Shown: positions 1 to 64,000 of the stretch, one piece after another
Layout of the letters: every line of letters starts with the position of its first letter
Numbering within the stretch: the stretch's first letter is position 1
DNA from: Calothrix sp. NIES-4105
Lineage (GTDB): Bacteria; Cyanobacteriota; Cyanobacteriia; Cyanobacteriales; Nostocaceae
Length of the DNA: 64,000 bases
Reading direction: 5' to 3'
Assembly (NCBI RefSeq): GCF_002368415.1
Contig: NZ_AP018290.1
Location: 10,593,717-10,657,716, forward strand
Translations under genes and position numbers: made by a program
Notes under the pieces: model-generated
What the model was told of the DNA's origin: nothing
The model's input: the letters and a program-made list of their open reading frames with translations, nothing else
Databases searched by the model: none

Positions 1-568
1 GTTCATAATTTGTTGGTTCTACTTCCATTTCATCGAAACATATTTGTTCATGGGTTGTAATCAACGTTTCGTAGGGCTGCATAGAAGAGTTAGATAATCG
101 CAGTATCTGTAAATACTCTCTATCAGTACGGCTTTTTTTATGACGCAAGGTATCTTTTTCATGTAAAAATTGTAAAAGAGCTAAATATAGACATTTACAA
201 GCATCACGATATCTGTTCTGACGATAAAATTCCTGCGACTGCGATAATAAAGCTGTAGAGTTTATTTCCTGTTCGTTTTTTTGACTGCGAACCTCGTTTG
301 ATTGTGCTTCGTTTAACCAAGCGTACAAATGCGGATTAAATTTTTTCCATAGGCGCCACATTAACCACAAAACAAAAAAGCTGACTGCTACCCAAAACAG
401 GAAACTAACCAAGTTTAAAAACCATTGACTAAATCTCAAATTTTGAGAACGATTAGATGTTGGAACATCAAAGCGAGAAAGAAAATATTCTATAGATTCT
501 CCAACTCGCTTTTGAAGTAGGTAAAACTGCCAACCAAGACTCGACGTTTCAAATTCTTGTGCGGACAT
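1..568 (-). CDS. DUF4129 domain protein, 5' part (cut by window edge)
   Basis: The start codon is at 568 on the minus strand and about 189 codons are present before the window ends. The protein begins MSAQEFETSSLGW. One membrane segment (about residues 60-80, rich in F, V, L and W) is followed by a charged linker and a region with the pattern FYRQNRYRDACKCLYLALL, characteristic of the DUF4129 domain. DUF4129 proteins are membrane proteins of unknown function, often grouped with DUF58/MoxR-type genes. It starts 5 bases after the stop of the pentapeptide-repeat gene, so the two are probably cotranscribed. The C-terminus is not visible. Confidence 0.7.
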   Translation of the reverse strand, partial: MSAQEFETSSLGWQFYLLQKRVGESIEYFLSRFDVPTSNRSQNLRFSQWFLNLVSFLFWVAVSFFVLWLMWRLWKKFNPHLYAWLNEAQSNEVRSQKNEQEINSTALLSQSQEFYRQNRYRDACKCLYLALLQFLHEKDTLRHKKSRTDREYLQILRLSNSSMQPYETLITTHEQICFDEMEVEPTNYE

Positions 569-573
569 AGGGA

Positions 574-1923
574 TTACTTTTCTAATTTATTAGGGATACC
601 TTCGCAACCACCAGGTACTGTATTACGGGTTTTTTCGCCACCCCAAGCGCAGCAGTAATAACGTACTGGCTCTGACATGCGCTGAACATTGGTAAAGTCA
701 GCATCTTGCACAACTGCACCAGTGTGTTCACCCGTTTGATAATTAGGAGGGTGAGTTCGACTGCGGGGTGATGCAGTTTCGTGAGAACCATAGAACAAAC
801 GTGTTGTTTTTAAGTCAGAATTTCTCAAGCTCGCTTCGTACAAAATAGCGCGCGATAAGTTGGCTTTAACTAAGTCACAGCCACTAAGGTTAGCACGTAC
901 AAGGTTAGCGTCAGAAAGGTCTGTCCACCGTAAATCTGTACTAGAAAGATCGGCGCCTGCCAATGTTACACCAAGGTCGATAACACGGAGTCCAAAAGCG
1001 CGGTCTTCTGCGTATCCTCCAATACCGTCGAGTATCGCGCGTCCAAGTGTACGGTCACGTTTGAGTGGGGTTAATAATTTCGAGCGTGATAAAAAGCGGA
1101 GTATTTTAGCTTTACCGCTGCCATCGACGCTCCCAAGAATAGCTGCTGTACGTCCTTCAGCTATCGCGCGTTCTTGAGGCCAGTCTTCAAGCTGCCCTTC
1201 TTCGTCGAGTACTAAATCGGAGATACCTTGGAAGTAGGAATCGATAGTTTGCTGCTGGGTAATAATATTTTGTTGGACGGTGAGTAAATTTTGTTGAATA
1301 GTTAGGTCTTTAGATATAACGTACTGGCGCCAAGCTACATAAACAGCAATTATAGCGATAGAAATTTGACCCAAGGCGCCAAACCATTCTCCTAATGCTC
1401 CTCCTGCATCCCAGTTAACGGTTTTGCCCCAACGTAAAATATCATCACCCACTCCCGTAAATTTGATGGCGCCTATTATTCCTATAAATAAAGCAAAAAC
1501 GCCAAATATAACCGCGCGTTCTTGAGGAGAAAACCACTCGTCAAAAACTTCGCGCAACCAAGGGAACAGTATAAACAGCGATATCGCCAAAGTTGCCACG
1601 GTTCCAAGGGCGCCGATAATCCAGATATTTGTAGCAAAGCCAATCAAAATCAACCCAACAGACACAAGGGTGATTAAAAATGCTCTGGGTTGAAGCACAA
1701 CTTGATTATTTGAGCGAATATTTATACCAGAATGCGCTTCTTTTAGAACATTAGTACTTTGTGGAGATTGCAGCGAACTAATAGCAGCAAGGGTTTGCTT
1801 TGCCACAAGTTCCTCTGAGGTAAGACCATTTGCGCTTGCACCTTCAAAGTGATCGGGTTGCAAGTTGTCTTCGGGTGCTTGCTCTGGTAAGCGAGATGAA
1901 TTGGAGTTATTATCAATTGTCAT
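574..1923 (-). CDS. Pentapeptide-repeat membrane protein
   Basis: This 449-residue protein has a low-complexity N-terminus and hydrophobic segments at roughly residues 80-120, 135-155 and 183-200. A coiled stretch rich in Q follows (about 203-230). Near residues 325-380 is a short run of pentapeptide repeats of the A(D/N)Lxx type (ADLSS, TDLRW, ANLVR, ANLSG). The C-terminal tail contains a YYCCAW patch. Pentapeptide repeats fold as a right-handed quadrilateral helix; in membrane proteins of this kind the role is unknown. It is the first gene of a likely operon with the DUF4129 gene. The start at 1923 has a weak purine-rich sequence just upstream. Confidence 0.75.
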   Translation of the reverse strand: MTIDNNSNSSRLPEQAPEDNLQPDHFEGASANGLTSEELVAKQTLAAISSLQSPQSTNVLKEAHSGINIRSNNQVVLQPRAFLITLVSVGLILIGFATNIWIIGALGTVATLAISLFILFPWLREVFDEWFSPQERAVIFGVFALFIGIIGAIKFTGVGDDILRWGKTVNWDAGGALGEWFGALGQISIAIIAVYVAWRQYVISKDLTIQQNLLTVQQNIITQQQTIDSYFQGISDLVLDEEGQLEDWPQERAIAEGRTAAILGSVDGSGKAKILRFLSRSKLLTPLKRDRTLGRAILDGIGGYAEDRAFGLRVIDLGVTLAGADLSSTDLRWTDLSDANLVRANLSGCDLVKANLSRAILYEASLRNSDLKTTRLFYGSHETASPRSRTHPPNYQTGEHTGAVVQDADFTNVQRMSEPVRYYCCAWGGEKTRNTVPGGCEGIPNKLEK

Positions 1924-2220
1924 GCCTTATATTCTCGCTCCCATAGACTCCTTAAACGATATTTCTCCTATCGTATCCGCTACGAGGCGTTTATCGGCAA
2001 GAACCATTGCCCATTTTTTGCTGTTTAAGATTTGTTATTTTCAAGGTAAATTTAACTTCTTTGTGTTGAGCTACTTAATCTCTTTATATTTTCTTCATTA
2101 TTCCCTTGCTTTCTTTTATATTATGTTTATGATTTTTATTCTGTTTGATGGTTAGATACACGTATACTTAAGTAACAAATTTCTTGTATTGTACTTATTA
2201 ATACAATCCTTCAAACAAAA
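1924..2220. other. Intergenic, no gene supported
   Basis: The stretch is AT-rich, mainly T-rich on the plus strand from about 2030 to 2150. It contains the upstream region of the minus-strand pentapeptide gene. I see no convincing gene or structured element. Confidence 0.4.
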
Positions 2221-2481
2221 GTAGCTCTGTCGCCAGATGTCATTGCTCAAGATTTAGCAGGTGAATCAATATTATTAAATCTACAGAGCGAAGAATATTT
2301 CCAGCAAAACGAGGTAGGAACACGGATGTTTTTTTTATTGACATCTTCAGAATCTACCGAGCAAGCGTATCAATTATTACTTCATGAATATGATGTGGAA
2401 CCGCAGCAGTTAAAGCAAAACTTGCTGCAATTCATAGACAAATTACTTGATGCTGGGTTGGTGGAAGTGACTCCTGTGTAG
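2221..2481 (+). pseudogene. PqqD-like protein remnant (no start codon)
   Basis: The frame ending at the TAG at 2479-2481 reads VALSPDVIAQDLAGESILLN, then a conserved EVGTRMF and a C-terminal LLDAGLVEV. This is the layout of PqqD-family peptide-binding chaperones, which deliver peptides to radical-SAM or lasso-peptide enzymes. The frame is open back to about 2174 but has no ATG, GTG or TTG start before the homologous part. I therefore read it as a 5'-decayed gene. It lies next to a broken glycosyltransferase, which suggests one decayed cluster. Confidence 0.5.
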
Positions 2482-2519
2482 AGCCAAGACAACAATACTT
2501 TACTTTTAAGAATCAAATC

Positions 2520-3185
2520 ATGCGTATATTGATGGTTAGTTGTGGGGGTGTTGCAGAACTTGTACCTGTCAAGTACCCTCAACGGGTTAGTCAAGTACTT
2601 GCTCACACCGATATGCTGATAGTGGAAACACCAAATCTGATAGATAAAAGCAAGGCTTTACTAAACAAAGACGGCGAAGTCTCCTTAATTCCCTTGGGGA
2701 CAAACCCACAACATTTTCGTCCTCTGGTTGGTCAGGACTTGGCAAAGTGGCGCCGATCTGTACTTAAAATATCTGAAGAAACTATAGTTTTACTATCGCC
2801 GCGCGGTTGGGCTAAACTTTACAACCACGAGATGATATTTACAGCCTATGCTCAAGCTTACCCCCATTTTCACAAACCTACCTGTCTGGCTTTTTTCTAG
2901 CTAAAGCGTAGTCCCAAAGAGCAAACAGTGGCTATTTACAAAAGTATGTTAGGGCAAGCAGAACAGCTCAACCTCACAGACAAACTCCGCTGGATGCCTA
3001 ACCTACCCGATATTTGGATGCCTACAGGCTACAACATTGCAGATGTAGTGATTAATTATCCTGTTCACGATGCCTTTCCTGCAACTGTGATGGAAGCAGT
3101 GGCTTGTCAACGCCCGGTGATTAGCACAAGCAGAGAGATGAGCTTTCTTATGTTTGCCACATGCCGTGAAAAGTCAGGTTTTTAG
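2520..3185 (+). pseudogene. GT4-type glycosyltransferase, interrupted and truncated
   Basis: Two reading stretches lie in the same frame, 2520-2900 and 2928-3185, separated only by a TAG at 2898-2900. The first has VETPNLIDKSKALL and SLIPLGTNPQHFRP, typical of the middle of group-1 (GT4) glycosyltransferases. The second has DAFPATVMEAVACQRPVI, the family's nucleotide-sugar-binding E-x7-E region. The N-terminal Rossmann start and the C-terminal end are both missing; after ISTSREMS the sequence turns into unrelated residues. It is a degraded gene with an in-frame stop and both ends lost. Confidence 0.7.
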
Positions 3186-3691
3186 TATACATACAAAGAC
3201 TATGCATTTGATTGTGACTGATGGCGCCAAATGGAAAGGCGCGCGCTTTAACTTCCTCGGTATTTATGAGTCATTATGGTTATACACCCAAGCTTTGTAT
3301 TGGGTTTACTGTATAATACAAAAAAACTAAATTTGATTTTAGGTATGCTATGACATCGACACGCAGAAAAGTGTCAAGAAGGATACTATTTTTATTGATT
3401 TTTATAAACTTCTCTTTACAAGTGTCAAAAAATAATATCATCTAAATATAGATAAATAATTGATTAAGAAAAAAGCTTAATCGATTGCTAACTATTGCTT
3501 GATGTTAAAGGATAGATTTTTGACAAAAATATGAAGTACTTGCAAAGAGTTTGTGTAATTGAGCTAAAGTCAAGCAAAAAAATGCTTATCATGATAATAA
3601 TTTCATGACAAATAAAAAGAATAAATAAAGTGTAATTGAATAGTAATGCATCTTACTTTTTTAATCAGGATACAAGTTTTAAGATCATAAT
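3186..3691 (+). other. Intergenic region before TPR gene
   Basis: No gene was found in these 500 AT-rich bases. One GGCGCC lies at 3223. A perfect palindrome, TTATCATGATAA, at 3586-3597 followed by more TAATAATTT resembles a Fur-box core and lies about 95 bases before the TPR gene. Regulation by Fur is only a guess. Confidence 0.3.
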
Positions 3692-4456
3692 ATGTACGAA
3701 ATATATAGGTACAAAATGACTGATTCGGGAAGTTTTGCTGCCTCTGGCCTAATAGCACTGCTGATGTTTGGCTGTAGTAATGTGGCGCCATCAAAAGAAT
3801 ATACAAAACAAGCGGTGCAGGAATCTAACGTAGCGCAACTACTAACCGAAGCTCAAACAACTCAGCAAGTAGACAAATTGTTTCGCCAAGCTAACAGTTT
3901 ATTAGATGCCCATTTATACAATAATGCCATAGTAATGTATGATGAAGTACTAAAAATTAGACCGAACAAAGCGGAAGCATGGATTAATCGCGGTAACGCA
4001 TTAACCGTTTTACAAAAAAACGAAGATGCAATCGCGTCTTATGATAATGCAGTTAAAATCAATCCACAGCTTACTACAGCTTGGTTTAACCGAGGTAACG
4101 TTCTTAGCGAACTGAAGCGTTATACTGAAGCTATTGCATCTTACGACAAATCGATTGCAATTGAACCAGACAAAGAAGAAGCTTGGATAAACCGAGGTAT
4201 CGCTCTAGCAAAGCTACACCGCTATACTGAAGCAATTGCCGCATACGACAAAGCAATTGCGATCAATCCGAAAAAACATTTAATTTATTACAATAAAGCA
4301 TGTGCCTATGCCTTGCAAAACAGCCACGAAGAAGCCATCAAAAACCTGCAACTAGCCATCAACTTGCAACCGACTAGATACAAAAATCTAGCCAAATCTG
4401 ACACAGACTTTACTGCACTACGTCAAGACAAGCGCTTCCAGGACTTACTTAATTAA
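3692..4456 (+). CDS. TPR-repeat lipoprotein
   Basis: The 254-residue protein carries a short N-terminal hydrophobic segment ending in LLMFGC, a plausible lipobox, so it is probably lipid-anchored. The start at 3692 is preferred over the internal ATG at 3716 because only the longer form has basic residues before the hydrophobic core. From about residue 60 there are four to five tetratricopeptide repeats with the usual W-INRG-A...EAI-Y-KAI-I-P pattern. TPRs are protein-protein interaction scaffolds; the partner is unknown. The C-terminal DFTALRQDKRFQDLL tail is common in cyanobacterial TPR proteins. Confidence 0.8.
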   Translation: MYEIYRYKMTDSGSFAASGLIALLMFGCSNVAPSKEYTKQAVQESNVAQLLTEAQTTQQVDKLFRQANSLLDAHLYNNAIVMYDEVLKIRPNKAEAWINRGNALTVLQKNEDAIASYDNAVKINPQLTTAWFNRGNVLSELKRYTEAIASYDKSIAIEPDKEEAWINRGIALAKLHRYTEAIAAYDKAIAINPKKHLIYYNKACAYALQNSHEEAIKNLQLAINLQPTRYKNLAKSDTDFTALRQDKRFQDLLN

Positions 4457-4552
4457 CCTGCAACTATGATATAAACTTTAAAATTACCACCGTAGGTTGG
4501 GTTAAGCTATAGTGTAACCCAACACCAAATATTTAAAACAACACTAATAACT

Positions 4553-4672
4553 ATGATTGTTTATGGTATCAAAAGCTTGCGCGCCCTACGAGTACATTGG
4601 ATACTCCAAGAGCTAAATATCCTTCAGAAAACCTGCAAAGTCGAAATGCCTTTCAATTTACCAATATTGTAA
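4553..4672 (+). pseudogene. Possible glutathione S-transferase N-terminal remnant
   Basis: A 39-codon frame beginning MIVYGIKSLRALRVHWILQEL resembles the beta1-alpha1 start of GST-like proteins, where S/R-x-R-V-x-W-x-L-x-E-L is typical. It then loses resemblance and stops. It sits 57 bases before the FMN reductase gene. The match is short, so this call is tentative. Confidence 0.3.
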
Positions 4673-4729
4673 ACCAAACAAATTTTCCAAAAACGGTAAA
4701 TAATTAAGTAAGTCGTTTGGGTAAAATCT

Positions 4730-5275
4730 ATGGATGTGCAAATCCTCGCCATATCTGGTAGCCTCAGAGCAGTGTCATCAAACACAGCAGTTTTACGCGC
4801 GGCTGCAATTTTGGTGCCATCTAATGTAAAAATTACTTTTTACTCAGGACTTGGCGAGTTACCACATTTTAACCCAGATATTGACATTGAGCCGGCGCCG
4901 CTTCAAGTTGATGCCTTTCGTAAACAACTAAAACAATCCGACGGTATATTAATTTCTAGTCCAGAATACGCGCATGGTGTCCCAGGTTCAATGAAAAACG
5001 CTCTCGACTGGTTAGTTGGTAGTGGTGAACTCGTAGAAAAACCCGTAGCACTTATAAATACATCCCCACGCGCGACTATTGCCTTAGCTTCTTTAACGGA
5101 AATATTGACAGTAATGTCAGCAAAAATTATTGATAAAGCAAATGTTACACTGCCAATTGCAGGAACTGGGTTAGATGAAGTCGGTATTGCTTCGCACCCT
5201 GATATGTCAGCCTGTTTAAAACTTGTCATCGAAGAATTGGCGAATCATATTACTAAAAGCAAACAGATTAAGTAA
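4730..5275 (+). CDS. NADPH-dependent FMN reductase (flavodoxin-like fold)
   Basis: The 181-residue protein starts with ILAISGSLRAVSSNTAVLRA, the FMN-phosphate-binding loop (GSLRxxSxN) of the NADPH-dependent FMN reductase family (ChrR/SsuE/azoreductase-like). SSPEYAHGVPGSMKNALDW is the second conserved flavin-binding loop. Such enzymes reduce flavin, quinones or metals in the cytosol with NAD(P)H. Length and both motifs are complete. No operon partner is evident. Confidence 0.85.
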   Translation: MDVQILAISGSLRAVSSNTAVLRAAAILVPSNVKITFYSGLGELPHFNPDIDIEPAPLQVDAFRKQLKQSDGILISSPEYAHGVPGSMKNALDWLVGSGELVEKPVALINTSPRATIALASLTEILTVMSAKIIDKANVTLPIAGTGLDEVGIASHPDMSACLKLVIEELANHITKSKQIK

Positions 5276-5377
5276 AGTTAATAGCTATAGACTGGAACAA
5301 GTCAACTGCGTATTTAATATTTTATAACTTTTCTGCGCGTAGCTATCATACCGCCTATTTAAAAGTATGTTTTTATA

Positions 5378-5476
5378 CAGTCAGTTCCCGCTCACCTACC
5401 AGTTAAGCGTACTACACTTGCTCGCATTTTAAAGCAGGCACGCTTAGATTTGGAACAATTTCTCGAACTGCTGTAG
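5378..5476 (+). pseudogene. HicA toxin C-terminal remnant
   Basis: The last 32 codons before the TAG at 5474 read VPAHLPVKRTTLARILKQA and end in LEQFLELL. This closely follows the C-terminus of HicA mRNA-interferase toxins (VPxHxxxLxxGTLxxILKQAGLxxxEF). The N-terminal half with the catalytic histidine region is absent, and no HicB gene is adjacent. I read it as a fossil of a toxin-antitoxin locus. Confidence 0.5.
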
Positions 5477-5528
5477 TTAATTTTGAACAAATAAATTGCC
5501 TACTAATGCTTGAATTAACTCAATACAC

Positions 5529-6215
5529 TTAAATATTGTTAGCAATAAATATTACTGAAGCAGGCTTTTGTGTTTTTAGATGGATAGGTTCACGGATTTC
5601 AAGCAAACGTAATCCATTATCGTTAAACAACTTGACCCAACTCTCTAAAGTTCTAAAATACCACGGCACCGGGTCAGTAAAATCATCACTGAATCCTGCC
5701 CAAGAACCTTGTCTCCAACCATCCTTATATGAAAAATCACCACAAGCGACTAAAGGATGAAGCGTCTGGATAATAAATAAACCGTTAGGGTTAAGCAGTG
5801 TTTTAACTGTTTTAAATAATCCTTCTACAGATTCTTTACCGAACAGAGCAAAGTTACAAACAACAACATCAACAGAAATATTAAGTTGACCTTGCTGTAT
5901 TTGTTCGTAAGATAATAAATAAAACTCTCCCCCTCCAGCTTGTTTGGCTTTTTCTATAAGTTCTGGAACTACATCTACACCAATTACGCGAAGTCCCTCA
6001 ATCGCAAGTTCACGAGTTAACCATCCTTCCCCACACCCTAAGTCAAGCACAGATTGTGGGGAAGAACTCATTACTGCATCGATTATTGCTTGATTAGTAA
6101 TTAGCTTGCGACTCTCAATTTCTCCAGAACGTACTGCGTTTGTCCAAGGTGATGCATTTTTGCACCAAGAATCAATTATTTTTGCATCGCTGAGTAGTTC
6201 AATATTCATATCCAT
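5529..6215 (-). CDS. Class I SAM-dependent methyltransferase
   Basis: The 228-residue protein has motif I VLDLGCGEGWLTRELA near residue 57, the acidic VIGVDVVPELIEKA end of beta2, and motif IV around VDVVVCNFALFG. These define a class I Rossmann-fold methyltransferase using S-adenosylmethionine. The substrate cannot be inferred. Two adjacent in-frame ATGs (MDM) leave the exact start uncertain by two codons. It stands alone on the minus strand. Confidence 0.8.
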   Translation of the reverse strand: MDMNIELLSDAKIIDSWCKNASPWTNAVRSGEIESRKLITNQAIIDAVMSSSPQSVLDLGCGEGWLTRELAIEGLRVIGVDVVPELIEKAKQAGGGEFYLLSYEQIQQGQLNISVDVVVCNFALFGKESVEGLFKTVKTLLNPNGLFIIQTLHPLVACGDFSYKDGWRQGSWAGFSDDFTDPVPWYFRTLESWVKLFNDNGLRLLEIREPIHLKTQKPASVIFIANNI

Positions 6216-6401
6216 CTGCTGTTACCCATATATATTTTCTAAAGTTGAAAAAAGAGAGGTGTTGATTACCCCTCAATAAATTTATCGCGCGCTATGCAAT
6301 GCTCTCTAACAAATCAAATACTTCTGTGAGTAGTTGCTTAAGTTGGTACAACTTCCAATTTTGTTCACACACAAACACTTCTGGTTTTATATTTATTTAC
6401 A

Positions 6402-6560
6402 ATGCCACTGCCAAAGAAAGACAAACCATTAACCAAGCAATTAAGCGTCAGAGTAACACCAGAAATTTACGAACGAGTAAAAATGGTACCTAATCATCAA
6501 GACAAGCTGAGGGCACTTATCCAGCAGTGGCTAGAAAATTTAGAACAAGAGCAAGAGTAG
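6402..6560 (+). CDS. Small ribbon-helix-helix-like protein (52 aa)
   Basis: A short frame from ATG 6402 to TAG 6558-6560 encodes MPLPKKDKPLTKQLSVRVTP followed by EIYERVK and a C-terminal helix ending LIQQWLENLEQEQE. The pattern of a polar beta strand (KQLSVRVT) followed by two helices is like small CopG/MetJ DNA-binding proteins. No toxin partner is adjacent. It is convergent with the GNAT gene whose stop begins at 6565. The call rests on fold-like pattern, not on a recognised family. Confidence 0.5.
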   Translation: MPLPKKDKPLTKQLSVRVTPEIYERVKMVPNHQDKLRALIQQWLENLEQEQE

Positions 6561-6564
6561 ATTT

Positions 6565-7026
6565 TTAACTTCTTGAATCGGTATTCGGTATCCATATATA
6601 TTCAATGTTGGTTTGCCCATTAACTGGGTTTACTCCTAATTTTCCAGCGACAAAACCGTGTTTTTCATAAAACTTGCGCGCTTGTAGATTTTGTTGAAGC
6701 GTTGTTAATGACAAACCGAGTGGGCAAATTCTTTTTGCTTTGTTGAGTAAAGCTGTTCCTATCCCTATTCCTTGTACATCAACATCTACAAAAATCTGCT
6801 CTAAAATTCCTTTTATTTGGTTAATAACTATGAAACCAACTATCCGACTTTGATTTTCAGCTACCCATGCAGTGCTATTTATTGCTAAATCATTCTTAAA
6901 TCGAAACTTCCACGCTTCAAATGGCTGTGGATGCTTCAATTCAGGAAACATATTACTCCAGCTTTTATACCAGAGCGTAACAACTGTATCTAAATCATTT
7001 TCTGTATAATACCGTATCGTAACCAT
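6565..7026 (-). CDS. GNAT family N-acetyltransferase
   Basis: The 153-residue protein begins MVTIRYYTENDLDTVVTLW, a typical GNAT first strand and helix. Motif A, EQIFVDVDVQGIGIGTALL, carries the acetyl-CoA pyrophosphate loop (QGIGIG). LSLTTLQQNLQARKFYEKHGF is motif B. It transfers an acetyl group from acetyl-CoA to an unknown amine. Length is normal and the gene appears intact. Confidence 0.85.
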   Translation of the reverse strand: MVTIRYYTENDLDTVVTLWYKSWSNMFPELKHPQPFEAWKFRFKNDLAINSTAWVAENQSRIVGFIVINQIKGILEQIFVDVDVQGIGIGTALLNKAKRICPLGLSLTTLQQNLQARKFYEKHGFVAGKLGVNPVNGQTNIEYIWIPNTDSRS

Positions 7027-7047
7027 ATCTTTACTTTTGTTCTCAAT

Positions 7048-7137
7048 ATATAGCAGTCCTAAATCATTCGTAAAATTCTTCTATGTATACACATAATGCC
7101 CGAAACCTCGTAGAGACGTTACATGTAACGTCTCTAC
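7048..7137. repeat. Dispersed repeat ending in a 28-bp perfect palindrome (copy 1)
   Basis: A leader reading AGCAGTCCTAAATCATTCGT and AAAATTC is followed by a perfect 28-bp palindrome at 7110-7137 with arms GTAGAGACGTTACA/TGTAACGTCTCTAC. The same leader-plus-hairpin layout recurs at 8332-8396 and 50026-50091. In RNA it would form a strong hairpin. Confidence 0.7.
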
Positions 7138-7317
7138 ATGTATCACATGGATACCCGAACTTTTGCGATGCCTTACATAAACTCGCCCATCATAAATTCT
7201 CAAATAAGTATATAAAAATGTTTATACGTATATTCAATCACGTAACTTCGACGCATAGACAAAGACTTATTAAATAGAACCCTTACGGCTAAAGCAAAAA
7301 AAGCATTTTAATTCAAA

Positions 7318-7337
7318 TGAGAATGATAATATTAATG
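7318..7337. promoter_or_regulatory. Possible Fur-like site
   Basis: TGAGAATGATAATATTAAT resembles a degenerate Fur box (TGATAAT-N-ATTATCA) with several mismatches. It lies about 115 bases upstream of the broken Rpn-type gene. Base composition alone could produce such a match. Confidence 0.2.
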
Positions 7338-7451
7338 TTCTAGTTGTTTTTATTGAACTAGGTAGTACATATTCAAAAAAGAGTCTTATAGTATTCATAC
7401 GTCAATCTAATCGGAATTGATGTTGATTTTTATACAGGGAAAGTGTAACCA

Positions 7452-8331
7452 ATGGCACAACCAGCCGATATTAGTTCTAAACGCATCATTGGACTTGAAC
7501 CAGTTCAATGGGCACAATGGATTACTGGTAGCTCAAACATTACAGTTAAAGAAGTTGTCAACTCAGAATTCCAATGGGTAAGTCGTGACAGTGACGTTCT
7601 GATTAAAGCTAGCAATCCACAACATGGTGATTTTTTTATCCTGAATGAGTTGCAGCTACGTTACAAAGCTAAGATGCCTAGACGGGTGCGTGCGTATACA
7701 GGTTTGGCTGAGGAGAAGTACGAATTACCAGTTTACCCAGTTCTAATCAATTTTATTAAAGACAGCAATACCTCCATACCTACTAAGTTCAAGTCAAAGT
7801 TCATGGGTTTGGTCGCACCTGATCGACTACCGAGTAATAAATCTATGGGAAGTTGACGTGCAGTTAGCTTTCCAACAAGTTTCTTCTTTGATACCATTTG
7901 CGCCGATTTTAAAGAATGGGGATAATCAAGAAACAATCCAACAAGCATTGCGAGTCATGCGCGCGGATGAAAAATTGAATGAGCTTGAAACTGTTTTGGG
8001 TTTCTTTGCTACATTTGTATTAGATAGCGCGATAGTTCAAAGTATTATGGGATGGGATATGGCAATACTACAAGAATCTCCTTGGTATCAGCAAATTTGC
8101 AAAGAATCCGAAGAAATAGGTGAGCAACGAGGAAAGGCAATAGGTGAGCAACGAGGTGAGCAACGAGGAGTAATTTCCGCAATCGAGTTGGGAATTGAGT
8201 TAAAATTCGGCGCCGAAGGTTTAGAGTTAATGGAAGCTGTTTCTCAAATAGGTGATTTAGAAAAACTCAAAACAATTAGAAACGCAATTAAAAACGCACA
8301 AAATTTAGATGAATTGCGACAGCTAATTTAA
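7452..8331 (+). pseudogene. Rpn-family nuclease/transposase-like gene, frameshifted
   Basis: The first frame (7452-7856) begins MAQPADISSKRIIGLEPVQW and contains SRDSDVLIKA and GDFFILNELQLRYKAKMPRR. These match the PD-(D/E)XK core of the Rpn recombination-promoting nuclease family common in cyanobacteria. Near 7815-7822 similarity moves to the +1 frame (YRVINLWEVDVQLAFQQ), which continues into 7858-8331. The C-terminal part has an EEIGEQRGKAIGEQRGEQRG repeat typical of the family. The gene is therefore split by a small indel and probably inactive. A hand check of both frames supports the shift. Confidence 0.75.
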
Positions 8332-8396
8332 TATAGCAGTCCTAAATTATTCGTAAAATTCATGCATTGTAGAAACCGGATTAATACGGTTTCTAC
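8332..8396. repeat. Dispersed hairpin repeat (copy 2)
   Basis: The leader TATAGCAGTCCTAAATTATT matches the copy at 7048. It is followed by a hairpin with 10-bp arms GTAGAAACCG (8369-8378) and CGGTTTCTAC (8387-8396). It directly follows the Rpn-type gene and may also act as a transcription terminator. Confidence 0.65.
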
Positions 8397-8428
8397 GAAT
8401 ATAATGTTTTATTTTGTTTTGCCTTTAA

Positions 8429-9040
8429 TCATTGAAATATTGGTTCTAAATATCTAATTAATACCAATTTAGTTTCTATCACGATTTTTTGCCGCATTTG
8501 CTCATCTTGATTCCAATAAAATAACTGTAAAGCGCTTGCTATTTCTACTACCATTAATGCCATCAGGCGCCGCTGCGAGGCTTCTATATTTGATTGCCGT
8601 AACGCTAAAAAGGTATCAAATAACACAGCGATTTCATTATCTAAATGCCGATTCATTGTTTGTAATTGAGGAAAAGCTTGTGACTGCAAAAAAATAATCC
8701 TGGCAGCCAGATTGTTTGAGTAAAAAATATCACATAAATCTACAGCTTCATTAATAATGTTAACCAGCGGTTTATCCACATTGTTGGGATGAAAAATTTC
8801 GGTAAACAAGGCTTTTAGCTCAGACGCATACCTTTCTCCCAAAGCATGTAAAATTGCTGATTTATCAGGGAAAAATCTGTACAACGACCCAATGGAAGTA
8901 TTAGCCTGCACAGCAATTAATTCCGTACTTGCCATCTCATAGCCAACTTCCTCAAAAACCAGAGCAGCTGCATCTAAGATTTGATTGAATCGCAGACGAC
9001 TGCGAGCTTGCTGAGGTAAACGGCGTAAAGGTTCAGGCAT
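8429..9040 (-). CDS. TetR/AcrR family transcriptional regulator
   Basis: The 203-residue protein has an N-terminal TetR helix-turn-helix (about residues 15-60) with ILDAAALVFEEVGYEMAST and TSIGSLYRFFPDKSAILHAL. The rest is a helical ligand-binding domain. TetR proteins are homodimeric repressors released by small molecules. It is divergent from a GNAT gene, and the shared intergenic region holds two copies of a TGAGAA-A-TTCTC palindrome, its likely operator. No effector can be inferred. Confidence 0.85.
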   Translation of the reverse strand: MPEPLRRLPQQARSRLRFNQILDAAALVFEEVGYEMASTELIAVQANTSIGSLYRFFPDKSAILHALGERYASELKALFTEIFHPNNVDKPLVNIINEAVDLCDIFYSNNLAARIIFLQSQAFPQLQTMNRHLDNEIAVLFDTFLALRQSNIEASQRRLMALMVVEIASALQLFYWNQDEQMRQKIVIETKLVLIRYLEPIFQ

Positions 9041-9135
9041 TTGTCACTTGGGAAATATGAATAAAAAATAGTACTCATCCAATTCAAGAGAGTTTTCTAC
9101 AAATAATCACATTTTACCCTCCCGAAAACTGCTAC

Positions 9136-9185
9136 TAGACAAACGTGAGAAATTCTCGTATTTTAGAAAACATGAGAAATTCTCA
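9136..9185. promoter_or_regulatory. Divergent promoter with two TetR-type operators
   Basis: Two near-identical palindromes, TGAGAAATTCTC at 9146-9157 and TGAGAAATTCTCA at 9173-9185, have centres 27 bp apart. They lie between the TetR gene (start 9040) and the GNAT gene (start 9211). A possible TAGACA -35 (9136) with a TATTTT -10 (9159) would place the first palindrome inside the promoter. This is the arrangement expected for an autoregulated TetR repressor controlling the divergent gene. Confidence 0.55.
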
Positions 9186-9210
9186 CTTTTATTTATACTT
9201 GTATCTTTTG

Positions 9211-10071
9211 ATGGACAAAGTATCTGAACAAGCATTTCCGGTAATACTGCGTGCAGGACGACCTGACGATGCACTCCCGTGTGGCGCCATTTTGTATGAA
9301 GCAATCCGTGCCATTGCAGTACAGCACGGTTTTACACCAGACTTTCCTTCTGCGGAGTTTGGAGCGGATATGTTGACTGAAATATTGGCGTACCCAGCGG
9401 TTTACTCGATTGTAGCTGAAGTATCGGATGGGCAAGTCATCGGTAGCAACTTTTTGTGGGAAGGTGATACTATCGCCGGAATAGGTCCCACTACGGTAGA
9501 CCCAGCCACACAAAATAGGTCGGTTGGTCGGCGCCTGATGGAACATGTTTTACAACGGGCACACGAAAAACGTTACCCTGGTGTGCGGCTTGTTCAAGCT
9601 GCATATAATAGCCGTTCGCTTTCGCTGTACACGAAACTGGGCTTCGATGTGCGTGAGCCACTAGCGAACCTTCAAGGAGAACCGCTCGGTCTGATGATAC
9701 CTGGTCGTACTGTTCGTCCCGTGACTGAGGCAGACCTTGATGTGTGTAATCAACTCTGCTATCGGATTCATGGTCATAACCGAGCGGGCGAACTAAAGGA
9801 AGCTTTCGGTCGGGGCGCCGCGACGCTTGTTGAGTGTGATGAGCGTGTATCAGGTTACGCTACCGAAATAGGCTTTTTTGGTCACGCTGTTGGCGAGAAT
9901 AATGAAGACCTAAAAGCGCTTATTGGAGCAGCAAAAGCGTTCGGTGGGTCGGGCTTTTATAATAAATATGCTGAAGAGCGAAGTTATCCGCACTCCAAAC
10001 CCCGCCCATTCATGGCGGGGATGAAAGCTTTGAGAATGGCTAAAGCCATCAATCATACTATAAATTTCTAA
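9211..10071 (+). CDS. GNAT family acetyltransferase (double-domain)
   Basis: The start is taken at ATG 9211 (MDKVSEQAFPVILRAGR). The 22 in-frame codons before it (from 9145) are encoded by the operator palindromes and are unlikely to be translated. The protein is about 286 residues. An N-terminal GNAT domain has IGPTTVDPATQNRSVGRRLM (CoA-binding motif A) and SLSLYTKLGFDVREP (motif B). The second half, from about residue 160, is GNAT-like with AVGENNEDLKALIGAAKAF. Control by the divergent TetR gene is likely. It overlaps the end of the convergent small RHH gene by 14 bases. Confidence 0.8.
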   Translation: MDKVSEQAFPVILRAGRPDDALPCGAILYEAIRAIAVQHGFTPDFPSAEFGADMLTEILAYPAVYSIVAEVSDGQVIGSNFLWEGDTIAGIGPTTVDPATQNRSVGRRLMEHVLQRAHEKRYPGVRLVQAAYNSRSLSLYTKLGFDVREPLANLQGEPLGLMIPGRTVRPVTEADLDVCNQLCYRIHGHNRAGELKEAFGRGAATLVECDERVSGYATEIGFFGHAVGENNEDLKALIGAAKAFGGSGFYNKYAEERSYPHSKPRPFMAGMKALRMAKAINHTINF

Positions 10072-10234
10072 TAATTTGTTCAAGATACTCACTGGCGCTC
10101 ATACTGTTTCGCGCTGCCAATTCTTGTATTTTATGCCATGCAGTATCGGTAAGCATTACGCCACGCTTTTTCTTTGGCTCGTCATACAAAACAGGTTGTT
10201 CTCTAATTCTTTTTTTTCCTTTTCCTGTTGACAT
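10058..10234 (-). CDS. Small CopG-like RHH protein associated with tnpB
   Basis: The likely product begins at ATG 10234 (MSTGKGKKRIREQP); a GTG at 10249 is an alternative. The sequence GVMLTDTAWHKIQELAARNS followed by MSASEYLEQIIRNL is a ribbon-helix-helix pattern. It is divergent from the tnpB gene, with starts 58 bp apart. Small genes of this kind often accompany cyanobacterial IS605/IS1341-type tnpB elements and may repress them; that role is inferred. Confidence 0.65.
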   Translation of the reverse strand: MSTGKGKKRIREQPVLYDEPKKKRGVMLTDTAWHKIQELAARNSMSASEYLEQIIRNL

Positions 10235-10274
10235 ATTTAGAACATTCACCTATACTAAAATGATTTTAAGAAAG

Positions 10275-10285
10275 AAAGGGGGTGA
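10275..10285 (+). promoter_or_regulatory. Strong ribosome binding site selecting a TTG start for tnpB
   Basis: AAAGGGGGTGA ends 7 bases before an in-frame TTG at 10293. This spacing supports TTG 10293 over the ATG at 10260, which has no such site. Confidence 0.6.
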
Positions 10286-10292
10286 TTACAAT

Positions 10293-11108
10293 TTGCTAAC
10301 TAACTATGTATATAAACTTCAGCCTAACAACAGTCAAAGTACTGAAATGGGTCGTTGGATAGATATGCTTAGAAGCCATTATAATTGGTGTTTGAATGAT
10401 AGAATATCTCAGTATAACCAGCAATTTATACAAGGTGAATACTGTGACATTAGAACCAAGGCAACTGCAAGCCCCATAACTTGTTTTGTTAGCAAGAGTG
10501 GAGCCAGTGGAGAGCCTTGGAAAGAAGATAAGCTATTTGAAGAAACATTGCAATCAGCTCAAGGTGAATATTGCCTTCTCCCCGTAGACCTTAAAAATCC
10601 ACGTCGTGGTGCTGGAGATATTCAAATTACTGCATTGCCACAACTTAAAAAGGCAAGACCCTGGTATGCCAATATTGATTCAACTGTGTTGCAACAAAAT
10701 GTTAAGCGTTTAGACACTGCATATGAAAACTTCTTTAATGGTCAAGGTTTTCCACAATTCAAAAATCGTAGTAACTTTACATCTTTTACCTATCAAATGG
10801 GTGTGAAAGTAGATGGTAATAAAATCTACTTACCAAAGTTAGGATGGATGCGATTTCATAATTCTAGACCAATACCACCAGGCTTTGTAGTTAAAGCTGC
10901 AACGGTACGTAAACGCTCCTGTGGTTGGTACATTTCAATCAGAATTGAAGACAAAACCGTTCCTGGCTACATACTCAAACCCTTACCAGAAGTCAACAAG
11001 GTAATTGGTTGTGATTTAGGGATTGTAAAATTAGTTCACCTATCTGATGGGCATCAAATTGATAATCCTATGGTGTTTAAATCATGGTCTGCGTGTGATT
11101 CAGCCTGA
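10293..11108 (+). pseudogene. tnpB: TnpB (IS605/IS1341-type RNA-guided nuclease), 3'-truncated
   Basis: The product has the OrfB N-terminal helix-turn-helix region (LQPNNSQSTEMGRWIDMLRS), the cyanobacterial-type insert DIRTKATASPITCFVSKSGA, and the beta-barrel segment FPQFKNRSNFTSFTYQMGVK. The RuvC-I strand VIGCDLGIVKLVHLSDGH carries the first catalytic aspartate. Just after DNPMVF it diverges to KSWSACDSA and stops. The RuvC-II glutamate, the zinc-finger CxxC pairs and RuvC-III are missing. A full TnpB of this type is about 400 residues. It cannot be an active nuclease. The 3' end and any omegaRNA region are lost at a junction near 11080. Confidence 0.85.
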
Positions 11109-11175
11109 AACATTGATGAGTCTCGGTCTATATAACGAGCCAGCAGGCGCCTTTCTACCATCAGCCTTGTATTAA
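11077..11175 (+). pseudogene. 3' scrap of an unidentified gene fused to the tnpB break
   Basis: In the frame +1 to tnpB the sequence reads NHGLRVIQPETLMSLGLYNE, then PAGAFLPSALY and a TAA at 11173. It looks like the natural C-terminus of a protein whose front was replaced by the truncated tnpB. I do not recognise the family. Confidence 0.35.
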
Positions 11176-11191
11176 TAGCAAACCTCAAAAT

Positions 11192-12688
11192 ATGCCAAAA
11201 ATTATTATAGTCGGAGCAGGACCTGGAGGACTAGCCACAGCAATGCGGTTAGCATCACGCGGATATAGCGTAGAGATTTTTGAAGCCGCAAACCGCGTAG
11301 GTGGAAGAATGGCAGGATTTGAACATGGTTCTTACTCGTTTGACACAGGACCAACTATCCTGCAATTACCGCGCGTATATCAAGAACTATTTACAGAATC
11401 AGGTTTAAAACTAACAGACTATATTCAATTCAAACAACTTGACCCTAATACCCGTGTACACTTTTGGGATAATACCAAATTAGACTTAACCTCAAATATA
11501 GAAGCTTTCAAAACTCAACTTGGCGCCATTCGTTCAGACTTAGGAACAGCTTTTGATAAATGGTACGCCGAACATGTCCGTAAATACAAAGTTGGATATA
11601 AACCATATCTTGGTACACCAGTACGTTCAATAGCAGGTTATCTAAATCCATTAGAAATTGCGAGAGCTATATCTTTCCGCCCTTGGGAAAGCTTATATCA
11701 GCAGTTTTGGCGGTATTTCCAAGACGAGCGCATTGCCTATGCTCTCTCGTACTCTTCAAAATATTTAGGAATGCATCCAACTATATGCTCAAGTATATTT
11801 AGTCTCATTCCTTTTCTAGAATTTGCAGATGGAGTTTGGCATCCAGAAGGTGGATTTCGTGCTTTAGCTTTGGCAATGGCAAAAGCTGCTGAAGATTTAG
11901 GAACACGTATTCACTTAAATTCACCCGTAAAACAAATTTGGCTCGAAAACGGACAAGCAAAGGGAGTAGAATTAGCATCTGGTGAAAGCATAAGTGCGGA
12001 CGGTGTAATTATTAATGCAGACTTTGCCCACGCAATGAAAAATTTATTACCAAAATCAGCGCGCGGAAAGTATACAGATGCAAAACTAGGAAAAATGCAG
12101 TTCTCCTGCTCGACTTTTATGCTGTATTTAGGAGTAAATCGCCGCTACGAACATTTACCCCATCACCAAATTTATCTTTCTGATAACGTTCGTAAACGCA
12201 GTCGTCCTTGGATTGATGATTCAGCTTTAGATGAAGAAAACCCACCTTTTTACGTTTGCAACCCAACAATTATAGACCCAAGTAACGCACCAGCAGGACA
12301 CAGCACTTTATTTGTTCTTGTTCCCATTCCTAACACAGCTTACAATGTTGACTGGGCAAGCAAACAAAAGTCTTACCGTGATTTAGTTATTCAACGAATG
12401 CCTTTGCTAGGTTATGAAAATGTAGAAAAACATATAGTTATAGAGACTTGTTACACCGCCAACACATGGCAGGATGATTATCACACGCACTTAGGCGCAG
12501 TATTTAATCTTACCCATAATTGGACACAACTTGGTCCTTTACGTCCCCATATTCGCTCGCACACCATTAGCAAATTATATTTTGTTGGTGGCGCCGTGCA
12601 TCCAGGTAGCGGTTTACTAACTATTTTGGAAGCAGCGAAAAGTGCAACATATTTTGTTGGACAAGACATTACCACATCTATAATATAG
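11192..12688 (+). CDS. CrtI-type phytoene desaturase family FAD oxidoreductase
   Basis: The 498-residue protein begins with KIIIVGAGPGGLATAMRLAS, an FAD-binding dinucleotide fold, then EIFEAANRVGGRMAGF and FDTGPTILQLP, as in bacterial CrtI/CrtN/CrtD desaturases. The C-terminus has the family signature YFVGGAVHPGSGLLTILEA. Length fits CrtI (about 490-510). These enzymes dehydrogenate or otherwise oxidise carotenoids at the membrane. Cyanobacteria usually make lycopene with CrtP and CrtQ, so this is more likely an accessory carotenoid enzyme (CrtD-like or ketolase-like). The exact reaction cannot be told from sequence alone. It is not in an obvious operon. Confidence 0.75.
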   Translation: MPKIIIVGAGPGGLATAMRLASRGYSVEIFEAANRVGGRMAGFEHGSYSFDTGPTILQLPRVYQELFTESGLKLTDYIQFKQLDPNTRVHFWDNTKLDLTSNIEAFKTQLGAIRSDLGTAFDKWYAEHVRKYKVGYKPYLGTPVRSIAGYLNPLEIARAISFRPWESLYQQFWRYFQDERIAYALSYSSKYLGMHPTICSSIFSLIPFLEFADGVWHPEGGFRALALAMAKAAEDLGTRIHLNSPVKQIWLENGQAKGVELASGESISADGVIINADFAHAMKNLLPKSARGKYTDAKLGKMQFSCSTFMLYLGVNRRYEHLPHHQIYLSDNVRKRSRPWIDDSALDEENPPFYVCNPTIIDPSNAPAGHSTLFVLVPIPNTAYNVDWASKQKSYRDLVIQRMPLLGYENVEKHIVIETCYTANTWQDDYHTHLGAVFNLTHNWTQLGPLRPHIRSHTISKLYFVGGAVHPGSGLLTILEAAKSATYFVGQDITTSII

Positions 12689-12828
12689 CCTCCCTCTAAC
12701 TCCTTCTCTGTGCCCTCTATGACGGGCGTGGTAAAAAATAATTGCTTGTATCAGCACAGGTTTCCGGATGCCTGTGCTATCATCCAATAGTTAGGAGTAT
12801 TTAATCACTTCTCATATAGAATAGTTTG
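12689..12828. other. Intergenic with small hairpin
   Basis: GCACAGG and CCTGTGC arms flank TTTCCGGATG near 12755-12778, forming a 7-bp hairpin related to the GGCATCC-type repeats elsewhere. It may serve as terminator of the desaturase gene. Confidence 0.35.
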
Positions 12829-12993
12829 CGGCGCCGTACACTTCTTTATCCGCACGTAGTAGAAATCTTTGGAACAAATCGACTTTTCAAGGTATTGCTA
12901 AGACCCGACAACTATATTGGATTTATCTCCAAGGAAATTTCCTTAGACGATTTAAAAGCCTATTTCAATGCGATTGTTGGAAACTTAGCATAG
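12829..12993 (+). pseudogene. FAD-dependent monooxygenase C-terminal remnant
   Basis: A frame ending with the TAG at 12991 reads FKVLLRPDNYIGFISKEISL and then DDLKAYFNAIVGNLA. The V-L-L-R-P-D-x-Y-I pattern is typical of the last strand of phenol-hydroxylase/PHBH-type FAD monooxygenases. There is no start and no FAD-binding domain. It is a short fossil, and family assignment is moderate. Confidence 0.4.
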
Positions 12994-13022
12994 GCATCTC
13001 GCTGTGCAGTACATATATGTTT

Positions 13023-13098
13023 TTTTACCACAGAGACGCAGAGAACACAGAGAGAAGAGAGATGAACCACGAAGGCACAAAGGGCACAAAGGAAGAAT
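13023..13098. repeat. ACCACAGAGACGCAGAGAAC / CACGAAGGCACAAAGG repeat
   Basis: Two repeat words lie side by side, TTACCACAGAGACGCAGAGA... and ACCACGAAGGCACAAAGGGC.... The family recurs in many intergenic regions of the window (about 10 places). It contains no gene. Confidence 0.75.
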
Positions 13099-13206
13099 AT
13101 TAAGATATGTATTAAGCTTTCACGTTGGTTAATAGGCACCATCCAGAGCAGGCGCCGCTTAATAAAAAGAAGCTAGAGTTATAAGCTGAACATATATAAA
13201 ATTTTT

Positions 13207-13740
13207 ATGATTGTATTACTTAACGGTTCTTTCGGAGTTGGAAAAACAACAGTAGCAAGAATCCTGCGTGCTTACCTGGAAGGTAGTGCAATATATAATC
13301 CTGAGTGGGTAGGGTCAGTTTTGATGCGCGTTCCAAAATGGATTAAATTAAAAAGAACAGGAGAAAACGACTTTCAGCACATAAAACTATGGAGAAAATC
13401 TACAATTACAGGCATCCGTGTATACCGTTGGATTACTCCTGGTACAGTTATAGTTCCAATGACATTTACTCACCGCGACTATTTTGATGAGGTTGTTACG
13501 GGAATTAAAAGTTTTGATTCTGAACTTAAGATATTTTGTTTGAAGGCTAGCCTCAACACCATAAAAATACGCCTCCAACAACGAGGAACTCAAATTGAAG
13601 GTGCGGGGTCTGAGTGGATTGCGCGACGAATTATAGAATGTTCAAATGCTTACATAGATGATTACTTTGGTGAACCAATTGATACAGAATATTGCTCCGC
13701 TCAAGATGTTGCTGCTGATATTGCGTCCAGATTAAATTAA
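13207..13740 (+). CDS. P-loop kinase-like ATP-binding protein (TmrB-like)
   Basis: The 177-residue protein starts MIVLLNGSFGVGKTTVARIL, a Walker A loop at residues 7-15 placed right at the N-terminus as in nucleoside/shikimate-type small kinases and TmrB-like proteins. VPMTFTHRDYFDEVV and LKASLNTIKIRLQQRG resemble the substrate and LID regions (R-x7-R). It probably phosphorylates or binds a small molecule. TmrB itself confers tunicamycin resistance, but that function is not implied here. It is a single gene. Confidence 0.65.
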   Translation: MIVLLNGSFGVGKTTVARILRAYLEGSAIYNPEWVGSVLMRVPKWIKLKRTGENDFQHIKLWRKSTITGIRVYRWITPGTVIVPMTFTHRDYFDEVVTGIKSFDSELKIFCLKASLNTIKIRLQQRGTQIEGAGSEWIARRIIECSNAYIDDYFGEPIDTEYCSAQDVAADIASRLN

Positions 13741-14264
13741 CCATCTAACAAGTTTATATATCTTAAGTATAGCAAGCGGCGCCGAAACGCTCACGGTCAG
13801 AATCATGAGTAACAAAAAGCAACTCAATAAAAAATTGAGTATTTAGATACTTAAATATCTAAATACAACGTTTCCCAAAGCTCAAATAAAAGGAAATTGC
13901 GTTGTAGTAATACTTCTGATTTTTTATATTCTCTTCTTACGTATTACCCCGTACAAGTTTTTCTAGATGACAGCCAAAAATGTTACTACAGTTCTGAAAC
14001 TAGTACTCTATGTCATAAGTTTTGGTAGGTGTACTTCTTAATAATTCTTACGAGTGTGTCCTTTGTGTCTACCCTGCGGGAAATCCTCCGGATTATGTGG
14101 TTTATTCTTCCAACCGTCCAAATTTAATGACATGAAGCACTAGCTACATCGATAGAGAGGCACGGGAAGGTAATTTCTACAACCTTTAATAGATAGTCAC
14201 ACAGGGGATTGGCGCCTATCATAAGTAATAAATTGGCTGACATCGGGAAGGCATCATAAGGCAT
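13741..14264. other. Intergenic with two adjacent hairpins
   Basis: There is no gene. ACTCAAT (13822-13828) pairs with ATTGAGT (13834-13840). Directly after, TATTTAGATA (13840-13849) pairs with TATCTAAATA (13856-13865). Around 14020-14130 are degraded copies of dispersed repeats (TTTGTGTC..., and AATGACATGAAGCACTAG, related to the element at 29104). One GGCGCC is at 13779 and another at 14211. Confidence 0.45.
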
Positions 14265-14933
14265 ATGCTCATTGTTCATCATCTCAAAGTCTCTCAATCC
14301 GAGCGAATAATCTGGTTACTTGAGGAACTCGAATTGCCGTATGAACTGCGTGTTTACGAACGCGACCCAGTCACACAACTCGCTCCGACGGAACTGCGCT
14401 CCGTTCATCCTCTTGGTAGTGCGCCAGTGCTGCGCGATGGCGAGATTGTGATTGCTGAGTCCGGCGCCATTATCGAGTACGTACTAGCCCGCTATGGGAA
14501 CGGGCACCTGACTATTCCTGTGAACTCGCCACAGTTTCCTGACTATTTATACTGGTTTCACTACGCAAACGGCAGTTTGATGGCACAAATTGGTGTCAAC
14601 TGGATTGCGACGATGACCGCTACACCAGGCAATAGTTCTCCACTGCTTTCATCCCTAAGCGAGCGGCTCGAACGTCGCATACAGATAGTTGAAGATCATC
14701 TGGAAAAAGCAACCTACTTCGCTGGAACCGAGTTTACCGCTGCCGATATAATGATGCACTTCCCCTTCGGCACTATGAAAATGTTTTACAATGTTGGTCT
14801 TGACAATCGTCCAAACATTAAAGCATGGCTTGCTCGAATCAGCGAGCGCGCGGGCTACCAGCGTGCGATGAAGGCGGCAGGACATGACAAAGACCCAGCA
14901 CTCTCCTTTGGTACAACTCGAAGCGCGTTTTAA
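14265..14933 (+). CDS. Glutathione S-transferase family protein
   Basis: The 222-residue protein begins MLIVHHLKVSQSERIIWLLE, a thioredoxin-like N-domain with serine in the usual catalytic Ser/Cys position. HPLGSAPVLRDGEIVIAESG holds the cis-proline (AP) and the glutathione-binding E-S pair. The helical C-domain carries FTAADIMMHFPF, the conserved N-cap D. It is a complete cytosolic GST, probably conjugating or reducing small electrophiles with glutathione. Its GC content looks higher than its neighbours, which may mean a different origin. Confidence 0.85.
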   Translation: MLIVHHLKVSQSERIIWLLEELELPYELRVYERDPVTQLAPTELRSVHPLGSAPVLRDGEIVIAESGAIIEYVLARYGNGHLTIPVNSPQFPDYLYWFHYANGSLMAQIGVNWIATMTATPGNSSPLLSSLSERLERRIQIVEDHLEKATYFAGTEFTAADIMMHFPFGTMKMFYNVGLDNRPNIKAWLARISERAGYQRAMKAAGHDKDPALSFGTTRSAF

Positions 14934-15030
14934 TATTCGTGCTTGTCTACTGCCTCAAGAATGAGTTTTCTGGCAAGAGCTTAATATAAACTACTTTCTG
15001 TACGTAACAATACTTCACATACAGAAAATC

Positions 15031-15354
15031 ATGAAGGATATTATTGAACTTGGAAAACGGCTAATGTCGATGTTTTTGGTGCTGGTTGTAAGTAGCATGA
15101 TGTACTTGTTATATCCTGCTGTAACTGCTAATTCATCAATAGATGTAGATGCTCTTAACAAAGATAATACTAAAACTCAAATATTAAAATCTGACAAGCC
15201 TGTTAAAGTATCAAAACCCGACGAAGCTACTGTTATTTTGACACCCCAAGAGGCTGTAAGACAAGCTAATTCTCCTGTCAAAAAACGAGAATCAGAAAAT
15301 AAAAGTCTTTTTGATGATTTAACGACAGCCAAAGATACGGCGCCCTCTCGCTAA
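15031..15354 (+). CDS. Hypothetical secreted or membrane-anchored protein (107 aa)
   Basis: An N-terminal basic residue pair is followed by a hydrophobic stretch (about 12-33, FLVLVVSSMMYLLYPAV), either a signal peptide or an anchor. The remainder is polar and rich in K, D, T and S without a recognisable domain. It may be periplasmic. I do not recognise the family. Confidence 0.5.
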   Translation: MKDIIELGKRLMSMFLVLVVSSMMYLLYPAVTANSSIDVDALNKDNTKTQILKSDKPVKVSKPDEATVILTPQEAVRQANSPVKKRESENKSLFDDLTTAKDTAPSR

Positions 15355-15532
15355 CGTTCAAAGAAAGCTTTCCTGCGGAACACTGCGTGAACGCATATGA
15401 ACATTCATGTCCCTATACCGGGAAAATTGAAAGTTAAAAATTTGTGCATTCAAGAGAAAATTTCAATACCCCAAATCTATATGCACTTTTAGTATGTTAA
15501 GACACTCTCTTATCATTTAATTGAATAAAGAT

Positions 15533-15572
15533 CGTAGGTTGGCTTCATGACATGAAACCCGACCTACAATCT
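15533..15572. repeat. GTAGGTTGG hairpin repeat
   Basis: GTAGGTTGGCTTCATGACAT followed by GAAACCCGACCTAC forms an imperfect hairpin. It is a diverged member of the GTAGGTTGGGT...ACCCAACCTAC family found at 4490 and several times at 34.5-37.8 kb. Confidence 0.55.
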
Positions 15573-15612
15573 TTTTGGTAAAGTTAAGCATAAGCAGTTA
15601 AGCTAAAAGTGC

Positions 15613-16497
15613 ATGAGCCAAAATTTAAATCAAAACGATAAAAACAAAAACATTACTTCGCAGACGGTGCCACGCTCGCCTATTTTGCATAGTCAGGATA
15701 TTGTTTCAGATATTCTTAGAGTAGAACATCATTATCAACCAGCGAATGGCGCCTCTGAGTGTTGTCTTCCAAGCTATTTACTAAGTATTCATCTTGGACA
15801 GCCAATAACATTACAACGAAAAATAGACGGGCGCCGTAGCAGTGATTATTTAGTAGAAGGGGATATAATGATTTCGCCTCCTAATCTGCGTCGCAAATTA
15901 TCCTGGGATACTGGTGCGGAATTTTTGCTACTTCGTCTTGAATCAAAGTTTTTCAGTTCAGTAATACATCAGTTTACAGATTCAGAGTGCCAAATTACAC
16001 CGCAGCTTAAACTTCACGACCCCTTAATTCAAAATATAGGTTTAGCACTTAAATCAGAGCTAGAAACAGATGGATTATGCAATCGCCTTTACGCTGAGTC
16101 AATGATGAATGCATTGGCTGTTCACATATTACATCGATACTCATCTAAGAAACAGGAGATTCCTAATTACTCCGGTGGTTTGCCTAATCATCAATTGCAA
16201 AGAACTATAGACTATATGCAATCTCATCTATCTGAAGATATATCTTTAGAAGATATTGCTGAGTATGTTGGAATTAGCCAGTATTATTTCGTTCGATTAT
16301 TTAAACAGTCCACAGGTTTCTCTCCCTACCAATACTTAATAAAATGTCGTATCGAACGAGCGAAGCAGTTAATGATGCTCAAGCAACTCAATATTACAGA
16401 TATAGCTGTACAAGTAGGTTTTGCAAGTCAAAGTCAATTTGGCAGACACTTCAAGCGTTTCACTGGCATGACACCAAAGCAGTTCTTTCAAAAATAG
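15613..16497 (+). CDS. AraC family transcriptional regulator
   Basis: The 294-residue protein ends in a double helix-turn-helix AraC domain. LSLEDIAEYVGISQ-like spacing is seen in ISLEDIAEYVGISQYYFVRL, and the second HTH with the FASQSQFGRHFKRFTGMTP signature lies at the C-terminus. The N-terminal part (about 30-190) is a sensory domain of the type in cyanobacterial AraC regulators acting on nearby oxidoreductases. It lies 108 bases upstream of the ABM monooxygenase gene on the same strand and may control it. Confidence 0.85.
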   Translation: MSQNLNQNDKNKNITSQTVPRSPILHSQDIVSDILRVEHHYQPANGASECCLPSYLLSIHLGQPITLQRKIDGRRSSDYLVEGDIMISPPNLRRKLSWDTGAEFLLLRLESKFFSSVIHQFTDSECQITPQLKLHDPLIQNIGLALKSELETDGLCNRLYAESMMNALAVHILHRYSSKKQEIPNYSGGLPNHQLQRTIDYMQSHLSEDISLEDIAEYVGISQYYFVRLFKQSTGFSPYQYLIKCRIERAKQLMMLKQLNITDIAVQVGFASQSQFGRHFKRFTGMTPKQFFQK

Positions 16498-16605
16498 CAA
16501 GATTCTTATAAAAACGCAAAAAACAGCTATACGACGGTAAACAAACTCTGTATAGTTAGGTTTTATATCAAAACTTTCTGAATAAAACGATATTAGGGCG
16601 CCTGT

Positions 16606-17253
16606 ATGCTTACAGTATTCAAGGAAAATCCAGTTTTGGCGGAGTTGGATATTTTTGTTACCCAGCCAGACCAGCAATGGATGCTAGTAGATAGCTTGAT
16701 AACTTACACTCAAAACATTTTCAAACAGCAACCTGGATATATAGCTAGTGCAATTCACCGCAGTTTCGATGGTTTGCGCGTCGTTAACTATGTACAATGG
16801 CAAACTCAAGCTGACTATGACACATATATAAGTAACAAAGAAATTGCTCTAGCTACACAAATCACAGGCTTTTTGGCGCCGGATTCTCACCTCTACGAAA
16901 TATTTATGAGTGAACCTGCCGATAGTAAAATGCAAATCAACGCTGGAAAAGGTCAACTTATCAACTTTGGTATCTTCAAACTCAAAAATCCTGCTGACCA
17001 ACCAAAGTTTTTAGAAGCGACCGCAGAAGCAATTCGTCAAATATCAGGTTTACCAGCAATGCCAACTACACACTTCCATCGTTCACTAGATGGCGCCCGT
17101 GCGATAAACTACGGCTTATGGACTTCTCAAGAAGAATACGCAAAAATGAACGCCAACCCTCCAATGGCTGAACCGTTAAAACAAATGCGCGCGCTAGCGA
17201 ATAACGAGTTCCAAATGTCACTATATGAAATAGTACATACAGAAGCTAAGTAA
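16606..17253 (+). CDS. Tandem antibiotic-biosynthesis-monooxygenase (ABM) domain protein
   Basis: The 215-residue protein contains two ABM-like ferredoxin-fold units. The first has GYIASAIHRSFDGLRVVNYV and QWQTQADYDTY. The second has LPAMPTTHFHRSLDGARAIN and YGLWTSQEEYAKM. The ABM family includes cofactor-free monooxygenases and haem-degrading enzymes that act as dimers; here one chain supplies both halves. Neighbours are an AraC regulator, an NmrA-like protein and a quinone oxidoreductase, so a role in quinone or xenobiotic metabolism is plausible. Confidence 0.75.
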   Translation: MLTVFKENPVLAELDIFVTQPDQQWMLVDSLITYTQNIFKQQPGYIASAIHRSFDGLRVVNYVQWQTQADYDTYISNKEIALATQITGFLAPDSHLYEIFMSEPADSKMQINAGKGQLINFGIFKLKNPADQPKFLEATAEAIRQISGLPAMPTTHFHRSLDGARAINYGLWTSQEEYAKMNANPPMAEPLKQMRALANNEFQMSLYEIVHTEAK

Positions 17254-17332
17254 ATATCGAGATGCGATTAGTTGCGTCTCTTGTCTGGTCGAGGTAGTTC
17301 AAACATGATTGCTACCACCTGCCATAAAGAAA

Positions 17333-17479
17333 CTATACGGCGCCTTTCTTTGGAACTCCTGCGGGAGAAACAGTAGAAACAAAAGCAATTGGACGAGGCG
17401 CCACAAAGTGTGTCAATAAGCGATAATTCTCCGTAGTAGATAACTCAGCACAATCAAAACTCAGATAATTATTTTCCAC
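17333..17479 (-). pseudogene. Flavin reductase-like fragment
   Basis: From a GTG at 17479 the frame reads VENNYLSFDCAELSTTENYR, then LLTHFVAPRPIAFVSTVS and PAGVP. This is the start of the FMN-binding split-barrel flavin reductase family (LVxPRPIAwVST...G). It ends after only 48 residues against about 200 expected; the rest of the gene is deleted. It overlaps the end of the NmrA-like gene by 11 bases, so the pair was once an operon. Confidence 0.6.
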
Positions 17480-18473
17480 CAGTCGCAACCCCTTTTTGTA
17501 CCTCGCGCGCTTCACCTCTCCAGCCAGTTTGTTTTAACCAGGCTTCAAACGTCATTAAGTTAGGATGGATTTTTCGTAGTTGTTCATGGTCACGGTAAGG
17601 ACCATACTCGCGGTGATAGCGTAATTGATTAAGAGCATCATGAACGTTGGGAAATCCCAATGCCAGATATTCTGCATCACTCATTGGTTGATATTCTGCA
17701 GGGATACCTGTAACTTGCTCAAAGGTTGCTGCCAACTGAGCAATGGATAAAGATTCACTACCTATTGCCAAGCTACGTCCTCCCCACTCTTCCAAATTCG
17801 CAAATATATAAGCTGTAAACCAAGCAATATCATCTAATGCTACAAAAGGATATGGTTTGTCTGCCATTGGCATTGAGAAAATTAACCCCTCTCTTCCGTC
17901 ACTGAGTAAACCTGTCCGAGGTAGGAAAAATGCTGTCATATTTTCTAAGTACGCGAGAGTTCTCAACACCGTAACATGTTTAGAATACCAGCCTTGTTGT
18001 ATCTGCTGCATGAACTCATGGGAACGGCGCCAGTCAATTTCATGTTCAACTGCTGCCTTTGAGTCAAAGTGAGCAACGGGAATTTTTCCTTCAGAAATGT
18101 AAGCGCAGGATTCTAGCGATGAGTAGATAAAGTGCTGAATATTAGCTGCTTGTGCCGCTTCTAACATTCGTATCCCCTGTTCACGTTCTACTGCAACGCT
18201 ACAGCTTGACCAAAAGTCTGTATTGCAAAATACTCCATACATACCCTGCATAGCTGTTGAAACACTGGTAACATCATTTACATCTCCTTGAAATAACTCG
18301 ACTCTTCCTTGACCTATTTCTAATAGCGCTTTTGCTTGTAGACTTTGAGAATTGCGAGTTAACGCACGGATATGCCATTGATTTTTTTCATCAGCAAGGA
18401 GTTGTCTAATAATAGGGCGCCCCATAGCACCAGTGGCACCGATAACTAAGATTGTACGGTTTGTCTGTATCAT
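17469..18473 (-). CDS. NmrA-like NAD(P)-binding protein
   Basis: The 334-residue protein starts TILVIGATGAMGRPIIRQLL, the GxxGxxG motif of atypical short-chain dehydrogenases. ELFQGDVNDVTSV and HFIYSSLESCAYISEGK follow the NmrA/HSCARG pattern, where the SDR catalytic tyrosine is usually absent. Such proteins sense NADP redox state or act as quinone/isoflavone reductase-like enzymes. It is followed by a truncated flavin reductase and preceded by a quinone oxidoreductase on the same strand. Confidence 0.8.
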   Translation of the reverse strand: MIQTNRTILVIGATGAMGRPIIRQLLADEKNQWHIRALTRNSQSLQAKALLEIGQGRVELFQGDVNDVTSVSTAMQGMYGVFCNTDFWSSCSVAVEREQGIRMLEAAQAANIQHFIYSSLESCAYISEGKIPVAHFDSKAAVEHEIDWRRSHEFMQQIQQGWYSKHVTVLRTLAYLENMTAFFLPRTGLLSDGREGLIFSMPMADKPYPFVALDDIAWFTAYIFANLEEWGGRSLAIGSESLSIAQLAATFEQVTGIPAEYQPMSDAEYLALGFPNVHDALNQLRYHREYGPYRDHEQLRKIHPNLMTFEAWLKQTGWRGEAREVQKGVATGGK

Positions 18474-18505
18474 TATTTCTCTTTTTTCTATAAGGTTAGT
18501 TTTCT

Positions 18506-18565
18506 TGTGGAACAGGCATCCCTGCCTGTTTCATAACGGGGGCGGGCAAGGATGCCCGCTCCACA
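18506..18565. repeat. GGCATCC cruciform repeat
   Basis: Two hairpins, AACAGGCA-TCCC-TGCCTGTT (18511-18530) and GCGGGCA-AGGA-TGCCCGC (18542-18559), are enclosed by TGTGGA and TCCACA. Related copies are at 22891-22910, 34237-34260 and inside a coding region at 39480-39540. Confidence 0.65.
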
Positions 18566-18571
18566 AAATGC

Positions 18572-19585
18572 TTAATTAATTTCAATAATTGCTTTACCAA
18601 TCATCTTGCCGCTATCTTGTGCTTCATGTGCTTCTGCTACTTGTGAGAGCGTAAAGGTTTTAGCAATATTATGTTTTAAGGCGCCACCAGAAAGTGCAGT
18701 ATTGATATCTCTAGCTGCAGTTTGCTTCGCGACTTCAGGCATTGTGTAAACTAAAATTGCGTGAATTGTAATGTTACGCAGCATAAAAGAAATTAGAGGA
18801 ATTGAGGCACGGTCGGAAGCATTGCCTGCGTAAAATGCAATGGCGCCATTATTACAAACCACAGCATCAGCTAAGTCTACATTTGTATTAAAAGACACGT
18901 CTACAATCCGATTTATTCCTCGTTCTTGTCCTGTAATTTCTTGAATGCGTTGTACAACATCTTCTGTTTTGTAGTTAATGATATAGTCGGCACCAGCTTT
19001 CTTCGCAATTTCAGCTTGTTCGGGACGGCTAATTGTTGTGATTACTGTAGCGCCTCCCCACTTTGCCCACTGTACAGCATAATTACCTACTGCACCTGCA
19101 CCACCTGTTACCAAGATAATTTGACCTTCAACATCACCATCTGCAAACACAGTCCGGTGAGCAGTCATCGCAGGTACACCTAAACAGGCGCCTTCTGCAA
19201 AACTAGTATTAGCAGGTAATAAAATTGCTTGATTGCTTGGAACTACAACATATTCAGCAGCAGTACCATAAGGACGACCCTGTTGTGCTTCATATATCCA
19301 AACTCTTTCACCAATACGGTTTGGAGATACCCCTTCACCAACTTGTTCAATAATACCCGCACCATCGTTGTGGGGAATCACGCGCGAATATTCCATTTTC
19401 CCTCCACCCCATCCACCTCGACGTTTAGTGTCAGAAGGATTAACACCACTCGCATGAACTCGAACTAATACTTCATTGGCGCCAACAGTAGGAATTTCGA
19501 TTTGTCCGTAACGGATGACATCTTGTGCTGAACCAAGTTCTTCGTACCAAGCAGCTTGCATTGTTTTAATTGTAGTTGTATCCAT
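18572..19585 (-). CDS. Zinc-independent MDR: NADPH:quinone oxidoreductase-like
   Basis: The 337-residue protein has a GroES-like N-domain (GANEVLVRVHASGVNPSDTK) and a Rossmann domain with ILVTGGAGAVGNYAVQWAKW. It ends DSGKMIGKAIIEIN. The structural and catalytic zinc ligands of alcohol dehydrogenases are not evident. This is the quinone oxidoreductase branch, reducing quinones or enones with NADPH in the cytosol. It is divergent from a LysR regulator at 19781, which probably controls it. Confidence 0.85.
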   Translation of the reverse strand: MDTTTIKTMQAAWYEELGSAQDVIRYGQIEIPTVGANEVLVRVHASGVNPSDTKRRGGWGGGKMEYSRVIPHNDGAGIIEQVGEGVSPNRIGERVWIYEAQQGRPYGTAAEYVVVPSNQAILLPANTSFAEGACLGVPAMTAHRTVFADGDVEGQIILVTGGAGAVGNYAVQWAKWGGATVITTISRPEQAEIAKKAGADYIINYKTEDVVQRIQEITGQERGINRIVDVSFNTNVDLADAVVCNNGAIAFYAGNASDRASIPLISFMLRNITIHAILVYTMPEVAKQTAARDINTALSGGALKHNIAKTFTLSQVAEAHEAQDSGKMIGKAIIEIN

Positions 19586-19610
19586 AGTTTGTTATTCCTT
19601 GTTGAAACCT

Positions 19611-19652
19611 AACTCTCCTCTGTGTACTCTGCGTCTCTGTGGTAAAAAAATA
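19611..19652. repeat. CTCTGTGTACTCTGCGTCTC dispersed repeat
   Basis: This is a copy of the CCACAGAGACGCAGAGTACACAGAG family, here in reverse orientation and ending in TGTGGTAAAAAAATA. Confidence 0.7.
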
Positions 19653-19758
19653 TTTTGTACTACCACGCCCGACACAGAGCTAACAGAGGTAAAAAGTTAG
19701 AGAGAGATGTTTAGTTGAGGTATATCTTGAAGATAAAACAAGCTTGTTGTAATGTCTA

Positions 19759-19786
19759 ATTCATAATATGTATATACGTTATGAAT
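19759..19786. promoter_or_regulatory. Palindrome overlapping the LysR start: likely operator
   Basis: Arms ATTCATAA (19759-19766) and TTATGAAT (19779-19786) are perfect inverted copies around the small palindrome GTATATAC. The right arm includes the ATG at 19781. The placement in a divergent LysR/oxidoreductase region fits a LysR autoregulatory site (T-N11-A type), but this is inferred. Confidence 0.5.
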
Positions 19787-20692
19787 ACGGTGCATTACGA
19801 GCAAATTGACCTTAACTTGCTGAGTATCTTTGAAGCGGTGATGACAGAGCTTAACGTTAGTCGCGCGGCAGAACGGTTAAATATGACCCAACCTGCGGTA
19901 AGTCACGCACTACGTCGGTTGCGTCGTATTACTAACGATGAGTTATTTATAAAAGTCCCAAGCGGTGTTAGTCCCACACCCAAAGCACTAGAACTTTGGG
20001 CACCAATTAGAGAAAGTTTATTACAAATTCGTCAAGTGCTTTCACCTACCGTATTTGACCTAGAGAAAGCTACACATACATTTACACTTTCAATGGCAGA
20101 CTATACAGCAGCACTATTGTTACCAAAATTACTGCCTATTTTAGAAAAAACGGCGCCTAATATAAATCTACGAACTGTTCCAAATACAAATATCAATGCC
20201 ATAAACTTACTTGAACAGTCGTCCATAGATATAGCATTAGGAAGGTTCTTTCGTCCGAGCGCGCGGTTACGAGTACAAGATTTAACGAGTGATAGATACA
20301 TTTGTATAATGCGTCAAGGACATCCCCTAGCATCTAAAAAGCTGACACTCAAACAGTATGTCAACGCAAATCATTTATTGGTAAGCTTAACAGGAGAAGC
20401 TACAGGATTTATCGACGAACAACTCCGCGAAAAAGGCTTACAACGGCGAATTGTAATAACCGTCAATCAATTTAATTTAGTGCCAGAACTAATCGCAAAT
20501 TCCGATTTAATTTCCGCTATACCCTTGAGAACTTTACAACGTAGCCCTTTAAAAGAACAATTACATGTGGCAGAATTACCAATTGAAGTGGCGCCTGCAC
20601 TTTTGCAAATGATGTGGCACGAACGCAAACAGCGCGAACCTGCTCATGAATGGTTGCGAGAGATAATAGTGGAGATTTGTAAAAATTTATAA
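19781..20692 (+). CDS. LysR family transcriptional regulator
   Basis: The 303-residue protein has the LysR winged helix-turn-helix (NLLSIFEAVMTELNVSRAAE, MTQPAVSHALRRLRR) at residues 12-60. A periplasmic-binding-like effector domain follows from about 95. The NodD-like wording FIKVPSGVSPTPKALEL is typical of this subgroup. It is divergent from the quinone oxidoreductase gene and probably regulates it in response to a small aromatic or redox ligand. Confidence 0.88.
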   Translation: MNTVHYEQIDLNLLSIFEAVMTELNVSRAAERLNMTQPAVSHALRRLRRITNDELFIKVPSGVSPTPKALELWAPIRESLLQIRQVLSPTVFDLEKATHTFTLSMADYTAALLLPKLLPILEKTAPNINLRTVPNTNINAINLLEQSSIDIALGRFFRPSARLRVQDLTSDRYICIMRQGHPLASKKLTLKQYVNANHLLVSLTGEATGFIDEQLREKGLQRRIVITVNQFNLVPELIANSDLISAIPLRTLQRSPLKEQLHVAELPIEVAPALLQMMWHERKQREPAHEWLREIIVEICKNL

Positions 20693-20702
20693 TATAGCTA
20701 GT

Positions 20703-21020
20703 ATGTTAGATAATGATACAATTATTCGTCCTGTTTACTACCAAATTATTGAACGCCGCAATAAAGTATGGGCTTTTAGAGAAGGTAAGCCATTTGTCAA
20801 TTTATTTAATGCTCCTGACCTTGATATGGAGGATTTATTTTCCCTGTTTGATACATCAATGGAAAAGATAGCTGCTGAATTACGGTATCTTTATAACGGT
20901 AAGCAGGGTTACTATATTGCTAATATTCTTGACAAGAAATATTATTATTGCGGTACAGAGTGGGAAGATGTGAAGAATAAACTTAAGGAATTGGGTATTG
21001 GCAAAAATGACCGATTTTGA
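20703..21020 (+). CDS. Hypothetical protein (105 aa)
   Basis: The frame starts 10 bases after the LysR stop. It encodes a soluble, aromatic-rich acidic protein beginning MLDNDTIIRPVYYQIIERRN and ending with a coiled KNKLKELGIGKNDRF. No domain is recognised. Its reading frame is well formed and it is convergent with the MOSC gene. Confidence 0.5.
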   Translation: MLDNDTIIRPVYYQIIERRNKVWAFREGKPFVNLFNAPDLDMEDLFSLFDTSMEKIAAELRYLYNGKQGYYIANILDKKYYYCGTEWEDVKNKLKELGIGKNDRF

Positions 21021-21045
21021 CTAAAAATCAGGCTATTGCTTCAGA

Positions 21046-21837
21046 TTAGTAAATTTTAAGTTTATCACCAATGCGAATTGTTTTTGCTTGTTCGGTAGCA
21101 GGTAGTCGCGTGTTGATTGCTAATCGGAAGAAGTGGTTAAATCGCGGTTTTTCTGCCCATTCGGGTAAAGTTGTTCGTCGTTGTGCCACAAAAGTTTTTT
21201 GAAAGTTTGGATAAGCTTCTCCTGTTTGGGGATCACGAGTAACTACCACGCAACGTTGACAAGGGTTGATGCCCATAAACTGTACATTCCCAATCTGAAA
21301 ATTAACTGTCTCGTCTGCTTCTGTAAAAAGCCTATCTTCCCAAAAAGCAGGAACACCAGAAATTTCAATATTGGAGCGGAAACGTAAGCGAACTTCTTCA
21401 ACGTCCAGTTCGGGATACCATGAGGCAATAGTTTCTACTGTTGCCGTGCTAATTATGGTTGGACCAGGAGACACAGTATCATCTGGAAATCCTGTATCGA
21501 GGTTTTGCTTTACTTCTACAGGAAAACCGAAAAATTCACTTAGCCAAGATTCAAGTGCTTCATGCTCTTTCTCAATATGATATACGTTCGTTTGCTCTGT
21601 ACCTTGTACCCGCAACGAAACAATGTTAGTCTCAAGGTCAAATTCAGAGCGCATGGTGTGAATTCGCTCATCACGCTTACCATTGACAAAGCGACCTGAT
21701 TTATCGAAAACGGCAAATTCTCTATCTCGCTTTAAGGCGCCACTTTTAAGAACTTTTGTACTTTTAACCTCAACCCTATCCAAAGATTTGATTGGATAGA
21801 TGAATAGTCTTGAAACATAGGGAATTACATCAGTCAT
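21046..21837 (-). CDS. MOSC domain protein (YcbX/MARC-like)
   Basis: The 263-residue protein has an N-terminal beta-barrel region (VSRLFIYPIKSLDRVEV) and a MOSC domain containing NPCQRCVVVTRDPQTGE. The cysteine there is the expected molybdenum ligand of mARC/YcbX-type enzymes. Such proteins bind molybdenum cofactor and reduce N-hydroxylated compounds. No C-terminal 2Fe-2S ferredoxin domain is present, so it would need a separate electron donor. Confidence 0.8.
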   Translation of the reverse strand: MTDVIPYVSRLFIYPIKSLDRVEVKSTKVLKSGALKRDREFAVFDKSGRFVNGKRDERIHTMRSEFDLETNIVSLRVQGTEQTNVYHIEKEHEALESWLSEFFGFPVEVKQNLDTGFPDDTVSPGPTIISTATVETIASWYPELDVEEVRLRFRSNIEISGVPAFWEDRLFTEADETVNFQIGNVQFMGINPCQRCVVVTRDPQTGEAYPNFQKTFVAQRRTTLPEWAEKPRFNHFFRLAINTRLPATEQAKTIRIGDKLKIY

Positions 21838-21904
21838 AAGTAACTCCTGATTAGAGTATATTTATCAATAGATATTACAAGCATTATAGTACAGTTGTAA
21901 TCAA

Positions 21905-22741
21905 GTGAAATATTCTAAATATCACGCACTAGGAAACGATTATTTAGTTATTGCTCCTGAAGATTTGGAGATTGAATTAACCAAACAAAACATTGAGCGA
22001 ATTTGCCACCGTAACTTCGGTGTTGGTTCCGATGGAATTTTACTTGGTTCCTTACCATCTCAAAATTCAGACTTCGCACTACGCATTTTTAACCCCGATG
22101 GCAGTGAAGCAGAAAAAAGCGGTAATGGTTTGAGAATATTCTCTCGCTATTTGTGGGATAAACAGCTTGTAAAAGAAGAATTTAGTATTGATACACTTGG
22201 AGGAAAAGTTAAAGCGCGCGTTACTGACTCTGGTAAAAGTGTTCAAGTTGAGATGGGACATGTTAGTTTTGACAGCGAGAAAATTCCTGTAACAGGAGAA
22301 CCCAGAGAAGTTATTCAAGAAAGCATTACAGTTTTAGACCACACCTTTACTTTCTGTGCTGCTACTATTGGTAATCCTCATTGTGTTATACCATTACCTG
22401 AAGTGGCGCCGGATATTGCAATGAAATACGGTTCTGTATTAGAAGTTCACCCAAATTTTCCGAATCGAACTAATGTTCAATTTATGAAGGTTATTGACCG
22501 TGAAAATATCCAAATTGAAATTTGGGAAAGAGGAGCGGGATATACTTTAGCATCTGGAAGTAGTAGCAGTGCGGCAGCAGCGGTTGCTTATAAGTTAGGT
22601 TTGTGTGATTCTTCAATAACTGTTCATATGCGGGGTGGGCAAATTTTTATACAAATTACTGATGATTTTATGGTGACTATGACAGGTAGTGTTACCAAGG
22701 TGGCTGAAGGTGTAATTTCATTGGAGATGTTTGAGTATTAA
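21905..22741 (+). CDS. DapF-fold protein with both catalytic cysteines replaced by serine
   Basis: The 278-residue protein has full-length diaminopimelate epimerase architecture: YHALGNDYLVI, NFGVGSDGILL, NPDGSEAEKSGNG, ATIGNPHCV and ERGAGYTLASGSSSSAAAAV. In true DapF the two catalytic residues are cysteines in CGNG and ACGTG. Here they are Ser72 (KSGNG) and Ser217 (LASGS), confirmed from the codons AGC and TCT. The protein is therefore probably not a standard epimerase. A related change in the proline-racemase family accompanies dehydratase activity. The start is GTG at 21905. It is the only gene between MOSC and a repeat cluster. Confidence 0.8.
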   Translation: MKYSKYHALGNDYLVIAPEDLEIELTKQNIERICHRNFGVGSDGILLGSLPSQNSDFALRIFNPDGSEAEKSGNGLRIFSRYLWDKQLVKEEFSIDTLGGKVKARVTDSGKSVQVEMGHVSFDSEKIPVTGEPREVIQESITVLDHTFTFCAATIGNPHCVIPLPEVAPDIAMKYGSVLEVHPNFPNRTNVQFMKVIDRENIQIEIWERGAGYTLASGSSSSAAAAVAYKLGLCDSSITVHMRGGQIFIQITDDFMVTMTGSVTKVAEGVISLEMFEY

Positions 22742-22915
22742 GAGTTATTTACCACAGAGTCGCAGAGAACACAGAGAAGGAAATAAAGTTGGTACCAGTT
22801 CTCCAGAATCTCTTTCTTTGTGCCCTTTGTGCCTTTGTGGTTGATTTTTCTTACTCTGTGCCCTCTGTGTCTCTGTAGTAATAAAAATCACAGGCAGGGA
22901 TGCCTGTTCCACAAC
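22742..22915. repeat. Cluster of dispersed repeats
   Basis: TTACCACAGAGTCGCAGAGA at 22748, its reverse relatives at 22817-22884 (CCTTTGTGCCTTTGTGG; CTCTGTGTCTCTGTAG) and a GGCATCC hairpin at 22891-22910 lie back to back. No gene is present. Confidence 0.7.
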
Positions 22916-23641
22916 TTACCAGGGGATTTCTCCATTTTCATCAACAAATTTACCTGTTGGAGAATTGCCCATAGTAGCCATCTTGACTATAATAGCTGCT
23001 CCTTGTTCGACAGTTCGCGGCGCCGCATCCGTTCCCATATCCGTTTTGACCCAACCCGGACAAATTGAGTTAACGGTAATATTATCATCAGCTAAATCTT
23101 TTGCTAGAGAAACCGTTAGAGCATTTAGTGCTGTTTTGGAAGAGTTGTAAGCAAGACTATTAACTCCATAGAAAAAATTCTCCGGGTCACTCAAACTAGT
23201 CAATGAGCCAAGTGTTGATGAAACGTTTATAATACGCGCGGCGCCAGCTTGCTTAAGCAACGGTAGAAAATGATGAATGATTGCAAACGCTCCAAAAAAG
23301 TTTGCTCCAAACGTATCCTTGAGCATATCTACACTCAGCATTGATGGACGAGTCCCCAATTGAAACTCATAGTTGACTCCAGCATTATTTATAAGCACAT
23401 CAACTTTTCCAAACTGTTTAGTAATTACTTCAGCAGCAGATTTAACTGATAACTCGTCGTTGACATCTATTGGAATAAAATGAGCATCGGCGCCATGCAA
23501 CCGCAGTTTTTCCACCGCTACCTCACCCTGTTGTATGTTCCGCGCACCAATCAAAACAGTGAAGTCATGTGATGCTAGTTGTTGTGCAACTTCATACCCA
23601 ATTCCTTTAGTGGCGCCGGAAATAAAAACAATCTTATTCAT
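22916..23641 (-). CDS. Short-chain dehydrogenase/reductase
   Basis: The start is taken at ATG 23641 (MNKIVFISGATKGIGYEVAQ). The extra upstream codons to 23671 run through a probable operator. The product has the TGxxxGxG cofactor loop (SGATKGIG), NNAG (LINNAGVN), a catalytic serine in INVSSTLGS, and the YNSSK form of YxxxK, then CPGWVKTDMG. It is a classical NAD(P)-dependent SDR of about 241 residues. A TTTTG-N3-CAAAA palindrome 20 bp upstream is shared with the next upstream TetR gene, suggesting control by that repressor. Confidence 0.85.
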   Translation of the reverse strand: MNKIVFISGATKGIGYEVAQQLASHDFTVLIGARNIQQGEVAVEKLRLHGADAHFIPIDVNDELSVKSAAEVITKQFGKVDVLINNAGVNYEFQLGTRPSMLSVDMLKDTFGANFFGAFAIIHHFLPLLKQAGAARIINVSSTLGSLTSLSDPENFFYGVNSLAYNSSKTALNALTVSLAKDLADDNITVNSICPGWVKTDMGTDAAPRTVEQGAAIIVKMATMGNSPTGKFVDENGEIPW

Positions 23642-23660
23642 AGTCCAAGTATTTTGTACT

Positions 23661-23673
23661 TTTTGGTTCAAAA
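23661..23673. promoter_or_regulatory. TTTTG-N3-CAAAA palindrome upstream of SDR
   Basis: TTTTGGTTCAAAA at 23661-23673 is matched by TTTTGAACCAAAA at 24299-24311 upstream of the TetR gene. The wider 16-base word ACTTTTTGGTTCAAAA is identical in inverted orientation. This is a likely TetR operator. Confidence 0.55.
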
Positions 23674-23686
23674 CAAGTGAAAAAAT

Positions 23687-24277
23687 TTAGTCGAGGGTTG
23701 ACATGGCAGCTTTCACCATATCAAGTAGTATCTCTCGGTCAGAATGAACGCGCGCGGCAATATTTAACCCGTAGGACACAGCTATCACAAGTCGCGCGAT
23801 AGCTTTGATATCTTTATTAGGGGCAAGTTCACCTGCGAGTTGACTTTTCTCAAGGAGATTAAAAACTGTTTGCTCTAAACGGTCTATACCTTGAACAATT
23901 AATAATGAAATTTGTTCATCAATCGTTTTGAGAGTAGTTGCAGTATTAGTCAATAAACAGCCACCAGGATTATATGCAGCAACTGCCACATCAATATTGT
24001 GATTGAAGTAATCCCATAAACCTTGTTTTGCCGACTTAGCTTTTTGCAATATCGCGAGTCTTATCATTCCTGTTTGCTGATAATACAGACTCATCACCTC
24101 ACGAAAAAGCGTCTGCTTATCTCCAAAAGAATTGTAAAAGCTCGAACGATTAATGTCCATGCTTTCCAATAAATCTGGGAGCGTAGTTGCATCATAACCC
24201 TTTTCCCAAAACGTGTAGAGAGCTTTCTGCAACACTTCTTCGCGGTCAAATTCCTTTGGGCGCCCCACATTTATCAC
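23687..24277 (-). CDS. TetR/AcrR family regulator
   Basis: The 196-residue protein begins GRPKEFDREEVLQKALYTFW with the HTH ATTLPDLLESMDINRSSFYN, the pattern of the AcrR/NemR-like group that represses adjacent reductases. A C-terminal TetR_C-like helical domain contains PGGCLLTNTATTL, with a cysteine often used in redox sensing. It is cotranscribed or in series with the downstream SDR, whose upstream region shares its operator palindrome. Confidence 0.87.
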   Translation of the reverse strand: MINVGRPKEFDREEVLQKALYTFWEKGYDATTLPDLLESMDINRSSFYNSFGDKQTLFREVMSLYYQQTGMIRLAILQKAKSAKQGLWDYFNHNIDVAVAAYNPGGCLLTNTATTLKTIDEQISLLIVQGIDRLEQTVFNLLEKSQLAGELAPNKDIKAIARLVIAVSYGLNIAARVHSDREILLDMVKAAMSTLD

Positions 24278-24298
24278 CTCCTTCCATTAGAATACACA

Positions 24299-24311
24299 TT
24301 TTGAACCAAAA
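24299..24311. promoter_or_regulatory. TTTTG-N3-CAAAA palindrome upstream of TetR gene
   Basis: TTTTGAACCAAAA lies 22 bp before the TetR start and is the inverted copy of the site at 23661. Autoregulation is likely. Confidence 0.55.
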
Positions 24312-24406
24312 AGTCCATAACATTTTATGTATGTTGGGGAGCCACTGCGCCCTTACGGGTTTCCCAGCATAAAGCAAGTGGCGTCTTCTGGAACGGAACC
24401 CAACAT

Positions 24407-24622
24407 ATGTTATTAGGCGAAAATGGGCTTGTAGTAATTGATGGTGAACGTCATCGAAGAGAACGGCGCCTACTAATGCCATCTTTTCACGGGCAGCGTA
24501 TGCAATTATATGGTGAACTGATGCGTAATCATACGGAAAAAGTTTTAAGCAAGATACTTCTTGGTCAAGCATTTTCTGCTCACCATGCGATGCTTGATGT
24601 CTCTTTAGAAGTTACTCCGTAG
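24407..24622 (+). pseudogene. Cytochrome P450 fragment
   Basis: The frame carries LLGENGLVVIDGERHRRERR and LLMPSFHGQRMQLYGELM. These are the B'-C helix region of cyanobacterial P450s (GxxHRRxRRLLxPxFHG). It stops after SLEVTP at a TAG. The ExxR helix and the haem-binding cysteine loop are absent, and the N-terminus is missing. It is a fossil of about 70 codons. Confidence 0.6.
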
Positions 24623-24788
24623 AAGTCAACAGCAGAAATGGTTGCAGCAATATAGGCGTAGGGTGCGATCTGCGCTATTACAAACAAGAATCAAAACGAA
24701 AAATTAACATGCTTTCACGCACCATCTAAAAGCCTCCAAATTGCTAAAATTTATATAATTCTGTTGTTAAATAGGCATTGGCGCCGAT

Positions 24789-24935
24789 TTACCTCAACCC
24801 ATTCGCTTTCAAAACTTCATCAACACAGCCTGCATTCTGTAATGAAAGTGAAGGTACAGGTTCTTGAGTATAGTCAATCACCAAATCATAATTACCTTCA
24901 TCGTATAATTGATTAATTAAAGTTTGTATATCTAG
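24789..24935 (-). pseudogene. DUF4058 C-terminal remnant
   Basis: On the minus strand the frame reads LDIQTLINQLYDEGNYDLVI, DYTQEPVPSLSLQ and DEVLKANGLR before TAA. This matches the C-terminus of the cyanobacterial DUF4058 family and the other remnant at 34703-35008. The upstream frame is closed by a stop. Confidence 0.55.
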
Positions 24936-24954
24936 TTAATTTTGGGAGGTTACA

Positions 24955-25050
24955 TCTGAAAAATTCTTTCTTTGTGTTCTTTGTGCCTTTTTGGTTCATT
25001 TCTCTTCCTCTGTGCCCTAGAAGTCTCTGTGGTAAAAATAATATATTATA
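24955..25050. repeat. TTTGTGCCTTTTTGG / CTCTGTGCCCTAGAAGTCTC repeats
   Basis: Two diverged dispersed-repeat words lie side by side in reverse orientation. The rest of 24623-25080 has no gene beyond the DUF4058 scrap. Confidence 0.6.
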
Positions 25051-25080
25051 TCAAAATCGATTAAAATTTAAGAAGCAGTA

Positions 25081-25992
25081 TCATGTCTTTACCGAAGCGC
25101 GATACATTTTTGGTGTTATACCTATTATTTGTCTAAAATATTTACCCAAGTGACTATGACTGTTAAAACCACAAAGATAAGCTATTTCTGTAATTGATAA
25201 ATCTGCTTTTTTCAATAAAGATTTTGCTCGCTCTACTCTTTGCCCAATTACATATTGGTGAGTAGAAACTCCCATTGATTGCTTAAAAAGCCGACTAAAG
25301 TGAAATTGACTTATACCTACTAACTCGGCTAAGTCAGATAATTTAATATCTTCTGCTAAATGTTCGTTTATATACTCCGTAACTAATAACAAATGTCGTT
25401 CGTTTAATCCTCCTTCGTACAAGGTAATACGAGGCGCCGTTGTTGAATAATCTCTCAGCAAATGTACAGTCAAAGCATTAGCTAACGAGTCTACATATAA
25501 CTTACCTGCTTGACCTCCTCCATTTTTAAGTTCAGCTAGCAACATCATTGCTATTTGTTCAATACTAGAGTTACGAACGCGGAATTCAGGTACTAACGAA
25601 AGCGCATTAGATTCAATATCAGCAGTTTCTTGGGCGACTTTTTGCAAAAATTGAGGTGCCAGTTTTATTAGTATAAAAGAATCATTACCTTCCGCTTTAT
25701 ACGAAGCAGGAACACCAGCAGGTGTAATACAAATATCACCTTTGCTCTAAACACCAAGGTAACGACGTTCCCCTATGACTTGCATTATACGATGGGGACG
25801 CGGCGCCAGACACAAGGTAATTTCGTGCAAACAAGAAGACTCGAAAGAACCTTCAGTAGGTGGCAGTCGAAATTCTTGGAGGGTAATATTCTCCCATCCA
25901 GCATTTTGACTAGAAATAATTAGCCCTTGTTATAACGGGTCAGCATTTACGGTATCTGATACAGGTGTCCGAAGCACATCTAACCTCCACAC
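25081..25992 (-). pseudogene. AraC family regulator with two in-frame stops
   Basis: The C-terminal 188 codons (25081-25647) are a complete AraC DNA-binding region (LAELVGISQFHFSRLFKQSM, ITEIAYLCGFNSHSHLGKYF). The same frame continues upstream as a typical sensory domain (LQEFRLPPTEGSFESSCLHE, CLAPRPHRIMQVIGERRYLG, CITPAGVPASYKAEG). It is interrupted by TAG at 25747-25749 and TAA at 25930-25932. A full AraC of this subgroup is about 290 residues. The gene is therefore broken, although an internal start at 25647 could still give a free DNA-binding domain. Confidence 0.8.
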
Positions 25993-25995
25993 TCA

Positions 25996-26154
25996 AAATT
26001 GGCAGCAAGATTTTGATAGCACTGCAAGATTTAGGTAGCTTGAAAAATCAAATCTTTCTAAATTTTAATTGTGTTGGTTGCTTCAAGCAACTTTGAGCAG
26101 CTATTGAAAAAATCTTTGATTAATAAACTGAAACCCAAGTTATACGCAGAATCT
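25996..26154. other. Intergenic, nothing recognised
   Basis: This is an AT-rich stretch between the AraC pseudogene and the GNAT remnant. No gene or repeat was recognised. Confidence 0.35.
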
Positions 26155-26755
26155 ATGACACACTCACGAACTGTAGACAATATAACCGAGCAGTCTCAAA
26201 AGCAACGCATAGCAAATATTCTCGCACGTTCGGAAAGCAGATGACCCAAGCTTTGAATATGTATTTAGTGAACATCTTTCAATCGAAGCTTTAACTGCCT
26301 TCTATGAGCCTTTTGTAGCAGACGGAATAAAACGAGGTCAAATTGTTGTGGCAGAAGCAGAACAAGGAGCATGTATTTGGTATCCTGCCTCGGTAACAAT
26401 TTTTGATAGTACCTTTGAAGCAATGCTTAATGAAGTTAGCGTGATTATTTCACACTTTGCTGGATTAGAAGCAGCAAGACGCTTTGAGCATCTAATCCAA
26501 AAAATTGGCGCCGCAGAACCAACTAACCCTCACTGCGAAGTTTTTTTCATAGGACTTCAGAAAGAAGCAAGAGGCAAAGGTATAGGAGGCAGTTTATTAA
26601 AACCAGTTTTGAACTATGCTGATACCAACAAAGTAGGTTGCTACTTAGTATCTTCAAGTTCTCGTAATATCTCATTTTACGAACGACACGGTTTTAAAAA
26701 ATACTGCTCCATCCAAATTAATGATTCATATTCAATGACAGGGATGTGGCGTTAA
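26155..26755 (+). pseudogene. GNAT acetyltransferase, frameshifted near its start
   Basis: The ATG at 26155 opens a frame reading MTHSRTVDNITEQSQKQRIA that stops at 26242-26244. The +1 frame continues DDPSFEYVFSEHLSIEALTA and runs in frame through EVFFIGLQKEARGKGIGGSL (GNAT motif A) and FYERHGFKKY (motif B). A one-base change near 26235 thus splits the gene. A GTG at 26348 could start a shortened protein with the CoA-binding site intact. Confidence 0.65.
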
Positions 26756-26770
26756 CTAATTAGTAAATTT

Positions 26771-27253
26771 TTATATTATATCTGGTCTTGGAAAAGGTTT
26801 TGCAAATGAAAATGCATAGCTTGTTGAACCATGTTTACGTAGATACTCTAAGCGTTGTTTGGCTTCTTCTACAGTAGGAATTTGTCCAGCTTCTATCCAC
26901 CACAAAGCGAAAAGTGGCTGATTTGAATGCTCAAACCAACTGCGCCGTTTTCGCATAATTTCACCATGTTGACTACGGTAAACGTACTTTGATAGTGCTT
27001 CTAGAGATTCCCATACCGATAAATTAACCAATATTAATTCATCATCCGAAAGACGAATATCGGTTGCGTTGCCATTTTCGTTTTGCAGGCGCCATACAAA
27101 CCCTGGACTTGTATCAGCTTCAGAGTTGATAGCTTCGAGGTTAGCTACAAACTCCGCCATTATCGGGTCAGTTAATGGAGCAAGCATTCGAGAAATATTA
27201 ACTTGGGCTAGATGATAGTTTTTTTGCTCAATAGGATGTTTTATTTCAGACAT
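26771..27253 (-). CDS. DUF3291 domain protein
   Basis: The 160-residue protein begins with YHLAQVNISRMLAPLTDPIM and contains GFVWRLQNENG, SVWESLEALSKYVYRSQHGE and FALWWIEAGQIPTVEEAKQR. These are the conserved blocks of DUF3291, a dimeric ferredoxin-like fold resembling ABM enzymes. Its activity is unknown. An AraC gene upstream on the same strand (27316-28158) may regulate it. Confidence 0.8.
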   Translation of the reverse strand: MSEIKHPIEQKNYHLAQVNISRMLAPLTDPIMAEFVANLEAINSEADTSPGFVWRLQNENGNATDIRLSDDELILVNLSVWESLEALSKYVYRSQHGEIMRKRRSWFEHSNQPLFALWWIEAGQIPTVEEAKQRLEYLRKHGSTSYAFSFAKPFPRPDII

Positions 27254-27315
27254 ACTCTTAAAGAATGAGTTTTAGTACACAGAGGTAAATATCAAACCTC
27301 TACAGTATGTTTAAC

Positions 27316-28158
27316 TTATTCAGCATTCGTCTTGAATGATATTGACATACTACGGTAAAGTCCTGGTGAGATACCAACAATTCGTTTAAAGTGTCGAGAT
27401 AAATGGCTTTGGTCTGACATCCCAACTGTAAAAGCCACGTCAGCAATAGATTTTCCTTCACGAAGTAGCTGCTTGGCTCGTTCGACACGAATTTGAGTTA
27501 GGTAAGCATAAGGGGGAAGACCTACTGCATTACGAAACAAGCGAATTAGATAAAAGCGGTTTAGGTTAGTTAACTCAACAAGCTGCTCTAAACTAACATT
27601 TGAGTTATAGTTATCGTGCAAATAGTCTTTGATTAATCCAACAACAGCAAGTTCAAGTTTTATTTGAGTAAAATTAACTTTAATATCAGCGTGGCGCGCG
27701 ATTGCTAACGATAAGACTTCTATAAATAAACTTTCCAGTTCCAAAGCATTTTGAGATGTTTCTAAAATACAATGAATATTCTGTATTTTCCTAGCCAAGT
27801 TTTTATCATGAACAACAGTTTCTGGAAAATATGGAATTTTTGTGCCTAAATCATTAATTCTATTTTGCAGTACTTCAGTACTGGGGTAAAGCATTCGGTA
27901 TGTTAGCGGAAGATTATCGACGCAATAGCCTGTATGCGTTTCATCCGGATTCATAAAGATAATACTATAAGGTTCTGCAACATGTGTGGCGCCTCGATAA
28001 TAGTTACCACCAATACCAGATTCGATAACGCCTATAGAATAAGTAGGATGAGAATGACGAGCATAACTGTGATGTATTGCTTTTGCTCGGAAGAGTTCTA
28101 AGTTATCTAGAGAAGGAACTTGCCATACCTTTGTAGTTTTAGAAGAAAGTTTGGGCAT
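27316..28158 (-). CDS. AraC family transcriptional regulator with cupin sensor
   Basis: The 280-residue protein has an N-terminal AraC_N cupin (HSYARHSHPTYSIGVIESG, NPDETHTGY) and a C-terminal double HTH (LEQLVELTNLNRFYLIRLFR, SIADVAFTVGMSDQSHLSRH). The layout is complete and suggests direct ligand sensing. The gene lies 62 bases upstream of the DUF3291 gene on the same strand. Confidence 0.87.
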   Translation of the reverse strand: MPKLSSKTTKVWQVPSLDNLELFRAKAIHHSYARHSHPTYSIGVIESGIGGNYYRGATHVAEPYSIIFMNPDETHTGYCVDNLPLTYRMLYPSTEVLQNRINDLGTKIPYFPETVVHDKNLARKIQNIHCILETSQNALELESLFIEVLSLAIARHADIKVNFTQIKLELAVVGLIKDYLHDNYNSNVSLEQLVELTNLNRFYLIRLFRNAVGLPPYAYLTQIRVERAKQLLREGKSIADVAFTVGMSDQSHLSRHFKRIVGISPGLYRSMSISFKTNAE

Positions 28159-28213
28159 AATAAGTTAGTAAAATCGGTTTTAAAGTAGCCACCAGTAAGT
28201 TTATAATATCCCT

Positions 28214-28849
28214 ATGGAAATTCACGGAACATATTGTCCTGCACTAATAGATTGTAAGATGATGACAGGGGTTACAAATAATTGCCCTAACCTTGAAGAT
28301 TGTCTAGCTAATTCTCGCTTAAGCAGAAACGAGGCAATGCAGCTTTATTTTATGAATAAAGGCGCCAACCCAGAATGTATTCGTGCCGAAAGAACTTTAT
28401 TAAAACTGTCTCATACGCTTGAACAATATATACCTACAGATATATTTACATGTAATCCTAACTATCAAACAAGAGATAGTATTATTTTTGGTCAACAAAT
28501 AGACTGGGAAGAAGAATGTGGTGGTGCCAAGTTTTTTGAAGACTTAACTCTTGACCAATTGCATAATTTAATTAAACACAATTTTGTTGATATAACTCTA
28601 AAGCATAACGAGGCGCCAAGTATTGGTGAATTTTTCACATTTACTGAAACCCAAGCAGCAAAAGGATATGTATTTACTTTTGAAGGGTATGCAATTATGC
28701 CCCAACGCCATGATTACCGCGTCAGTATTGATGGTATTATTTTCAATGGTGATTACTCAAACCAATTATTGACTGACTTTGGCGAATTTGTTGGGGCGCC
28801 CGATGAATTGAGCATTGAGCCAAATTATCTAAGAGCCTGGTGGGATTAA
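28214..28849 (+). CDS. Hypothetical protein (211 aa)
   Basis: A soluble, acidic, cysteine-containing protein begins MEIHGTYCPALIDCKMMTG with CPNLEDCLANS close behind, giving four cysteines in the first 30 residues. The C-terminal half has aromatic-rich blocks (FTFEGYAIMPQRHDYRVSID, LSIEPNYLRAWWD). I do not recognise the family. The long open frame, with GGCGCC sites inside, supports a real resident gene. It is divergent from the AraC gene. Confidence 0.6.
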   Translation: MEIHGTYCPALIDCKMMTGVTNNCPNLEDCLANSRLSRNEAMQLYFMNKGANPECIRAERTLLKLSHTLEQYIPTDIFTCNPNYQTRDSIIFGQQIDWEEECGGAKFFEDLTLDQLHNLIKHNFVDITLKHNEAPSIGEFFTFTETQAAKGYVFTFEGYAIMPQRHDYRVSIDGIIFNGDYSNQLLTDFGEFVGAPDELSIEPNYLRAWWD

Positions 28850-28978
28850 ATCTAAATTATTTATTTCACTGACTGCTTGTTTTAAAACAATATCCCAAAC
28901 TCTATGCCACTTTCCATCTGATGCTTGCTTAGATTCAGCCCTTTTATTTACAATAATATCATCAGCACTGTACTTCAT
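28829..28978 (-). CDS. Possible small protein (49 aa)
   Basis: A minus-strand frame from ATG 28978 to the stop at 28829 encodes MKYSADDIIVNKRAESKQAS with a following DGKWHRVWDIVLKQAVSEI. Its amino-acid composition looks protein-like. It overlaps the end of the convergent hypothetical gene by 21 bases. It could be a genuine small gene or a remnant; no family was recognised. Confidence 0.3.
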   Translation of the reverse strand: MKYSADDIIVNKRAESKQASDGKWHRVWDIVLKQAVSEINNLDLIPPGS

Positions 28979-29023
28979 AAAACTCAGATTGGTTAAATAA
29001 TTTGTGGAAATATTGCATTTCCT

Positions 29024-29243
29024 CTCTCCTCTGTGTACTCTGTGTCTCTGTGGTAAAAAAATACATTACTGCACAGGCGCCACGAGGTGATGCCACAGCC
29101 CCCTAAAATTAATGACATGGAATACTAGTGGTTTATGTCATTAATTTTAATAGGTACGTAGTAGCGCTATCTTCGCATCAAAAACATGAATTTAGAGGGC
29201 TAAAGCCCAACTACGAACTTACCAAAACTTCTGACACAGACCA
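29024..29243. repeat. Dispersed repeats including a 15-bp perfect inverted repeat
   Basis: 29024-29060 is a CTCTGTGTACTCTGTGTCTC copy. TAAAATTAATGACAT (29104-29118) and ATGTCATTAATTTTA (29135-29149) are perfect inverted copies around AATACTAGTGG. 29185-29250 holds a further repeat (GGGCTAAAGCCCAACTACGA ... CTGACACAGACCACTAG). Diverged relatives are near 14030-14130 and 36540. No gene lies here. Confidence 0.6.
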
Positions 29244-29681
29244 CTAGGCTGCTGTGTTCAGTCGAACTACGCTACCTGACTTATTGGTATGGTAAACTAG
29301 TACTTTAGAGTTAGCTGTGACTTTTACTTGCCAACCTGGTACTAGTGCTTGAGTACAAAGAACTCCCGGTTCTGCCAAACCTAAACAACCATCATTCCAT
29401 GTGCGTGCTTCCGACGTAGTAATTTTTAACTCACTGGCAGATTTGCCTGTACGTTTGGAAGCATCTTTCAAAACGGCACTTGCTACAGCTTCTGGTAATT
29501 TTTTATCCTGACTATTATCTTGACTGTCACTTTGATTAGGTGAAGATTCTACTGGTTTTTCAGCTTGAGTTGGAGGCACATTACTGCCCGTTGTACAACC
29601 CATTAGTGTGCTGCTTATTAAAACCACAGCAAACAAATTAACTATAACCAAACGAATATTATTATTCTTCCAGCAAAACAT
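29244..29681 (-). CDS. Cyanobacterial lipoprotein, unknown function (145 aa)
   Basis: An N-terminal hydrophobic segment ends in the lipobox STLMGC (cysteine near residue 29), followed by a Ser/Gln/Pro-rich linker. The C-terminal domain has AVLKDASKRTGKSASELKIT, WNDGCLGLAEPG and PGWQVKVTANSKVLVYHTN. This domain is frequent in cyanobacterial exported proteins, but its function is unknown. It lies 13 bases after the SpoIIM-like gene on the same strand. Confidence 0.75.
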   Translation of the reverse strand: MFCWKNNNIRLVIVNLFAVVLISSTLMGCTTGSNVPPTQAEKPVESSPNQSDSQDNSQDKKLPEAVASAVLKDASKRTGKSASELKITTSEARTWNDGCLGLAEPGVLCTQALVPGWQVKVTANSKVLVYHTNKSGSVVRLNTAA

Positions 29682-29694
29682 AATAAACCATCCG

Positions 29695-30657
29695 TTACAT
29701 CCGTTCTATCCGTTGCCGACTACAATACACTACCAGCGTCATAAATAATCCCGTCCCAACTAAATATTTTAATGGTTCTGGCACACTTGGGTTAGGAGAA
29801 AAGAAACCCTCAATAATCCCAGCAATAACCAGCATCGGTATAATTCCAAACACTAATTGCGAAGCTAGAGTGCCATAATACTTGAGAGCATCCAGGCGCC
29901 TATATTTCCCTGGAAACAAAATTGCCCGCGCGATTAAAAATCCTGCACCTCCTGCGAAGAAGATAGCTGGTAATTCTAATGACCCGTGGGGAAAGACAAA
30001 TGCCCAAAATGGATATGCAAGATTATTTTGTCCAACAAGCGTTGCAACGGCGCCTATTAATAAACCGTTGAATAGCATAATGTAAAAAGTGTAGGCGCCA
30101 GCAGTAATTCCACCCGCAACAGCTTTAAACGACACCATAATATTATTAATCATGATACCGCTCGATGCTAGTGGTTCTACGCCTAGTATCGAACCCATCC
30201 AAAGTTTGCGCTCATCTCTAACTGTTTTAATCAAATGTTCAGGTACAATTAGCGACATAAAACTTGGGTCTTGCCAAGCATACCACCAAGCTATTAAGCA
30301 CCCCAATATAAATAAAGCTGTCGCTAAAGCTATATATACTATGCTTTGCTGCACTACTGTAGGAAATCCCCATAGGAAAAAATCCTTTAGACCCTGCCAT
30401 TCTTGCCGACGCGAACCTTGATAAACTTGGTTATAAGCGCGCGTTGTCATTGATTGTAAGCTTTGTATAAGCGTATTACTAACTTGCTGAGTACGAGCGC
30501 GCGCTAAGTCAGCAGCAACAGTACGGTAAAGAAAAGCCACTTCGCGAATTTCATTTGAAGGTAGCGATTTCAATCCAGATTTTTCTATTTTTTTCAATAA
30601 AGCGTCCAGACGCTGCCAGTTCGGCTCGCGTCGCGCTATCCAACGTTGAATATTCAT
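29695..30657 (-). CDS. Stage II sporulation protein M-like (SpoIIM/DUF95) membrane protein
   Basis: The 320-residue protein has a basic N-terminal helical region (IARREPNWQRLDALLKKIEK) and then about six membrane spans. The conserved PHGSLELPAIFFAGGAGFLI block is the SpoIIM/DUF95 signature. In non-sporulating bacteria it is found with RDD-family and DUF4129 genes. Here it is divergent from a membrane protein and an RDD gene, giving a SpoIIM-RDD membrane cluster of unknown role. Confidence 0.87.
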   Translation of the reverse strand: MNIQRWIARREPNWQRLDALLKKIEKSGLKSLPSNEIREVAFLYRTVAADLARARTQQVSNTLIQSLQSMTTRAYNQVYQGSRRQEWQGLKDFFLWGFPTVVQQSIVYIALATALFILGCLIAWWYAWQDPSFMSLIVPEHLIKTVRDERKLWMGSILGVEPLASSGIMINNIMVSFKAVAGGITAGAYTFYIMLFNGLLIGAVATLVGQNNLAYPFWAFVFPHGSLELPAIFFAGGAGFLIARAILFPGKYRRLDALKYYGTLASQLVFGIIPMLVIAGIIEGFFSPNPSVPEPLKYLVGTGLFMTLVVYCSRQRIERM

Positions 30658-30732
30658 TAATTTATACTCATACTTAGGATACCTTAGCTTAAGATACCCT
30701 CAAAGCAGTAATTAAATTATTGTAGTAGTACT

Positions 30733-31602
30733 ATGTCTTTTAACCAAGGTTCTTCACCCCCCATTCAACCTTTGAGCATTGGTAACGTAGTTACTGCTGG
30801 ACTTAGGTTATATGGTTCGCATCTCAAGTCTTATTTAAAACTAGGATTCATTGCTTATGCTTGGATACTTGTACCCGTTTATGGTTGGGCTAGATGCGGC
30901 GCCACTTTAGCATTAATATCTCGGTTGGCATATAGCGAGTTAGTTGAACAACCAGAAACTCCCAGAGAAGCAGGTCGTATTGTACGAGCGCGGTTATGGC
31001 AATTTCTGGTAATGGGTTTATTAATGTTTTTACTTGGTATTGGTATCACAATTGGAGTCATCATATTATTATTAATATTGACAGTAATAGCCGGGATTAT
31101 TATAGGCATATATGCACCTGGAGGCGCCGCAAATGATGTTTTTAATCCTGTAGTAACTTTAATATCATTTGCATTGTTACTTGTTTATATGGTGGTTATT
31201 TTCACCGCCTTTATTTTGTCACAAGCACGTTTTATCGTCGTCGAAATACCTTTAGCGATTGAAAGTTCTACTGATGGAGCATCTACAATTGGACGAAGCT
31301 GGAATTTAACAAGTGGTAATATGTGGCGAATTGTTGCAATTGTAATTGTCACTTATATAATAACCCTTCCCCTTCAAGTACCTTTAAGTGTGTTAAATAT
31401 TATTATTCAAATTTCTTTACAACCTTTAGTGGAAGTCAATACGAACTATAGATTGTTAGCAATAATAGTAAATGTAGTTTTAACTTTAATTAGTGTAGCA
31501 ATCGTAGTACCCTTTTGGCAAACGATAAAAGCTGTACTTTACTGTGATTTACTAAGTCGTCGTGAAGGGTTCGGTTTGAAGTTACGCGACCGTAATATAT
31601 AA
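30733..31602 (+). CDS. Polytopic membrane protein of SpoIIM/RDD cluster
   Basis: The 289-residue protein has about six hydrophobic segments, beginning after a proline-rich N-terminus (PPIQPLSIGNVVTAGLRLYG). WILVPVYGWARCGATLALIS and SFALLLVYMVVIFTAFILSQ are clear spans. STIGRSWNLTSGNMWRIVAI resembles the glycerophosphodiester-phosphodiesterase-associated membrane domain. It lies 7 bases before the RDD gene, so the two form an operon. Confidence 0.7.
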   Translation: MSFNQGSSPPIQPLSIGNVVTAGLRLYGSHLKSYLKLGFIAYAWILVPVYGWARCGATLALISRLAYSELVEQPETPREAGRIVRARLWQFLVMGLLMFLLGIGITIGVIILLLILTVIAGIIIGIYAPGGAANDVFNPVVTLISFALLLVYMVVIFTAFILSQARFIVVEIPLAIESSTDGASTIGRSWNLTSGNMWRIVAIVIVTYIITLPLQVPLSVLNIIIQISLQPLVEVNTNYRLLAIIVNVVLTLISVAIVVPFWQTIKAVLYCDLLSRREGFGLKLRDRNI

Positions 31603-31609
31603 GGAAATT

Positions 31610-32392
31610 ATGCATATTCTTAATCGCGTTAAATTTGTTACACCTGAAAGTGTTGAGCTTGAATTTACCTTAGCTGGAATTGGTAATAGAACTTTTGCTC
31701 TATTAATTGATTATCATGTTTTAGCTTTAATAATAGCGCTGGTTTTGACTGCTTGGCTAACAATTTCTTATCAAATACAAACTTTTGCTAAACAAATATT
31801 TGGTGATAAATTTGATAACTGGATGGTTGCTATTGTAGCCTTGATTTTATTTGCAGTTTATGCCGGGTACTTTGTATTTTTTGAAACTTTCTGGCAAGGA
31901 CAAACACCAGGAAAACGTGTTGCAAAAATTCGCGTTGTTCGTGATGATGGTAGACCTGTTGGACTTCAGCAAACTACTTTACGCGCGTTGCTGCGACCTT
32001 TTGATGAAATTTCTTTTATCGGCGCCTTACTAATTATGTTTAATCGTAAAGAGAAGCGTTTAGGTGATTTTGTGGCAGGTACAATAGTAATTCAAACTCA
32101 AACTATCGCTATCTCTGAAAAACAAAACTTAACACTCTCCGAATCTTCTAATTTAGCTTGCAGTAAAATCTTAGAAACTGCTGATTTATCACCAATGCTT
32201 CCTGATGATTTTGCAGTTATCCGCGAATATTTAGTGCGGCGCCATATTATGTCAAAAAAAGCACAAGCAACACTTGCTAATGAACTTACTCAACAAGTAC
32301 AGTCAATTATTGAATTAAATAACTTACCTGATGGAACTACTCCAGACACTTTTTTAGAAGGCATTTATCTTGCCTATCAACAAACATCGTAG
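31610..32392 (+). CDS. RDD family membrane protein
   Basis: The 260-residue protein has the RDD signature LAGIGNRTFALLIDYHVLAL (R...D), two further membrane spans, and GQTPGKRVAKIRVVRDDGRP between them. The C-terminal 90 residues are soluble and helical. RDD proteins are small membrane proteins, some acting as Na+/H+ antiporters; in this SpoIIM context the role is unknown. A strong hairpin directly after the stop ends the operon. Confidence 0.85.
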   Translation: MHILNRVKFVTPESVELEFTLAGIGNRTFALLIDYHVLALIIALVLTAWLTISYQIQTFAKQIFGDKFDNWMVAIVALILFAVYAGYFVFFETFWQGQTPGKRVAKIRVVRDDGRPVGLQQTTLRALLRPFDEISFIGALLIMFNRKEKRLGDFVAGTIVIQTQTIAISEKQNLTLSESSNLACSKILETADLSPMLPDDFAVIREYLVRRHIMSKKAQATLANELTQQVQSIIELNNLPDGTTPDTFLEGIYLAYQQTS

Positions 32393-32450
32393 GGTGCGTG
32401 ACGCAACGACAAATTCCAACATAATGATAAGACTTGTAGCGTCACGCACC
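32393..32450. terminator. Repeat-derived bidirectional terminator
   Basis: GGTGCGTGACGC (32393-32404) and GCGTCACGCACC (32439-32450) are perfect 12-bp arms between two convergent genes. The stop codon of the minus-strand cupin gene lies inside the right arm, so the repeat supplies its last codons. A diverged relative is near 24654-24730. Confidence 0.6.
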
Positions 32451-32978
32451 AACTTCAGTATTAGTATATTCTGGCATCCAACCGCGCGCACCGGAAAAAT
32501 ATCGAATAGCTTTTATATTTAAAGACGCAGCAGGACTAAACCAATGCTCGCATCGAGGGGGTATATGAATAAAATCATGTGCTTGTAGCAACAACTGTAC
32601 TTGATTACCATCCGGTAAAACAAAACCGAAAATAGCTTCACCAGACAAAATATACAGCGCTTCTGCATCTTCATGAGTGTGATAGCGACTGTACGTTTTG
32701 GTTTGTGTATATAAATTTGGCGAACCAGGATGCAGCACAAACAAGTCATAACAGAAGTAATCACCTTGCAGCTTAATAAAATCAAATTCGCATTGGTGCA
32801 GTTGTGAGATGTGGTCTTTTTCTAAATAGCTAAGAACATCTTGTGCAAGCAAACTCGAACAAAAGCTTGATTCTTCTAAATTGTAATGGTCAAGTTGAAT
32901 CAAAAACGGAGCTAATATGTCTTTGATTTGGCTCGATTCGGTTATAATTTCGCCGTTATTAAGCTTCAAGGTCGCCAT
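32442..32978 (-). CDS. Cupin, acireductone-dioxygenase-like
   Basis: The 178-residue protein has the metal-ligand set of acireductone dioxygenase: H100-T-H102-x3-E106 (YHTHEDAEALYIL) and H145 (PRCEHWF), in the ARD spacing, with IHIPPRCEHWF at the end of the cupin barrel. ARD acts in the methionine salvage pathway on the acireductone intermediate using Fe or Ni. The protein lacks other nearby salvage genes, so a related cupin oxygenase is possible. Its stop is provided by a dispersed repeat. Confidence 0.65.
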   Translation of the reverse strand: MATLKLNNGEIITESSQIKDILAPFLIQLDHYNLEESSFCSSLLAQDVLSYLEKDHISQLHQCEFDFIKLQGDYFCYDLFVLHPGSPNLYTQTKTYSRYHTHEDAEALYILSGEAIFGFVLPDGNQVQLLLQAHDFIHIPPRCEHWFSPAASLNIKAIRYFSGARGWMPEYTNTEVGA

Positions 32979-33173
32979 GTCAGTACTCTTTTTAAACAGA
33001 TTGTGCTAGATTTGCCTGGATAAGGGGTTGTCAAATTGTCACGTTTGCTACAAAATTATATTAAATTAATACTTTAATACTAATACAACATAATCCCGCT
33101 CGGATAAAAGTAGATTGGATGTAAAAATATTCTATCACTGCATGGTTCTAATTTGACAACTGCATTATCTGGA

Positions 33174-34136
33174 TTAATTTATATTGATTAAATCTTGCAA
33201 CCCCAAATCTTTGAATAAAGGTGTACTTAGATAGCGCTCACCGAAACTTGGTTGAATTACAACGATTAAGCGTCCAGCGTTTTCGGGTCGTTTACCAATT
33301 TCAATAGCGGCATACAATGCTGCTCCTGTTGATATACCTGATAAAATACCTTCTTCTGATGCTAGGCGCCGACCATAAGTAATGGCGTACTCATCATCAA
33401 CTTGAATTACCTCATCGATTAATTCTAGTTTCAATACGGGTGGAATAAAGCCGGCGCCGATACCCTGGATTTTATGGGAACCTGGTTTTCCTCCACTAAG
33501 TACAGAACTATTAGCAGGTTCGACAGCTACCACTTTAAACTCCGGTTTGCGTGGTTTGATAACTTGTGCCACCCCAGTAATTGTACCTCCCGTCCCGACA
33601 CCTGCTACAACGATATCAACTTGACCATCGGTATCACTCCAAATTTCTTCTGCCGTGGTTTCACAATGGGTTTGGCAGTTTGCCGGGTTATCAAACTGTT
33701 GAAGCATGTAAGCATTCTTATGTGTGCTGACAATTTCTTTGGCACGAGAAATAGCACCTTGCATACCTTTAATACCCGGAGTCAACTCAACTTCTGCACC
33801 ATACGCTTTTAAAATCAACTGCCGTTCAATGCTCATCGTCTCTGGCATTGTTAATATCAACCGATAACCCCTAGCTGCGGCTATCATTGCCAAAGCAATA
33901 CCCGTATTACCAGAAGTCGGTTCAACCAACACCGTCTTACCCGGTTTAATTAACGCTTCTGCTTCTGCTTGTGCGATCATACTGGCGCCAATTCGGTCTT
34001 TCACAGAAGCAGACGGATTCATGCCCTCCAACTTCATCACAATCTGAGCAACACACCCAAGAGATTGAGGAACTTGGTTAAGTTGGACTAAAGGAGTCCG
34101 ACCAATTAACTCTGTAATATCGCGCGCAATCTGCAT
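33174..34136 (-). CDS. cysK: Cysteine synthase A (O-acetylserine sulfhydrylase)
   Basis: The 320-residue PLP enzyme has the active-site lysine in [11 protein letters not shown], the substrate loop [12 protein letters not shown], the phosphate-binding [11 protein letters not shown], and [11 protein letters not shown]. It makes cysteine from O-acetylserine and sulfide in the cytosol. Length is standard and the gene stands alone. A regulatory site is not obvious in the 195 bp before the cupin gene. Confidence 0.93.
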
Positions 34137-34236
34137 CCTTTTAAGTACTTGGCAAGCTTTCTAAAAAACCTTTACCATATTACATTAACTCTACCAAATA
34201 ACCGTAGTTTTAACCCAAAAAATTTTCGCCTCTTGT

Positions 34237-34262
34237 AGGGTAGGCATCCTGCCTGCCCCACA
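34237..34262. repeat. GGCATCC hairpin repeat
   Basis: TAGGCATCCTGCCTGCCCCA is a short member of the family at 18506-18565, 80-100 bases before the cysK start. Confidence 0.55.
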
Positions 34263-34289
34263 CATCCTACCTGACCTACACAAGTCCTA

Positions 34290-34460
34290 TTACGACCCAG
34301 TTTGCAACAAAGCCGCAGAAACAGCAATCAAAAAGCAAACGAAAGAATATTTTATACCAGGCTTATTTTGGTAAACAGCTGCCTTCAAGCCCATAAATAC
34401 AGACCCTACAACCATAGTAGCGCAAGCCAAGTACTGCCAATGCTGTATAAAAGACATCAT
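34290..34460 (-). CDS. Small two-span membrane protein (56 aa)
   Basis: From ATG 34460 the frame encodes MMSFIQHWQYLACATMVVGS, FMGLKAAVYQNKPGIKYSF, then VCFLIAVSAALLQTGS and TAA. Two hydrophobic segments are separated by a short basic loop, as expected for a small inner or thylakoid membrane protein. A second ATG follows immediately. No family was recognised, but the clean topology and length support a real gene. Confidence 0.5.
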   Translation of the reverse strand: MMSFIQHWQYLACATMVVGSVFMGLKAAVYQNKPGIKYSFVCFLIAVSAALLQTGS

Positions 34461-34702
34461 ATTGACTGACCTAATAACAGTTTATATATCCATAGGCTCA
34501 ATATATTCCCCTTCACACGCGCGCATCTTCCCTCAAACGAAAGAACTCGCAACCACCAAAAGAAGCATTACCTCGTAGGTTGGGTGGAGGAACGGAACCC
34601 AGCACATACTCTCGTTATCACGTTGGGTGGAGGCTTTGCGGAACCCAACCTACAATCAATATTTTGAACACCACAAAAGTCAGTAAGATGATTAAAATTT
34701 AA
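34461..34702. repeat. GTAGGTTGGGTGGAGG repeats
   Basis: Two copies of GTAGGTTGGGTGGAGG...GGAACCCA lie at 34575-34605 and 34622-34657, the second ending in ACCCAACCTACA. No gene is present. Confidence 0.7.
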
Positions 34703-35008
34703 ATGTCGATATTAGGAGAAGTAGCTATAAGCGATTATTACATTGTTGTCAGCAGAAGCGATATTCGTCCTAAAGCTAAACTATACACCTTTTCTTTCCA
34801 ACAGCCAATACCCTCATTTAAACTACCTTTACAATCAGAAGATATAGAACCAATTTTAGATATACAATCTTTATTAAACAGTATATACAACCGTGCCAGA
34901 TATCATTTAAGAATTAATTATAATTTTGAACCAGTACCACCTCTCAAACCCGACAACGCAGTATGGTGTGATACGCTTTTGCGCGAACAAGGGTTACGTA
35001 ATTGTTAG
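34703..35008 (+). pseudogene. DUF4058 protein, C-terminal third only
   Basis: The frame encodes DYYIVVSRSDIRPKAKLYTF, SFKLPLQSEDIEPILDIQSL and PLKPDNAVWCDTLLREQGLR. These are the ordered C-terminal blocks of cyanobacterial DUF4058 proteins, which are normally about 250 residues. Only about 100 remain, so the gene is 5'-truncated. The family's function is unknown. Confidence 0.65.
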
Positions 35009-35039
35009 TTAACAACAAATTCCGGACAACTTCAGAACC

Positions 35040-35150
35040 TGACTTTTCATAGGCTTAAAAACCTCTCCCCCAACCCCTCTCCTACAAGGAGAGGGGAGTA
35101 CATTTTCCCCCTTCCTTTAAAGGGAACTCTGTCAGGGGGTTAGGTTTTAC
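35040..35150. repeat. CTCTCCCCCAACCCCTCTCC repeat pair
   Basis: CCCCAACCCCTCTCCTACAA with GGAGAGGGGAGT forms a hairpin. It is followed by a CCCCCTTCC...CAGGGGGTTAGG arm. Related words are at 47155-47205 and 55725-55800. The repeat runs into the end of the antitoxin-like gene. Confidence 0.6.
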
Positions 35151-35396
35151 GGAGCGTGTTGGTATCTCTAAACTGTAATCTTCTTGAATGCACAACTGCC
35201 TAAGTTCGGCAAAAGCTTTTGTTAGAGAAGGTTTTGCGCTCCTCTGCTGTTGCCAATTTAAAAATTCTTGAAAAAGTTTTGGGTCTACTATTGCCGCGAC
35301 TAATTGCTCCTGAGTGTAAATTAATTGAGGTTCCTGATTTGTTGCATCGATTATAAGAGATAAGTTATCTTGAGCTTCTTCAAATGTCCATTTCAT
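35082..35396 (-). CDS. Phd/YefM-type antitoxin-like protein, orphan
   Basis: The 104-residue product begins MKWTFEEAQDNLSLIIDATN, then QLIYTQEQLVAAIVDPKLFQ EFL, a Phd/YefM antitoxin fold pattern. The last 20 or so residues (PNPLTEFPLKEGGK...) are encoded by a dispersed repeat, so the C-terminus is foreign. No toxin gene follows on the minus strand. A repeat occupies that position, suggesting the toxin was lost and the antitoxin frame extended into the repeat. Confidence 0.6.
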   Translation of the reverse strand: MKWTFEEAQDNLSLIIDATNQEPQLIYTQEQLVAAIVDPKLFQEFLNWQQQRSAKPSLTKAFAELRQLCIQEDYSLEIPTRSVKPNPLTEFPLKEGGKCTPLSL

Positions 35397-35500
35397 TTTA
35401 AAGTCTCCGTTGTATGTTGGAAAACGTTATGGTGGGACTTTTTAAGGTTAGCTTATTTTAAAGGAGGTTTTGACTGGCGCCAGCCAAAACCAATTAGACA

Positions 35501-36385
35501 TCACAATTTCATTAACAACTCTTGTGTTAACTGCACAAAAGATTTAGAACCAGGAGACTGAGGATTGTTTAAAACCACAGGCATAAAACTATCAACAGCT
35601 TTTGCGACATTCATATCCATCGGTACTTGGTTCTTAAACACCTTGCTATCGCCAAAGTCTTGATGTACGCGGTTCATCACTTGCTTGTAATACCTGCCAC
35701 TGAGCAAATTACCACTGTACATGGTAAACACAATACCCAGCATTTTAATATCAATCTTCGCTTCCTGCTCGTGACTATCTTTGAGTTGGGCAATGCGTCT
35801 CTCTAAAAGTTGAATTCCAACTATAGATAATGGTTCTGGTTTTGCAGGTAATATATAGAAATTACTCGTTGCCAGCGCGCTACGTGTTAGTAAAGTATAA
35901 CCGGGAGCGCAATCGCAAATAATAAAATCGTACTCATTACGTACTGGTTCTATTATTTTACTTAGCAGGACTCGCTCAAAACGATTCCAAATTGTCTCAA
36001 AATCTTTCTCACCCAAAGTTACCGCTTGTTGGTGCAAAAGTTCCGACACTACAAACTCATCGTACAAGTCAATGTCACCAGGTATCATGTCCAAACCCTG
36101 TACATTACAAACCTGCTTTTGAATTACATCATGAATTGTAAGACTCGGCGCCTCACTAGGACTCATAATTTGGTCGATTAAATATCGAAACGTTTTGCCA
36201 TGTTTACGACGGTTTGCAAACTCAACAGGTGACATTAAACTAAGAGTAGCGCTGATTTGCGTATCTAAATCAATAACTAACACCCGTTTACCGTGATTTT
36301 TCGCCAAACAAGTAGCCATATTAACAGTGAGGGTTGTTTTGCCCACACCACCCTTCATATTAGCAGTCGCAATTACATATCCCAT
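35501..36385 (-). CDS. ParA-family ATPase
   Basis: The 294-residue protein starts MGYVIATANMKGGVGKTTLT, the deviant Walker A (KGGVGKT) of ParA/Soj/MinD ATPases. It also has VLVIDLDTQISATLSL, the YDFIICDCAPGYTLLTR switch, and ILPAKPEPLSIVGIQLLERR. ParA proteins form nucleotide-dependent dimers on DNA to segregate plasmids, chromosomes or cargo. No parB or centromere-like repeat is adjacent, so this is an orphan, possibly left from a plasmid or integrative element. Confidence 0.85.
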   Translation of the reverse strand: MGYVIATANMKGGVGKTTLTVNMATCLAKNHGKRVLVIDLDTQISATLSLMSPVEFANRRKHGKTFRYLIDQIMSPSEAPSLTIHDVIQKQVCNVQGLDMIPGDIDLYDEFVVSELLHQQAVTLGEKDFETIWNRFERVLLSKIIEPVRNEYDFIICDCAPGYTLLTRSALATSNFYILPAKPEPLSIVGIQLLERRIAQLKDSHEQEAKIDIKMLGIVFTMYSGNLLSGRYYKQVMNRVHQDFGDSKVFKNQVPMDMNVAKAVDSFMPVVLNNPQSPGSKSFVQLTQELLMKL

Positions 36386-36887
36386 TGGTTAACCCTTCCA
36401 ATAACGCATTCACATTGTAGGTTGGGTGGAGACTTTGCGAAACCCAACATATATATATGAGCATTTGTTAAGTTACCTCCCCACACCCCTTCACAATTTC
36501 AAACAGTCAAAATTATACCAGCGAAGAATAATTAATAGACTAGTTATTGGTCTATGTCATTCATTTTGGGGTAAAGATAATTATCACAGAGACACAGAGG
36601 AAGGAGTAGGAGAAGCTTGAAATTGGCGCCTAAATATTTGGATGGGACAGGGCAAGAGAAAGCTCATCCGACAAGATAGTCAGTTTAATTTTTGGTAATC
36701 AATCTATATTATTTTGTGTCATCTAATAAAGAATTGTAGGTTGGGTAGAGGCTAAAAGAACCCAACATAATATATATGATGACTTATCCAAGTCCAAAAC
36801 TGTTTTATTAACAAAAGAGCGCACTAGTAGGTTTAAGTGGTTTACAAAGACAAAGCGTAACCATCGGCCTGGACGGCGATTCTGTCG
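36386..36887. other. Repeat-rich intergenic region
   Basis: Copies of GTAGGTTGGGTGGAGACTTT (36416), TATCACAGAGACACAGAGGA (36582) and GTAGGTTGGGTAGAGGC (36735) lie here with a GGCGCC at 36624. No gene was found. Confidence 0.6.
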
Positions 36888-37211
36888 TTAATGACCTGAC
36901 ACAGCGCCAATTGGTTGTATGCTCAAGCGATAGCCAAGATTATGAAGAACAAGGCTGATGGTTCGCAGTTCAGGGTTCCCCTCTGAAGACAAAGCCCGAT
37001 AGAGGTTTTGACGATTCAAACCTGTTTTTTCCGCAAAGTGGGTCATCCCGAACCGTGCCTCCACTACATTCCGCAGTGCTTCCAGAAAAAACGCCAACTC
37101 GCCATCCTGCTCGTATTCTTCAAGAGCAACCTCCAAGTACGCCTTTGCCATTTCCGGGTTCTGTAGCTGTTCCAACAGCACCTCGTCATGGTTTCTAAGT
37201 TTCTTGCCCAT
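36888..37211 (-). CDS. Addiction-module antidote, HI1420-like HTH protein
   Basis: The 107-residue protein has LRNHDEVLLEQLQNPEMAKA, ALRNVVEARFGMTHFAEKTG, then LNRQNLYRALSSEGNPELRT. This is the XRE-type HTH antidote family paired with RelE/HigB-like toxins. It overlaps the end of its toxin frame by 17 bases, the classic toxin-first TA operon. It neutralises the toxin and represses the operon. The antidote is intact while the toxin is broken. Confidence 0.85.
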   Translation of the reverse strand: MGKKLRNHDEVLLEQLQNPEMAKAYLEVALEEYEQDGELAFFLEALRNVVEARFGMTHFAEKTGLNRQNLYRALSSEGNPELRTISLVLHNLGYRLSIQPIGAVSGH

Positions 37212-37538
37212 CTTGTTCCTCCTGGTAAGCTTGCCAATATTTTTTAGCTTTTTCTATATCATTGTCCTGGCTATCCTTATCCCCACCACATAAGAGAATT
37301 ACCACATCATCAAGGGCTTCCCCAATGTAAACGCGCTAACCACTGCAAAAAAAAATCTGAGTTCCAGAACGCCCTCACCAACAGACTTACAATCCCCATA
37401 GTTACCCTGTTTAACACGCTCCACCCGTCGGATTATCCGGGCACGAATTGTATAGTCCTTCAAACTTTCTAACCATTCTGTGTACGGCTCTTTGTCGTCT
37501 TCTGTTGCATAAACTTTCAGAACTTTTGGACGAATCAT
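37195..37538 (-). pseudogene. RelE/HigB-like toxin with frameshift and stop
   Basis: From ATG 37538 the frame reads VYATEDDKEPYTEWLESLKD, RRVERVKQGNYGDCKSVGEG and LELRFFF. It loses similarity after a run of nine A/T bases (about 37347-37355). The shifted frame restores the family C-terminus, RVYIGEALDDVVILLCGGDK and KAKKYWQAYQ, ending at 37195. It contains a TAG (37336-37338) where a tyrosine is expected (SG*RVYIGE). Two independent lesions make this a dead toxin. Confidence 0.8.
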
Positions 37539-38122
37539 ATCAGCTAGGACGGAAGCAGTGATTTGCGGGCGTTGTTGATCTTTATAGCAGCGCTTTTCGT
37601 AAGCTGCACAGTAAAAATAACATAAGTTTTATTAGCTATATCTCGAAAATGTAGCTTAAAAGCGACAAACAGTCAAGGTCGGCACGCGAAAAAGATACAA
37701 AGATGTTCAGATGCGCTTAGTTATTAAGTTGTATATCCGTAGCAAATAAACGCACAAATTGTAGGTTGGGTGGAGGCTTTGCGGAACCCAACTGCCAACA
37801 ATCTCACAATTTCGGCTAATAAAATAAAGAGGGAAAGGATTTTGTAGGCGCCGTGCGTTATAAAATTATTACTTAATTGCAGGGTAAAGATATTTACCAC
37901 AGAGGCACAGAGAACACAGAGAAAGAAGTTAACAAGTGGCGCCTGCCTATATAGATTGTAGGAGATTTACTAGGGAAGGCGAAAGATTAGCGCGTGATGA
38001 TTTTTGGTGGCGCCTGAAAAACAATAAGTTGTTACAGTAACCTTCAGGCAATTTCAGCTTCAGCTTTATGATAGGTAATATAGAATGACGAGCATAAATT
38101 GGAGATAGCGGGAAGCGGGCTT
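37539..38122. other. Repeat-rich intergenic region
   Basis: GTAGGTTGGGTGGAGGCTTT (37758) and TTTACCACAGAGGCACAGAG (37889) copies are present, with three GGCGCC sites at 37847, 37938 and 38009. AGATGCGCTTAGTTATTAAG at 37709 begins a ~45-bp imperfect direct repeat of 38401-38446. No gene was seen. Confidence 0.6.
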
Positions 38123-38401
38123 ATGAGCAAAGTTTCTGTTCTGCTAGAAGATGGACATGGGGAAGGTTTTCTAGCAACTGTTTTGGGTTTGCCAGAGTGT
38201 AAAGCGCGAGGAGTTAGTCGCCAGGAAGCCTTGGACAATGTGCGAAAAGTTTTGTTGGAGCATTTACAAGGTTCTGAAATAGTTGAAATAGACATTGAAT
38301 CTGAGCATCCTTTGTTAAAACGGGCTGGGATATTTCAAGATGACCCTCAGTTTCAAGACATGCTGGCATTTATTGAAGCTGACCGACGTGACAAATTTTA
38401 A
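38123..38401 (+). CDS. HicB-like small antitoxin-type protein
   Basis: The start is taken at ATG 38123 (MSKVSVLLEDGHGEGFLATV), preceded by a purine-rich GGGAAGCGGG; ATG 38099 is an alternative. The 92-residue protein follows the HicB/DUF1902 RNase-H-like pattern (GFLATVLGLPECKARGVSRQ EALDNVRKVLLEHL). In HicB-type systems it would neutralise a HicA or PIN toxin. No toxin follows, because the next gene is convergent, so it may be an orphan. Confidence 0.6.
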   Translation: MSKVSVLLEDGHGEGFLATVLGLPECKARGVSRQEALDNVRKVLLEHLQGSEIVEIDIESEHPLLKRAGIFQDDPQFQDMLAFIEADRRDKF

Positions 38402-38410
38402 GATGCGTGC

Positions 38411-41041
38411 TTAGTTGTTAAGTTGTATATTTGTCGCGAATAAGCTTTGTAAACGGTGTAAATTGGCACCTGTTTGGTAAAGCAAATCACCTTTCCCTAA
38501 TAAGTAAGCTGCGGAATTTTGTTTCCCACCAAGAATAATCATTGAGTCAGCTTCACTTGCGGTTTTCAAAGCTACTCTTCCTGGTAAATTTGAACGGATA
38601 ATTGGAGTCACAATACCTGCTTCGGGACGTTGAGTGGCAATAATAAGATGAATTCCAGCAGCTCTGGCCATTGCTCCCAAACGTTTGATGCTTTGTTCTA
38701 AGGCTTTGCGAAGTTCTTTTTCAGCCATAAAATCAGCGTACTCGTCAAAAATACACACTATACGCGGTAATGCTGTTAGAGAACGTTGGTTATAGCTACT
38801 TAAATCATTACATCCTGTTTTTTCAAACAGCTTGTAACGTTTTTCCATCTCCCCAACTAAACTTTCCATTAATTCGATAGCGGTTTCACCATCTTTAACA
38901 ACTGGAGAGTACAACGACTTCATCCCCTCAAACTCAGGAAAAGTCACACGTTTAGGGTCAACAAGGACTATTTTTAAATTTTGTGGAGAATGACGAACAA
39001 GGAGACTAAGAAGAAGCGCGCGTAAAAATTCACTCTTCCCACTGCCAGTAGTACCACCAATTAAAAAGTGACATGTGTTAGGGTCTGATAAATCAGCTTC
39101 TAGCAATTTTCCTTCTAAATTTACCCCGATTGCAATTTTTACTGCTGCATCTGCTAGTAACATTTGCGACTTGACATAATCTTCAAATTTAGCAACTTGT
39201 CTCTGTGTGCGGGGTAAATCAATACTGACATAACCAGCTTGAGGAGCAATTAAAGGTGGACTTGCTAAACCCATTTGCACTTGCAAATCCGCAGATAACT
39301 TCAGCAATGCGTTAACTTTGACACCAAGATGAGGTTTGAGCTTCACCCGAATAAAAGCAGGCGCCACAGCCACACCTTGAAAATCTACACCAATACCAAA
39401 AGATTCCAAAGTAGTAACTAAATTTTCTCCAATAACATTAGCATTACTTAATTGCTCATCCTTTATTGTGGAATCTTCTGTAGAATGTTTTGTGGAACGG
39501 GCATCCTTAGAGTCTTTATACTCAACATCCTGCCCATCCCCTAAATTCTGAACATCTTGATTTTGATTATCACTAACAAAATAACTTTGACACTTTTGCT
39601 GTTGCGGACAAATTTTACACAAATGCGAATGAATAGTAGCAGGAGGTGGATTAGGTGATGGTGGCGCCCAAGTCAACCATTGCCGCATCTGTTGTAACTT
39701 ATAGGGAATTAACTGATGCACAGTATTCTCTAACTGTTCCCAAGGATAGTGATATTCTTTAAACTCCGGCAAAACACAGTATACCGCCGAATCAACAGGC
39801 GCCTTTTTACGAAGCCACATCATATAGCTATAAACAGCTACTTGTGCTAATTGCGCTGATGGGTCAACAGGTTGATAAGTTTTAAATTCAATCACACATA
39901 AGCGTTTGGTTTCAAACTTGAAAACTAAGCAATCAAATCTGCCTGCAACCCTTAGCTCTGAATTATCAGGCAAATTAAAATAATGTTCTAACTTACGGTC
40001 TTCAATGACAAAAGTTTCCCGAATCACACTTTCGGCATTACAATAGCGTCGATTAATAACGAGTAGCTCTGCAAAGCGCCTGATTAATCCTTGTAACCCT
40101 TGCCAAACTTTAAACAGTGGTTGGGCAAAATTTGAATCTTTATTTATTGACTTTTGTAAATAAGAATAAAATATTTTATTGTAATAAAGCTGTTGTATAT
40201 TATAAGCTACTTCCTCTACAACTAACTCTGATGCAGCAGATTTAAATATATCAGTATATGGTTTATTAATTAATAGATTAATAAGCTCATCAGCCAAATC
40301 ATGAAAAATCTGACCAATCCCAACAACATTCTCTGGTGGTAAAAATAAAGTATTACCTCCAAAACGCTCTTTCAAATAAAATAAGCGAGGACATTCAAAG
40401 GCTGTTCGTAACTTAGTGGGTGTTAAAGACAAAGATTGTGTCTCTGCTGAGTGCCTTGAATTTGGCGCCATATCAAAAATAGGATTTACTATATTAGACT
40501 TAGAGAATTTTAATAAAGCTTGATGTACAGCAGCTAAATAAACCGTATCCATCGCAGCATATTGTAACTGCTTCTGAGTGAGTGGGCGCCTACCCCAATC
40601 ACTTCCTTGCTCTTCTTTATCTACATCTGAAAACTTACATAACTCTGTTGCTAAAGTTTTCAACTGTAAATTAGAAACCATTAAAACATTTTTACTAATC
40701 TTCTGAGCTATTTTGAGAGTACAAGTAATATTCTGAGCCGACTTACCACCAAGATACTTTAAATCAAAACTAGCATTATGAAAGACCTTTTCGATTTGAG
40801 AATTAACCATTATTTGCTGAATAAAGTAAGCAGCTAAATCATGTTTATCCAACACATCCAAAATATAGACAGACTGACTTGCCGTATCAGTATTAACTAA
40901 AACTTGTATTAGAGAAAGCCTAGGATAATTAGTACTCCAGTCAGCAATTTCTGTGTCTAACCATAGTGTTTTTAGCAAACTTAATTCATCAATTTGCGAT
41001 CTAATCTCATTGGAAGTTATCAAATATTGCATAATTTTCAC
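38411..41041 (-). CDS. DEDDy exonuclease + Cas4-like Fe-S nuclease + FtsK/HerA translocase fusion
   Basis: The 876-residue protein has three parts. Residues 1-180 form an RNase D-like 3'-5' exonuclease with a complete DEDDy set: D29/E31 (LWLDTEIADW), D93 (HNASFDLKYL), Y161/D165 (YAAMDTVYL). Residues 205-490 form a PD-(D/E)XK nuclease of Cas4/AddB type: H247, D370 (GRFD), E385 and K387 (IEFKTY), with four cysteines C217, C475, C478 and C484 suited to a 4Fe-4S cluster. Residues 540-876 form an FtsK/HerA motor: Walker A GGTTGSGKS (662-670), Walker B IVCIFDE (761-767), and AGIHLIIATQRPEAG. It has no membrane or gamma domain. It is the last gene of a three-gene operon. A dispersed repeat is embedded at about residues 500-525. 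It probably degrades DNA while translocating. Confidence 0.85.
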   Translation of the reverse strand: MKIMQYLITSNEIRSQIDELSLLKTLWLDTEIADWSTNYPRLSLIQVLVNTDTASQSVYILDVLDKHDLAAYFIQQIMVNSQIEKVFHNASFDLKYLGGKSAQNITCTLKIAQKISKNVLMVSNLQLKTLATELCKFSDVDKEEQGSDWGRRPLTQKQLQYAAMDTVYLAAVHQALLKFSKSNIVNPIFDMAPNSRHSAETQSLSLTPTKLRTAFECPRLFYLKERFGGNTLFLPPENVVGIGQIFHDLADELINLLINKPYTDIFKSAASELVVEEVAYNIQQLYYNKIFYSYLQKSINKDSNFAQPLFKVWQGLQGLIRRFAELLVINRRYCNAESVIRETFVIEDRKLEHYFNLPDNSELRVAGRFDCLVFKFETKRLCVIEFKTYQPVDPSAQLAQVAVYSYMMWLRKKAPVDSAVYCVLPEFKEYHYPWEQLENTVHQLIPYKLQQMRQWLTWAPPSPNPPPATIHSHLCKICPQQQKCQSYFVSDNQNQDVQNLGDGQDVEYKDSKDARSTKHSTEDSTIKDEQLSNANVIGENLVTTLESFGIGVDFQGVAVAPAFIRVKLKPHLGVKVNALLKLSADLQVQMGLASPPLIAPQAGYVSIDLPRTQRQVAKFEDYVKSQMLLADAAVKIAIGVNLEGKLLEADLSDPNTCHFLIGGTTGSGKSEFLRALLLSLLVRHSPQNLKIVLVDPKRVTFPEFEGMKSLYSPVVKDGETAIELMESLVGEMEKRYKLFEKTGCNDLSSYNQRSLTALPRIVCIFDEYADFMAEKELRKALEQSIKRLGAMARAAGIHLIIATQRPEAGIVTPIIRSNLPGRVALKTASEADSMIILGGKQNSAAYLLGKGDLLYQTGANLHRLQSLFATNIQLNN
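39480..39540. repeat. GGCATCC repeat embedded in the fusion gene
   Basis: AAGGATGCCCGTTCCACAAA on the minus strand (39515 to 39490) matches the intergenic repeat at 18548-18567 almost exactly. It stays in frame and encodes KDARSTKHS in the linker between the nuclease and motor domains. Confidence 0.6.
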
Positions 41042-41056
41042 ATATAAAATAATATA

Positions 41057-43129
41057 TTATTTAGTTACTAAACAAATCAGTTGTTCTTCGGGTTTTGCTT
41101 TAGGATCAATGATTTGGACTTTTTGCCCTTGACAAAGCTTTTGAATTAACTTTTGAATATCTGATTTTTCTAAAAATGAAAATTGAGTACTTGTTTCTCT
41201 AATTAATGCTGGCAATCCCATGTAACCTTGTGTTGTTACTAAATTAAATATATAATCTTCTACTGGCTGTAAATCGACTTCATCCGCTATTATTGTATCA
41301 GATGGCTTACATACTCCTAAATCTTGTAGCAAAAGACAATTATTCAAAACTTTAGTATCGCGAACTAAAGCTTCTAACTCTTGTAAACTAATCTCTTTAT
41401 TAGCTACTACTAATTCCTGTGCTAGCACGGAATTTACAAGATTATGGTAAGTTACTAAGTAGTGTACAGAAGACAATTTCGGTGCAATATGACGATGTTG
41501 TGTACCTTTAAAAATCTGACTATACAGTTTATATCCTAAATTTTTGGATTTTCCTAAAGTGCTAATTCTAATTAAATAGAGAGTTTGGCAAAGGTTTTGC
41601 TGAATTACTTTTTGACAAGCATTCATCACACTATAAAAACTAGTCATATTTAATTCTTCTGCCCAAACTATCCCTATTCGCTCACGTTTTTCATCAGGTT
41701 GTTGATAACTTAAAGAGTGAGTCGCGTAGGCACCGCTAAGTAGCTTAGGTTGAATTGCTTGTATTTGTAACGCAGTTAGTACTTCTTCCAATATCCGAAT
41801 TAAATCGGATGACGGTAATAAAGAAATTTTACTAAAATTACTCTGAACTTTTTGATATTCTCGCTGCCAAATTAATTTAAATTCAGCTTCAATTACTGGG
41901 GGAGGTGGTGGGGGAGGTGGTGGTACTGGTTTTGAACCGTCTATCCATTTAGGTGAAGGTGGTTGTTTATCTCTAAATAACCATTCTTTATATTCCCGAA
42001 ACAGAAGTTTTCCAATCATCAATATAGCGCGCGGTGCTGCTCTACGGCTAAGAAATGTTTTTTCTAAAACCTGTCCAAGAAAAGGGTAAATAGGGGAATT
42101 GGGTTTAGGAGTGGCTTGACGATGTAAAGGATATAGTCGAGAAGCTAAGAGAGCTTCACCTTCTTCTAGCGTGATGCGTTTAAGCGAAATTCTGATGCTA
42201 GCTCTATCTAGATCAGCAGTTTGAATTCGTTTAGAATTATCATACCAGGTACTTGTTCTAATACTGATAATAATTAAAAAACCTTTCCACTTACCGTTAA
42301 TAATACCAGAGTTGACGTTAAATAAAGCTTGCAGGTCAATCGACCCATCGGGTAATCGAGAAATATTATCTAGCTGATCAAAACATAATACTATAGGTTG
42401 AGTTTTGCCTGAAATATTGCTAAAGTTACTCAGAATCCCTCGTGCTTTTTCTTCGTCATCTATAGATTGTTTAACTTTTAATTTTTGCAGACTCTCTTCA
42501 TCGAGATCGTCGCCTTTTAACCATTCACAAGCGAGAGAGTACAGTTCAGGATTCGTTAGGCTATAAAGAACGCCAAAAAATTCATTAGCATTGTAAATTC
42601 CCTTTGTTCCAATAGTCTTTTTGAGAATATCGATAAATAATTGACGGTCGGTGATAGCATCTGTTTTTCCAAATAAATTTCTGATTTTATCAATAAAGCT
42701 TTGCTGCTCGGTTTTCAAGCCTTGTCTAATACTGGATAAGCAACTTTTAAGCCAAATTATTAATTGTGAATCTACTTGTCCTTCTGGAGTATTCACTAAA
42801 CTATCAATAGTATGACGTAAAATATGCCGCCAGATATGGTCACTTTGAGCAAATGGTTCAACGTATACAAAAAAAGCTTGATTGTTTAACTCTTGTTTTA
42901 CACGACCCAGAAAGTGAGTTTTGCCCGAACCTGTGTCTCCATAAAGAATTAAACTACGGGTTTGATGATCTTGAGCAGTCTGCCCCAAGATATCTTTAAT
43001 TTGTATTAGTTGCTTTTGATGAATAGACTCAACACTAGGAAATGCCTCATGCTCTTCCCAAAAATTACCTGCTGTTGAGTTATCAAATGGATTCAGCGAT
43101 TTTTTAATAACTTCGTCAAGAGTTGCCAT
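41057..43129 (-). CDS. AAA ATPase with poly-proline linker
   Basis: The 690-residue protein has a P-loop near its N-terminus (LILYGDTGSGKTHFLGRVKQ, residues 60-80) and a Walker B at 246-252 (PIVLCFDQLD). This gives an Orc/STAND-like AAA+ arrangement followed by a helical lid (RASIRISLKRITLEEGEALL). A run of nine prolines (about residue 400) separates it from a C-terminal alpha/beta domain (GIVWAEELNMTSFYSVMNAC, TLYLIRISTLGKS) and a terminal winged-helix-like end. The C-terminal domain is not recognised. It lies 15 bases upstream of the nuclease-translocase gene and is probably a regulator, loader or sensor for it. The gene has no GGCGCC site. Confidence 0.75.
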   Translation of the reverse strand: MATLDEVIKKSLNPFDNSTAGNFWEEHEAFPSVESIHQKQLIQIKDILGQTAQDHQTRSLILYGDTGSGKTHFLGRVKQELNNQAFFVYVEPFAQSDHIWRHILRHTIDSLVNTPEGQVDSQLIIWLKSCLSSIRQGLKTEQQSFIDKIRNLFGKTDAITDRQLFIDILKKTIGTKGIYNANEFFGVLYSLTNPELYSLACEWLKGDDLDEESLQKLKVKQSIDDEEKARGILSNFSNISGKTQPIVLCFDQLDNISRLPDGSIDLQALFNVNSGIINGKWKGFLIIISIRTSTWYDNSKRIQTADLDRASIRISLKRITLEEGEALLASRLYPLHRQATPKPNSPIYPFLGQVLEKTFLSRRAAPRAILMIGKLLFREYKEWLFRDKQPPSPKWIDGSKPVPPPPPPPPPVIEAEFKLIWQREYQKVQSNFSKISLLPSSDLIRILEEVLTALQIQAIQPKLLSGAYATHSLSYQQPDEKRERIGIVWAEELNMTSFYSVMNACQKVIQQNLCQTLYLIRISTLGKSKNLGYKLYSQIFKGTQHRHIAPKLSSVHYLVTYHNLVNSVLAQELVVANKEISLQELEALVRDTKVLNNCLLLQDLGVCKPSDTIIADEVDLQPVEDYIFNLVTTQGYMGLPALIRETSTQFSFLEKSDIQKLIQKLCQGQKVQIIDPKAKPEEQLICLVTK

Positions 43130-43186
43130 GATAATGTGTTTGTTATCTTAAAACTTAATCTACTTGAAAATTAGGTATAAATACCT

Positions 43187-44050
43187 TTAAATCAGTCTAA
43201 TAAAGAATAAGCAACCACTACTGATTTGAGGAATTCCCATATCTACTTGCTCTGGAGTATAATTTACTGGGTCTGCAAGCGTGCTTAATTCAATTTGGTC
43301 TGTTTCTTCCAAACGATATAGAGCTTTATCTAATTCATCGCGCGTTAGTGGTGGCTGTAACTTTTGCCGCAGGTGGAAGATTGGCAAATAATTGTCAGTA
43401 CCAAGGTCTTTGTCTAATTTCCGGATAGTTTCTAGAATTTCTTCATCGCTAATATTGGCGATTTCGGTAATTTTTTCAACCGACGACTCTATTTTAGATG
43501 TTGGTGCTGATATTGGTGTAGATACTTGTTCGGATGTACTACGTAAAGCTTTTCGCAAAAAACGCAGGTAATTACTGAGCAAGTCTAAGCTAATATTAGC
43601 GGCGCCTTTGGGAACATAATCATCCCGCAAATACGCAAAACCGCGTTCAGTTAGCCATATCTCGCCTTTTGCCTTCTTGATTTTCTCTTCAGGTTCAATC
43701 AAACCCCTATCACTCAGGGTTTTTAAAATCTCATCCCGTTCGCTGGCTTTTGGCGAAGTGATTTTTCCAGGACTGATTTTCCCAGAAGCTTTACTAATCT
43801 TTTCCAATACTCGACGTTCTTTCTCTGTTATCGGTACTTCTTTTGGGTCAAGGTTGAGTAAAGCTTGACCCGGAGGTAAAATCTTGACTGTAGCAATTTC
43901 ACGGGTATAGTTTATAAGTTCTTGTTGACCTAAAGAAAAGCAAATTTTATCTTTACCCTTAAAAGAGTTAAATATACTGGCGCCATAGCTAGAACGATAA
44001 TCGCTACATTCTAGTAACTTAAGGAGAAACTTTAGTTCATTAATATCCAT
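43187..44050 (-). CDS. Winged-helix protein, first gene of the nuclease-translocase operon
   Basis: The 287-residue protein begins MDINELKFLLKLLECSDYRS. It contains at least two winged-helix-like units: KASERDEILKTLSDRGLIEP with EIWLTERGFAYLRDD, and LPIFHLRQKLQPPLTRDELD with KALYRLEETDQIEL. No enzymatic motif is visible. It lies 57 bases before the AAA gene on the same strand. It may bind DNA as the recognition or regulatory subunit of the three-gene system. The family was not recognised. Confidence 0.65.
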   Translation of the reverse strand: MDINELKFLLKLLECSDYRSSYGASIFNSFKGKDKICFSLGQQELINYTREIATVKILPPGQALLNLDPKEVPITEKERRVLEKISKASGKISPGKITSPKASERDEILKTLSDRGLIEPEEKIKKAKGEIWLTERGFAYLRDDYVPKGAANISLDLLSNYLRFLRKALRSTSEQVSTPISAPTSKIESSVEKITEIANISDEEILETIRKLDKDLGTDNYLPIFHLRQKLQPPLTRDELDKALYRLEETDQIELSTLADPVNYTPEQVDMGIPQISSGCLFFIRLI

Positions 44051-44495
44051 GCGGGTGATCTTACGTAGACTGAATTTAGCAATGCTCTAGCTGAAGGAGC
44101 AATAATTTACACATACTTCTCATCTTAGCGAGAATTTGTCCTTATAGACACTTCACCGCTAGGCAAATCAAAAAAATTTTCGGTTTACACAGTCGCCGAA
44201 ACCTACTTGGATTATTTTCAAGAAGTCTCGTTAGTGTAACTTCCCAGGCTTTGCGTTCATATACAAATTTCATAGTGGCAGAAGCAACCTATGGTTCTCA
44301 ACTGAGTCAGGCTTTGTTTAGGAGTGCGGCGTTGGTAAAGGTAATTGCTTGAGCAGGTTTTCGCTGCTTACTTTACTGAGCAACGATTCTTGGTTATGAT
44401 AGATAAAATATTTGTTGCCAAAAACAGAGAACACTGTGTTACGGGAGTTATTTTTTGGATATATTAGTAATCACTAACAGTCGGGATTTTTTATT
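44051..44495. other. Divergent intergenic region between two defence-type operons
   Basis: These 445 bases hold the promoters of the minus-strand three-gene operon and the plus-strand ariAB genes. No repeat or small gene was recognised. There is no GGCGCC in this stretch. Confidence 0.4.
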
Positions 44496-45851
44496 ATGTT
44501 ACTAGGTGAACATCCCAACTTAAGCCAGTTACAATCATTTACTATTAATGGCTTATTTGGTTTTAAGGATATAAAAATTCCTTTTGATAAAGAAGCAGTA
44601 ATTTTAATTGCAGAAAATGGGGCGGGTAAAACTACAATTCTGAATACTTTATACTACTCAATTAGTTGCAAATTTTCTAAATTAAGTACTATTGCATTTG
44701 ATTCAGTTATTCTAGAATTTGCATCAGGAGTTAGTGTTGAAATTAAAAAAAGCGATTTAAATCTATTTTTAAACCACGAAGACTCCGAGGTAATTGCTTT
44801 ACTTAGCCAGTATTTACCCAATCGAGAAACAGAATTATTTCAAAGAGAGCTTGGAAAAAGCTTATTAGATAACTCGTATTGTAGAAGATTATTGAGCATA
44901 ACTAGTAAGTATATTGATAGCTGGATAGAAGCTGAAAATTCTAGACTTGCAATTGATAAAGGAACAGATAGAAAAAGTAAGATTGACAAAATTAAAGCAA
45001 CTATTCAAGAAAACTTAAATGAATCAATTTTATACTTTCCAACTTATAGAAGGATAGAAGAAGACTTAAAAAATTTAGGATACGAGGAAGAAAAGTTTGA
45101 ACGCTTAAGTTTTGGTGAAGGGAAAGGTAAACTTATTCAGTTTGGCATGAATGATGTTATCGATAAATTTGATGAAATTAAAACAACTATAAAAAACTCA
45201 GCATTGAACTTATTTTCAAAAGTTACAGGCGAAATATTAACTCAGTTTGTTGAAGGCATTGAGATTACTCAGGAAATGAGAGATAGCATTCAACCTGATA
45301 CTTTGAATATTGTTTTGAGCCGCGTTGGGGAAAAAAATATATCAAAAAAAGATAGACACAAAATTGAGCGACTTGTAACTACTGGAGAAATAAATTCTCC
45401 TCAACATGACCAATTAGTTTATTTCCTATCCAAGCTAGTTGACTTGTACGAGCAGCAAAAAGAAAAAGATGAATCAATAAATCAGTTCACTAAAATTTGT
45501 AATAAATATTTAAATAAGAAGCGCATTATATACGATGAAGCAAATGTGGATATTTCAATAGTCCTAACGAGCCATAACACACCAATAGATATTAGAAACC
45601 TTTCTTCTGGAGAAAAACAAATTATATCTCTTTTTTATAAAATTTACCTCGAATCTACAGAGGAGTTCATATTATTGTTTGACGAACCTGAGTTATCACT
45701 TTCTATAGAGTGGCAAAAACTTTTGCTTCCCGATATTTTAAAATCGGGTAGATGTAGATTGTTAATAGCAGCTACTCATTCTCCATTCATTTTTGATAAT
45801 GAGCTAGACTTAAATGCTAATGACCTAGATACTTTTGTGCGAGAAAGATAA
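44496..45851 (+). CDS. ariA: AriA-like AAA/ABC ATPase of a PARIS system
   Basis: The 451-residue protein is an SMC/Rad50/ABC-like ATPase. It has FTINGLFGFKDIKIPFDKEA, Walker A ENGAGKTT (40-47), the ABC signature NLSSGEKQIISLFYK, Walker B FILLFDEPELSLS and the H-loop ATHSPFIF. Long helical middle segments are present. Length and partner (DUF4435 immediately downstream) fit AriA of PARIS, the ATPase that holds the AriB toxin and releases it when phage anti-restriction proteins are sensed. The TAA is directly followed by the ariB ATG. The gene looks AT-rich and has no GGCGCC site, suggesting recent arrival. Confidence 0.8.
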   Translation: MLLGEHPNLSQLQSFTINGLFGFKDIKIPFDKEAVILIAENGAGKTTILNTLYYSISCKFSKLSTIAFDSVILEFASGVSVEIKKSDLNLFLNHEDSEVIALLSQYLPNRETELFQRELGKSLLDNSYCRRLLSITSKYIDSWIEAENSRLAIDKGTDRKSKIDKIKATIQENLNESILYFPTYRRIEEDLKNLGYEEEKFERLSFGEGKGKLIQFGMNDVIDKFDEIKTTIKNSALNLFSKVTGEILTQFVEGIEITQEMRDSIQPDTLNIVLSRVGEKNISKKDRHKIERLVTTGEINSPQHDQLVYFLSKLVDLYEQQKEKDESINQFTKICNKYLNKKRIIYDEANVDISIVLTSHNTPIDIRNLSSGEKQIISLFYKIYLESTEEFILLFDEPELSLSIEWQKLLLPDILKSGRCRLLIAATHSPFIFDNELDLNANDLDTFVRER

Positions 45852-46757
45852 ATGTCGGTAGAAAGTTTAAGAGCATCTCGAAACAGAGCAGTTGCCGTAT
45901 TTGTTCAGTTTTCCAGACTTTATAAGGAGTTTGAATCTGCATTATATTGCTTTTTTGAAGGTGACGATAGTAAATACTATGGAATTAGAATCAAAAATAT
46001 TATAAGACCCGAAAAATATATTGATATTAGCTGTAATGGAAAGGAAGGAGTTTTAGGTATTCACAGGATGCTCTCAGCACGTAAATATTATTCGAGTGTC
46101 AAAGCAGCTTACTTTATTGATAGAGATTTTGATAAATCTATTTATGAAACAGGTTTAACTCAAATATACGAAACTCCATGTTACTCTGTAGAAAATTTTT
46201 ATACCTCAGTTGATTGCTTTTCGGAAATTTTAAAAGCTGAATTTAAGCTAACCGAGTTAGATGACAATTTTACTCGGTCTATTTCGCTTTACATGAAATT
46301 GCAAGATGAATTTCATAATGCGGTTGAGTCGCTTAACGTTTGGATAGCTTGCCAGAGAGATAATAAGAGCGTACTAAATATTTCTGACTTAAGCGTATTA
46401 CGTTTCATCGATATTGACCTTGATAAAATAACAATCAAATACACAATTAGTGATTTATATACAATGTACCCGAAGACATGTTGTATTTCTCAAGATGAAT
46501 TAGACGTAAAACGAAGTGAGTTACAAGCTAGCAATCGTCAAACAAGCTTTAGAGGTAAGTTTGAGATTGAATTTTTATTTTCTTTTCTTCAAAAGCTTAT
46601 AAGTGAAGCTAACCAAGGTAATTATCCATATTTTACTAAAAAAATTAAAGTTTTTCTATCTCTATCGAAAAAGAATATGATTTCTGATTTATCTCAATAC
46701 GCAGATACGCCAGATTCTCTTTACAGCTATCTAGAATCTTTTAAAACTTCTTCTTAA
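45852..46757 (+). CDS. ariB: AriB-like DUF4435 (Toprim) effector of a PARIS system
   Basis: The 301-residue protein has the DUF4435 layout: ALYCFFEGDDSKYYGIRI with E36 and D38, KAAYFIDRDFDKS with D90 and D92, and PCYSVENFYTS with E114. These acidic residues form the Toprim-like metal site. The C-terminal half (about 120-301) is helical. In characterised PARIS systems AriB is a Toprim nuclease that cleaves host tRNA after release from AriA, causing abortive infection. The active-site residues look intact. It begins in the base after the ariA stop. Confidence 0.8.
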   Translation: MSVESLRASRNRAVAVFVQFSRLYKEFESALYCFFEGDDSKYYGIRIKNIIRPEKYIDISCNGKEGVLGIHRMLSARKYYSSVKAAYFIDRDFDKSIYETGLTQIYETPCYSVENFYTSVDCFSEILKAEFKLTELDDNFTRSISLYMKLQDEFHNAVESLNVWIACQRDNKSVLNISDLSVLRFIDIDLDKITIKYTISDLYTMYPKTCCISQDELDVKRSELQASNRQTSFRGKFEIEFLFSFLQKLISEANQGNYPYFTKKIKVFLSLSKKNMISDLSQYADTPDSLYSYLESFKTSS

Positions 46758-47342
46758 AGTTAGATAATTAACAAAGCTTGGATAATAACCCCAGAAGCGA
46801 GACTGCTTGCATGACTCGGCGCCAATAATGCTTAGTTATTGAAAAATAGCCTGGTGGAACTTTGCACCACATCCATCTGACTAGGAGTATTCAATTATGG
46901 AAGAAATATAATTGTTTGGCGCTCTTAAAGCTTATTATATGATTTGTCTAAAAAGCCTATCTGCCAATATTTATTATTTATACCGATTTAATATGAAGCT
47001 GCAACTAATTAAATCCCCCCAACAGAGCGCGTGTCAGGGGGGCTAAGAATAATAATGTGCATCTTCATATAAAAATGGTATTAGGCTTGAAATATTAGTT
47101 AAATTTATAGTTTTTTAGTACTATGAGATTCTAAATTAGGAAAAGGCAGTACATTAGCTCCCCTCTCCTCGTAGGTTCCGGGGTTGGGGGAGAGGTTTTA
47201 AACATACCATCAAAATTCAGGTAACAGTTAGATGCAGAATATAAGTTAAAATTCAAAATATACCAACTCGGAGTCAGAAAATCAAAGTATTTTCTCCATT
47301 AATCGCTAAAAAGCTATTTGAAATGAGGGTATCTGACACATA
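46758..47342. other. Intergenic with MITE-like element and repeats
   Basis: The region contains the MITE-like element at 46981-47090 and a CCCCTCTCCTCG...GGTTGGGGGAGAGG hairpin at 47160-47205. There is one GGCGCC at 46818. No gene was found. Confidence 0.5.
46981..47090. mobile_element. MITE-like element (110 bp)
   Basis: The left end TACCGATTTAATATGAAGCT and the right end, read inverted as TACCATTTTTATATGAAGAT, are imperfect terminal inverted repeats of about 23 bp. TTA lies directly outside each end, a possible target duplication. The middle holds a CCCCCC...GGGGGG hairpin. It has no coding capacity. Confidence 0.5.
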
Positions 47343-50018
47343 ATGTTTACCGACATTCAGAACCATTGGGCACAGGAATCTATTCTACAGTTACGCGCGC
47401 TTTCTTTAATTAGTGGTTATCCAGATGGGACATTTCGACCGAATGCGTTTCTGACTCGCGCGGAATTTGCAGCAATTTTGGTTAAAGCTTTTCCAAATGT
47501 ACAACCAATTCGTGGTGCAATTGTTTTTAAGGATGTTTCTAATCGCTTCTGGGGTTATAACGTAATTCTTCAAGCTTACCGAACTGGATTTATGTCAGGT
47601 TATCCAGATGAAACTTTTAAGCCTAATATGTTAATTCCGCGATTACAAGTGTTTTTGGCATTGGTAAGTGGTTTAAAATATACCCCCAGTCAAGTATCAA
47701 CAACATTTTTAGCAAAGTTATATGATGACGCAAACGAAATTCCTAGTTATGCAGTGGGAGCAATAGTTGCGGCAACTGAAAAAAGTCTTGTTGTTAACTA
47801 CCCAAATGTCAAACGTCTCAATCCTAGCCAGAGAATTACTAGGGGGGAAGTTGTGGCAATTATTTGTCAGGCACTAAATATTCCCGGAGTTTCTTCTTCT
47901 TATATACCATTATTACCTCCACAGCTTGCGATTGATCTACTATTTGATGATGCTGATTCTTTTTCTTTTGGAAGGGCAAGGGTAAAAATTGGCGATAAAT
48001 GGGGTTATATAGATAATACAGGCAAGCAAGTAATTCCACCTCAATTTAATGATGCTAATTCTTTTACTGATAGTCAGGCGCAATTAGCTTTAATCAAACA
48101 ACTTAATCTAGTACCCCTCCCTCCAATTTCTGGGGCAATTTCCGAAACGCGCGGAGTTTGGATTACTATAACTGATAGTCAGGTACTCTCGTCGAGGGAA
48201 AACATTGCTACTGCAATGGAATTTCTCGCCCAAACAGGTTTTAATGTCGTTTTTCCCGTAGTTTGGAGTAATGGTTATACGATTTATCCCAGCCAAACTA
48301 TGCGGGAATTTGGTGTAGAAATACATCCGCGTTTTGTAGGTAGAGATCCTCTGGGAGAATTAATTGAGTCGGCGAAACGGTTCGGTATAGCGGTTATTCC
48401 TTGGTTTGAGTATGGTTTTGCTTGTTCCTACGCGCGCAATGGTGGACATATTATCGCGAAAAAGCCTCAATGGGCAGCTCGCAATCTTAGCGGTAATCTA
48501 CTGAGCAAGAATAACTTTGAGTGGATGAATGCCCTCGATACCGAAGTACAAGATTTTTTGCTATCTTTAGTGTTGGAAGTAGTGAAAAAATATAATGTTC
48601 AAGGTATTCAGGGAGATGACCGAATGCCTGCGCTGCCTTCGGAAGGAGGTTATGATGCTTTAACTGTGGAACGCTACACCAAGCAGTTTAACCAAAAACC
48701 CCCGGAGAATCCTAAAGATGCAGCATGGATTCAGTGGCGTGCAGATATTTTGACTAACTTCTTAACTCGCTTCTATCGGGAAATTATCAACGTCAATCCC
48801 AATTTAATAACTTCCTCCTCACCCAGTGTTTTTCCTTGGGGACTCATTGAGTATCTTCAGGATTCCCAAACTTGGACGGATTTGGGATTAGTTGATTTAA
48901 TTCACCCGCAAATTTATTATCGTACTTTTGCTCAATATAAAGATGTACTCGACCGACTTTTAAGCCAACAATTTACACCAGCCCAACAGCCTTTATTGGC
49001 GCCAGGAATTTTGCTTAAAGTCGGTTCTTACCGAATTTCCCCAGAATTATTGTTACAGAAAATACAATACAATCGCGAACGCGGTATCAAAGGAGAAGTA
49101 TTATTTTTCTACGAAGGTCTGCGAGAAAATAACGATGAGTTAGCGAAAGCGTTGCGTAAGAGTGTTTACGCGCAATCAGTCCCTTTTAATACTGCAAGTA
49201 TCAAAGCGCGGGGATTTACGCGCGAGCGCATCGGTGTGAGTTACAGTTATATAGATATTTCCGGAAAAACAGTTAGCCAACCCCAATACGATTGGGTTGA
49301 TTCATATAGCCAAGGGCTAGCGCGCGTGAGAATGGGTTATAAATGGGGCTATATTAATGTATCAGGGCAACTGGTTGGGAAATTGCAATTCGATGCCGCA
49401 GAACCTTTTGTCAAAAGCAATCTTGACCCATCAGCTGTAGCTTTAGCACTAGTAAGAATCGGCAATGAATATAGATATATTAATACATCCGGTGAAGCTA
49501 TCATTCGCGGTAAATATGATGTTGCCACTTCTTTTCAAGAAGGATTGGCAGCAGTGAAAATACTTGATAAATATGGATATATTAACACTAGTGGCGCCAT
49601 TGTAATTCAGCCGCAGTTTGAGGAAGCAAATCTTTTTTCTGAAGGACTTGCTGCAATTAAGCTAAATGGAAGATACGGCTATATTGACACTACAGGCAAA
49701 GTCGTAATTCAACCACAATTTACACAAGTCAAATCATTTTCCCAAGGATTAGCCGCAATTACCAACAGCGATAAATGGGGTTATATAAATGTCAAAGGTG
49801 AAACAGTAATTCCTTTACAGTTCGCCATTGCAGAATCTTTTAGTCAAAATTTGGCAGCAGTAAAAATCGGTAATTTGTGGGGTTATATCAACTTGACAGG
49901 AAAAATTGCAATTAGACCCACCTTTGATGATGCTAAACCCTTCCGCGAAGGATTGGCTTTAATCAAGCAAGGCGCCAAATGGGGATACATCAAAAGTTCT
50001 CCAGAGTTGTTTATATAG
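47343..50018 (+). CDS. SLH - GHL10 - WG-repeat protein
   Basis: The 891-residue protein has three S-layer-homology modules in residues 1-180 (FTDIQNHWAQESILQLRALS, GYPDGTFRPNAFLTRAEFAA). Two WG repeats (DKWGYIDNTGKQVIPPQF) follow. A glycosyl-hydrolase-like GHL10 domain spans about 268-615 (RGVWITITDSQVLSSRENIA, IPWFEYGF, GIQGDDRM). About six more WG repeats run to the end. SLH modules bind peptidoglycan-linked polymer and GHL10 proteins act on surface glycans. No signal peptide is visible: the ATG at 47343 is preceded by an in-frame TGA at 47334 and the protein starts directly with the SLH motif. Confidence 0.82.
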   Translation: MFTDIQNHWAQESILQLRALSLISGYPDGTFRPNAFLTRAEFAAILVKAFPNVQPIRGAIVFKDVSNRFWGYNVILQAYRTGFMSGYPDETFKPNMLIPRLQVFLALVSGLKYTPSQVSTTFLAKLYDDANEIPSYAVGAIVAATEKSLVVNYPNVKRLNPSQRITRGEVVAIICQALNIPGVSSSYIPLLPPQLAIDLLFDDADSFSFGRARVKIGDKWGYIDNTGKQVIPPQFNDANSFTDSQAQLALIKQLNLVPLPPISGAISETRGVWITITDSQVLSSRENIATAMEFLAQTGFNVVFPVVWSNGYTIYPSQTMREFGVEIHPRFVGRDPLGELIESAKRFGIAVIPWFEYGFACSYARNGGHIIAKKPQWAARNLSGNLLSKNNFEWMNALDTEVQDFLLSLVLEVVKKYNVQGIQGDDRMPALPSEGGYDALTVERYTKQFNQKPPENPKDAAWIQWRADILTNFLTRFYREIINVNPNLITSSSPSVFPWGLIEYLQDSQTWTDLGLVDLIHPQIYYRTFAQYKDVLDRLLSQQFTPAQQPLLAPGILLKVGSYRISPELLLQKIQYNRERGIKGEVLFFYEGLRENNDELAKALRKSVYAQSVPFNTASIKARGFTRERIGVSYSYIDISGKTVSQPQYDWVDSYSQGLARVRMGYKWGYINVSGQLVGKLQFDAAEPFVKSNLDPSAVALALVRIGNEYRYINTSGEAIIRGKYDVATSFQEGLAAVKILDKYGYINTSGAIVIQPQFEEANLFSEGLAAIKLNGRYGYIDTTGKVVIQPQFTQVKSFSQGLAAITNSDKWGYINVKGETVIPLQFAIAESFSQNLAAVKIGNLWGYINLTGKIAIRPTFDDAKPFREGLALIKQGAKWGYIKSSPELFI

Positions 50019-50025
50019 ATAATAG

Positions 50026-50105
50026 ATACAGCAATCCGCGCATCATTCATAAAACCGCACATTGTAGAGACGCGATATATCGCGTCTCTACACCTGTTTT
50101 TTTTA
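50026..50105. repeat. Dispersed hairpin repeat (copy 3), also likely terminator
   Basis: A leader related to those at 7048 and 8332 precedes a perfect 28-bp palindrome at 50064-50091 (arms GTAGAGACGCGATA/TATCGCGTCTCTAC). A T-run follows (50097-50104). It lies just after the SLH-GHL10 gene and can act as a terminator. Confidence 0.7.
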
Positions 50106-50132
50106 CAAATCTTGATAATGTTACTAATATAT

Positions 50133-51074
50133 TTACGCTTGGCTAAATAATATACCTTTCTCTTTTATTATATCTTTTATTTTGATCCACACTTTTCTCA
50201 TAAAAGTCATTCGCCATCCAGACCATGCAGTTAAATCGATGTATTGGAAAAATAACATTCTGTTTGGGTGCTTACAACCTAGTTTCCAAGGTTTGGCAGA
50301 TGATGAAAAATGAACAAGATAAGGTTCATTAATTATATTATTATAGTCTGTTTCAGTAAAACAAGTTTCTTTCCATGATGAATAATCATGTATAATAGCT
50401 TGACTATTCCATCTTGCGTCAAGCTCACCCCATTTTCCTGCAATTACTGCATTCATTGCATCTTGGTCATGCCAGCGAATATATTGTTGATTCTTATTTA
50501 TATAATTAATTATTTTTTCGGAAAGATTATCACGGCGCCATTTTTCGATATTAATTACTAAAACACCTGAGTTGAAATACTTACAATCTGATGCTATACC
50601 AAGTTCCTGATAGTTTTTTAAACCTTTGGGAGAAGACACATAAGCTGCGTCTATGTCCATATCCCGTACTGCCAATACATAGTTATCTGCAATTTCTGTG
50701 TCCCATAATTTTTCTATGTTGTTCTTCACTATAACATCACTATCTAAATAAATTGCCTTTTGATATTTTGCAGGTAGTAGCTCAGGAATTAAAATTCTAT
50801 AATATGCAGCAATTGTTATATGTCTAGAAATTACAGCGTTAATGAGTTTTTCTTCATCTGGTACAAGCCATTCAATATTAACGTTAGGTTTATTTAAAGA
50901 TTTGATAATTTTATTTTTATTAGCTTGTGTGATTTTATCAGCTATTATGCATACAACTATCTGACATTGACTACTAACATTAGCAATTGCAGAACAAACA
51001 GTTGTTGCTAGTGGCATTGTATAATTATTATCTGTACAGCAAACTATTACAATTGTATTTTCTGCAACAACCAT
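50133..51074 (-). CDS. Glycosyltransferase family 8 (copy A)
   Basis: The 313-residue GT8 protein has the N-terminal nucleotide-sugar region IVIVCCTDNNYTMPLATTVC, the DxD motif KAIYLDSDVIVKNNIEKLWD, KYFNSGVLVINIEKWR and the HDQDAMNAVIAGKWGELD block. It transfers a sugar from UDP- or CMP-sugar, with Mn2+ held by the DxD. It is a close tandem duplicate of the next gene, from which it differs mainly by a shorter C-terminus. Part of a surface-glycan gene cluster. Confidence 0.88.
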   Translation of the reverse strand: MVVAENTIVIVCCTDNNYTMPLATTVCSAIANVSSQCQIVVCIIADKITQANKNKIIKSLNKPNVNIEWLVPDEEKLINAVISRHITIAAYYRILIPELLPAKYQKAIYLDSDVIVKNNIEKLWDTEIADNYVLAVRDMDIDAAYVSSPKGLKNYQELGIASDCKYFNSGVLVINIEKWRRDNLSEKIINYINKNQQYIRWHDQDAMNAVIAGKWGELDARWNSQAIIHDYSSWKETCFTETDYNNIINEPYLVHFSSSAKPWKLGCKHPNRMLFFQYIDLTAWSGWRMTFMRKVWIKIKDIIKEKGILFSQA

Positions 51075-51117
51075 TACAATCTAACTCCTAATCTTGCTGA
51101 AACTGGCATAATAAAAC

Positions 51118-52131
51118 TCAGGCGCCCTTTACAAATATTCTCTTATTTTCCTGACTTGAATTTGTAGTTTTATGATTTTTGTTACTGGCTTTACGCTTGG
51201 TTAATAATATACTTTTCTCTTCTATTACATCCTTTATTTTTATCCACACTTTTCTAATAAAAGTCAATCGATATCCAGACCATGCTGTTAAATCGATGTA
51301 TTGGAAAAATAAGCTTCTATCTGGATGTTTACAACCTAGCTTCCAAGGTTTGGCAACCGATGAAAAATGAACAACATAAGAATTGTTAATCACATTATTA
51401 TACGCTTCTTCGGTTAAAGCAGTTTCTTTCCATGACGAATACTTATGTATAGCAGCTTGGGTATTCCATCTTGGATCAAGCTCACCCCATTTTCCTGCTA
51501 TTACTGCATTCATTGCATCTTGATCATGCAAGCGAATATGCTGTCTATTATTATTTATATAATTAATTATTTTTTCTGAAAGATTATCACGGCGCCATTT
51601 CTCGGTATTAATTACTAAAATACCAGAATTAAAATATTTACAATCTGCAGCTATGCCAAGTTCTTGATACTTTTTTATACCATTAGGAGAAGATACATAA
51701 GCTGCGTCTATATCCATATCCTGCACTGCCAACACATAGTTATCTGCAACTTCTGTGTCCCATAATTTCTCTATGTTAGTTTTGAATATAACATCACTAT
51801 CTAAATAAATTACTTTTTGATATTTTGCAGGTAATAGCTCAGGAATTAAAATCCGATAATATGCTGCAACTGTTATATGGTTAGAAATCCTAGCATTAAT
51901 AAATTTTTCTTCATCTGGTACAAGCCATTCTATATTAACGTTAGGTTTATTCAAAGACTTAATAATTTTCTTTTTATTAGCTTGTGTAATTTGATTCGCA
52001 ATTAAGTATACAACTATTTGACGTTGACTACTAACATTAGCAATTACAGAGCAAACAGTTGTTGCCAATGCCATTGTATAGTTATTATCTGTACAGCAAA
52101 CTATTACAACTGGATTTTCTACATTAAACAT
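51118..52131 (-). CDS. Glycosyltransferase family 8 (copy B)
   Basis: The 337-residue paralogue of the downstream gene shares the same blocks (KVIYLDSDVIFKTNIEKLWD, KYFNSGILVINTEKWRRDNL). Its C-terminal tail is longer and ends in basic and polar residues. Even silent positions and an internal GGCGCC (51591 against 50533) are conserved, so the duplication is fairly recent. The start at 52131 (MFNVENPVVIVCCTDNNYT) matches copy A. Confidence 0.88.
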   Translation of the reverse strand: MFNVENPVVIVCCTDNNYTMALATTVCSVIANVSSQRQIVVYLIANQITQANKKKIIKSLNKPNVNIEWLVPDEEKFINARISNHITVAAYYRILIPELLPAKYQKVIYLDSDVIFKTNIEKLWDTEVADNYVLAVQDMDIDAAYVSSPNGIKKYQELGIAADCKYFNSGILVINTEKWRRDNLSEKIINYINNNRQHIRLHDQDAMNAVIAGKWGELDPRWNTQAAIHKYSSWKETALTEEAYNNVINNSYVVHFSSVAKPWKLGCKHPDRSLFFQYIDLTAWSGYRLTFIRKVWIKIKDVIEEKSILLTKRKASNKNHKTTNSSQENKRIFVKGA

Positions 52132-52176
52132 TACAATCTAGCTCCTAATCTAAATTTTAGTAGAAGAGAGAATAAT

Positions 52177-53187
52177 TTATGAAACTAAAGTTTTGACTTT
52201 CTTGGCAGCTTTTTCATAAAGCCGATAAATTTTCTTACTTAAATTTGGATTATAAAACTTTTGAGGTTTATTTTCAGGCTGTTTCAAAAAGCGGTAATGC
52301 AAAAACTCTTCTTTATAATGTATATTTACATCTTCCCCAGAACATAAACGAGTAAAATCGATTGCTGGATAATTCATGTAGTGAAGTCGATGAATTGGCT
52401 TTAAACCTTCTTTGTTATAGAGAACGTTGTTTATATTTACAAATGGGTCTGCAATGGCGCAATTTCCCGTTCTTTCTTCTCCGTTTTCACTGCGAGTAAA
52501 GTTAAACAGTGGCAAATTGGATTTAAAAGTCAAATAATTAAATAAATGAGCATCATCCCACCATGCAGTCAGCCACGTTACTTCTCCGTCTTCGATTAAA
52601 AACTTCTTGTATTTCGTTAAATCCTCTGCTGTAAACAAACCACGCTTTGAACCAAAAAAATCAGAACAGTGAAGCTGAGGACGTATATCTTTTTCTGTAA
52701 ATAAATTAGCTTGTTCGAGTAATGGAATATTCAGTGGTACTTTAATCCGGTTTTTAGTGTGTATCCAATCATCAAATACAAAACTATATGTATCCAATTT
52801 TTCAAAAATATTATCAAACGATTTCATTACTAAACTATCTGCATCGCAAAACACGAACTTCTCAAAAACTCCATCAAAAGCACACATTTTCCTTTGCAGA
52901 TGACCAGAAGACCACCAATTTCGCGATAGTTTAGAAACTTTGGCGCCGGGATGAACAGCCCAAACCTCGTGAGCAAATTTTTCCCAGCGTCGTATCGATT
53001 CCGAATTATCAAATATAGTAACATTAGTTCTAGAGTTAACTTCTCGTTTGACTAAATCCAGTTGTTCATTGTAAGGAATAATACAAACATGAATATCAGT
53101 ACCAATATTAACTTCTATACTATTTAATAATGCGACTAATTGGTCATAAACAGTGTCGTTTGCTAATGTGTAAATACCAATAGTCAT
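52177..53187 (-). CDS. Glycosyltransferase-like protein (nucleotide-diphospho-sugar fold)
   Basis: The 336-residue protein starts TIGIYTLANDTVYDQLVALL with a GT-A-like fold. FEKFVFCDADSLVMKSFDNI supplies a DxD (DAD), and WLTAWWDDAHLFNYLTF follows. It resembles a cyanobacterial group of glycosyltransferase-like proteins seen in Nostoc. It lies between a GT8 and a GT2 gene on the same strand, in what is probably one transcription unit for a surface polysaccharide or glycan. Confidence 0.75.
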   Translation of the reverse strand: MTIGIYTLANDTVYDQLVALLNSIEVNIGTDIHVCIIPYNEQLDLVKREVNSRTNVTIFDNSESIRRWEKFAHEVWAVHPGAKVSKLSRNWWSSGHLQRKMCAFDGVFEKFVFCDADSLVMKSFDNIFEKLDTYSFVFDDWIHTKNRIKVPLNIPLLEQANLFTEKDIRPQLHCSDFFGSKRGLFTAEDLTKYKKFLIEDGEVTWLTAWWDDAHLFNYLTFKSNLPLFNFTRSENGEERTGNCAIADPFVNINNVLYNKEGLKPIHRLHYMNYPAIDFTRLCSGEDVNIHYKEEFLHYRFLKQPENKPQKFYNPNLSKKIYRLYEKAAKKVKTLVS

Positions 53188-53230
53188 AGATAAAAACCTC
53201 TTTACTTATACAAGATGGTTTAATTTGTTA

Positions 53231-54178
53231 CTAACTTTTAACTTTTCGGACTAGTCCAAATGCCATCGGACGTATCCTAACAGGTAGCAGCGATAACCCT
53301 AAACCTGTTAGTGCTTTGGAAAGCGAATGCGCTTTACCTGCTAACACTAATTTTCTGCCTTGCTGCGTCTCACCTTTTTCTATCAACCGCAATCCTAATA
53401 ATAACTGTGTTTCGGTCAAGCGGATATGACGAATTTTTTCTAATTTATCTGACTCAAATTTATAACTTTGCAGGTACTGCATTTTATCTGATAGATAACG
53501 AATCGCGCGGTGAGAGCTTTGCTGTTCGGCGTGGCAGCGGTATTCCATTAATAGTTCTGGTAGATAATACCCTTGTTTTCCTTTTGATGCTAACCTGACG
53601 AATAAGTCGTTGTCTTCGCAGTTTTGCCAATTAGGTTGCATGAAACCTACTTCTGTTAAGACTCGGCGCCGAAATAATGTGGCGCCTATTTGGAAGCTTT
53701 GACGGACGAATACGACTTCGAGAAGGTTTTCTACTATTCCTTCTCTTAAGGTGTCTCTTGCCCAAATGTGGGAGTTATATTTGGTTTGCGCTTCGTCGCG
53801 CTCGTTGTTGATGTCTATTATCCAGTGGTCGGTACCGACGAAATCTACCGATGGGTGGTTGTCTAAAATTGATGCTGTACGCTCTAGGAATTTGGGTGTA
53901 AGTCTGTCGTCGTCGTCAAATTTGATGAAGTATTCTCCGGTTGCTGCCTCAAAACCCGCGCGCATGTTATTACTTTTACCAATGTTTTGCTCGTGACGGA
54001 TGTATTTGATACGGTTGTCGGTGTATTGCGATATTAAATTGGGGGTGTCGTCGCTTGAACCGTCGTCACAGATGATTAGTTCAAAGTTTTGGTAGGTTTG
54101 TTGAAGTACGCTTTCGATGGCGAAAGGTAGGAGGTTGGCACGGTTGTAGGTAGGAATGGTAATAGTTATTTTAGGCAT
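53231..54178 (-). CDS. Glycosyltransferase family 2
   Basis: The start is taken at ATG 54178 (MPKITITIPTYNRANLLPFA). An upstream ATG at 54211 would add residues encoded only by a dispersed repeat. The product has the GT2 first strand with ELIICDDGSSDDTPNLI, GEYFIKFDDDDRLTPKFLER and EVGFMQPNWQNCEDNDLFVR. It is an inverting transferase with a metal-binding DDD, acting at the cytosolic face on surface-glycan precursors. It is probably the first gene of the minus-strand GT group. Confidence 0.88.
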   Translation of the reverse strand: MPKITITIPTYNRANLLPFAIESVLQQTYQNFELIICDDGSSDDTPNLISQYTDNRIKYIRHEQNIGKSNNMRAGFEAATGEYFIKFDDDDRLTPKFLERTASILDNHPSVDFVGTDHWIIDINNERDEAQTKYNSHIWARDTLREGIVENLLEVVFVRQSFQIGATLFRRRVLTEVGFMQPNWQNCEDNDLFVRLASKGKQGYYLPELLMEYRCHAEQQSSHRAIRYLSDKMQYLQSYKFESDKLEKIRHIRLTETQLLLGLRLIEKGETQQGRKLVLAGKAHSLSKALTGLGLSLLPVRIRPMAFGLVRKVKS

Positions 54179-54183
54179 TTTTT

Positions 54184-54502
54184 TATTGAACCACAAAGGC
54201 ACAAAGGGCACAAAGGAAGAGAAAGGAAGAAAGAGAAGGAATATGTTAGTTAGTATTTATACTTGTATATGGTTCCCTATATTTTTGTAAAGGTAACATT
54301 TTTTCTATATTCACACTATTCCGGCGCCGTAAGTGCTATCCGTGAGTTGGCTGTTTAATGTTTTGTGGTTGAAATTAAGTTTGTGATTTATATATTTAAT
54401 ATCAGGCTGATATCAGGGATATTGACGATGGCATTATCCTATAAGGTAGTTAATCCTATATTTGTATAGTTCACATATTTTTTATCAGCAGAATTACTTA
54501 AG
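54184..54502. other. Intergenic with repeat and divergent promoters
   Basis: 54186-54225 is an ACCACAAAGGCACAAAGGGC repeat. The rest is the AT-rich divergent region of the GT2 and GT4 genes, with one GGCGCC at 54322. No gene was found. Confidence 0.5.
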
Positions 54503-55714
54503 ATGCACATACTAATGCTTTCTTCGACTTTTCCTTATCCTGCTACTCGTGGGGGTACGCAGGTGCGAACCTTTAATTTATTAGATTATCTGAGTCGGCG
54601 CCATACGGTAACGATGGTGACGCAACGCGAAGCTGATGTTAGTGATATGGATATTTTCAATTTGAGAGAGCGCGTTGATAATTTAGTTGTATTTGACCGT
54701 CCGCGCGATACGTCTGGTAGTGCAGTCGGAAAAGTTAAGAGGTTTGGAACTTTTGTCGCGCGTTTAACTCCACCTAGTGTGTTAAATCGATATTCTAAGG
54801 AGATGCAAAGTTGGATTGATGATTTTGTAGAAGCGGGTAAATGCGACGTTATCACCTGCGAACACAGCGTTAATGAGATTTATATCAAACCAGATTTTCA
54901 AGAAAAAGTTAAAACTATAGTTAATGTCCATAGCTCTGTATACGCTAGTTGTCGTAATCAACTCGAAACTGGAATTTCTGAAAATAAACTTCGCGATCAA
55001 CTAAATTTGCCATTACTACGCCGCTACGAACAAAAGTACTGCCAAAAGTTTTCAGATATTGTCGTGACTACCGAAGAAGACAAAATTCAACTTCTCGAAT
55101 TCAAGCCTGATGCTAAAATTCCTGTAATTCCCAATGGTGTTGATTTGGTTTCGTTTCCTTATCGTACCCTAGACCCTGATGGGCACCGTATTGTATTTGT
55201 CGGCGCAATGGATAATTTAGCTAATATTGACGCAGTGTGCTTCTTTTGTAACGAAGTATTACCGGAAATCCAAAAACTTTACCCAGATGCAACTTTTGAT
55301 ATTGTCGGTTCACGTCCGGCGCCTGAAGTATTGGAACTTCAAAATAAATCAGGTGTTAATGTTACAGGTCGAGTACCTTCGATGGTGGAGTATTTACATC
55401 AAGCTACTGTTTGCGTGGTAACGATGCGGACAGGGTTTGGAATTAAAAACAAAACTCTTGAAGCGATGGCAGCAGGTACACCAGTTATAGGAAGTGATCG
55501 TGGTTTGGAAGGGTTAGTTTGTGATTTACCAAATGTACCAAGAAGGGCAATGCGCGCGAATCAACCTTCAGAATATGTTAAGGCTATTAGTCAACTTTTC
55601 GAGAATCCACAATTGCGTGCGGAACTATCTCATAATGCTAGACAGTATGTTGAAAGTGAGTTTACCTGGGAACGCGCGGGACAACTCTACGAAGAAGTAT
55701 GTATAGGTGTTTAA
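54503..55714 (+). CDS. Glycosyltransferase family 4
   Basis: The 403-residue protein has the GT4 N-domain (MHILMLSSTFPYPATRGGTQ, with the glycine-rich GGTQVR loop) and IPVIPNGVDLVSFPYRTLDP leading into the C-domain. RIVFVGAMDNLANIDAVCFF and the MRTGFGIKNKTLEAMAAGTP nucleotide-sugar loop follow. It is a retaining transferase with GT-B fold. It is divergent from the GT2/GT8 group and probably works in the same pathway. Confidence 0.88.
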   Translation: MHILMLSSTFPYPATRGGTQVRTFNLLDYLSRRHTVTMVTQREADVSDMDIFNLRERVDNLVVFDRPRDTSGSAVGKVKRFGTFVARLTPPSVLNRYSKEMQSWIDDFVEAGKCDVITCEHSVNEIYIKPDFQEKVKTIVNVHSSVYASCRNQLETGISENKLRDQLNLPLLRRYEQKYCQKFSDIVVTTEEDKIQLLEFKPDAKIPVIPNGVDLVSFPYRTLDPDGHRIVFVGAMDNLANIDAVCFFCNEVLPEIQKLYPDATFDIVGSRPAPEVLELQNKSGVNVTGRVPSMVEYLHQATVCVVTMRTGFGIKNKTLEAMAAGTPVIGSDRGLEGLVCDLPNVPRRAMRANQPSEYVKAISQLFENPQLRAELSHNARQYVESEFTWERAGQLYEEVCIGV

Positions 55715-56094
55715 GAAGTTGATCGTTGATCCCCCCTAACCCCCCGCGTGGAAGGGGGGAACAAGAGAGAATTCTTAAAGCCACCCCTTCCACGCGGAAA
55801 CAAAAAACTTCTTAAAGCCCCCCCTTATTAAGGCAGGGCGTGTACACACATCTTTAATAATCCTCTTCTTTTCCCCCTTTGTGTTCTTTGTGTTCTTTGT
55901 GGTTTATCTCTTTAAAGAACCACAAAGGCACGAAGGACACAAAGAAAAAGAAGAAAAAGAGACTTGTGTGTACACGCTCTGCTTATTAAGGGGAGATCAT
56001 CTAAATTAACGCTTACATTTAATCTTCTCGAAAAGCAAGGATAAATAAACGGGGAAGTGCTATTTAAATTGTAAGCGATAAAACATATTTAATA
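55715..56094. repeat. Repeat block: C-rich hairpin and nested inverted repeat
   Basis: 55727-55798 holds CCCCCGCGTGGAAGGGGGGA and its inverted partner CCCCTTCCACGCGG. It is followed by the 173-bp element at 55821-55993. There is no gene. Confidence 0.6.
55821..55993. mobile_element. MITE-like element with ~28-bp terminal inverted repeats
   Basis: The left end CCCCTTATTAAGGCAGGGCG with TGTACACACA matches the right end read inverted (CCCCTTAATAAGCAGAGCGT GTACACACA). Nested inside is an inverted pair of the TTTGTGTTCTTTGTGG and CCACAAAGGCACGAAGG repeat. No coding frame is present. Confidence 0.6.
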
Positions 56095-56376
56095 TTACTG
56101 TTGCAGTGCAGGAAATATTCGACTTGGTATTGGAATACGAGGATTAGGTTTAGCAACAGTAACTCCAGAAGCTTGACTAACTGCATCTCTTGATACTGCT
56201 GATTTATTAGCCGTATTTATCGAACTATTTATATCCGTGTTTGAAGTTGGCTGAGGATTTGTTAATGTTTGGTTCGTACTATTTTCTGTATTATCTGTAG
56301 TTGTTTGCGCTTGGCAAGGATTATAAAAGGCGCTAACTACTATTGGTACCAGTAGGTAAGGAATATATTGACGCAT
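56095..56376 (-). CDS. Small secreted protein, unknown (93 aa)
   Basis: A signal peptide (MRQYIPYLLVPIVVSAFYNP ending CQAQ) is followed by a Thr/Asn/Ser-rich stretch (NTENSTNQTLTNPQ) and a C-terminal PNPRIPIPSRIFPALQQ. It is probably periplasmic or extracellular. I do not recognise the family. It lies 200 bases downstream of the porin gene on the same strand. Confidence 0.5.
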   Translation of the reverse strand: MRQYIPYLLVPIVVSAFYNPCQAQTTTDNTENSTNQTLTNPQPTSNTDINSSINTANKSAVSRDAVSQASGVTVAKPNPRIPIPSRIFPALQQ

Positions 56377-56575
56377 GATTTTTTAAAAGAGTTATTAATT
56401 GCTGAGTGGCAACTAATCAAATCTAATCGCGTCTATATAATTTGTTGAAGCGCAGTATCACGGAATTATTGATTTTTTGTTTTACATTTTATTAAGCATT
56501 AACTGTTATGGGTTTTAGCCATTTGTATGATGTTTTGATAAAGGCTTAATGAAGTATATACAAGATTAAAACATA

Positions 56576-58249
56576 TTAAAACAAAAAACTACTTCGCAAC
56601 ACACCCATTGTTACTGAGTCGCTACCAGGTGTATGTCCTGGCTCGATAATGTGAATTATGCCTGGTGTAATACTAATATTGTCTGTAACCTGGAAACGAT
56701 AAAACGCTTCGATTTGAGTTGTTGTTCCTGGTTGACCACCCGACCGACCTTCACCTCCGTTAATAATATCAGGTACGTTATTTCCTATTGGTAAATCACT
56801 GCTAGTTATCTTTGGTGGTTGCCCTATGTAAATACCCCCAAGGTTGCCTTTATGGAATAAATCAGGAAAGTTCAAATATACCATCCAGTTAGTTGTTTCA
56901 ACATTTCCTGAGCGACCAGGAATATTTGAGCTTGTATAACCACCCCAGGCGCCTAAAGTAAATTGAGGTGAAATTTGCCAGTTAACAGTGGCGCCAACCG
57001 CATTTGTCTTAACAGGTTCTCGTTTTTGAGTAGTAGGGTTGAATGCTGTTAAACAATCATCACCGACAAACGTCTGTAAACACCCACTCGAAGCATAATT
57101 ATTTGCGTAATACACACTCAAATCTAAACTATCGACTGGTGTGACTAACAACTGTACTGCTGCTGTTGTGTTGCCATCGAATAAACCATTACGCTTAGTG
57201 GGGTTTCCAGGAGTGGCACTCATATAAAGACCTTGCAAACTCGCGCGCTTGGTAAATTGCCAATCAAATGCTATCCCACCTTGATATGCAAACCCGATAT
57301 TTAATATTGGGTTGCGTTGAGCAAAATATGATAGCGGCCCTGTGGCGCCACTTTCTGCACGGTTCGGACCGCGAAATGCGCTTGCCATGTTAACGTTACT
57401 TGTACCGACCATGATGGCGAAGTTATCGCTCAACAGTCGGTGATAATGCAAGTCACTAAGCACTAATTGGTTGTTCGTTGAAAACTCGTAGCCTAAAATT
57501 ACATCGTTACTCAGCGCTGGACTTGTACCACCAGCAGCAGCTAAAAGACCTGTTACTAAATAGCTTTTGGGGTCAAACTGAGTTGTTAAATAAAGCTGAT
57601 TAAAATTAATTATATTTGTATTCGTACCTTCGTCTTGCGTATCTCGTCTGCCGTCGCGCGGTGCAATATCACCACGGTTACGAGTTCGACCTTGAATACC
57701 AACAATGCTGATGCCCGATAATTTTGTTGTCGTCGAAAATCTCGAAGCATCAATTTCTGCAGCGCGCGCTTCCAAATTATCAACTCGACCGCGCAAAGTC
57801 GCCAATTCAGCAGTAAACTCTTCTTGTAATCTCTTTAAAGAAGCCAAATCTTCTTTTTTAAAAGATTCATCAACAGCAGCATTAATCACTTGATTAACGC
57901 GGTCTAAACAAGTATTTAACCCAGCAGCAAACTCATACCGAGTCAGCGCGCGGTTTCCTTTGAACGTTTCATCGGGATATCCTGCAATACAACCGTAGCG
58001 TTCAACTAGCGATTGTAACGCTTGAAATGCCCAGTCCGTAGGCTGTACATCTTTAAGCTGAGACACAGATGTTACTTGTGACATTTGGTCTTCCGAACCG
58101 TTTGTTGAGAAAGGAACGGATGCGACAAAAAGGGGAGAAACAGCACCACTTTCTATCTTGGAATTGCTTGATAATGCAATGCTTGGAACTCCGAAGATTC
58201 CCGCAACCAACATGCCAGTAACGATACAAACTTTATTCTTTAAGCGCAT
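56576..58249 (-). CDS. SLH-domain carbohydrate/iron-uptake porin (OprB type)
   Basis: The start is taken at ATG 58249 (MRLKNKVCIVTGMLVAGIFG), giving a clean signal peptide. ATG 58282 would add a repeat-like SVSVSESEKR. The mature protein has an SLH module (PTDWAFQALQSLVERYGCIA, GYPDETFKGNRALTRYEFAA), a coiled coil (about LASLKRLQEEFTAELATLRG) and a 400-residue OprB beta-barrel ending in aromatic SFLF. These are major cyanobacterial outer-membrane proteins that anchor to peptidoglycan and pass solutes, often annotated as iron-uptake porins. Confidence 0.88.
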   Translation of the reverse strand: MRLKNKVCIVTGMLVAGIFGVPSIALSSNSKIESGAVSPLFVASVPFSTNGSEDQMSQVTSVSQLKDVQPTDWAFQALQSLVERYGCIAGYPDETFKGNRALTRYEFAAGLNTCLDRVNQVINAAVDESFKKEDLASLKRLQEEFTAELATLRGRVDNLEARAAEIDASRFSTTTKLSGISIVGIQGRTRNRGDIAPRDGRRDTQDEGTNTNIINFNQLYLTTQFDPKSYLVTGLLAAAGGTSPALSNDVILGYEFSTNNQLVLSDLHYHRLLSDNFAIMVGTSNVNMASAFRGPNRAESGATGPLSYFAQRNPILNIGFAYQGGIAFDWQFTKRASLQGLYMSATPGNPTKRNGLFDGNTTAAVQLLVTPVDSLDLSVYYANNYASSGCLQTFVGDDCLTAFNPTTQKREPVKTNAVGATVNWQISPQFTLGAWGGYTSSNIPGRSGNVETTNWMVYLNFPDLFHKGNLGGIYIGQPPKITSSDLPIGNNVPDIINGGEGRSGGQPGTTTQIEAFYRFQVTDNISITPGIIHIIEPGHTPGSDSVTMGVLRSSFLF

Positions 58250-58367
58250 CCGTTTTTCACTTTCACTCACACTCACACTCAACGGACGAGTTTATTCAAT
58301 AAGTTTTAAATATGACATGCGAGAATTTACCGAAGTTTACTCCACGGATAAAAAATAGTTATCCACG

Positions 58368-59105
58368 CTATTGCACTTTAGTACAGCAAAAAATGACATC
58401 ATCCCACAGTCCGTAGCGTTTCCAGAGATTTGGGTCTATTTCTTGTGCGTAATATTTTTCACTAACAACGAACCCCACGCTTTCTAAACGTTCTTTGATA
58501 TCAAACCCATACACTCTTACATGGTCAAACTGTCCGAAACGTTTTGCTCGTACATTAGGGTCAGTTATGGTTAAGTCTTCATCAGTTGGTTCGTATTTCT
58601 TATAAGGAACTTGGATGTAAGCAGTTCCTTGGGGACGCAAAACGCGGAATAGCTCGTTCATTGCCAAGCTATCGTTGGGAATATGTTCGAGTACGTGACA
58701 ACATGCAAGCGCATCAAATGAATTATCCTCGAATGCTAAGTTAGTGATGTCAGTATGCACATCAACTCCTGGTGCAGAAAGGTCTGCGGTAATATATTCA
58801 AGATTCGGTAAGCTGCGAAGTTTGTTTTCCAAGCATTTCTCTGGTGCAAAGTGCAAATATTTGGTTTTTTGACTCAAGATTTGACTGTGTTTTTCCTGGA
58901 ATAACCACAGTAATCGATGCCTAGCTCCGCTTTCGCAATGAGGGCATGTACCTGCATCTTCTTGATTCAGCCACGACCTAGATTCAGTATTGCAAATGGG
59001 ACAATAAACTCCTTTACCCGCATACATTAAATTCCGATATATCTTACGGGCTTGTCGGTAGTAAGGAGTAATAAAAGGAACATATTTATATGGTGTTTTC
59101 ATCAA
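58368..59105 (-). CDS. SAM methyltransferase with N-terminal zinc ribbon
   Basis: The 245-residue protein has CPICNTESRSWLNQEDAGTC PHC, two CxxC-type pairs that look like a zinc ribbon (about 35-60). A class I methyltransferase core follows: YLHFAPEKCLE, NLEYITADLSAPG, FEDNSFDALACCHVLEHIPN, MNELFRVLRPQGTAYIQVPY. The HVLEHI motif is common in methyltransferases near surface-polysaccharide genes. It may modify a glycan made by the neighbouring transferases. Two adjacent ATGs at the start are possible. Confidence 0.8.
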   Translation of the reverse strand: MMKTPYKYVPFITPYYRQARKIYRNLMYAGKGVYCPICNTESRSWLNQEDAGTCPHCESGARHRLLWLFQEKHSQILSQKTKYLHFAPEKCLENKLRSLPNLEYITADLSAPGVDVHTDITNLAFEDNSFDALACCHVLEHIPNDSLAMNELFRVLRPQGTAYIQVPYKKYEPTDEDLTITDPNVRAKRFGQFDHVRVYGFDIKERLESVGFVVSEKYYAQEIDPNLWKRYGLWDDVIFCCTKVQ

Positions 59106-59363
59106 TTTACCTCCATTACTTTTATTGATATTGATAACTGATTATATAGTGATTTATATACTGTTTTTCAATTTCTAATTTGAAAACTTCTCCCGCAAAA
59201 TAATACGTCTGAGCAAATCGGGGGGTAAAGAATAAATAGTTCATATGTTCTGTATGATTTGACTTTTTTAGCGTCTTCTTGATGACTGCTTTGAGAGTAG
59301 TTAGCAATTTCTGATTGAAGCGAGTATAAAAGAAAAGTGCAGTACGTAAGACCAATAGTTAAC

Positions 59364-61715
59364 ATGGCTACACCGCGAAAGCCGATAAAAAAACCTTTTC
59401 CTAAAAATCGCAATGCTCGTCTAGTTAAACGTGTAGTCACAAATACAAGCCAAGTATCCCAAAAGAAATCTTGGCGCCTGACATCATTCCTGGCTATAGT
59501 TATTTTGTTCTTGCTTACGAGCTTAGTAATAGGGTTTGCATGGATTAGCTTTTTATTTATTTTTCAACCGCAGCAAATTGCCTGGATAAATAAACTTTTA
59601 CCGCAATGGGCGCAAATTAATGTTAGTAGTGAAGCACAAACAATTACACAAATCGAAGCTGCTTTAAATAAGCTTGGGTTGCAGAAGGGTGATATTGTTT
59701 CAACTGATGATGCTGATTCATTTTTGTTACCTGTTTACAAACAGCGTCTAAATTGCCAGTCTGATTGTAAAGAAATTGTTGAATTGCGAGTTTATCAACA
59801 AGCATCGGATTTAGAGTTTCGCTCCGAACCAGAAAAACACTACCAGCTTACAACTCAAATTGCTATCGCAGGCCCTGAAGAGTCATTTGTAATTGCACCG
59901 CTCGTTAATGCCACTAACGAAAATCAAGGCAGCAGTATCTCTTTACCTGTAACGGAAATTAGTCGCTTAGAAGGTGCCTCTGGCACTTGGTACTATTTAC
60001 TTGGACGGCGCCAAGAAGGCACCTACAATATTAACTATGGTCACATACTTTACTACAATCCAACTCGTTATCATATACAGCAACTTATATCCTGGACAAG
60101 TCCAACAGGTGAACTTCCGCAATGGCAACAAGTGACGGGTAATAGTAATAAAGAATTAGTCATTAATCAAACTGTTGGATTAGAACCACAATTGCAAGTC
60201 TATCAAGTCAAATCTGTAAAAACTTTCCTTAACCCTGTCGAACTTAATGAAATTACGCTTAAACCACCAGCTTTAAAAGATTCATCATATGAAAAAGCAC
60301 TTTCAATCGCACGTAGTGGTTTATGGACTCCTGCATACGACTGGTTGAAGTTCATTAAAAAGCAAAAAAAGAATATTCCCCCATCAGCGCAAGCTCAAAT
60401 TGACGTTATCAGAATGCACTCTCAAATTAGTAAAGCTCAAGCAGCTACAACTTGGGCAAGTCCTAGTCAACAAGTTCTCGCCAATTTAATCGATGGACGT
60501 TGGGCTAAAGCATTAGAAGCATTTAAAGCTGCACCTCTACAAAACTCCAAAGAAATCAGTCAATCACTTCAAGCTGACAGCGGACGGTTATGGAGTCGCG
60601 TTGAAGCTGCTTTACAAGTCAACCCCAACCGTGAAGAAGTGCAAGCTTGGGGAGCGTTAATCTTAGCAGCACAATATGGAGACACGCGCGCTTATTCGTG
60701 GTTAAAAGAAGAATTCAAAGGCAAGCAAGTCAATTTAGCTTCCATCCAAGTTCTGTTAAAACAGCTTAAAGGTGAAGCTACTACCCAGTTACCAACCGCG
60801 ACACACGCTAGCAAAATTATTGGTTCAGTACAAAGTGTTGAAAATAAACAGGTCAATTTAAGTGATTGGTTACAGATTGGCACCGAGAATAGTACTATTA
60901 ACCTATCTAATAATCAAAAATGGTATCAAGTTAAAGTGTCAGCGTTTTATGACGGCAAAAACTGGCTAAAAGCACCATTCACTACCTTAAATTTGCCTGC
61001 TGTGGCGCCATCCAAATATTTACGCTCAATTCTAGGTTTAGAGAATGACGCTACACTACAAATCGCAGCGTGGCAAGCTAACGGTGAACAGCAATCTACA
61101 ACTGCAACAATCAAAGCTGTTCAATATAAAAACGGTGTGTTGCATTTATTAGCACAGCCTGATAACTTTATCAATGTCTCAATATCTAATACATCTAAAT
61201 TACAACAACCTCAAGCATTAGCCACCAGTACATACGCACTGGAGTGGATACAACCTACACCAACTACCTTGGGACAATTGCAAACTTTAGACTCGCAACG
61301 CGGAAATACTATTCTTAAAGCAATATGGCGCGCGTTACAAACCACGAATAGCATTAAAAAGAGCAATGTCAACATTCAAACTATAGGACAAAAGCTAGGA
61401 CATTGGCCTGTACAAGAAATCGATATAACTGGTAACGGCAAGCCAGAAATTGTACTAACAGCAACAAATGAGGCGATTGCGTCTTTATACCCTGATCCAA
61501 AGACGCAAAATAAAAAAAATGTTAATTCTCGTCCGAGGACGTTAATTTTGTCGGACAATAGTAGTATAATTTATACAGACTTTGGTCTAAACACCGAACA
61601 ATCACTGATAGCTGTTGCAAATTTGAGCCAAACTAGTTTGCCAAGTTTGCTAATAGAAAATGCCAATGGCTACAGCCTGAAGCGTTGGTCACAAAAAAAT
61701 CAACGCTTCGAGTAG
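59364..61715 (+). CDS. Membrane-anchored hypothetical protein (783 aa)
   Basis: The start is taken at ATG 59364 (MATPRKPIKKPFPKNRNARL) rather than 59337. A basic N-terminus and a single strong membrane span (about 38-65, LAIVILFLLTSLVIGFAWIS) precede a large exported region. That region has repeated W-containing blocks, ARSGLWTPAYDWLKFIKKQK in the middle, and a C-terminal EIDITGNGKPEIVLTATNEA that resembles an FG-GAP/VCBS-type calcium-binding motif. I do not recognise the family as a whole. It is probably a periplasmic or thylakoid-lumenal protein conserved in cyanobacteria. Confidence 0.65.
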   Translation: MATPRKPIKKPFPKNRNARLVKRVVTNTSQVSQKKSWRLTSFLAIVILFLLTSLVIGFAWISFLFIFQPQQIAWINKLLPQWAQINVSSEAQTITQIEAALNKLGLQKGDIVSTDDADSFLLPVYKQRLNCQSDCKEIVELRVYQQASDLEFRSEPEKHYQLTTQIAIAGPEESFVIAPLVNATNENQGSSISLPVTEISRLEGASGTWYYLLGRRQEGTYNINYGHILYYNPTRYHIQQLISWTSPTGELPQWQQVTGNSNKELVINQTVGLEPQLQVYQVKSVKTFLNPVELNEITLKPPALKDSSYEKALSIARSGLWTPAYDWLKFIKKQKKNIPPSAQAQIDVIRMHSQISKAQAATTWASPSQQVLANLIDGRWAKALEAFKAAPLQNSKEISQSLQADSGRLWSRVEAALQVNPNREEVQAWGALILAAQYGDTRAYSWLKEEFKGKQVNLASIQVLLKQLKGEATTQLPTATHASKIIGSVQSVENKQVNLSDWLQIGTENSTINLSNNQKWYQVKVSAFYDGKNWLKAPFTTLNLPAVAPSKYLRSILGLENDATLQIAAWQANGEQQSTTATIKAVQYKNGVLHLLAQPDNFINVSISNTSKLQQPQALATSTYALEWIQPTPTTLGQLQTLDSQRGNTILKAIWRALQTTNSIKKSNVNIQTIGQKLGHWPVQEIDITGNGKPEIVLTATNEAIASLYPDPKTQNKKNVNSRPRTLILSDNSSIIYTDFGLNTEQSLIAVANLSQTSLPSLLIENANGYSLKRWSQKNQRFE

Positions 61716-61741
61716 CAATCACAATAAAATAAGCAATCGAA

Positions 61742-61948
61742 TTAACAAACGGTCAATTCTTCTTGTTTGTCAGCTGTTAGTCTTTGTGCGTTCAGATTCT
61801 GCAACTCTTGCAGCAAACACTCGATTTCAGCTTGCAAATGCATAAATTTAACTTGCTGATCTGCTTGGTAAACCATTTTGTTCAGATTAGAAGCCATTTG
61901 ACTCACGGAACTACGTTCTGAAATTGTTGATGTAGACATATCGCTCAT
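61742..61948 (-). CDS. Small coiled-coil protein (68 aa)
   Basis: A soluble, Ser/Thr-rich N-terminus (MSDMSTSTISERSSVSQMAS) is followed by a continuous amphipathic helix (VKFMHLQAEIECLLQELQNL). It is convergent with the preceding large gene. Likely conserved, but no function is known to me. An alternative start is the second methionine. Confidence 0.55.
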   Translation of the reverse strand: MSDMSTSTISERSSVSQMASNLNKMVYQADQQVKFMHLQAEIECLLQELQNLNAQRLTADKQEELTVC

Positions 61949-62285
61949 TGAATCCTCAACTCACACCATTAGAGATATTATAATAGTGTCACATCTAAAA
62001 TCATTAAATTATTGTATACTTGGTATAAATAATCTTAATGATACTGCTGTCAATACTCAAAGACTACAAGTTGACTCACCTAGTTCCTGAATGTTACTTA
62101 TTTTCTTTGTTACCTTTTTTTAATATTTTGGGTAAAAATCATCGTTTGCATATCTTCCTTAAGTAGAATATTTAGCAAGGTTTCCTTTTTTAATGTGAAA
62201 AAGCGCATTATATAGGGCGCCAACACATGTATATTTAATAGTTGGGTAAACGTATTTTTGTTCTTGTTGAATTTTATATTACACC
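61949..62285. other. Upstream region of threonine synthase
   Basis: An AT-rich region with T-runs near 62110 and a GGCGCC at 62217. I see no riboswitch-like or T-box-like structure and no gene. Confidence 0.35.
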
Positions 62286-63377
62286 GTGACTTTAAGCCTG
62301 TCTGCTGTTAAATCAAATTGCCAACCCTGGCTAGGCCTTATCGAAACCTATCGTCAGTATTTGCCTGTCAGTGAAAAAACTCCAGTAGTAACGCTGTACG
62401 AAGGTAACACACCGTTGATTCCAGTACCATCCATTGCTCAACACATTGGTAAGTCGGTACGGGTATTTGTGAAGTATGACGGTCTTAACCCTACAGGGAG
62501 TTTTAAAGACCGAGGAATGACGATGGCAATTTCCAAAGCCAAAGAAGCTGGGGCAAAAGCAGTCATTTGTGCGAGTACAGGTAACACTTCAGCCGCAGCA
62601 GCAGCTTACGCACGGCGTGGTGGAATGCGTCCTTTTGTATTAATTCCCGATGGCTATGTTGCTCTCGGTAAATTAGCACAGGCACTGTTATATGGTGCTG
62701 AAGTTTTAGCTATCAAAGGTAACTTTGACCGTGCTTTAGAAATTGTGCGTGAGATGGCGGAAACTTACCCAGTAACATTAGTTAACTCGGTAAACCCATA
62801 TCGTCTTGAAGGTCAAAAGACAGGCGCCTTTGAAGTCGTCGATGTTTTGGGAGATGCACCAGATTGGCTATGCATCCCAGTTGGTAACGCAGGTAACATA
62901 ACTGCTTATTGGATGGGGTTTTGCGAATACCACCAAGCTGGAAAATGTGGGCGCCTGCCGCGTATGATGGGGTTCCAAGCAGCTGGCGCCGCTCCCTTGG
63001 TTACAGGTCATCCAGTCGCACACCCAGAAACAATAGCTACAGCAATACGTATTGGAAACCCCGCGAGTTGGGAGAAAGCAGTAGCAGCGAGTGCATCGAG
63101 TAGAGGTGAGTTTAATTCAGTCACCGACACCGAAATTCTTGATGCTTATCGACTTTTGGCTTCCGATGAAGGTATTTTCTGTGAACCTGCTAGTGCAGCA
63201 TCCGTAGCTGGAATGTTAAAAGTCAAAGACCAAATTCCACCTGGCGCCACAGTCGTATGTGTGTTAACAGGAAACGGACTTAAAGACCCCGACACAGCAA
63301 TTAAACATAGTAACAGCCAATTTAAACAAGGCATTCTCCCAGAAGTGAAAGCAGTCGCAGAAGCAATGGGAATGTAA
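62286..63377 (+). CDS. thrC: Threonine synthase
   Basis: The 363-residue PLP enzyme starts at GTG 62286. It has [20 protein letters not shown], the PLP lysine in [11 protein letters not shown], the phosphate-binding [19 protein letters not shown], and [15 protein letters not shown]. It converts O-phosphohomoserine to threonine, the last step of threonine synthesis, in the cytosol. Length and motifs fit the short bacterial/cyanobacterial class. It carries five GGCGCC sites within or just before it, as expected of a resident gene. Confidence 0.93.
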
Positions 63378-63381
63378 AACA

Positions 63382-63515
63382 GTTATGAGTGCTGAGTGCT
63401 GAGTGTTGAGTGCTGAGTGGAAACTCTTAACTCCGAACTCCGAACTCCGAACTCCGAACTCCGAACTCCTAACTCCTAACTCTACTCAGCACTCAGCACT
63501 TTCTACTCAGCACTA
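63382..63515. repeat. Heptamer tandem repeats between inverted GAGTGCT arrays
   Basis: GTGCTGAGTGCTGAGTGTTG at 63387 onward, then (AACTCCG) about five times with AACTCCT variants (63428-63480), then ACTCAGCACTCAGCACTTTC inverted to the first array. This makes a large potential hairpin downstream of thrC, resembling the short tandem heptamers of cyanobacteria. Confidence 0.75.
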
Positions 63516-63908
63516 CTTAGGGCTACTATAAGAGACTTTGCCGTTTTCTTTAACTGTCAAATGATGTTCTCTAGTATCTGTATTATCTGTACGTCCTACA
63601 GAAGCTGTTTGAATTGGAACATTTGCACTAAAGCGACCGTTAACTAAAAAAGAGTCTTCACGGTTTGGCTTAAATTGCCACATCCGCTCTGTACCCGGTA
63701 ATATATCTCGTTGCTCGAAATTTTTACCAGCTACCTGGACTTGCATAAAATTAATCGTTTTTTCCGAGTCGTTACGTACTACAAGTTTTGCTTCTGGTGA
63801 CTGGGAGTTACAGGCATTAAATCCAATCACCGATACTGTAGCTAAAATAGCCAATGCTCGGATTCTTTTAAAAAGAACTATTTTAGATATTTTCTTTTTA
63901 GTTGGCAT
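63513..63908 (-). CDS. Small exported protein, unknown (131 aa)
   Basis: The start is taken at ATG 63908 (MPTKKKISKIVLFKRIRALA), with a basic region followed by a hydrophobic core (AILATVSVIGFNACNSQSPE) whose FNAC may be a lipobox. The mature part has LVVRNDSEKTINFMQVQVAG and GRFSANVPIQTASVG, beta-rich and without a known domain. It is probably a periplasmic lipoprotein. The frame extends back to 63935, but the extra residues lack signal-peptide character. Confidence 0.5.
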   Translation of the reverse strand: MPTKKKISKIVLFKRIRALAILATVSVIGFNACNSQSPEAKLVVRNDSEKTINFMQVQVAGKNFEQRDILPGTERMWQFKPNREDSFLVNGRFSANVPIQTASVGRTDNTDTREHHLTVKENGKVSYSSPK

Positions 63909-64000
63909 AGAAAATAATCTCCGTACTGGGAACAACTACGAAATTTCTTCAAATAAGTAGGAGTGCTTATACTTAGATGTTTCCCAGTAACGGCGCCAAA

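Follow-up and report, generated by a model that had tools for sequence, protein, structure and literature searches.

The window analysed here is a whole stretch of 64,000 nt from Calothrix sp. NIES-4105, and all coordinates are positions in it. It contains a three-gene operon on the minus strand, which codes for a wHTH protein, an AAA+ protein and a chain in which an exonuclease, a nuclease and an FtsK motor are fused. The genes, their domains and two flanking features are as follows.

43187-44050, minus strand: wHTH gene, 287 aa
41057-43129, minus strand: AAA+ gene, 690 aa; parts of the protein are an Orc/Cdc6-type ATPase core (residues ~38-340), an REase-like stretch (~440-520, domain to ~570) and a C-terminal wHTH (621-687)
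38411-41041, minus strand: fused exonuclease - nuclease - FtsK motor gene, 876 aa, GTG start
40508-41017, minus strand: DEDDy (RNase D-like) 3'-5' exonuclease domain, residues 9-178 (Pfam, 7.8e-27)
39587-40429, minus strand: PD-(D/E)XK nuclease, PDDEXK_1, residues 205-485 (Pfam, 4.5e-13)
39212-39457, minus strand: FtsK_alpha domain, residues 529-610 (Pfam, 2.9e-8)
38624-39154, minus strand: FtsK/HerA motor, FtsK_SpoIIIE, residues 630-806 (Pfam, 5.9e-41)
35501-36385, minus strand: chromosomal ParA gene, which borders the insertion site and is not part of the system
44496-46757, plus strand: PARIS-like pair (AriA-like, and DUF4435 AriB-like), adjoining the operon in the host genome, not a component

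It was found that most homologues of the fusion aligned from residue 4 of the window's chain, a Met, so the true start may lie 9 nt further in. The Pfam matches bore out the domains that the first-pass annotation had named, including the joining of an FtsK-type motor to nucleases in a single chain. Walker A of the motor was located at residues 662-670 and Walker B around 765-767. The cysteines of the nuclease were arranged as C-x(n)-C-x2-C-x5-C, and we take this four-cysteine nuclease to be of the RecB/AddB/Cas4 'iron-staple' type. An alignment was made of the window's fusion and 60 of the 81 fusion-like ORFs, near-copies and cut ORFs having been excluded by hand. D93, Y161, D165, C217, H247, D370, K387, Q400, Y404, C475, C478 and C484 were invariant in all 61 sequences, as were K669, S670, D766 and E767 of the motor. 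D29 and E31 were present in 60 of the 61 (one gap), and E385 in 57, with D in the other four. The active sites are thus intact, as had been claimed from the single sequence, and the nuclease domain is predicted to be an active REase. The exonuclease domain clustered with cyanobacterial RNase D-type proteins.

For the AAA+ protein, 69 of the 80 AAA ORFs were aligned with that of the window, with the same exclusions by hand. At E ≤ 0.05, Pfam detected AAA_22 in 70, AAA_16 in 69 and NACHT in 63 of these 70 members, and the Walker motifs stayed conserved. The best Foldseek matches of the predicted structure (pLDDT 89.3, pTM 0.87) were Pyrobaculum Cdc6 (1fnn) and Drosophila ORC, both at 2.3e-4. Seven matches were obtained at E ≤ 0.001, Rix7, Cdc48, a plant NLR and the RdrA ring among them, and TnsC ranked 17 and 47. 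The model places the protein in the Orc/Cdc6 clade, with low TM-scores against 1fnn (0.26/0.43). Its REase-like stretch showed an alpha-beta-beta-beta-alpha-beta topology; REases were absent from the best 50 fold matches, and no family was found for the C-terminal part by sequence search. In the alignment of 70 sequences the stretch was without the catalytic D/ExK, having no lysine at the expected place, and S472 (70/70), W489 (69/70) and E491 (70/70) were conserved. A putative dead REase domain before the C-terminal wHTH would agree, by topology only, with a published class of systems discussed below.

The wHTH protein matched zero Pfam families above the cut-off. Its AlphaFold2 model (pLDDT 85.6, pTM 0.54) exhibited three winged-helix-like units, delimited from secondary structure at residues ~3-66, 76-144 and 202-286, and a disordered linker at 173-196. 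Winged-helix proteins were numerous among the Foldseek matches of this model, none of them at E ≤ 0.001. For the wHTH alignment, 59 of 70 ORFs were used together with the window's, near-copies and cut ORFs again being removed by hand.

Distribution and chromosomal setting

Genome contigs were scanned with six peptides of the fusion protein. Among the matches listed (80 of 154), all cyanobacterial as far as the names were recognised, the homologues were 51-87% identical to the window's chain over all or most of its length. The occurrence in at least 80 loci indicates that the fusion did not arise by chance. The AAA gene was present in 76 of these 80 loci and the wHTH gene in 71. Contig ends explained three of the four loci without AAA and seven of the nine without wHTH; the real exceptions were L078, with neither gene, and L019, with no wHTH gene. 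The median gaps were 29 nt between AAA and fusion (75 loci) and 54 nt between wHTH and AAA (69 loci). The three-gene unit first proposed from the window is therefore real, the genes standing together in nearly all related cyanobacterial loci whose contig reaches far enough.

Twelve distinct loci (L097-L109) carried a form without the DEDDy domain. The AAA gene stood beside the nuclease-motor gene in all 12, and the wHTH gene in 11, with one copy inverted and one truncated by the end of its contig. The DEDDy-less rows were scattered among the fused rows of the gain/loss tree, from which L088-L091, L097 and L118-L121 had been removed by hand and in whose scripted selection L094, L104 and L106 were absent; the best tree required three changes, of which the starred branches forced only one, and its root was weak (64/31). 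In addition, wHTH-AAA-AAA units without a nuclease were observed, and one strain has wHTH-AAA and the fusion at separate places.

The distribution was patchy. Read off the matches listed by eye, with at most three candidates scored per genome, the fusion, with or without DEDDy, occurs in at least 32 of 242 genomes of the class. All three domains are present in 19 of these, whereas DEDDy is missing from 13, of which one is truncated by a contig end; FtsK pieces occur in four more genomes (G046, G088, G107 and G129). Within the order, 57 of 148 genomes passed E ≤ 1e-60 for the fusion, remnants included. The AAA protein gave zero matches in phage or viral-contig collections and one match on plasmids, implying little sign of mobility. 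Even so, the presence of one copy on a conjugative plasmid is, like the patchiness, the behaviour of an accessory gene.

In several Nostocaceae, the operon occupies a site between glycosyltransferases and chromosomal parA; in relatives, different nuclease-ATPase cassettes or an FtsK remnant are found there. In 42 of 79 loci the fusion had a ParA copy (at least 50% identical) downstream of it in the same orientation. ParA was rejected as a fourth component, being a chromosomal gene in relatives without the operon and lying far from the operon in others.

The neighbours of the operon were mostly ordinary genes; Pfam hits among 150 of them included Uma2 'putative restriction endonuclease' (4) and DDE_3 (2). 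The 150 neighbour proteins (one per family, from 264 families) matched 16 PADLOC models at E ≤ 1e-20, compared with 42 for 150 of 187 control ORFs from other regions, at 20 hand-chosen positions in 12 genomes, several of them carriers; the counts are of models, many of them redundant, which makes this a crude test. The window's PARIS proteins had no tblastn match in loci L008-L133. The first-pass annotation had pointed to the adjacent PARIS and toxin-antitoxin genes and inferred a machine for defence or DNA-end processing. The argument from a defence island was not upheld: by the crude test the neighbours are not enriched in defence genes, and PARIS adjacency was seen in no other locus searched.

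Such surroundings, and a place close to ParA and glycosyltransferases that looks vertically inherited in many Nostocaceae, would suit a housekeeping machine for DNA-end resection or repair, a lineage-specific analogue of HerA-NurA kept at a conserved chromosomal locus of multicellular cyanobacteria, and a nuclease, a 3'-5' exonuclease and a dsDNA motor do form a resection toolkit. Nevertheless, we regard this as unlikely in view of the patchiness, the truncated FtsK leftovers in relatives, the separate FtsK-like and RNase D-like genes that the host genome has of its own, and the recombinational exchange of the AAA gene, which one would not expect of a repair enzyme.

Exchange of the AAA+ gene

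When the window was compared with locus L008, identities of 87% for the fusion, 86% for the wHTH protein and 46% for the AAA protein were obtained. The low identity falls in one segment.

41001-43250, minus strand: exchanged segment, covering the AAA gene and perhaps also the final tens of nt of the wHTH gene

Per 150-base block, this segment was 37-71% (mostly 51-66%) identical to L008, and the operon DNA flanking it 81-96%, with sharp boundaries at the gene ends. Among the 54 loci in which all three genes were aligned, the AAA protein was at least 20 points less alike in 11 of 28 close locus pairs, and the wHTH protein in none. The groups {window, L008, L009} and {L028, L035, L045, L039, L054} were recovered by the fusion tree (100 and 100; 34 rows) and by the wHTH tree (90.9, unstarred, and 99.7; 35 rows). 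The AAA data (35 rows) rejected both, with AU p values of 5e-63 and 1e-41, the groups having been chosen after the identities had been seen. The window's AAA protein instead clustered with five others, mostly from Scytonemataceae (97), at 66-68% identity. Halves of the AAA gene were separately mixed in L021/L020, L033/L029 and L016/L012. The AAA gene is thus an exchanged cassette in otherwise similar operons.

Fast divergence under relaxed constraint, with no exchange, would also lower the identity of the AAA protein, whose mean pairwise value is the lowest of the three (0.53 versus 0.58 and 0.64). This explanation is highly improbable, because it accounts neither for the abrupt boundaries, the clustering with AAA proteins of other loci and the mixed halves nor for the Walker motifs that are still conserved.

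The repeated exchange suggested that target choice lies with the AAA protein. In type I restriction the specificity subunit HsdS is likewise exchanged as a cassette, halves included, within a stable operon; the likeness is one of analogy, with no homology implied. The AAA+ protein might accordingly be an exchangeable specificity subunit: recombination would supply different AAA+ cassettes, whole or half, to a conserved nuclease-motor chassis and the multi-wHTH adaptor, and the same machine would be aimed at different invaders from strain to strain. We put this forward tentatively, as a real possibility short of a probable one. If it is true, the wHTH-AAA-AAA units and the wHTH-AAA genes split from the fusion would be reserve or uncoupled targeting modules.

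Known systems and proposed function

In HerA-NurA and HerA-effector defence pairs, a ring motor of the HerA/FtsK clade is also coupled to a nuclease, but on separate chains; here motor and nuclease share a single chain, which includes FtsK-alpha and is accompanied by AAA+ and wHTH partners. DndFGH resembles the operon in combining an ATPase, a multi-wHTH protein and a chain ending in an REase plus HerA/FtsK motor, whereas DndH is ~1700 aa long with eight domains and the present chain of 876 aa has DEDDy and four-cysteine nuclease domains. PADLOC and NCBIfam include models for Dpt/Dnd F, G and H, and none of these families matched the three proteins at E ≤ 1. SspFGH is, from the portion of its description considered here (PMC8092258), a three-gene module as well, and the best PADLOC match of the motor was the C-terminus of SspH (3.7e-66). 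This match was confined to the motor (profile positions 1367-1737 of 1766), full-length SspH being ~1766 aa, and SspF and SspG gave no match among the PADLOC results for the three proteins.

The SspH similarity raised the question of whether the operon is a restriction arm which, as in SspFGH or DndFGH, recognises self DNA by its phosphorothioate (Dnd/Ssp) marks. DndC was the one Dnd/Ssp gene searched. In the order, it passed the cut-off in 52 of the 57 genomes that have a fusion match, remnants counted, and in 67 of the 91 that have none, uncorrected for relatedness. However, DndC is common in the order whatever the operon's presence, and no match passed the cut-off in 15 of the 18 carriers from other orders or in 5 of the 57 within it. 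Phosphorothioate dependence was therefore not supported, although DndC was somewhat commoner in carriers, and with the similarity to SspH limited to the motor we consider it very unlikely.

The earlier statement that no named system has this composition does not stand. 'HerA/FtsK capture systems' of the same parts have been predicted from gene content by Rakesh, Aravind and Krishnan (NAR 2024, PMC10853773). According to the sections of that paper considered here, these systems comprise an Orc/Cdc6 AAA+ whose C-terminal wHTH is preceded by a dead REase domain, together with an active REase, an FtsK bearing FtsK-alpha and a multi-wHTH protein; some of them also have a 3'->5' exonuclease joined to FtsK. 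The Orc/Cdc6-type AAA+, predicted active REase, FtsK-alpha motor, multi-wHTH protein and fused exonuclease all occur in the present operon. The main text of that paper has no mention of cyanobacteria, Cas4, RNase D or DEDD, and its sections considered here none of AAA exchange or of turnover at the glycosyltransferase-parA site. BREX-Related Capture (BRC), in the parts of its description covered (PMC12839542), likewise has a HerA/FtsK translocase, an Orc/Cdc6 AAA+ and a wHTH-type DNA-binding protein; its PglZ effector and STAND NTPase, and the GNAT and TGT of a subset, were not found in the three proteins here.

We therefore propose, with a probability of roughly 60%, that the operon is a cyanobacterial branch of the Orc/Cdc6-coupled HerA/FtsK capture systems, most likely degrading invading DNA. 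A target on foreign DNA would be bound by the multi-wHTH protein together with the Orc/Cdc6-like AAA+, which would use its C-terminal wHTH and putatively dead REase-like domain for this. The AAA+ would then load FtsK motors as a ring at the target, replacing the missing FtsK-gamma DNA-reading domain. The motor would pump duplex DNA past the RecB-type nuclease, which would cut it, and the DEDDy domain may trim 3' ends. Phages, plasmids or other invaders might be the targets.

The cassette exchange, the patchiness and the site turnover point to conflict with invaders more than to a housekeeping role. Several observations were counted against the capture explanation: the lack of defence-gene enrichment in the crude test and the PARIS pair unmatched at other loci searched; the fixed place near ParA in many Nostocaceae, as for a housekeeping gene; the little sign of mobility; the somewhat commoner DndC, also expected from a phosphorothioate link; and, for the AAA protein, the low TM-scores and an REase fold of the insert read from topology with no fold match. 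A system directed at plasmids or conjugation instead of phages is a doubtful variant, yet less so than a repair role: FtsK/HerA motors are well suited to catching DNA while it is transferred or segregated, a role that the authors of the class propose (PMC10853773), but one operon copy is itself carried by a conjugative plasmid.

These results describe a fused DNA machine of three predicted activities that occurs across many cyanobacteria and turns over at a chromosomal site, outside a recognisable defence island. The swapping of the AAA gene singles out one subunit for a direct test of target choice in capture systems, for which window versus L008, L025 versus L027 and L028 versus L035 are natural pairs of AAA alleles.

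The three-gene operon and its class

The operon was found to consist of three open reading frames in the same direction, with intergenic gaps of 57 and 15 nt, in a host genome of 12.0 Mb (8 contigs):

43187..44050 (-): multi-winged-helix (wHTH) protein, 287 aa
41057..43129 (-): Orc/Cdc6-like AAA+ protein (AAA), 690 aa
38411..41041 (-): exonuclease-nuclease-motor fusion, 876 aa

The Pfam domain order of the fusion was DEDDy exonuclease, PDDEXK_1, FtsK_alpha and FtsK_SpoIIIE, and its C-terminus lay shortly past the motor, where an FtsK-gamma domain would not fit. Across 61 aligned fusion sequences, the catalytic residues named in the first-pass annotation were invariant or almost so, as were H247, Q400 and Y404. 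The nuclease motifs are presumably of the RecB family, and the cysteines presumably form an iron staple.

A peptide-pattern scan of the genomes of 84,980 species yielded 154 stretches encoding relatives. The 80 analysed were 51-87% identical, with titles all cyanobacterial as far as recognised, and the closest fusion among the loci fetched was that of Calothrix sp. HK-06 (locus L008). The three-gene unit proposed previously proved to be real, because AAA was present in 76 of the 80 loci and wHTH in 71; beyond contig-end effects, absences were confined to L078 (neither gene) and L019 (no wHTH). A shorter, DEDDy-less form was also accompanied by AAA (12/12) and wHTH (11/12) in the distinct loci of L097-L109, L097 and L101 being one plasmid. 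Exceptions here were an inverted wHTH (L102), a missing wHTH (L103) and a locus ending at a contig end (L106). AAA was split into two ORFs in the DEDDy-less loci L100 and L104 and in L043; a 332-aa ORF lay between those of L100. The conjugative plasmid pPSE7367.01 (Pseudanabaena PCC 7367) carried one of the DEDDy-less copies. In genome G143, wHTH-AAA lay ∼0.95 Mb from the fusion, and both were retained. Tandems of wHTH-AAA-AAA without an adjoining fusion were observed at L174:6098-11358 (genome G252) and L175:6918-11903 (G022), and a similar AAA pair in G184; G022 and G184 also contained the operon at another place.

The operon's parts are those of the HerA/FtsK capture systems coupled to Orc/CDC6 of Rakesh, Aravind and Krishnan (PMC10853773), an assignment by architecture, not function. 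The accessible sections of that paper describe variants with a rapidly evolving multi-wHTH protein and with an exonuclease fused to HerA/FtsK; the earlier view that no named system has this set was thus superseded. Its authors proposed that such systems intercept invader DNA at segregation, transfer or packaging; 'cyanobacteri' had no match in its main text as accessible. A related BREX-linked offshoot is described under other wording in the accessible part of PMC12839542. In the open-licence literature, the phrase "HerA/FtsK capture systems" matched PMC10853773 alone, and no experimental study of the class was found, as judged by listings and abstract openings. The operon can be regarded as a real, well-conserved member of a published class which, as far as found, is apparently untested experimentally.

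Three wHTH-like units were read from the secondary structure of the wHTH model (AlphaFold2 with homologues; pLDDT 85.6, pTM 0.54); winged-helix proteins were common in its Foldseek list, in which no hit reached 0.001. The AAA model (AlphaFold2; pLDDT 89.3, pTM 0.87) exhibited an ATPase core, an alpha-beta-beta-beta-alpha-beta stretch and a C-terminal wHTH. Its best solved structures were Cdc6 from an archaeon (1fnn) and ORC from Drosophila (2.3e-4 each, with low TM-scores); seven hits had E ≤ 0.001, including Rix7, Cdc48, a plant NLR and the RdrA ring, and TnsC ranked lower. By topology, the alpha-beta-beta-beta-alpha-beta stretch of the model appears to match the restriction endonuclease order. 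The expected catalytic places held S472 (70/70) and W489 (69/70) and no lysine, implying that this stretch, if it has that fold, would be catalytically dead.

Genomic site, distribution and neighbours

In many Nostocaceae the operon was flanked on one side by glycosyltransferase genes and on the other by a chromosomal parA (window 35501..36385 (-)), which was also found in relatives without the operon. In 6 Nostoc and Desmonostoc loci it adjoined instead genes that we take to be rplI- and dnaB-like. The same site was occupied in L125 by an orphan AAA together with a gene pair, one ParB_N-like and one encoding an HSDR_N-ParA fusion; in L119 by that pair and an FtsK remnant (open, 168 aa); and in L127 by an HSDR_N-ParA fusion whose companion was a 265-aa protein. 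These differing contents indicate that the site turns over. L118, with only the right flank in view, showed a 214-aa FtsK remnant beside ParA, and in L129 the pair adjoined a glycosyltransferase gene, with extra genes preceding ParA. L126 and L128 were left out of the site count, their left flanks lying outside the stretches.

Two-gene cassettes in which an HSDR_N nuclease-like domain is fused to a ParA ATPase, and the partner is either ParB_N-like or a 265-aa protein, were observed beside the operon or replacing it:

L125:2246-4359: HSDR_N-ParA cassette
L119:8979-11095: HSDR_N-ParA cassette
L129:4060-6206: HSDR_N-ParA cassette
L127:8011-10383: HSDR_N-ParA cassette

The cassette looks like another nuclease-ATPase conflict system; its nuclease-like domain was also present in 9 of the genome-contig loci. 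L118, L119 and L120, from genomes that lack the rest of the operon, contained open C-terminal fragments of FtsK (168-214 aa) sharing 73-80% identity with the window motor; these may be either recent scars or retained for some reason. The FtsK-like proteins encoded by L110-L115 were 551-560 aa long and shared 42-46% identity across the motor. Their partners were different, and neither AAA nor wHTH of the operon's family was found near them.

At least 32 of 242 genomes of the class carried the fusion or the DEDDy-less form, and pieces were found in at least 4 more. In the order, 57 of 148 genomes passed 1e-60; G107, G129, G364 and G290 are among those whose matches were remnants, partial or of another kind.

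The supposed enrichment of defence genes nearby was not borne out: 16 PADLOC models were matched among 150 neighbours (each by 1-2 proteins) versus 42 among 150 controls, a crude comparison because models, many of them redundant, were counted. The neighbours were mostly ordinary genes in Pfam, with Uma2 in 4 of 150, and the window's PARIS-like AriA and AriB (44496..46757 (+)) had no tblastn match in L008-L133. These findings speak against a role in defence. DndC was over the cut-off in 52 of 57 genomes of the order with a fusion match versus 67 of 91 without, and was absent over the cut-off in 15 of 18 carriers searched outside the order, suggesting a weak association within the order (uncorrected for kinship) and no dependence overall. 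DndC passed the curated cut-off in 119 of the order's 148 genomes, where phosphorothioation genes seem very common. On a Burkholderia glumae plasmid (L178:39-1580), an FtsK-like gene immediately followed a DndD gene, a pairing that fits HerA/FtsK domains in modification systems.

Two further window features were observed:

36888-37538: HI1420-type antitoxin-like gene (Pfam 6.4e-16) with a 79-aa ORF upstream
47343-50018: 891-aa protein carrying SLH, GHL10 and nine stretches of WG repeats

The former pair, whose 79-aa ORF had no Pfam match, sits between the operon and ParA and is absent from that place in L008; the latter lies between PARIS and glycosyltransferase genes.

Origin of the exonuclease domain and exchange of the AAA gene

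The 31 fused DEDDy rows and two short pieces (L142, L149) formed one group (85/95, unstarred), nested in 51 cyanobacterial RNase D-type rows (100/99) with the exact sister unsure; most other RNase D-type rows were separate proteins of ∼180-320 aa. DEDDy-less rows were scattered among fused rows in the PDDEXK-FtsK tree. This nesting and scatter suggest that a host RNase D was probably the source of the fused domain, with at least one loss. In two Laspinema species, a standalone RNase D-like gene lay within ∼4 kb of the operon (L070:13547-14482, L071:11318-12247).

Between the window and L008, the fusion and wHTH were 87% and 86% identical, while AAA was 46% identical. In 150-base DNA blocks, identity was 83-92% in the wHTH gene and fell to 37-71%, mostly 51-66%, between about 43250 and 41001; it was 81-96% in the fusion (last block 69%) and 88-95% in ParA. 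Comparable edges were observed in L027/L025, L028/L035 and L028/L045. Of the 28 locus pairs whose fusions shared 80% identity or more, AAA was at least 20 points lower in 11 and wHTH in none; we read the 11 pairs as at least 5 lineages (window, L011, L020 or L021, L027, L028). The window, L008 and L009 formed a clade in the trees of the fusion (100) and wHTH (90.9, unstarred), as did L028, L035, L045, L039 and L054 (100 and 99.7); both groups, chosen after the identities were known, were rejected by the AAA tree (AU p of 5e-63 and 1e-41). The AAA halves were also mixed separately, with N- and C-terminal identities of 87 and 58 (L021/L020), 66 and 85 (L033/L029), and 53 and 75 (L016/L012). Such exchange resembles that of a subunit pressed to change its target, and we infer that AAA may set the target. 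The exchangeable AAA+ subunit is the part worth following.
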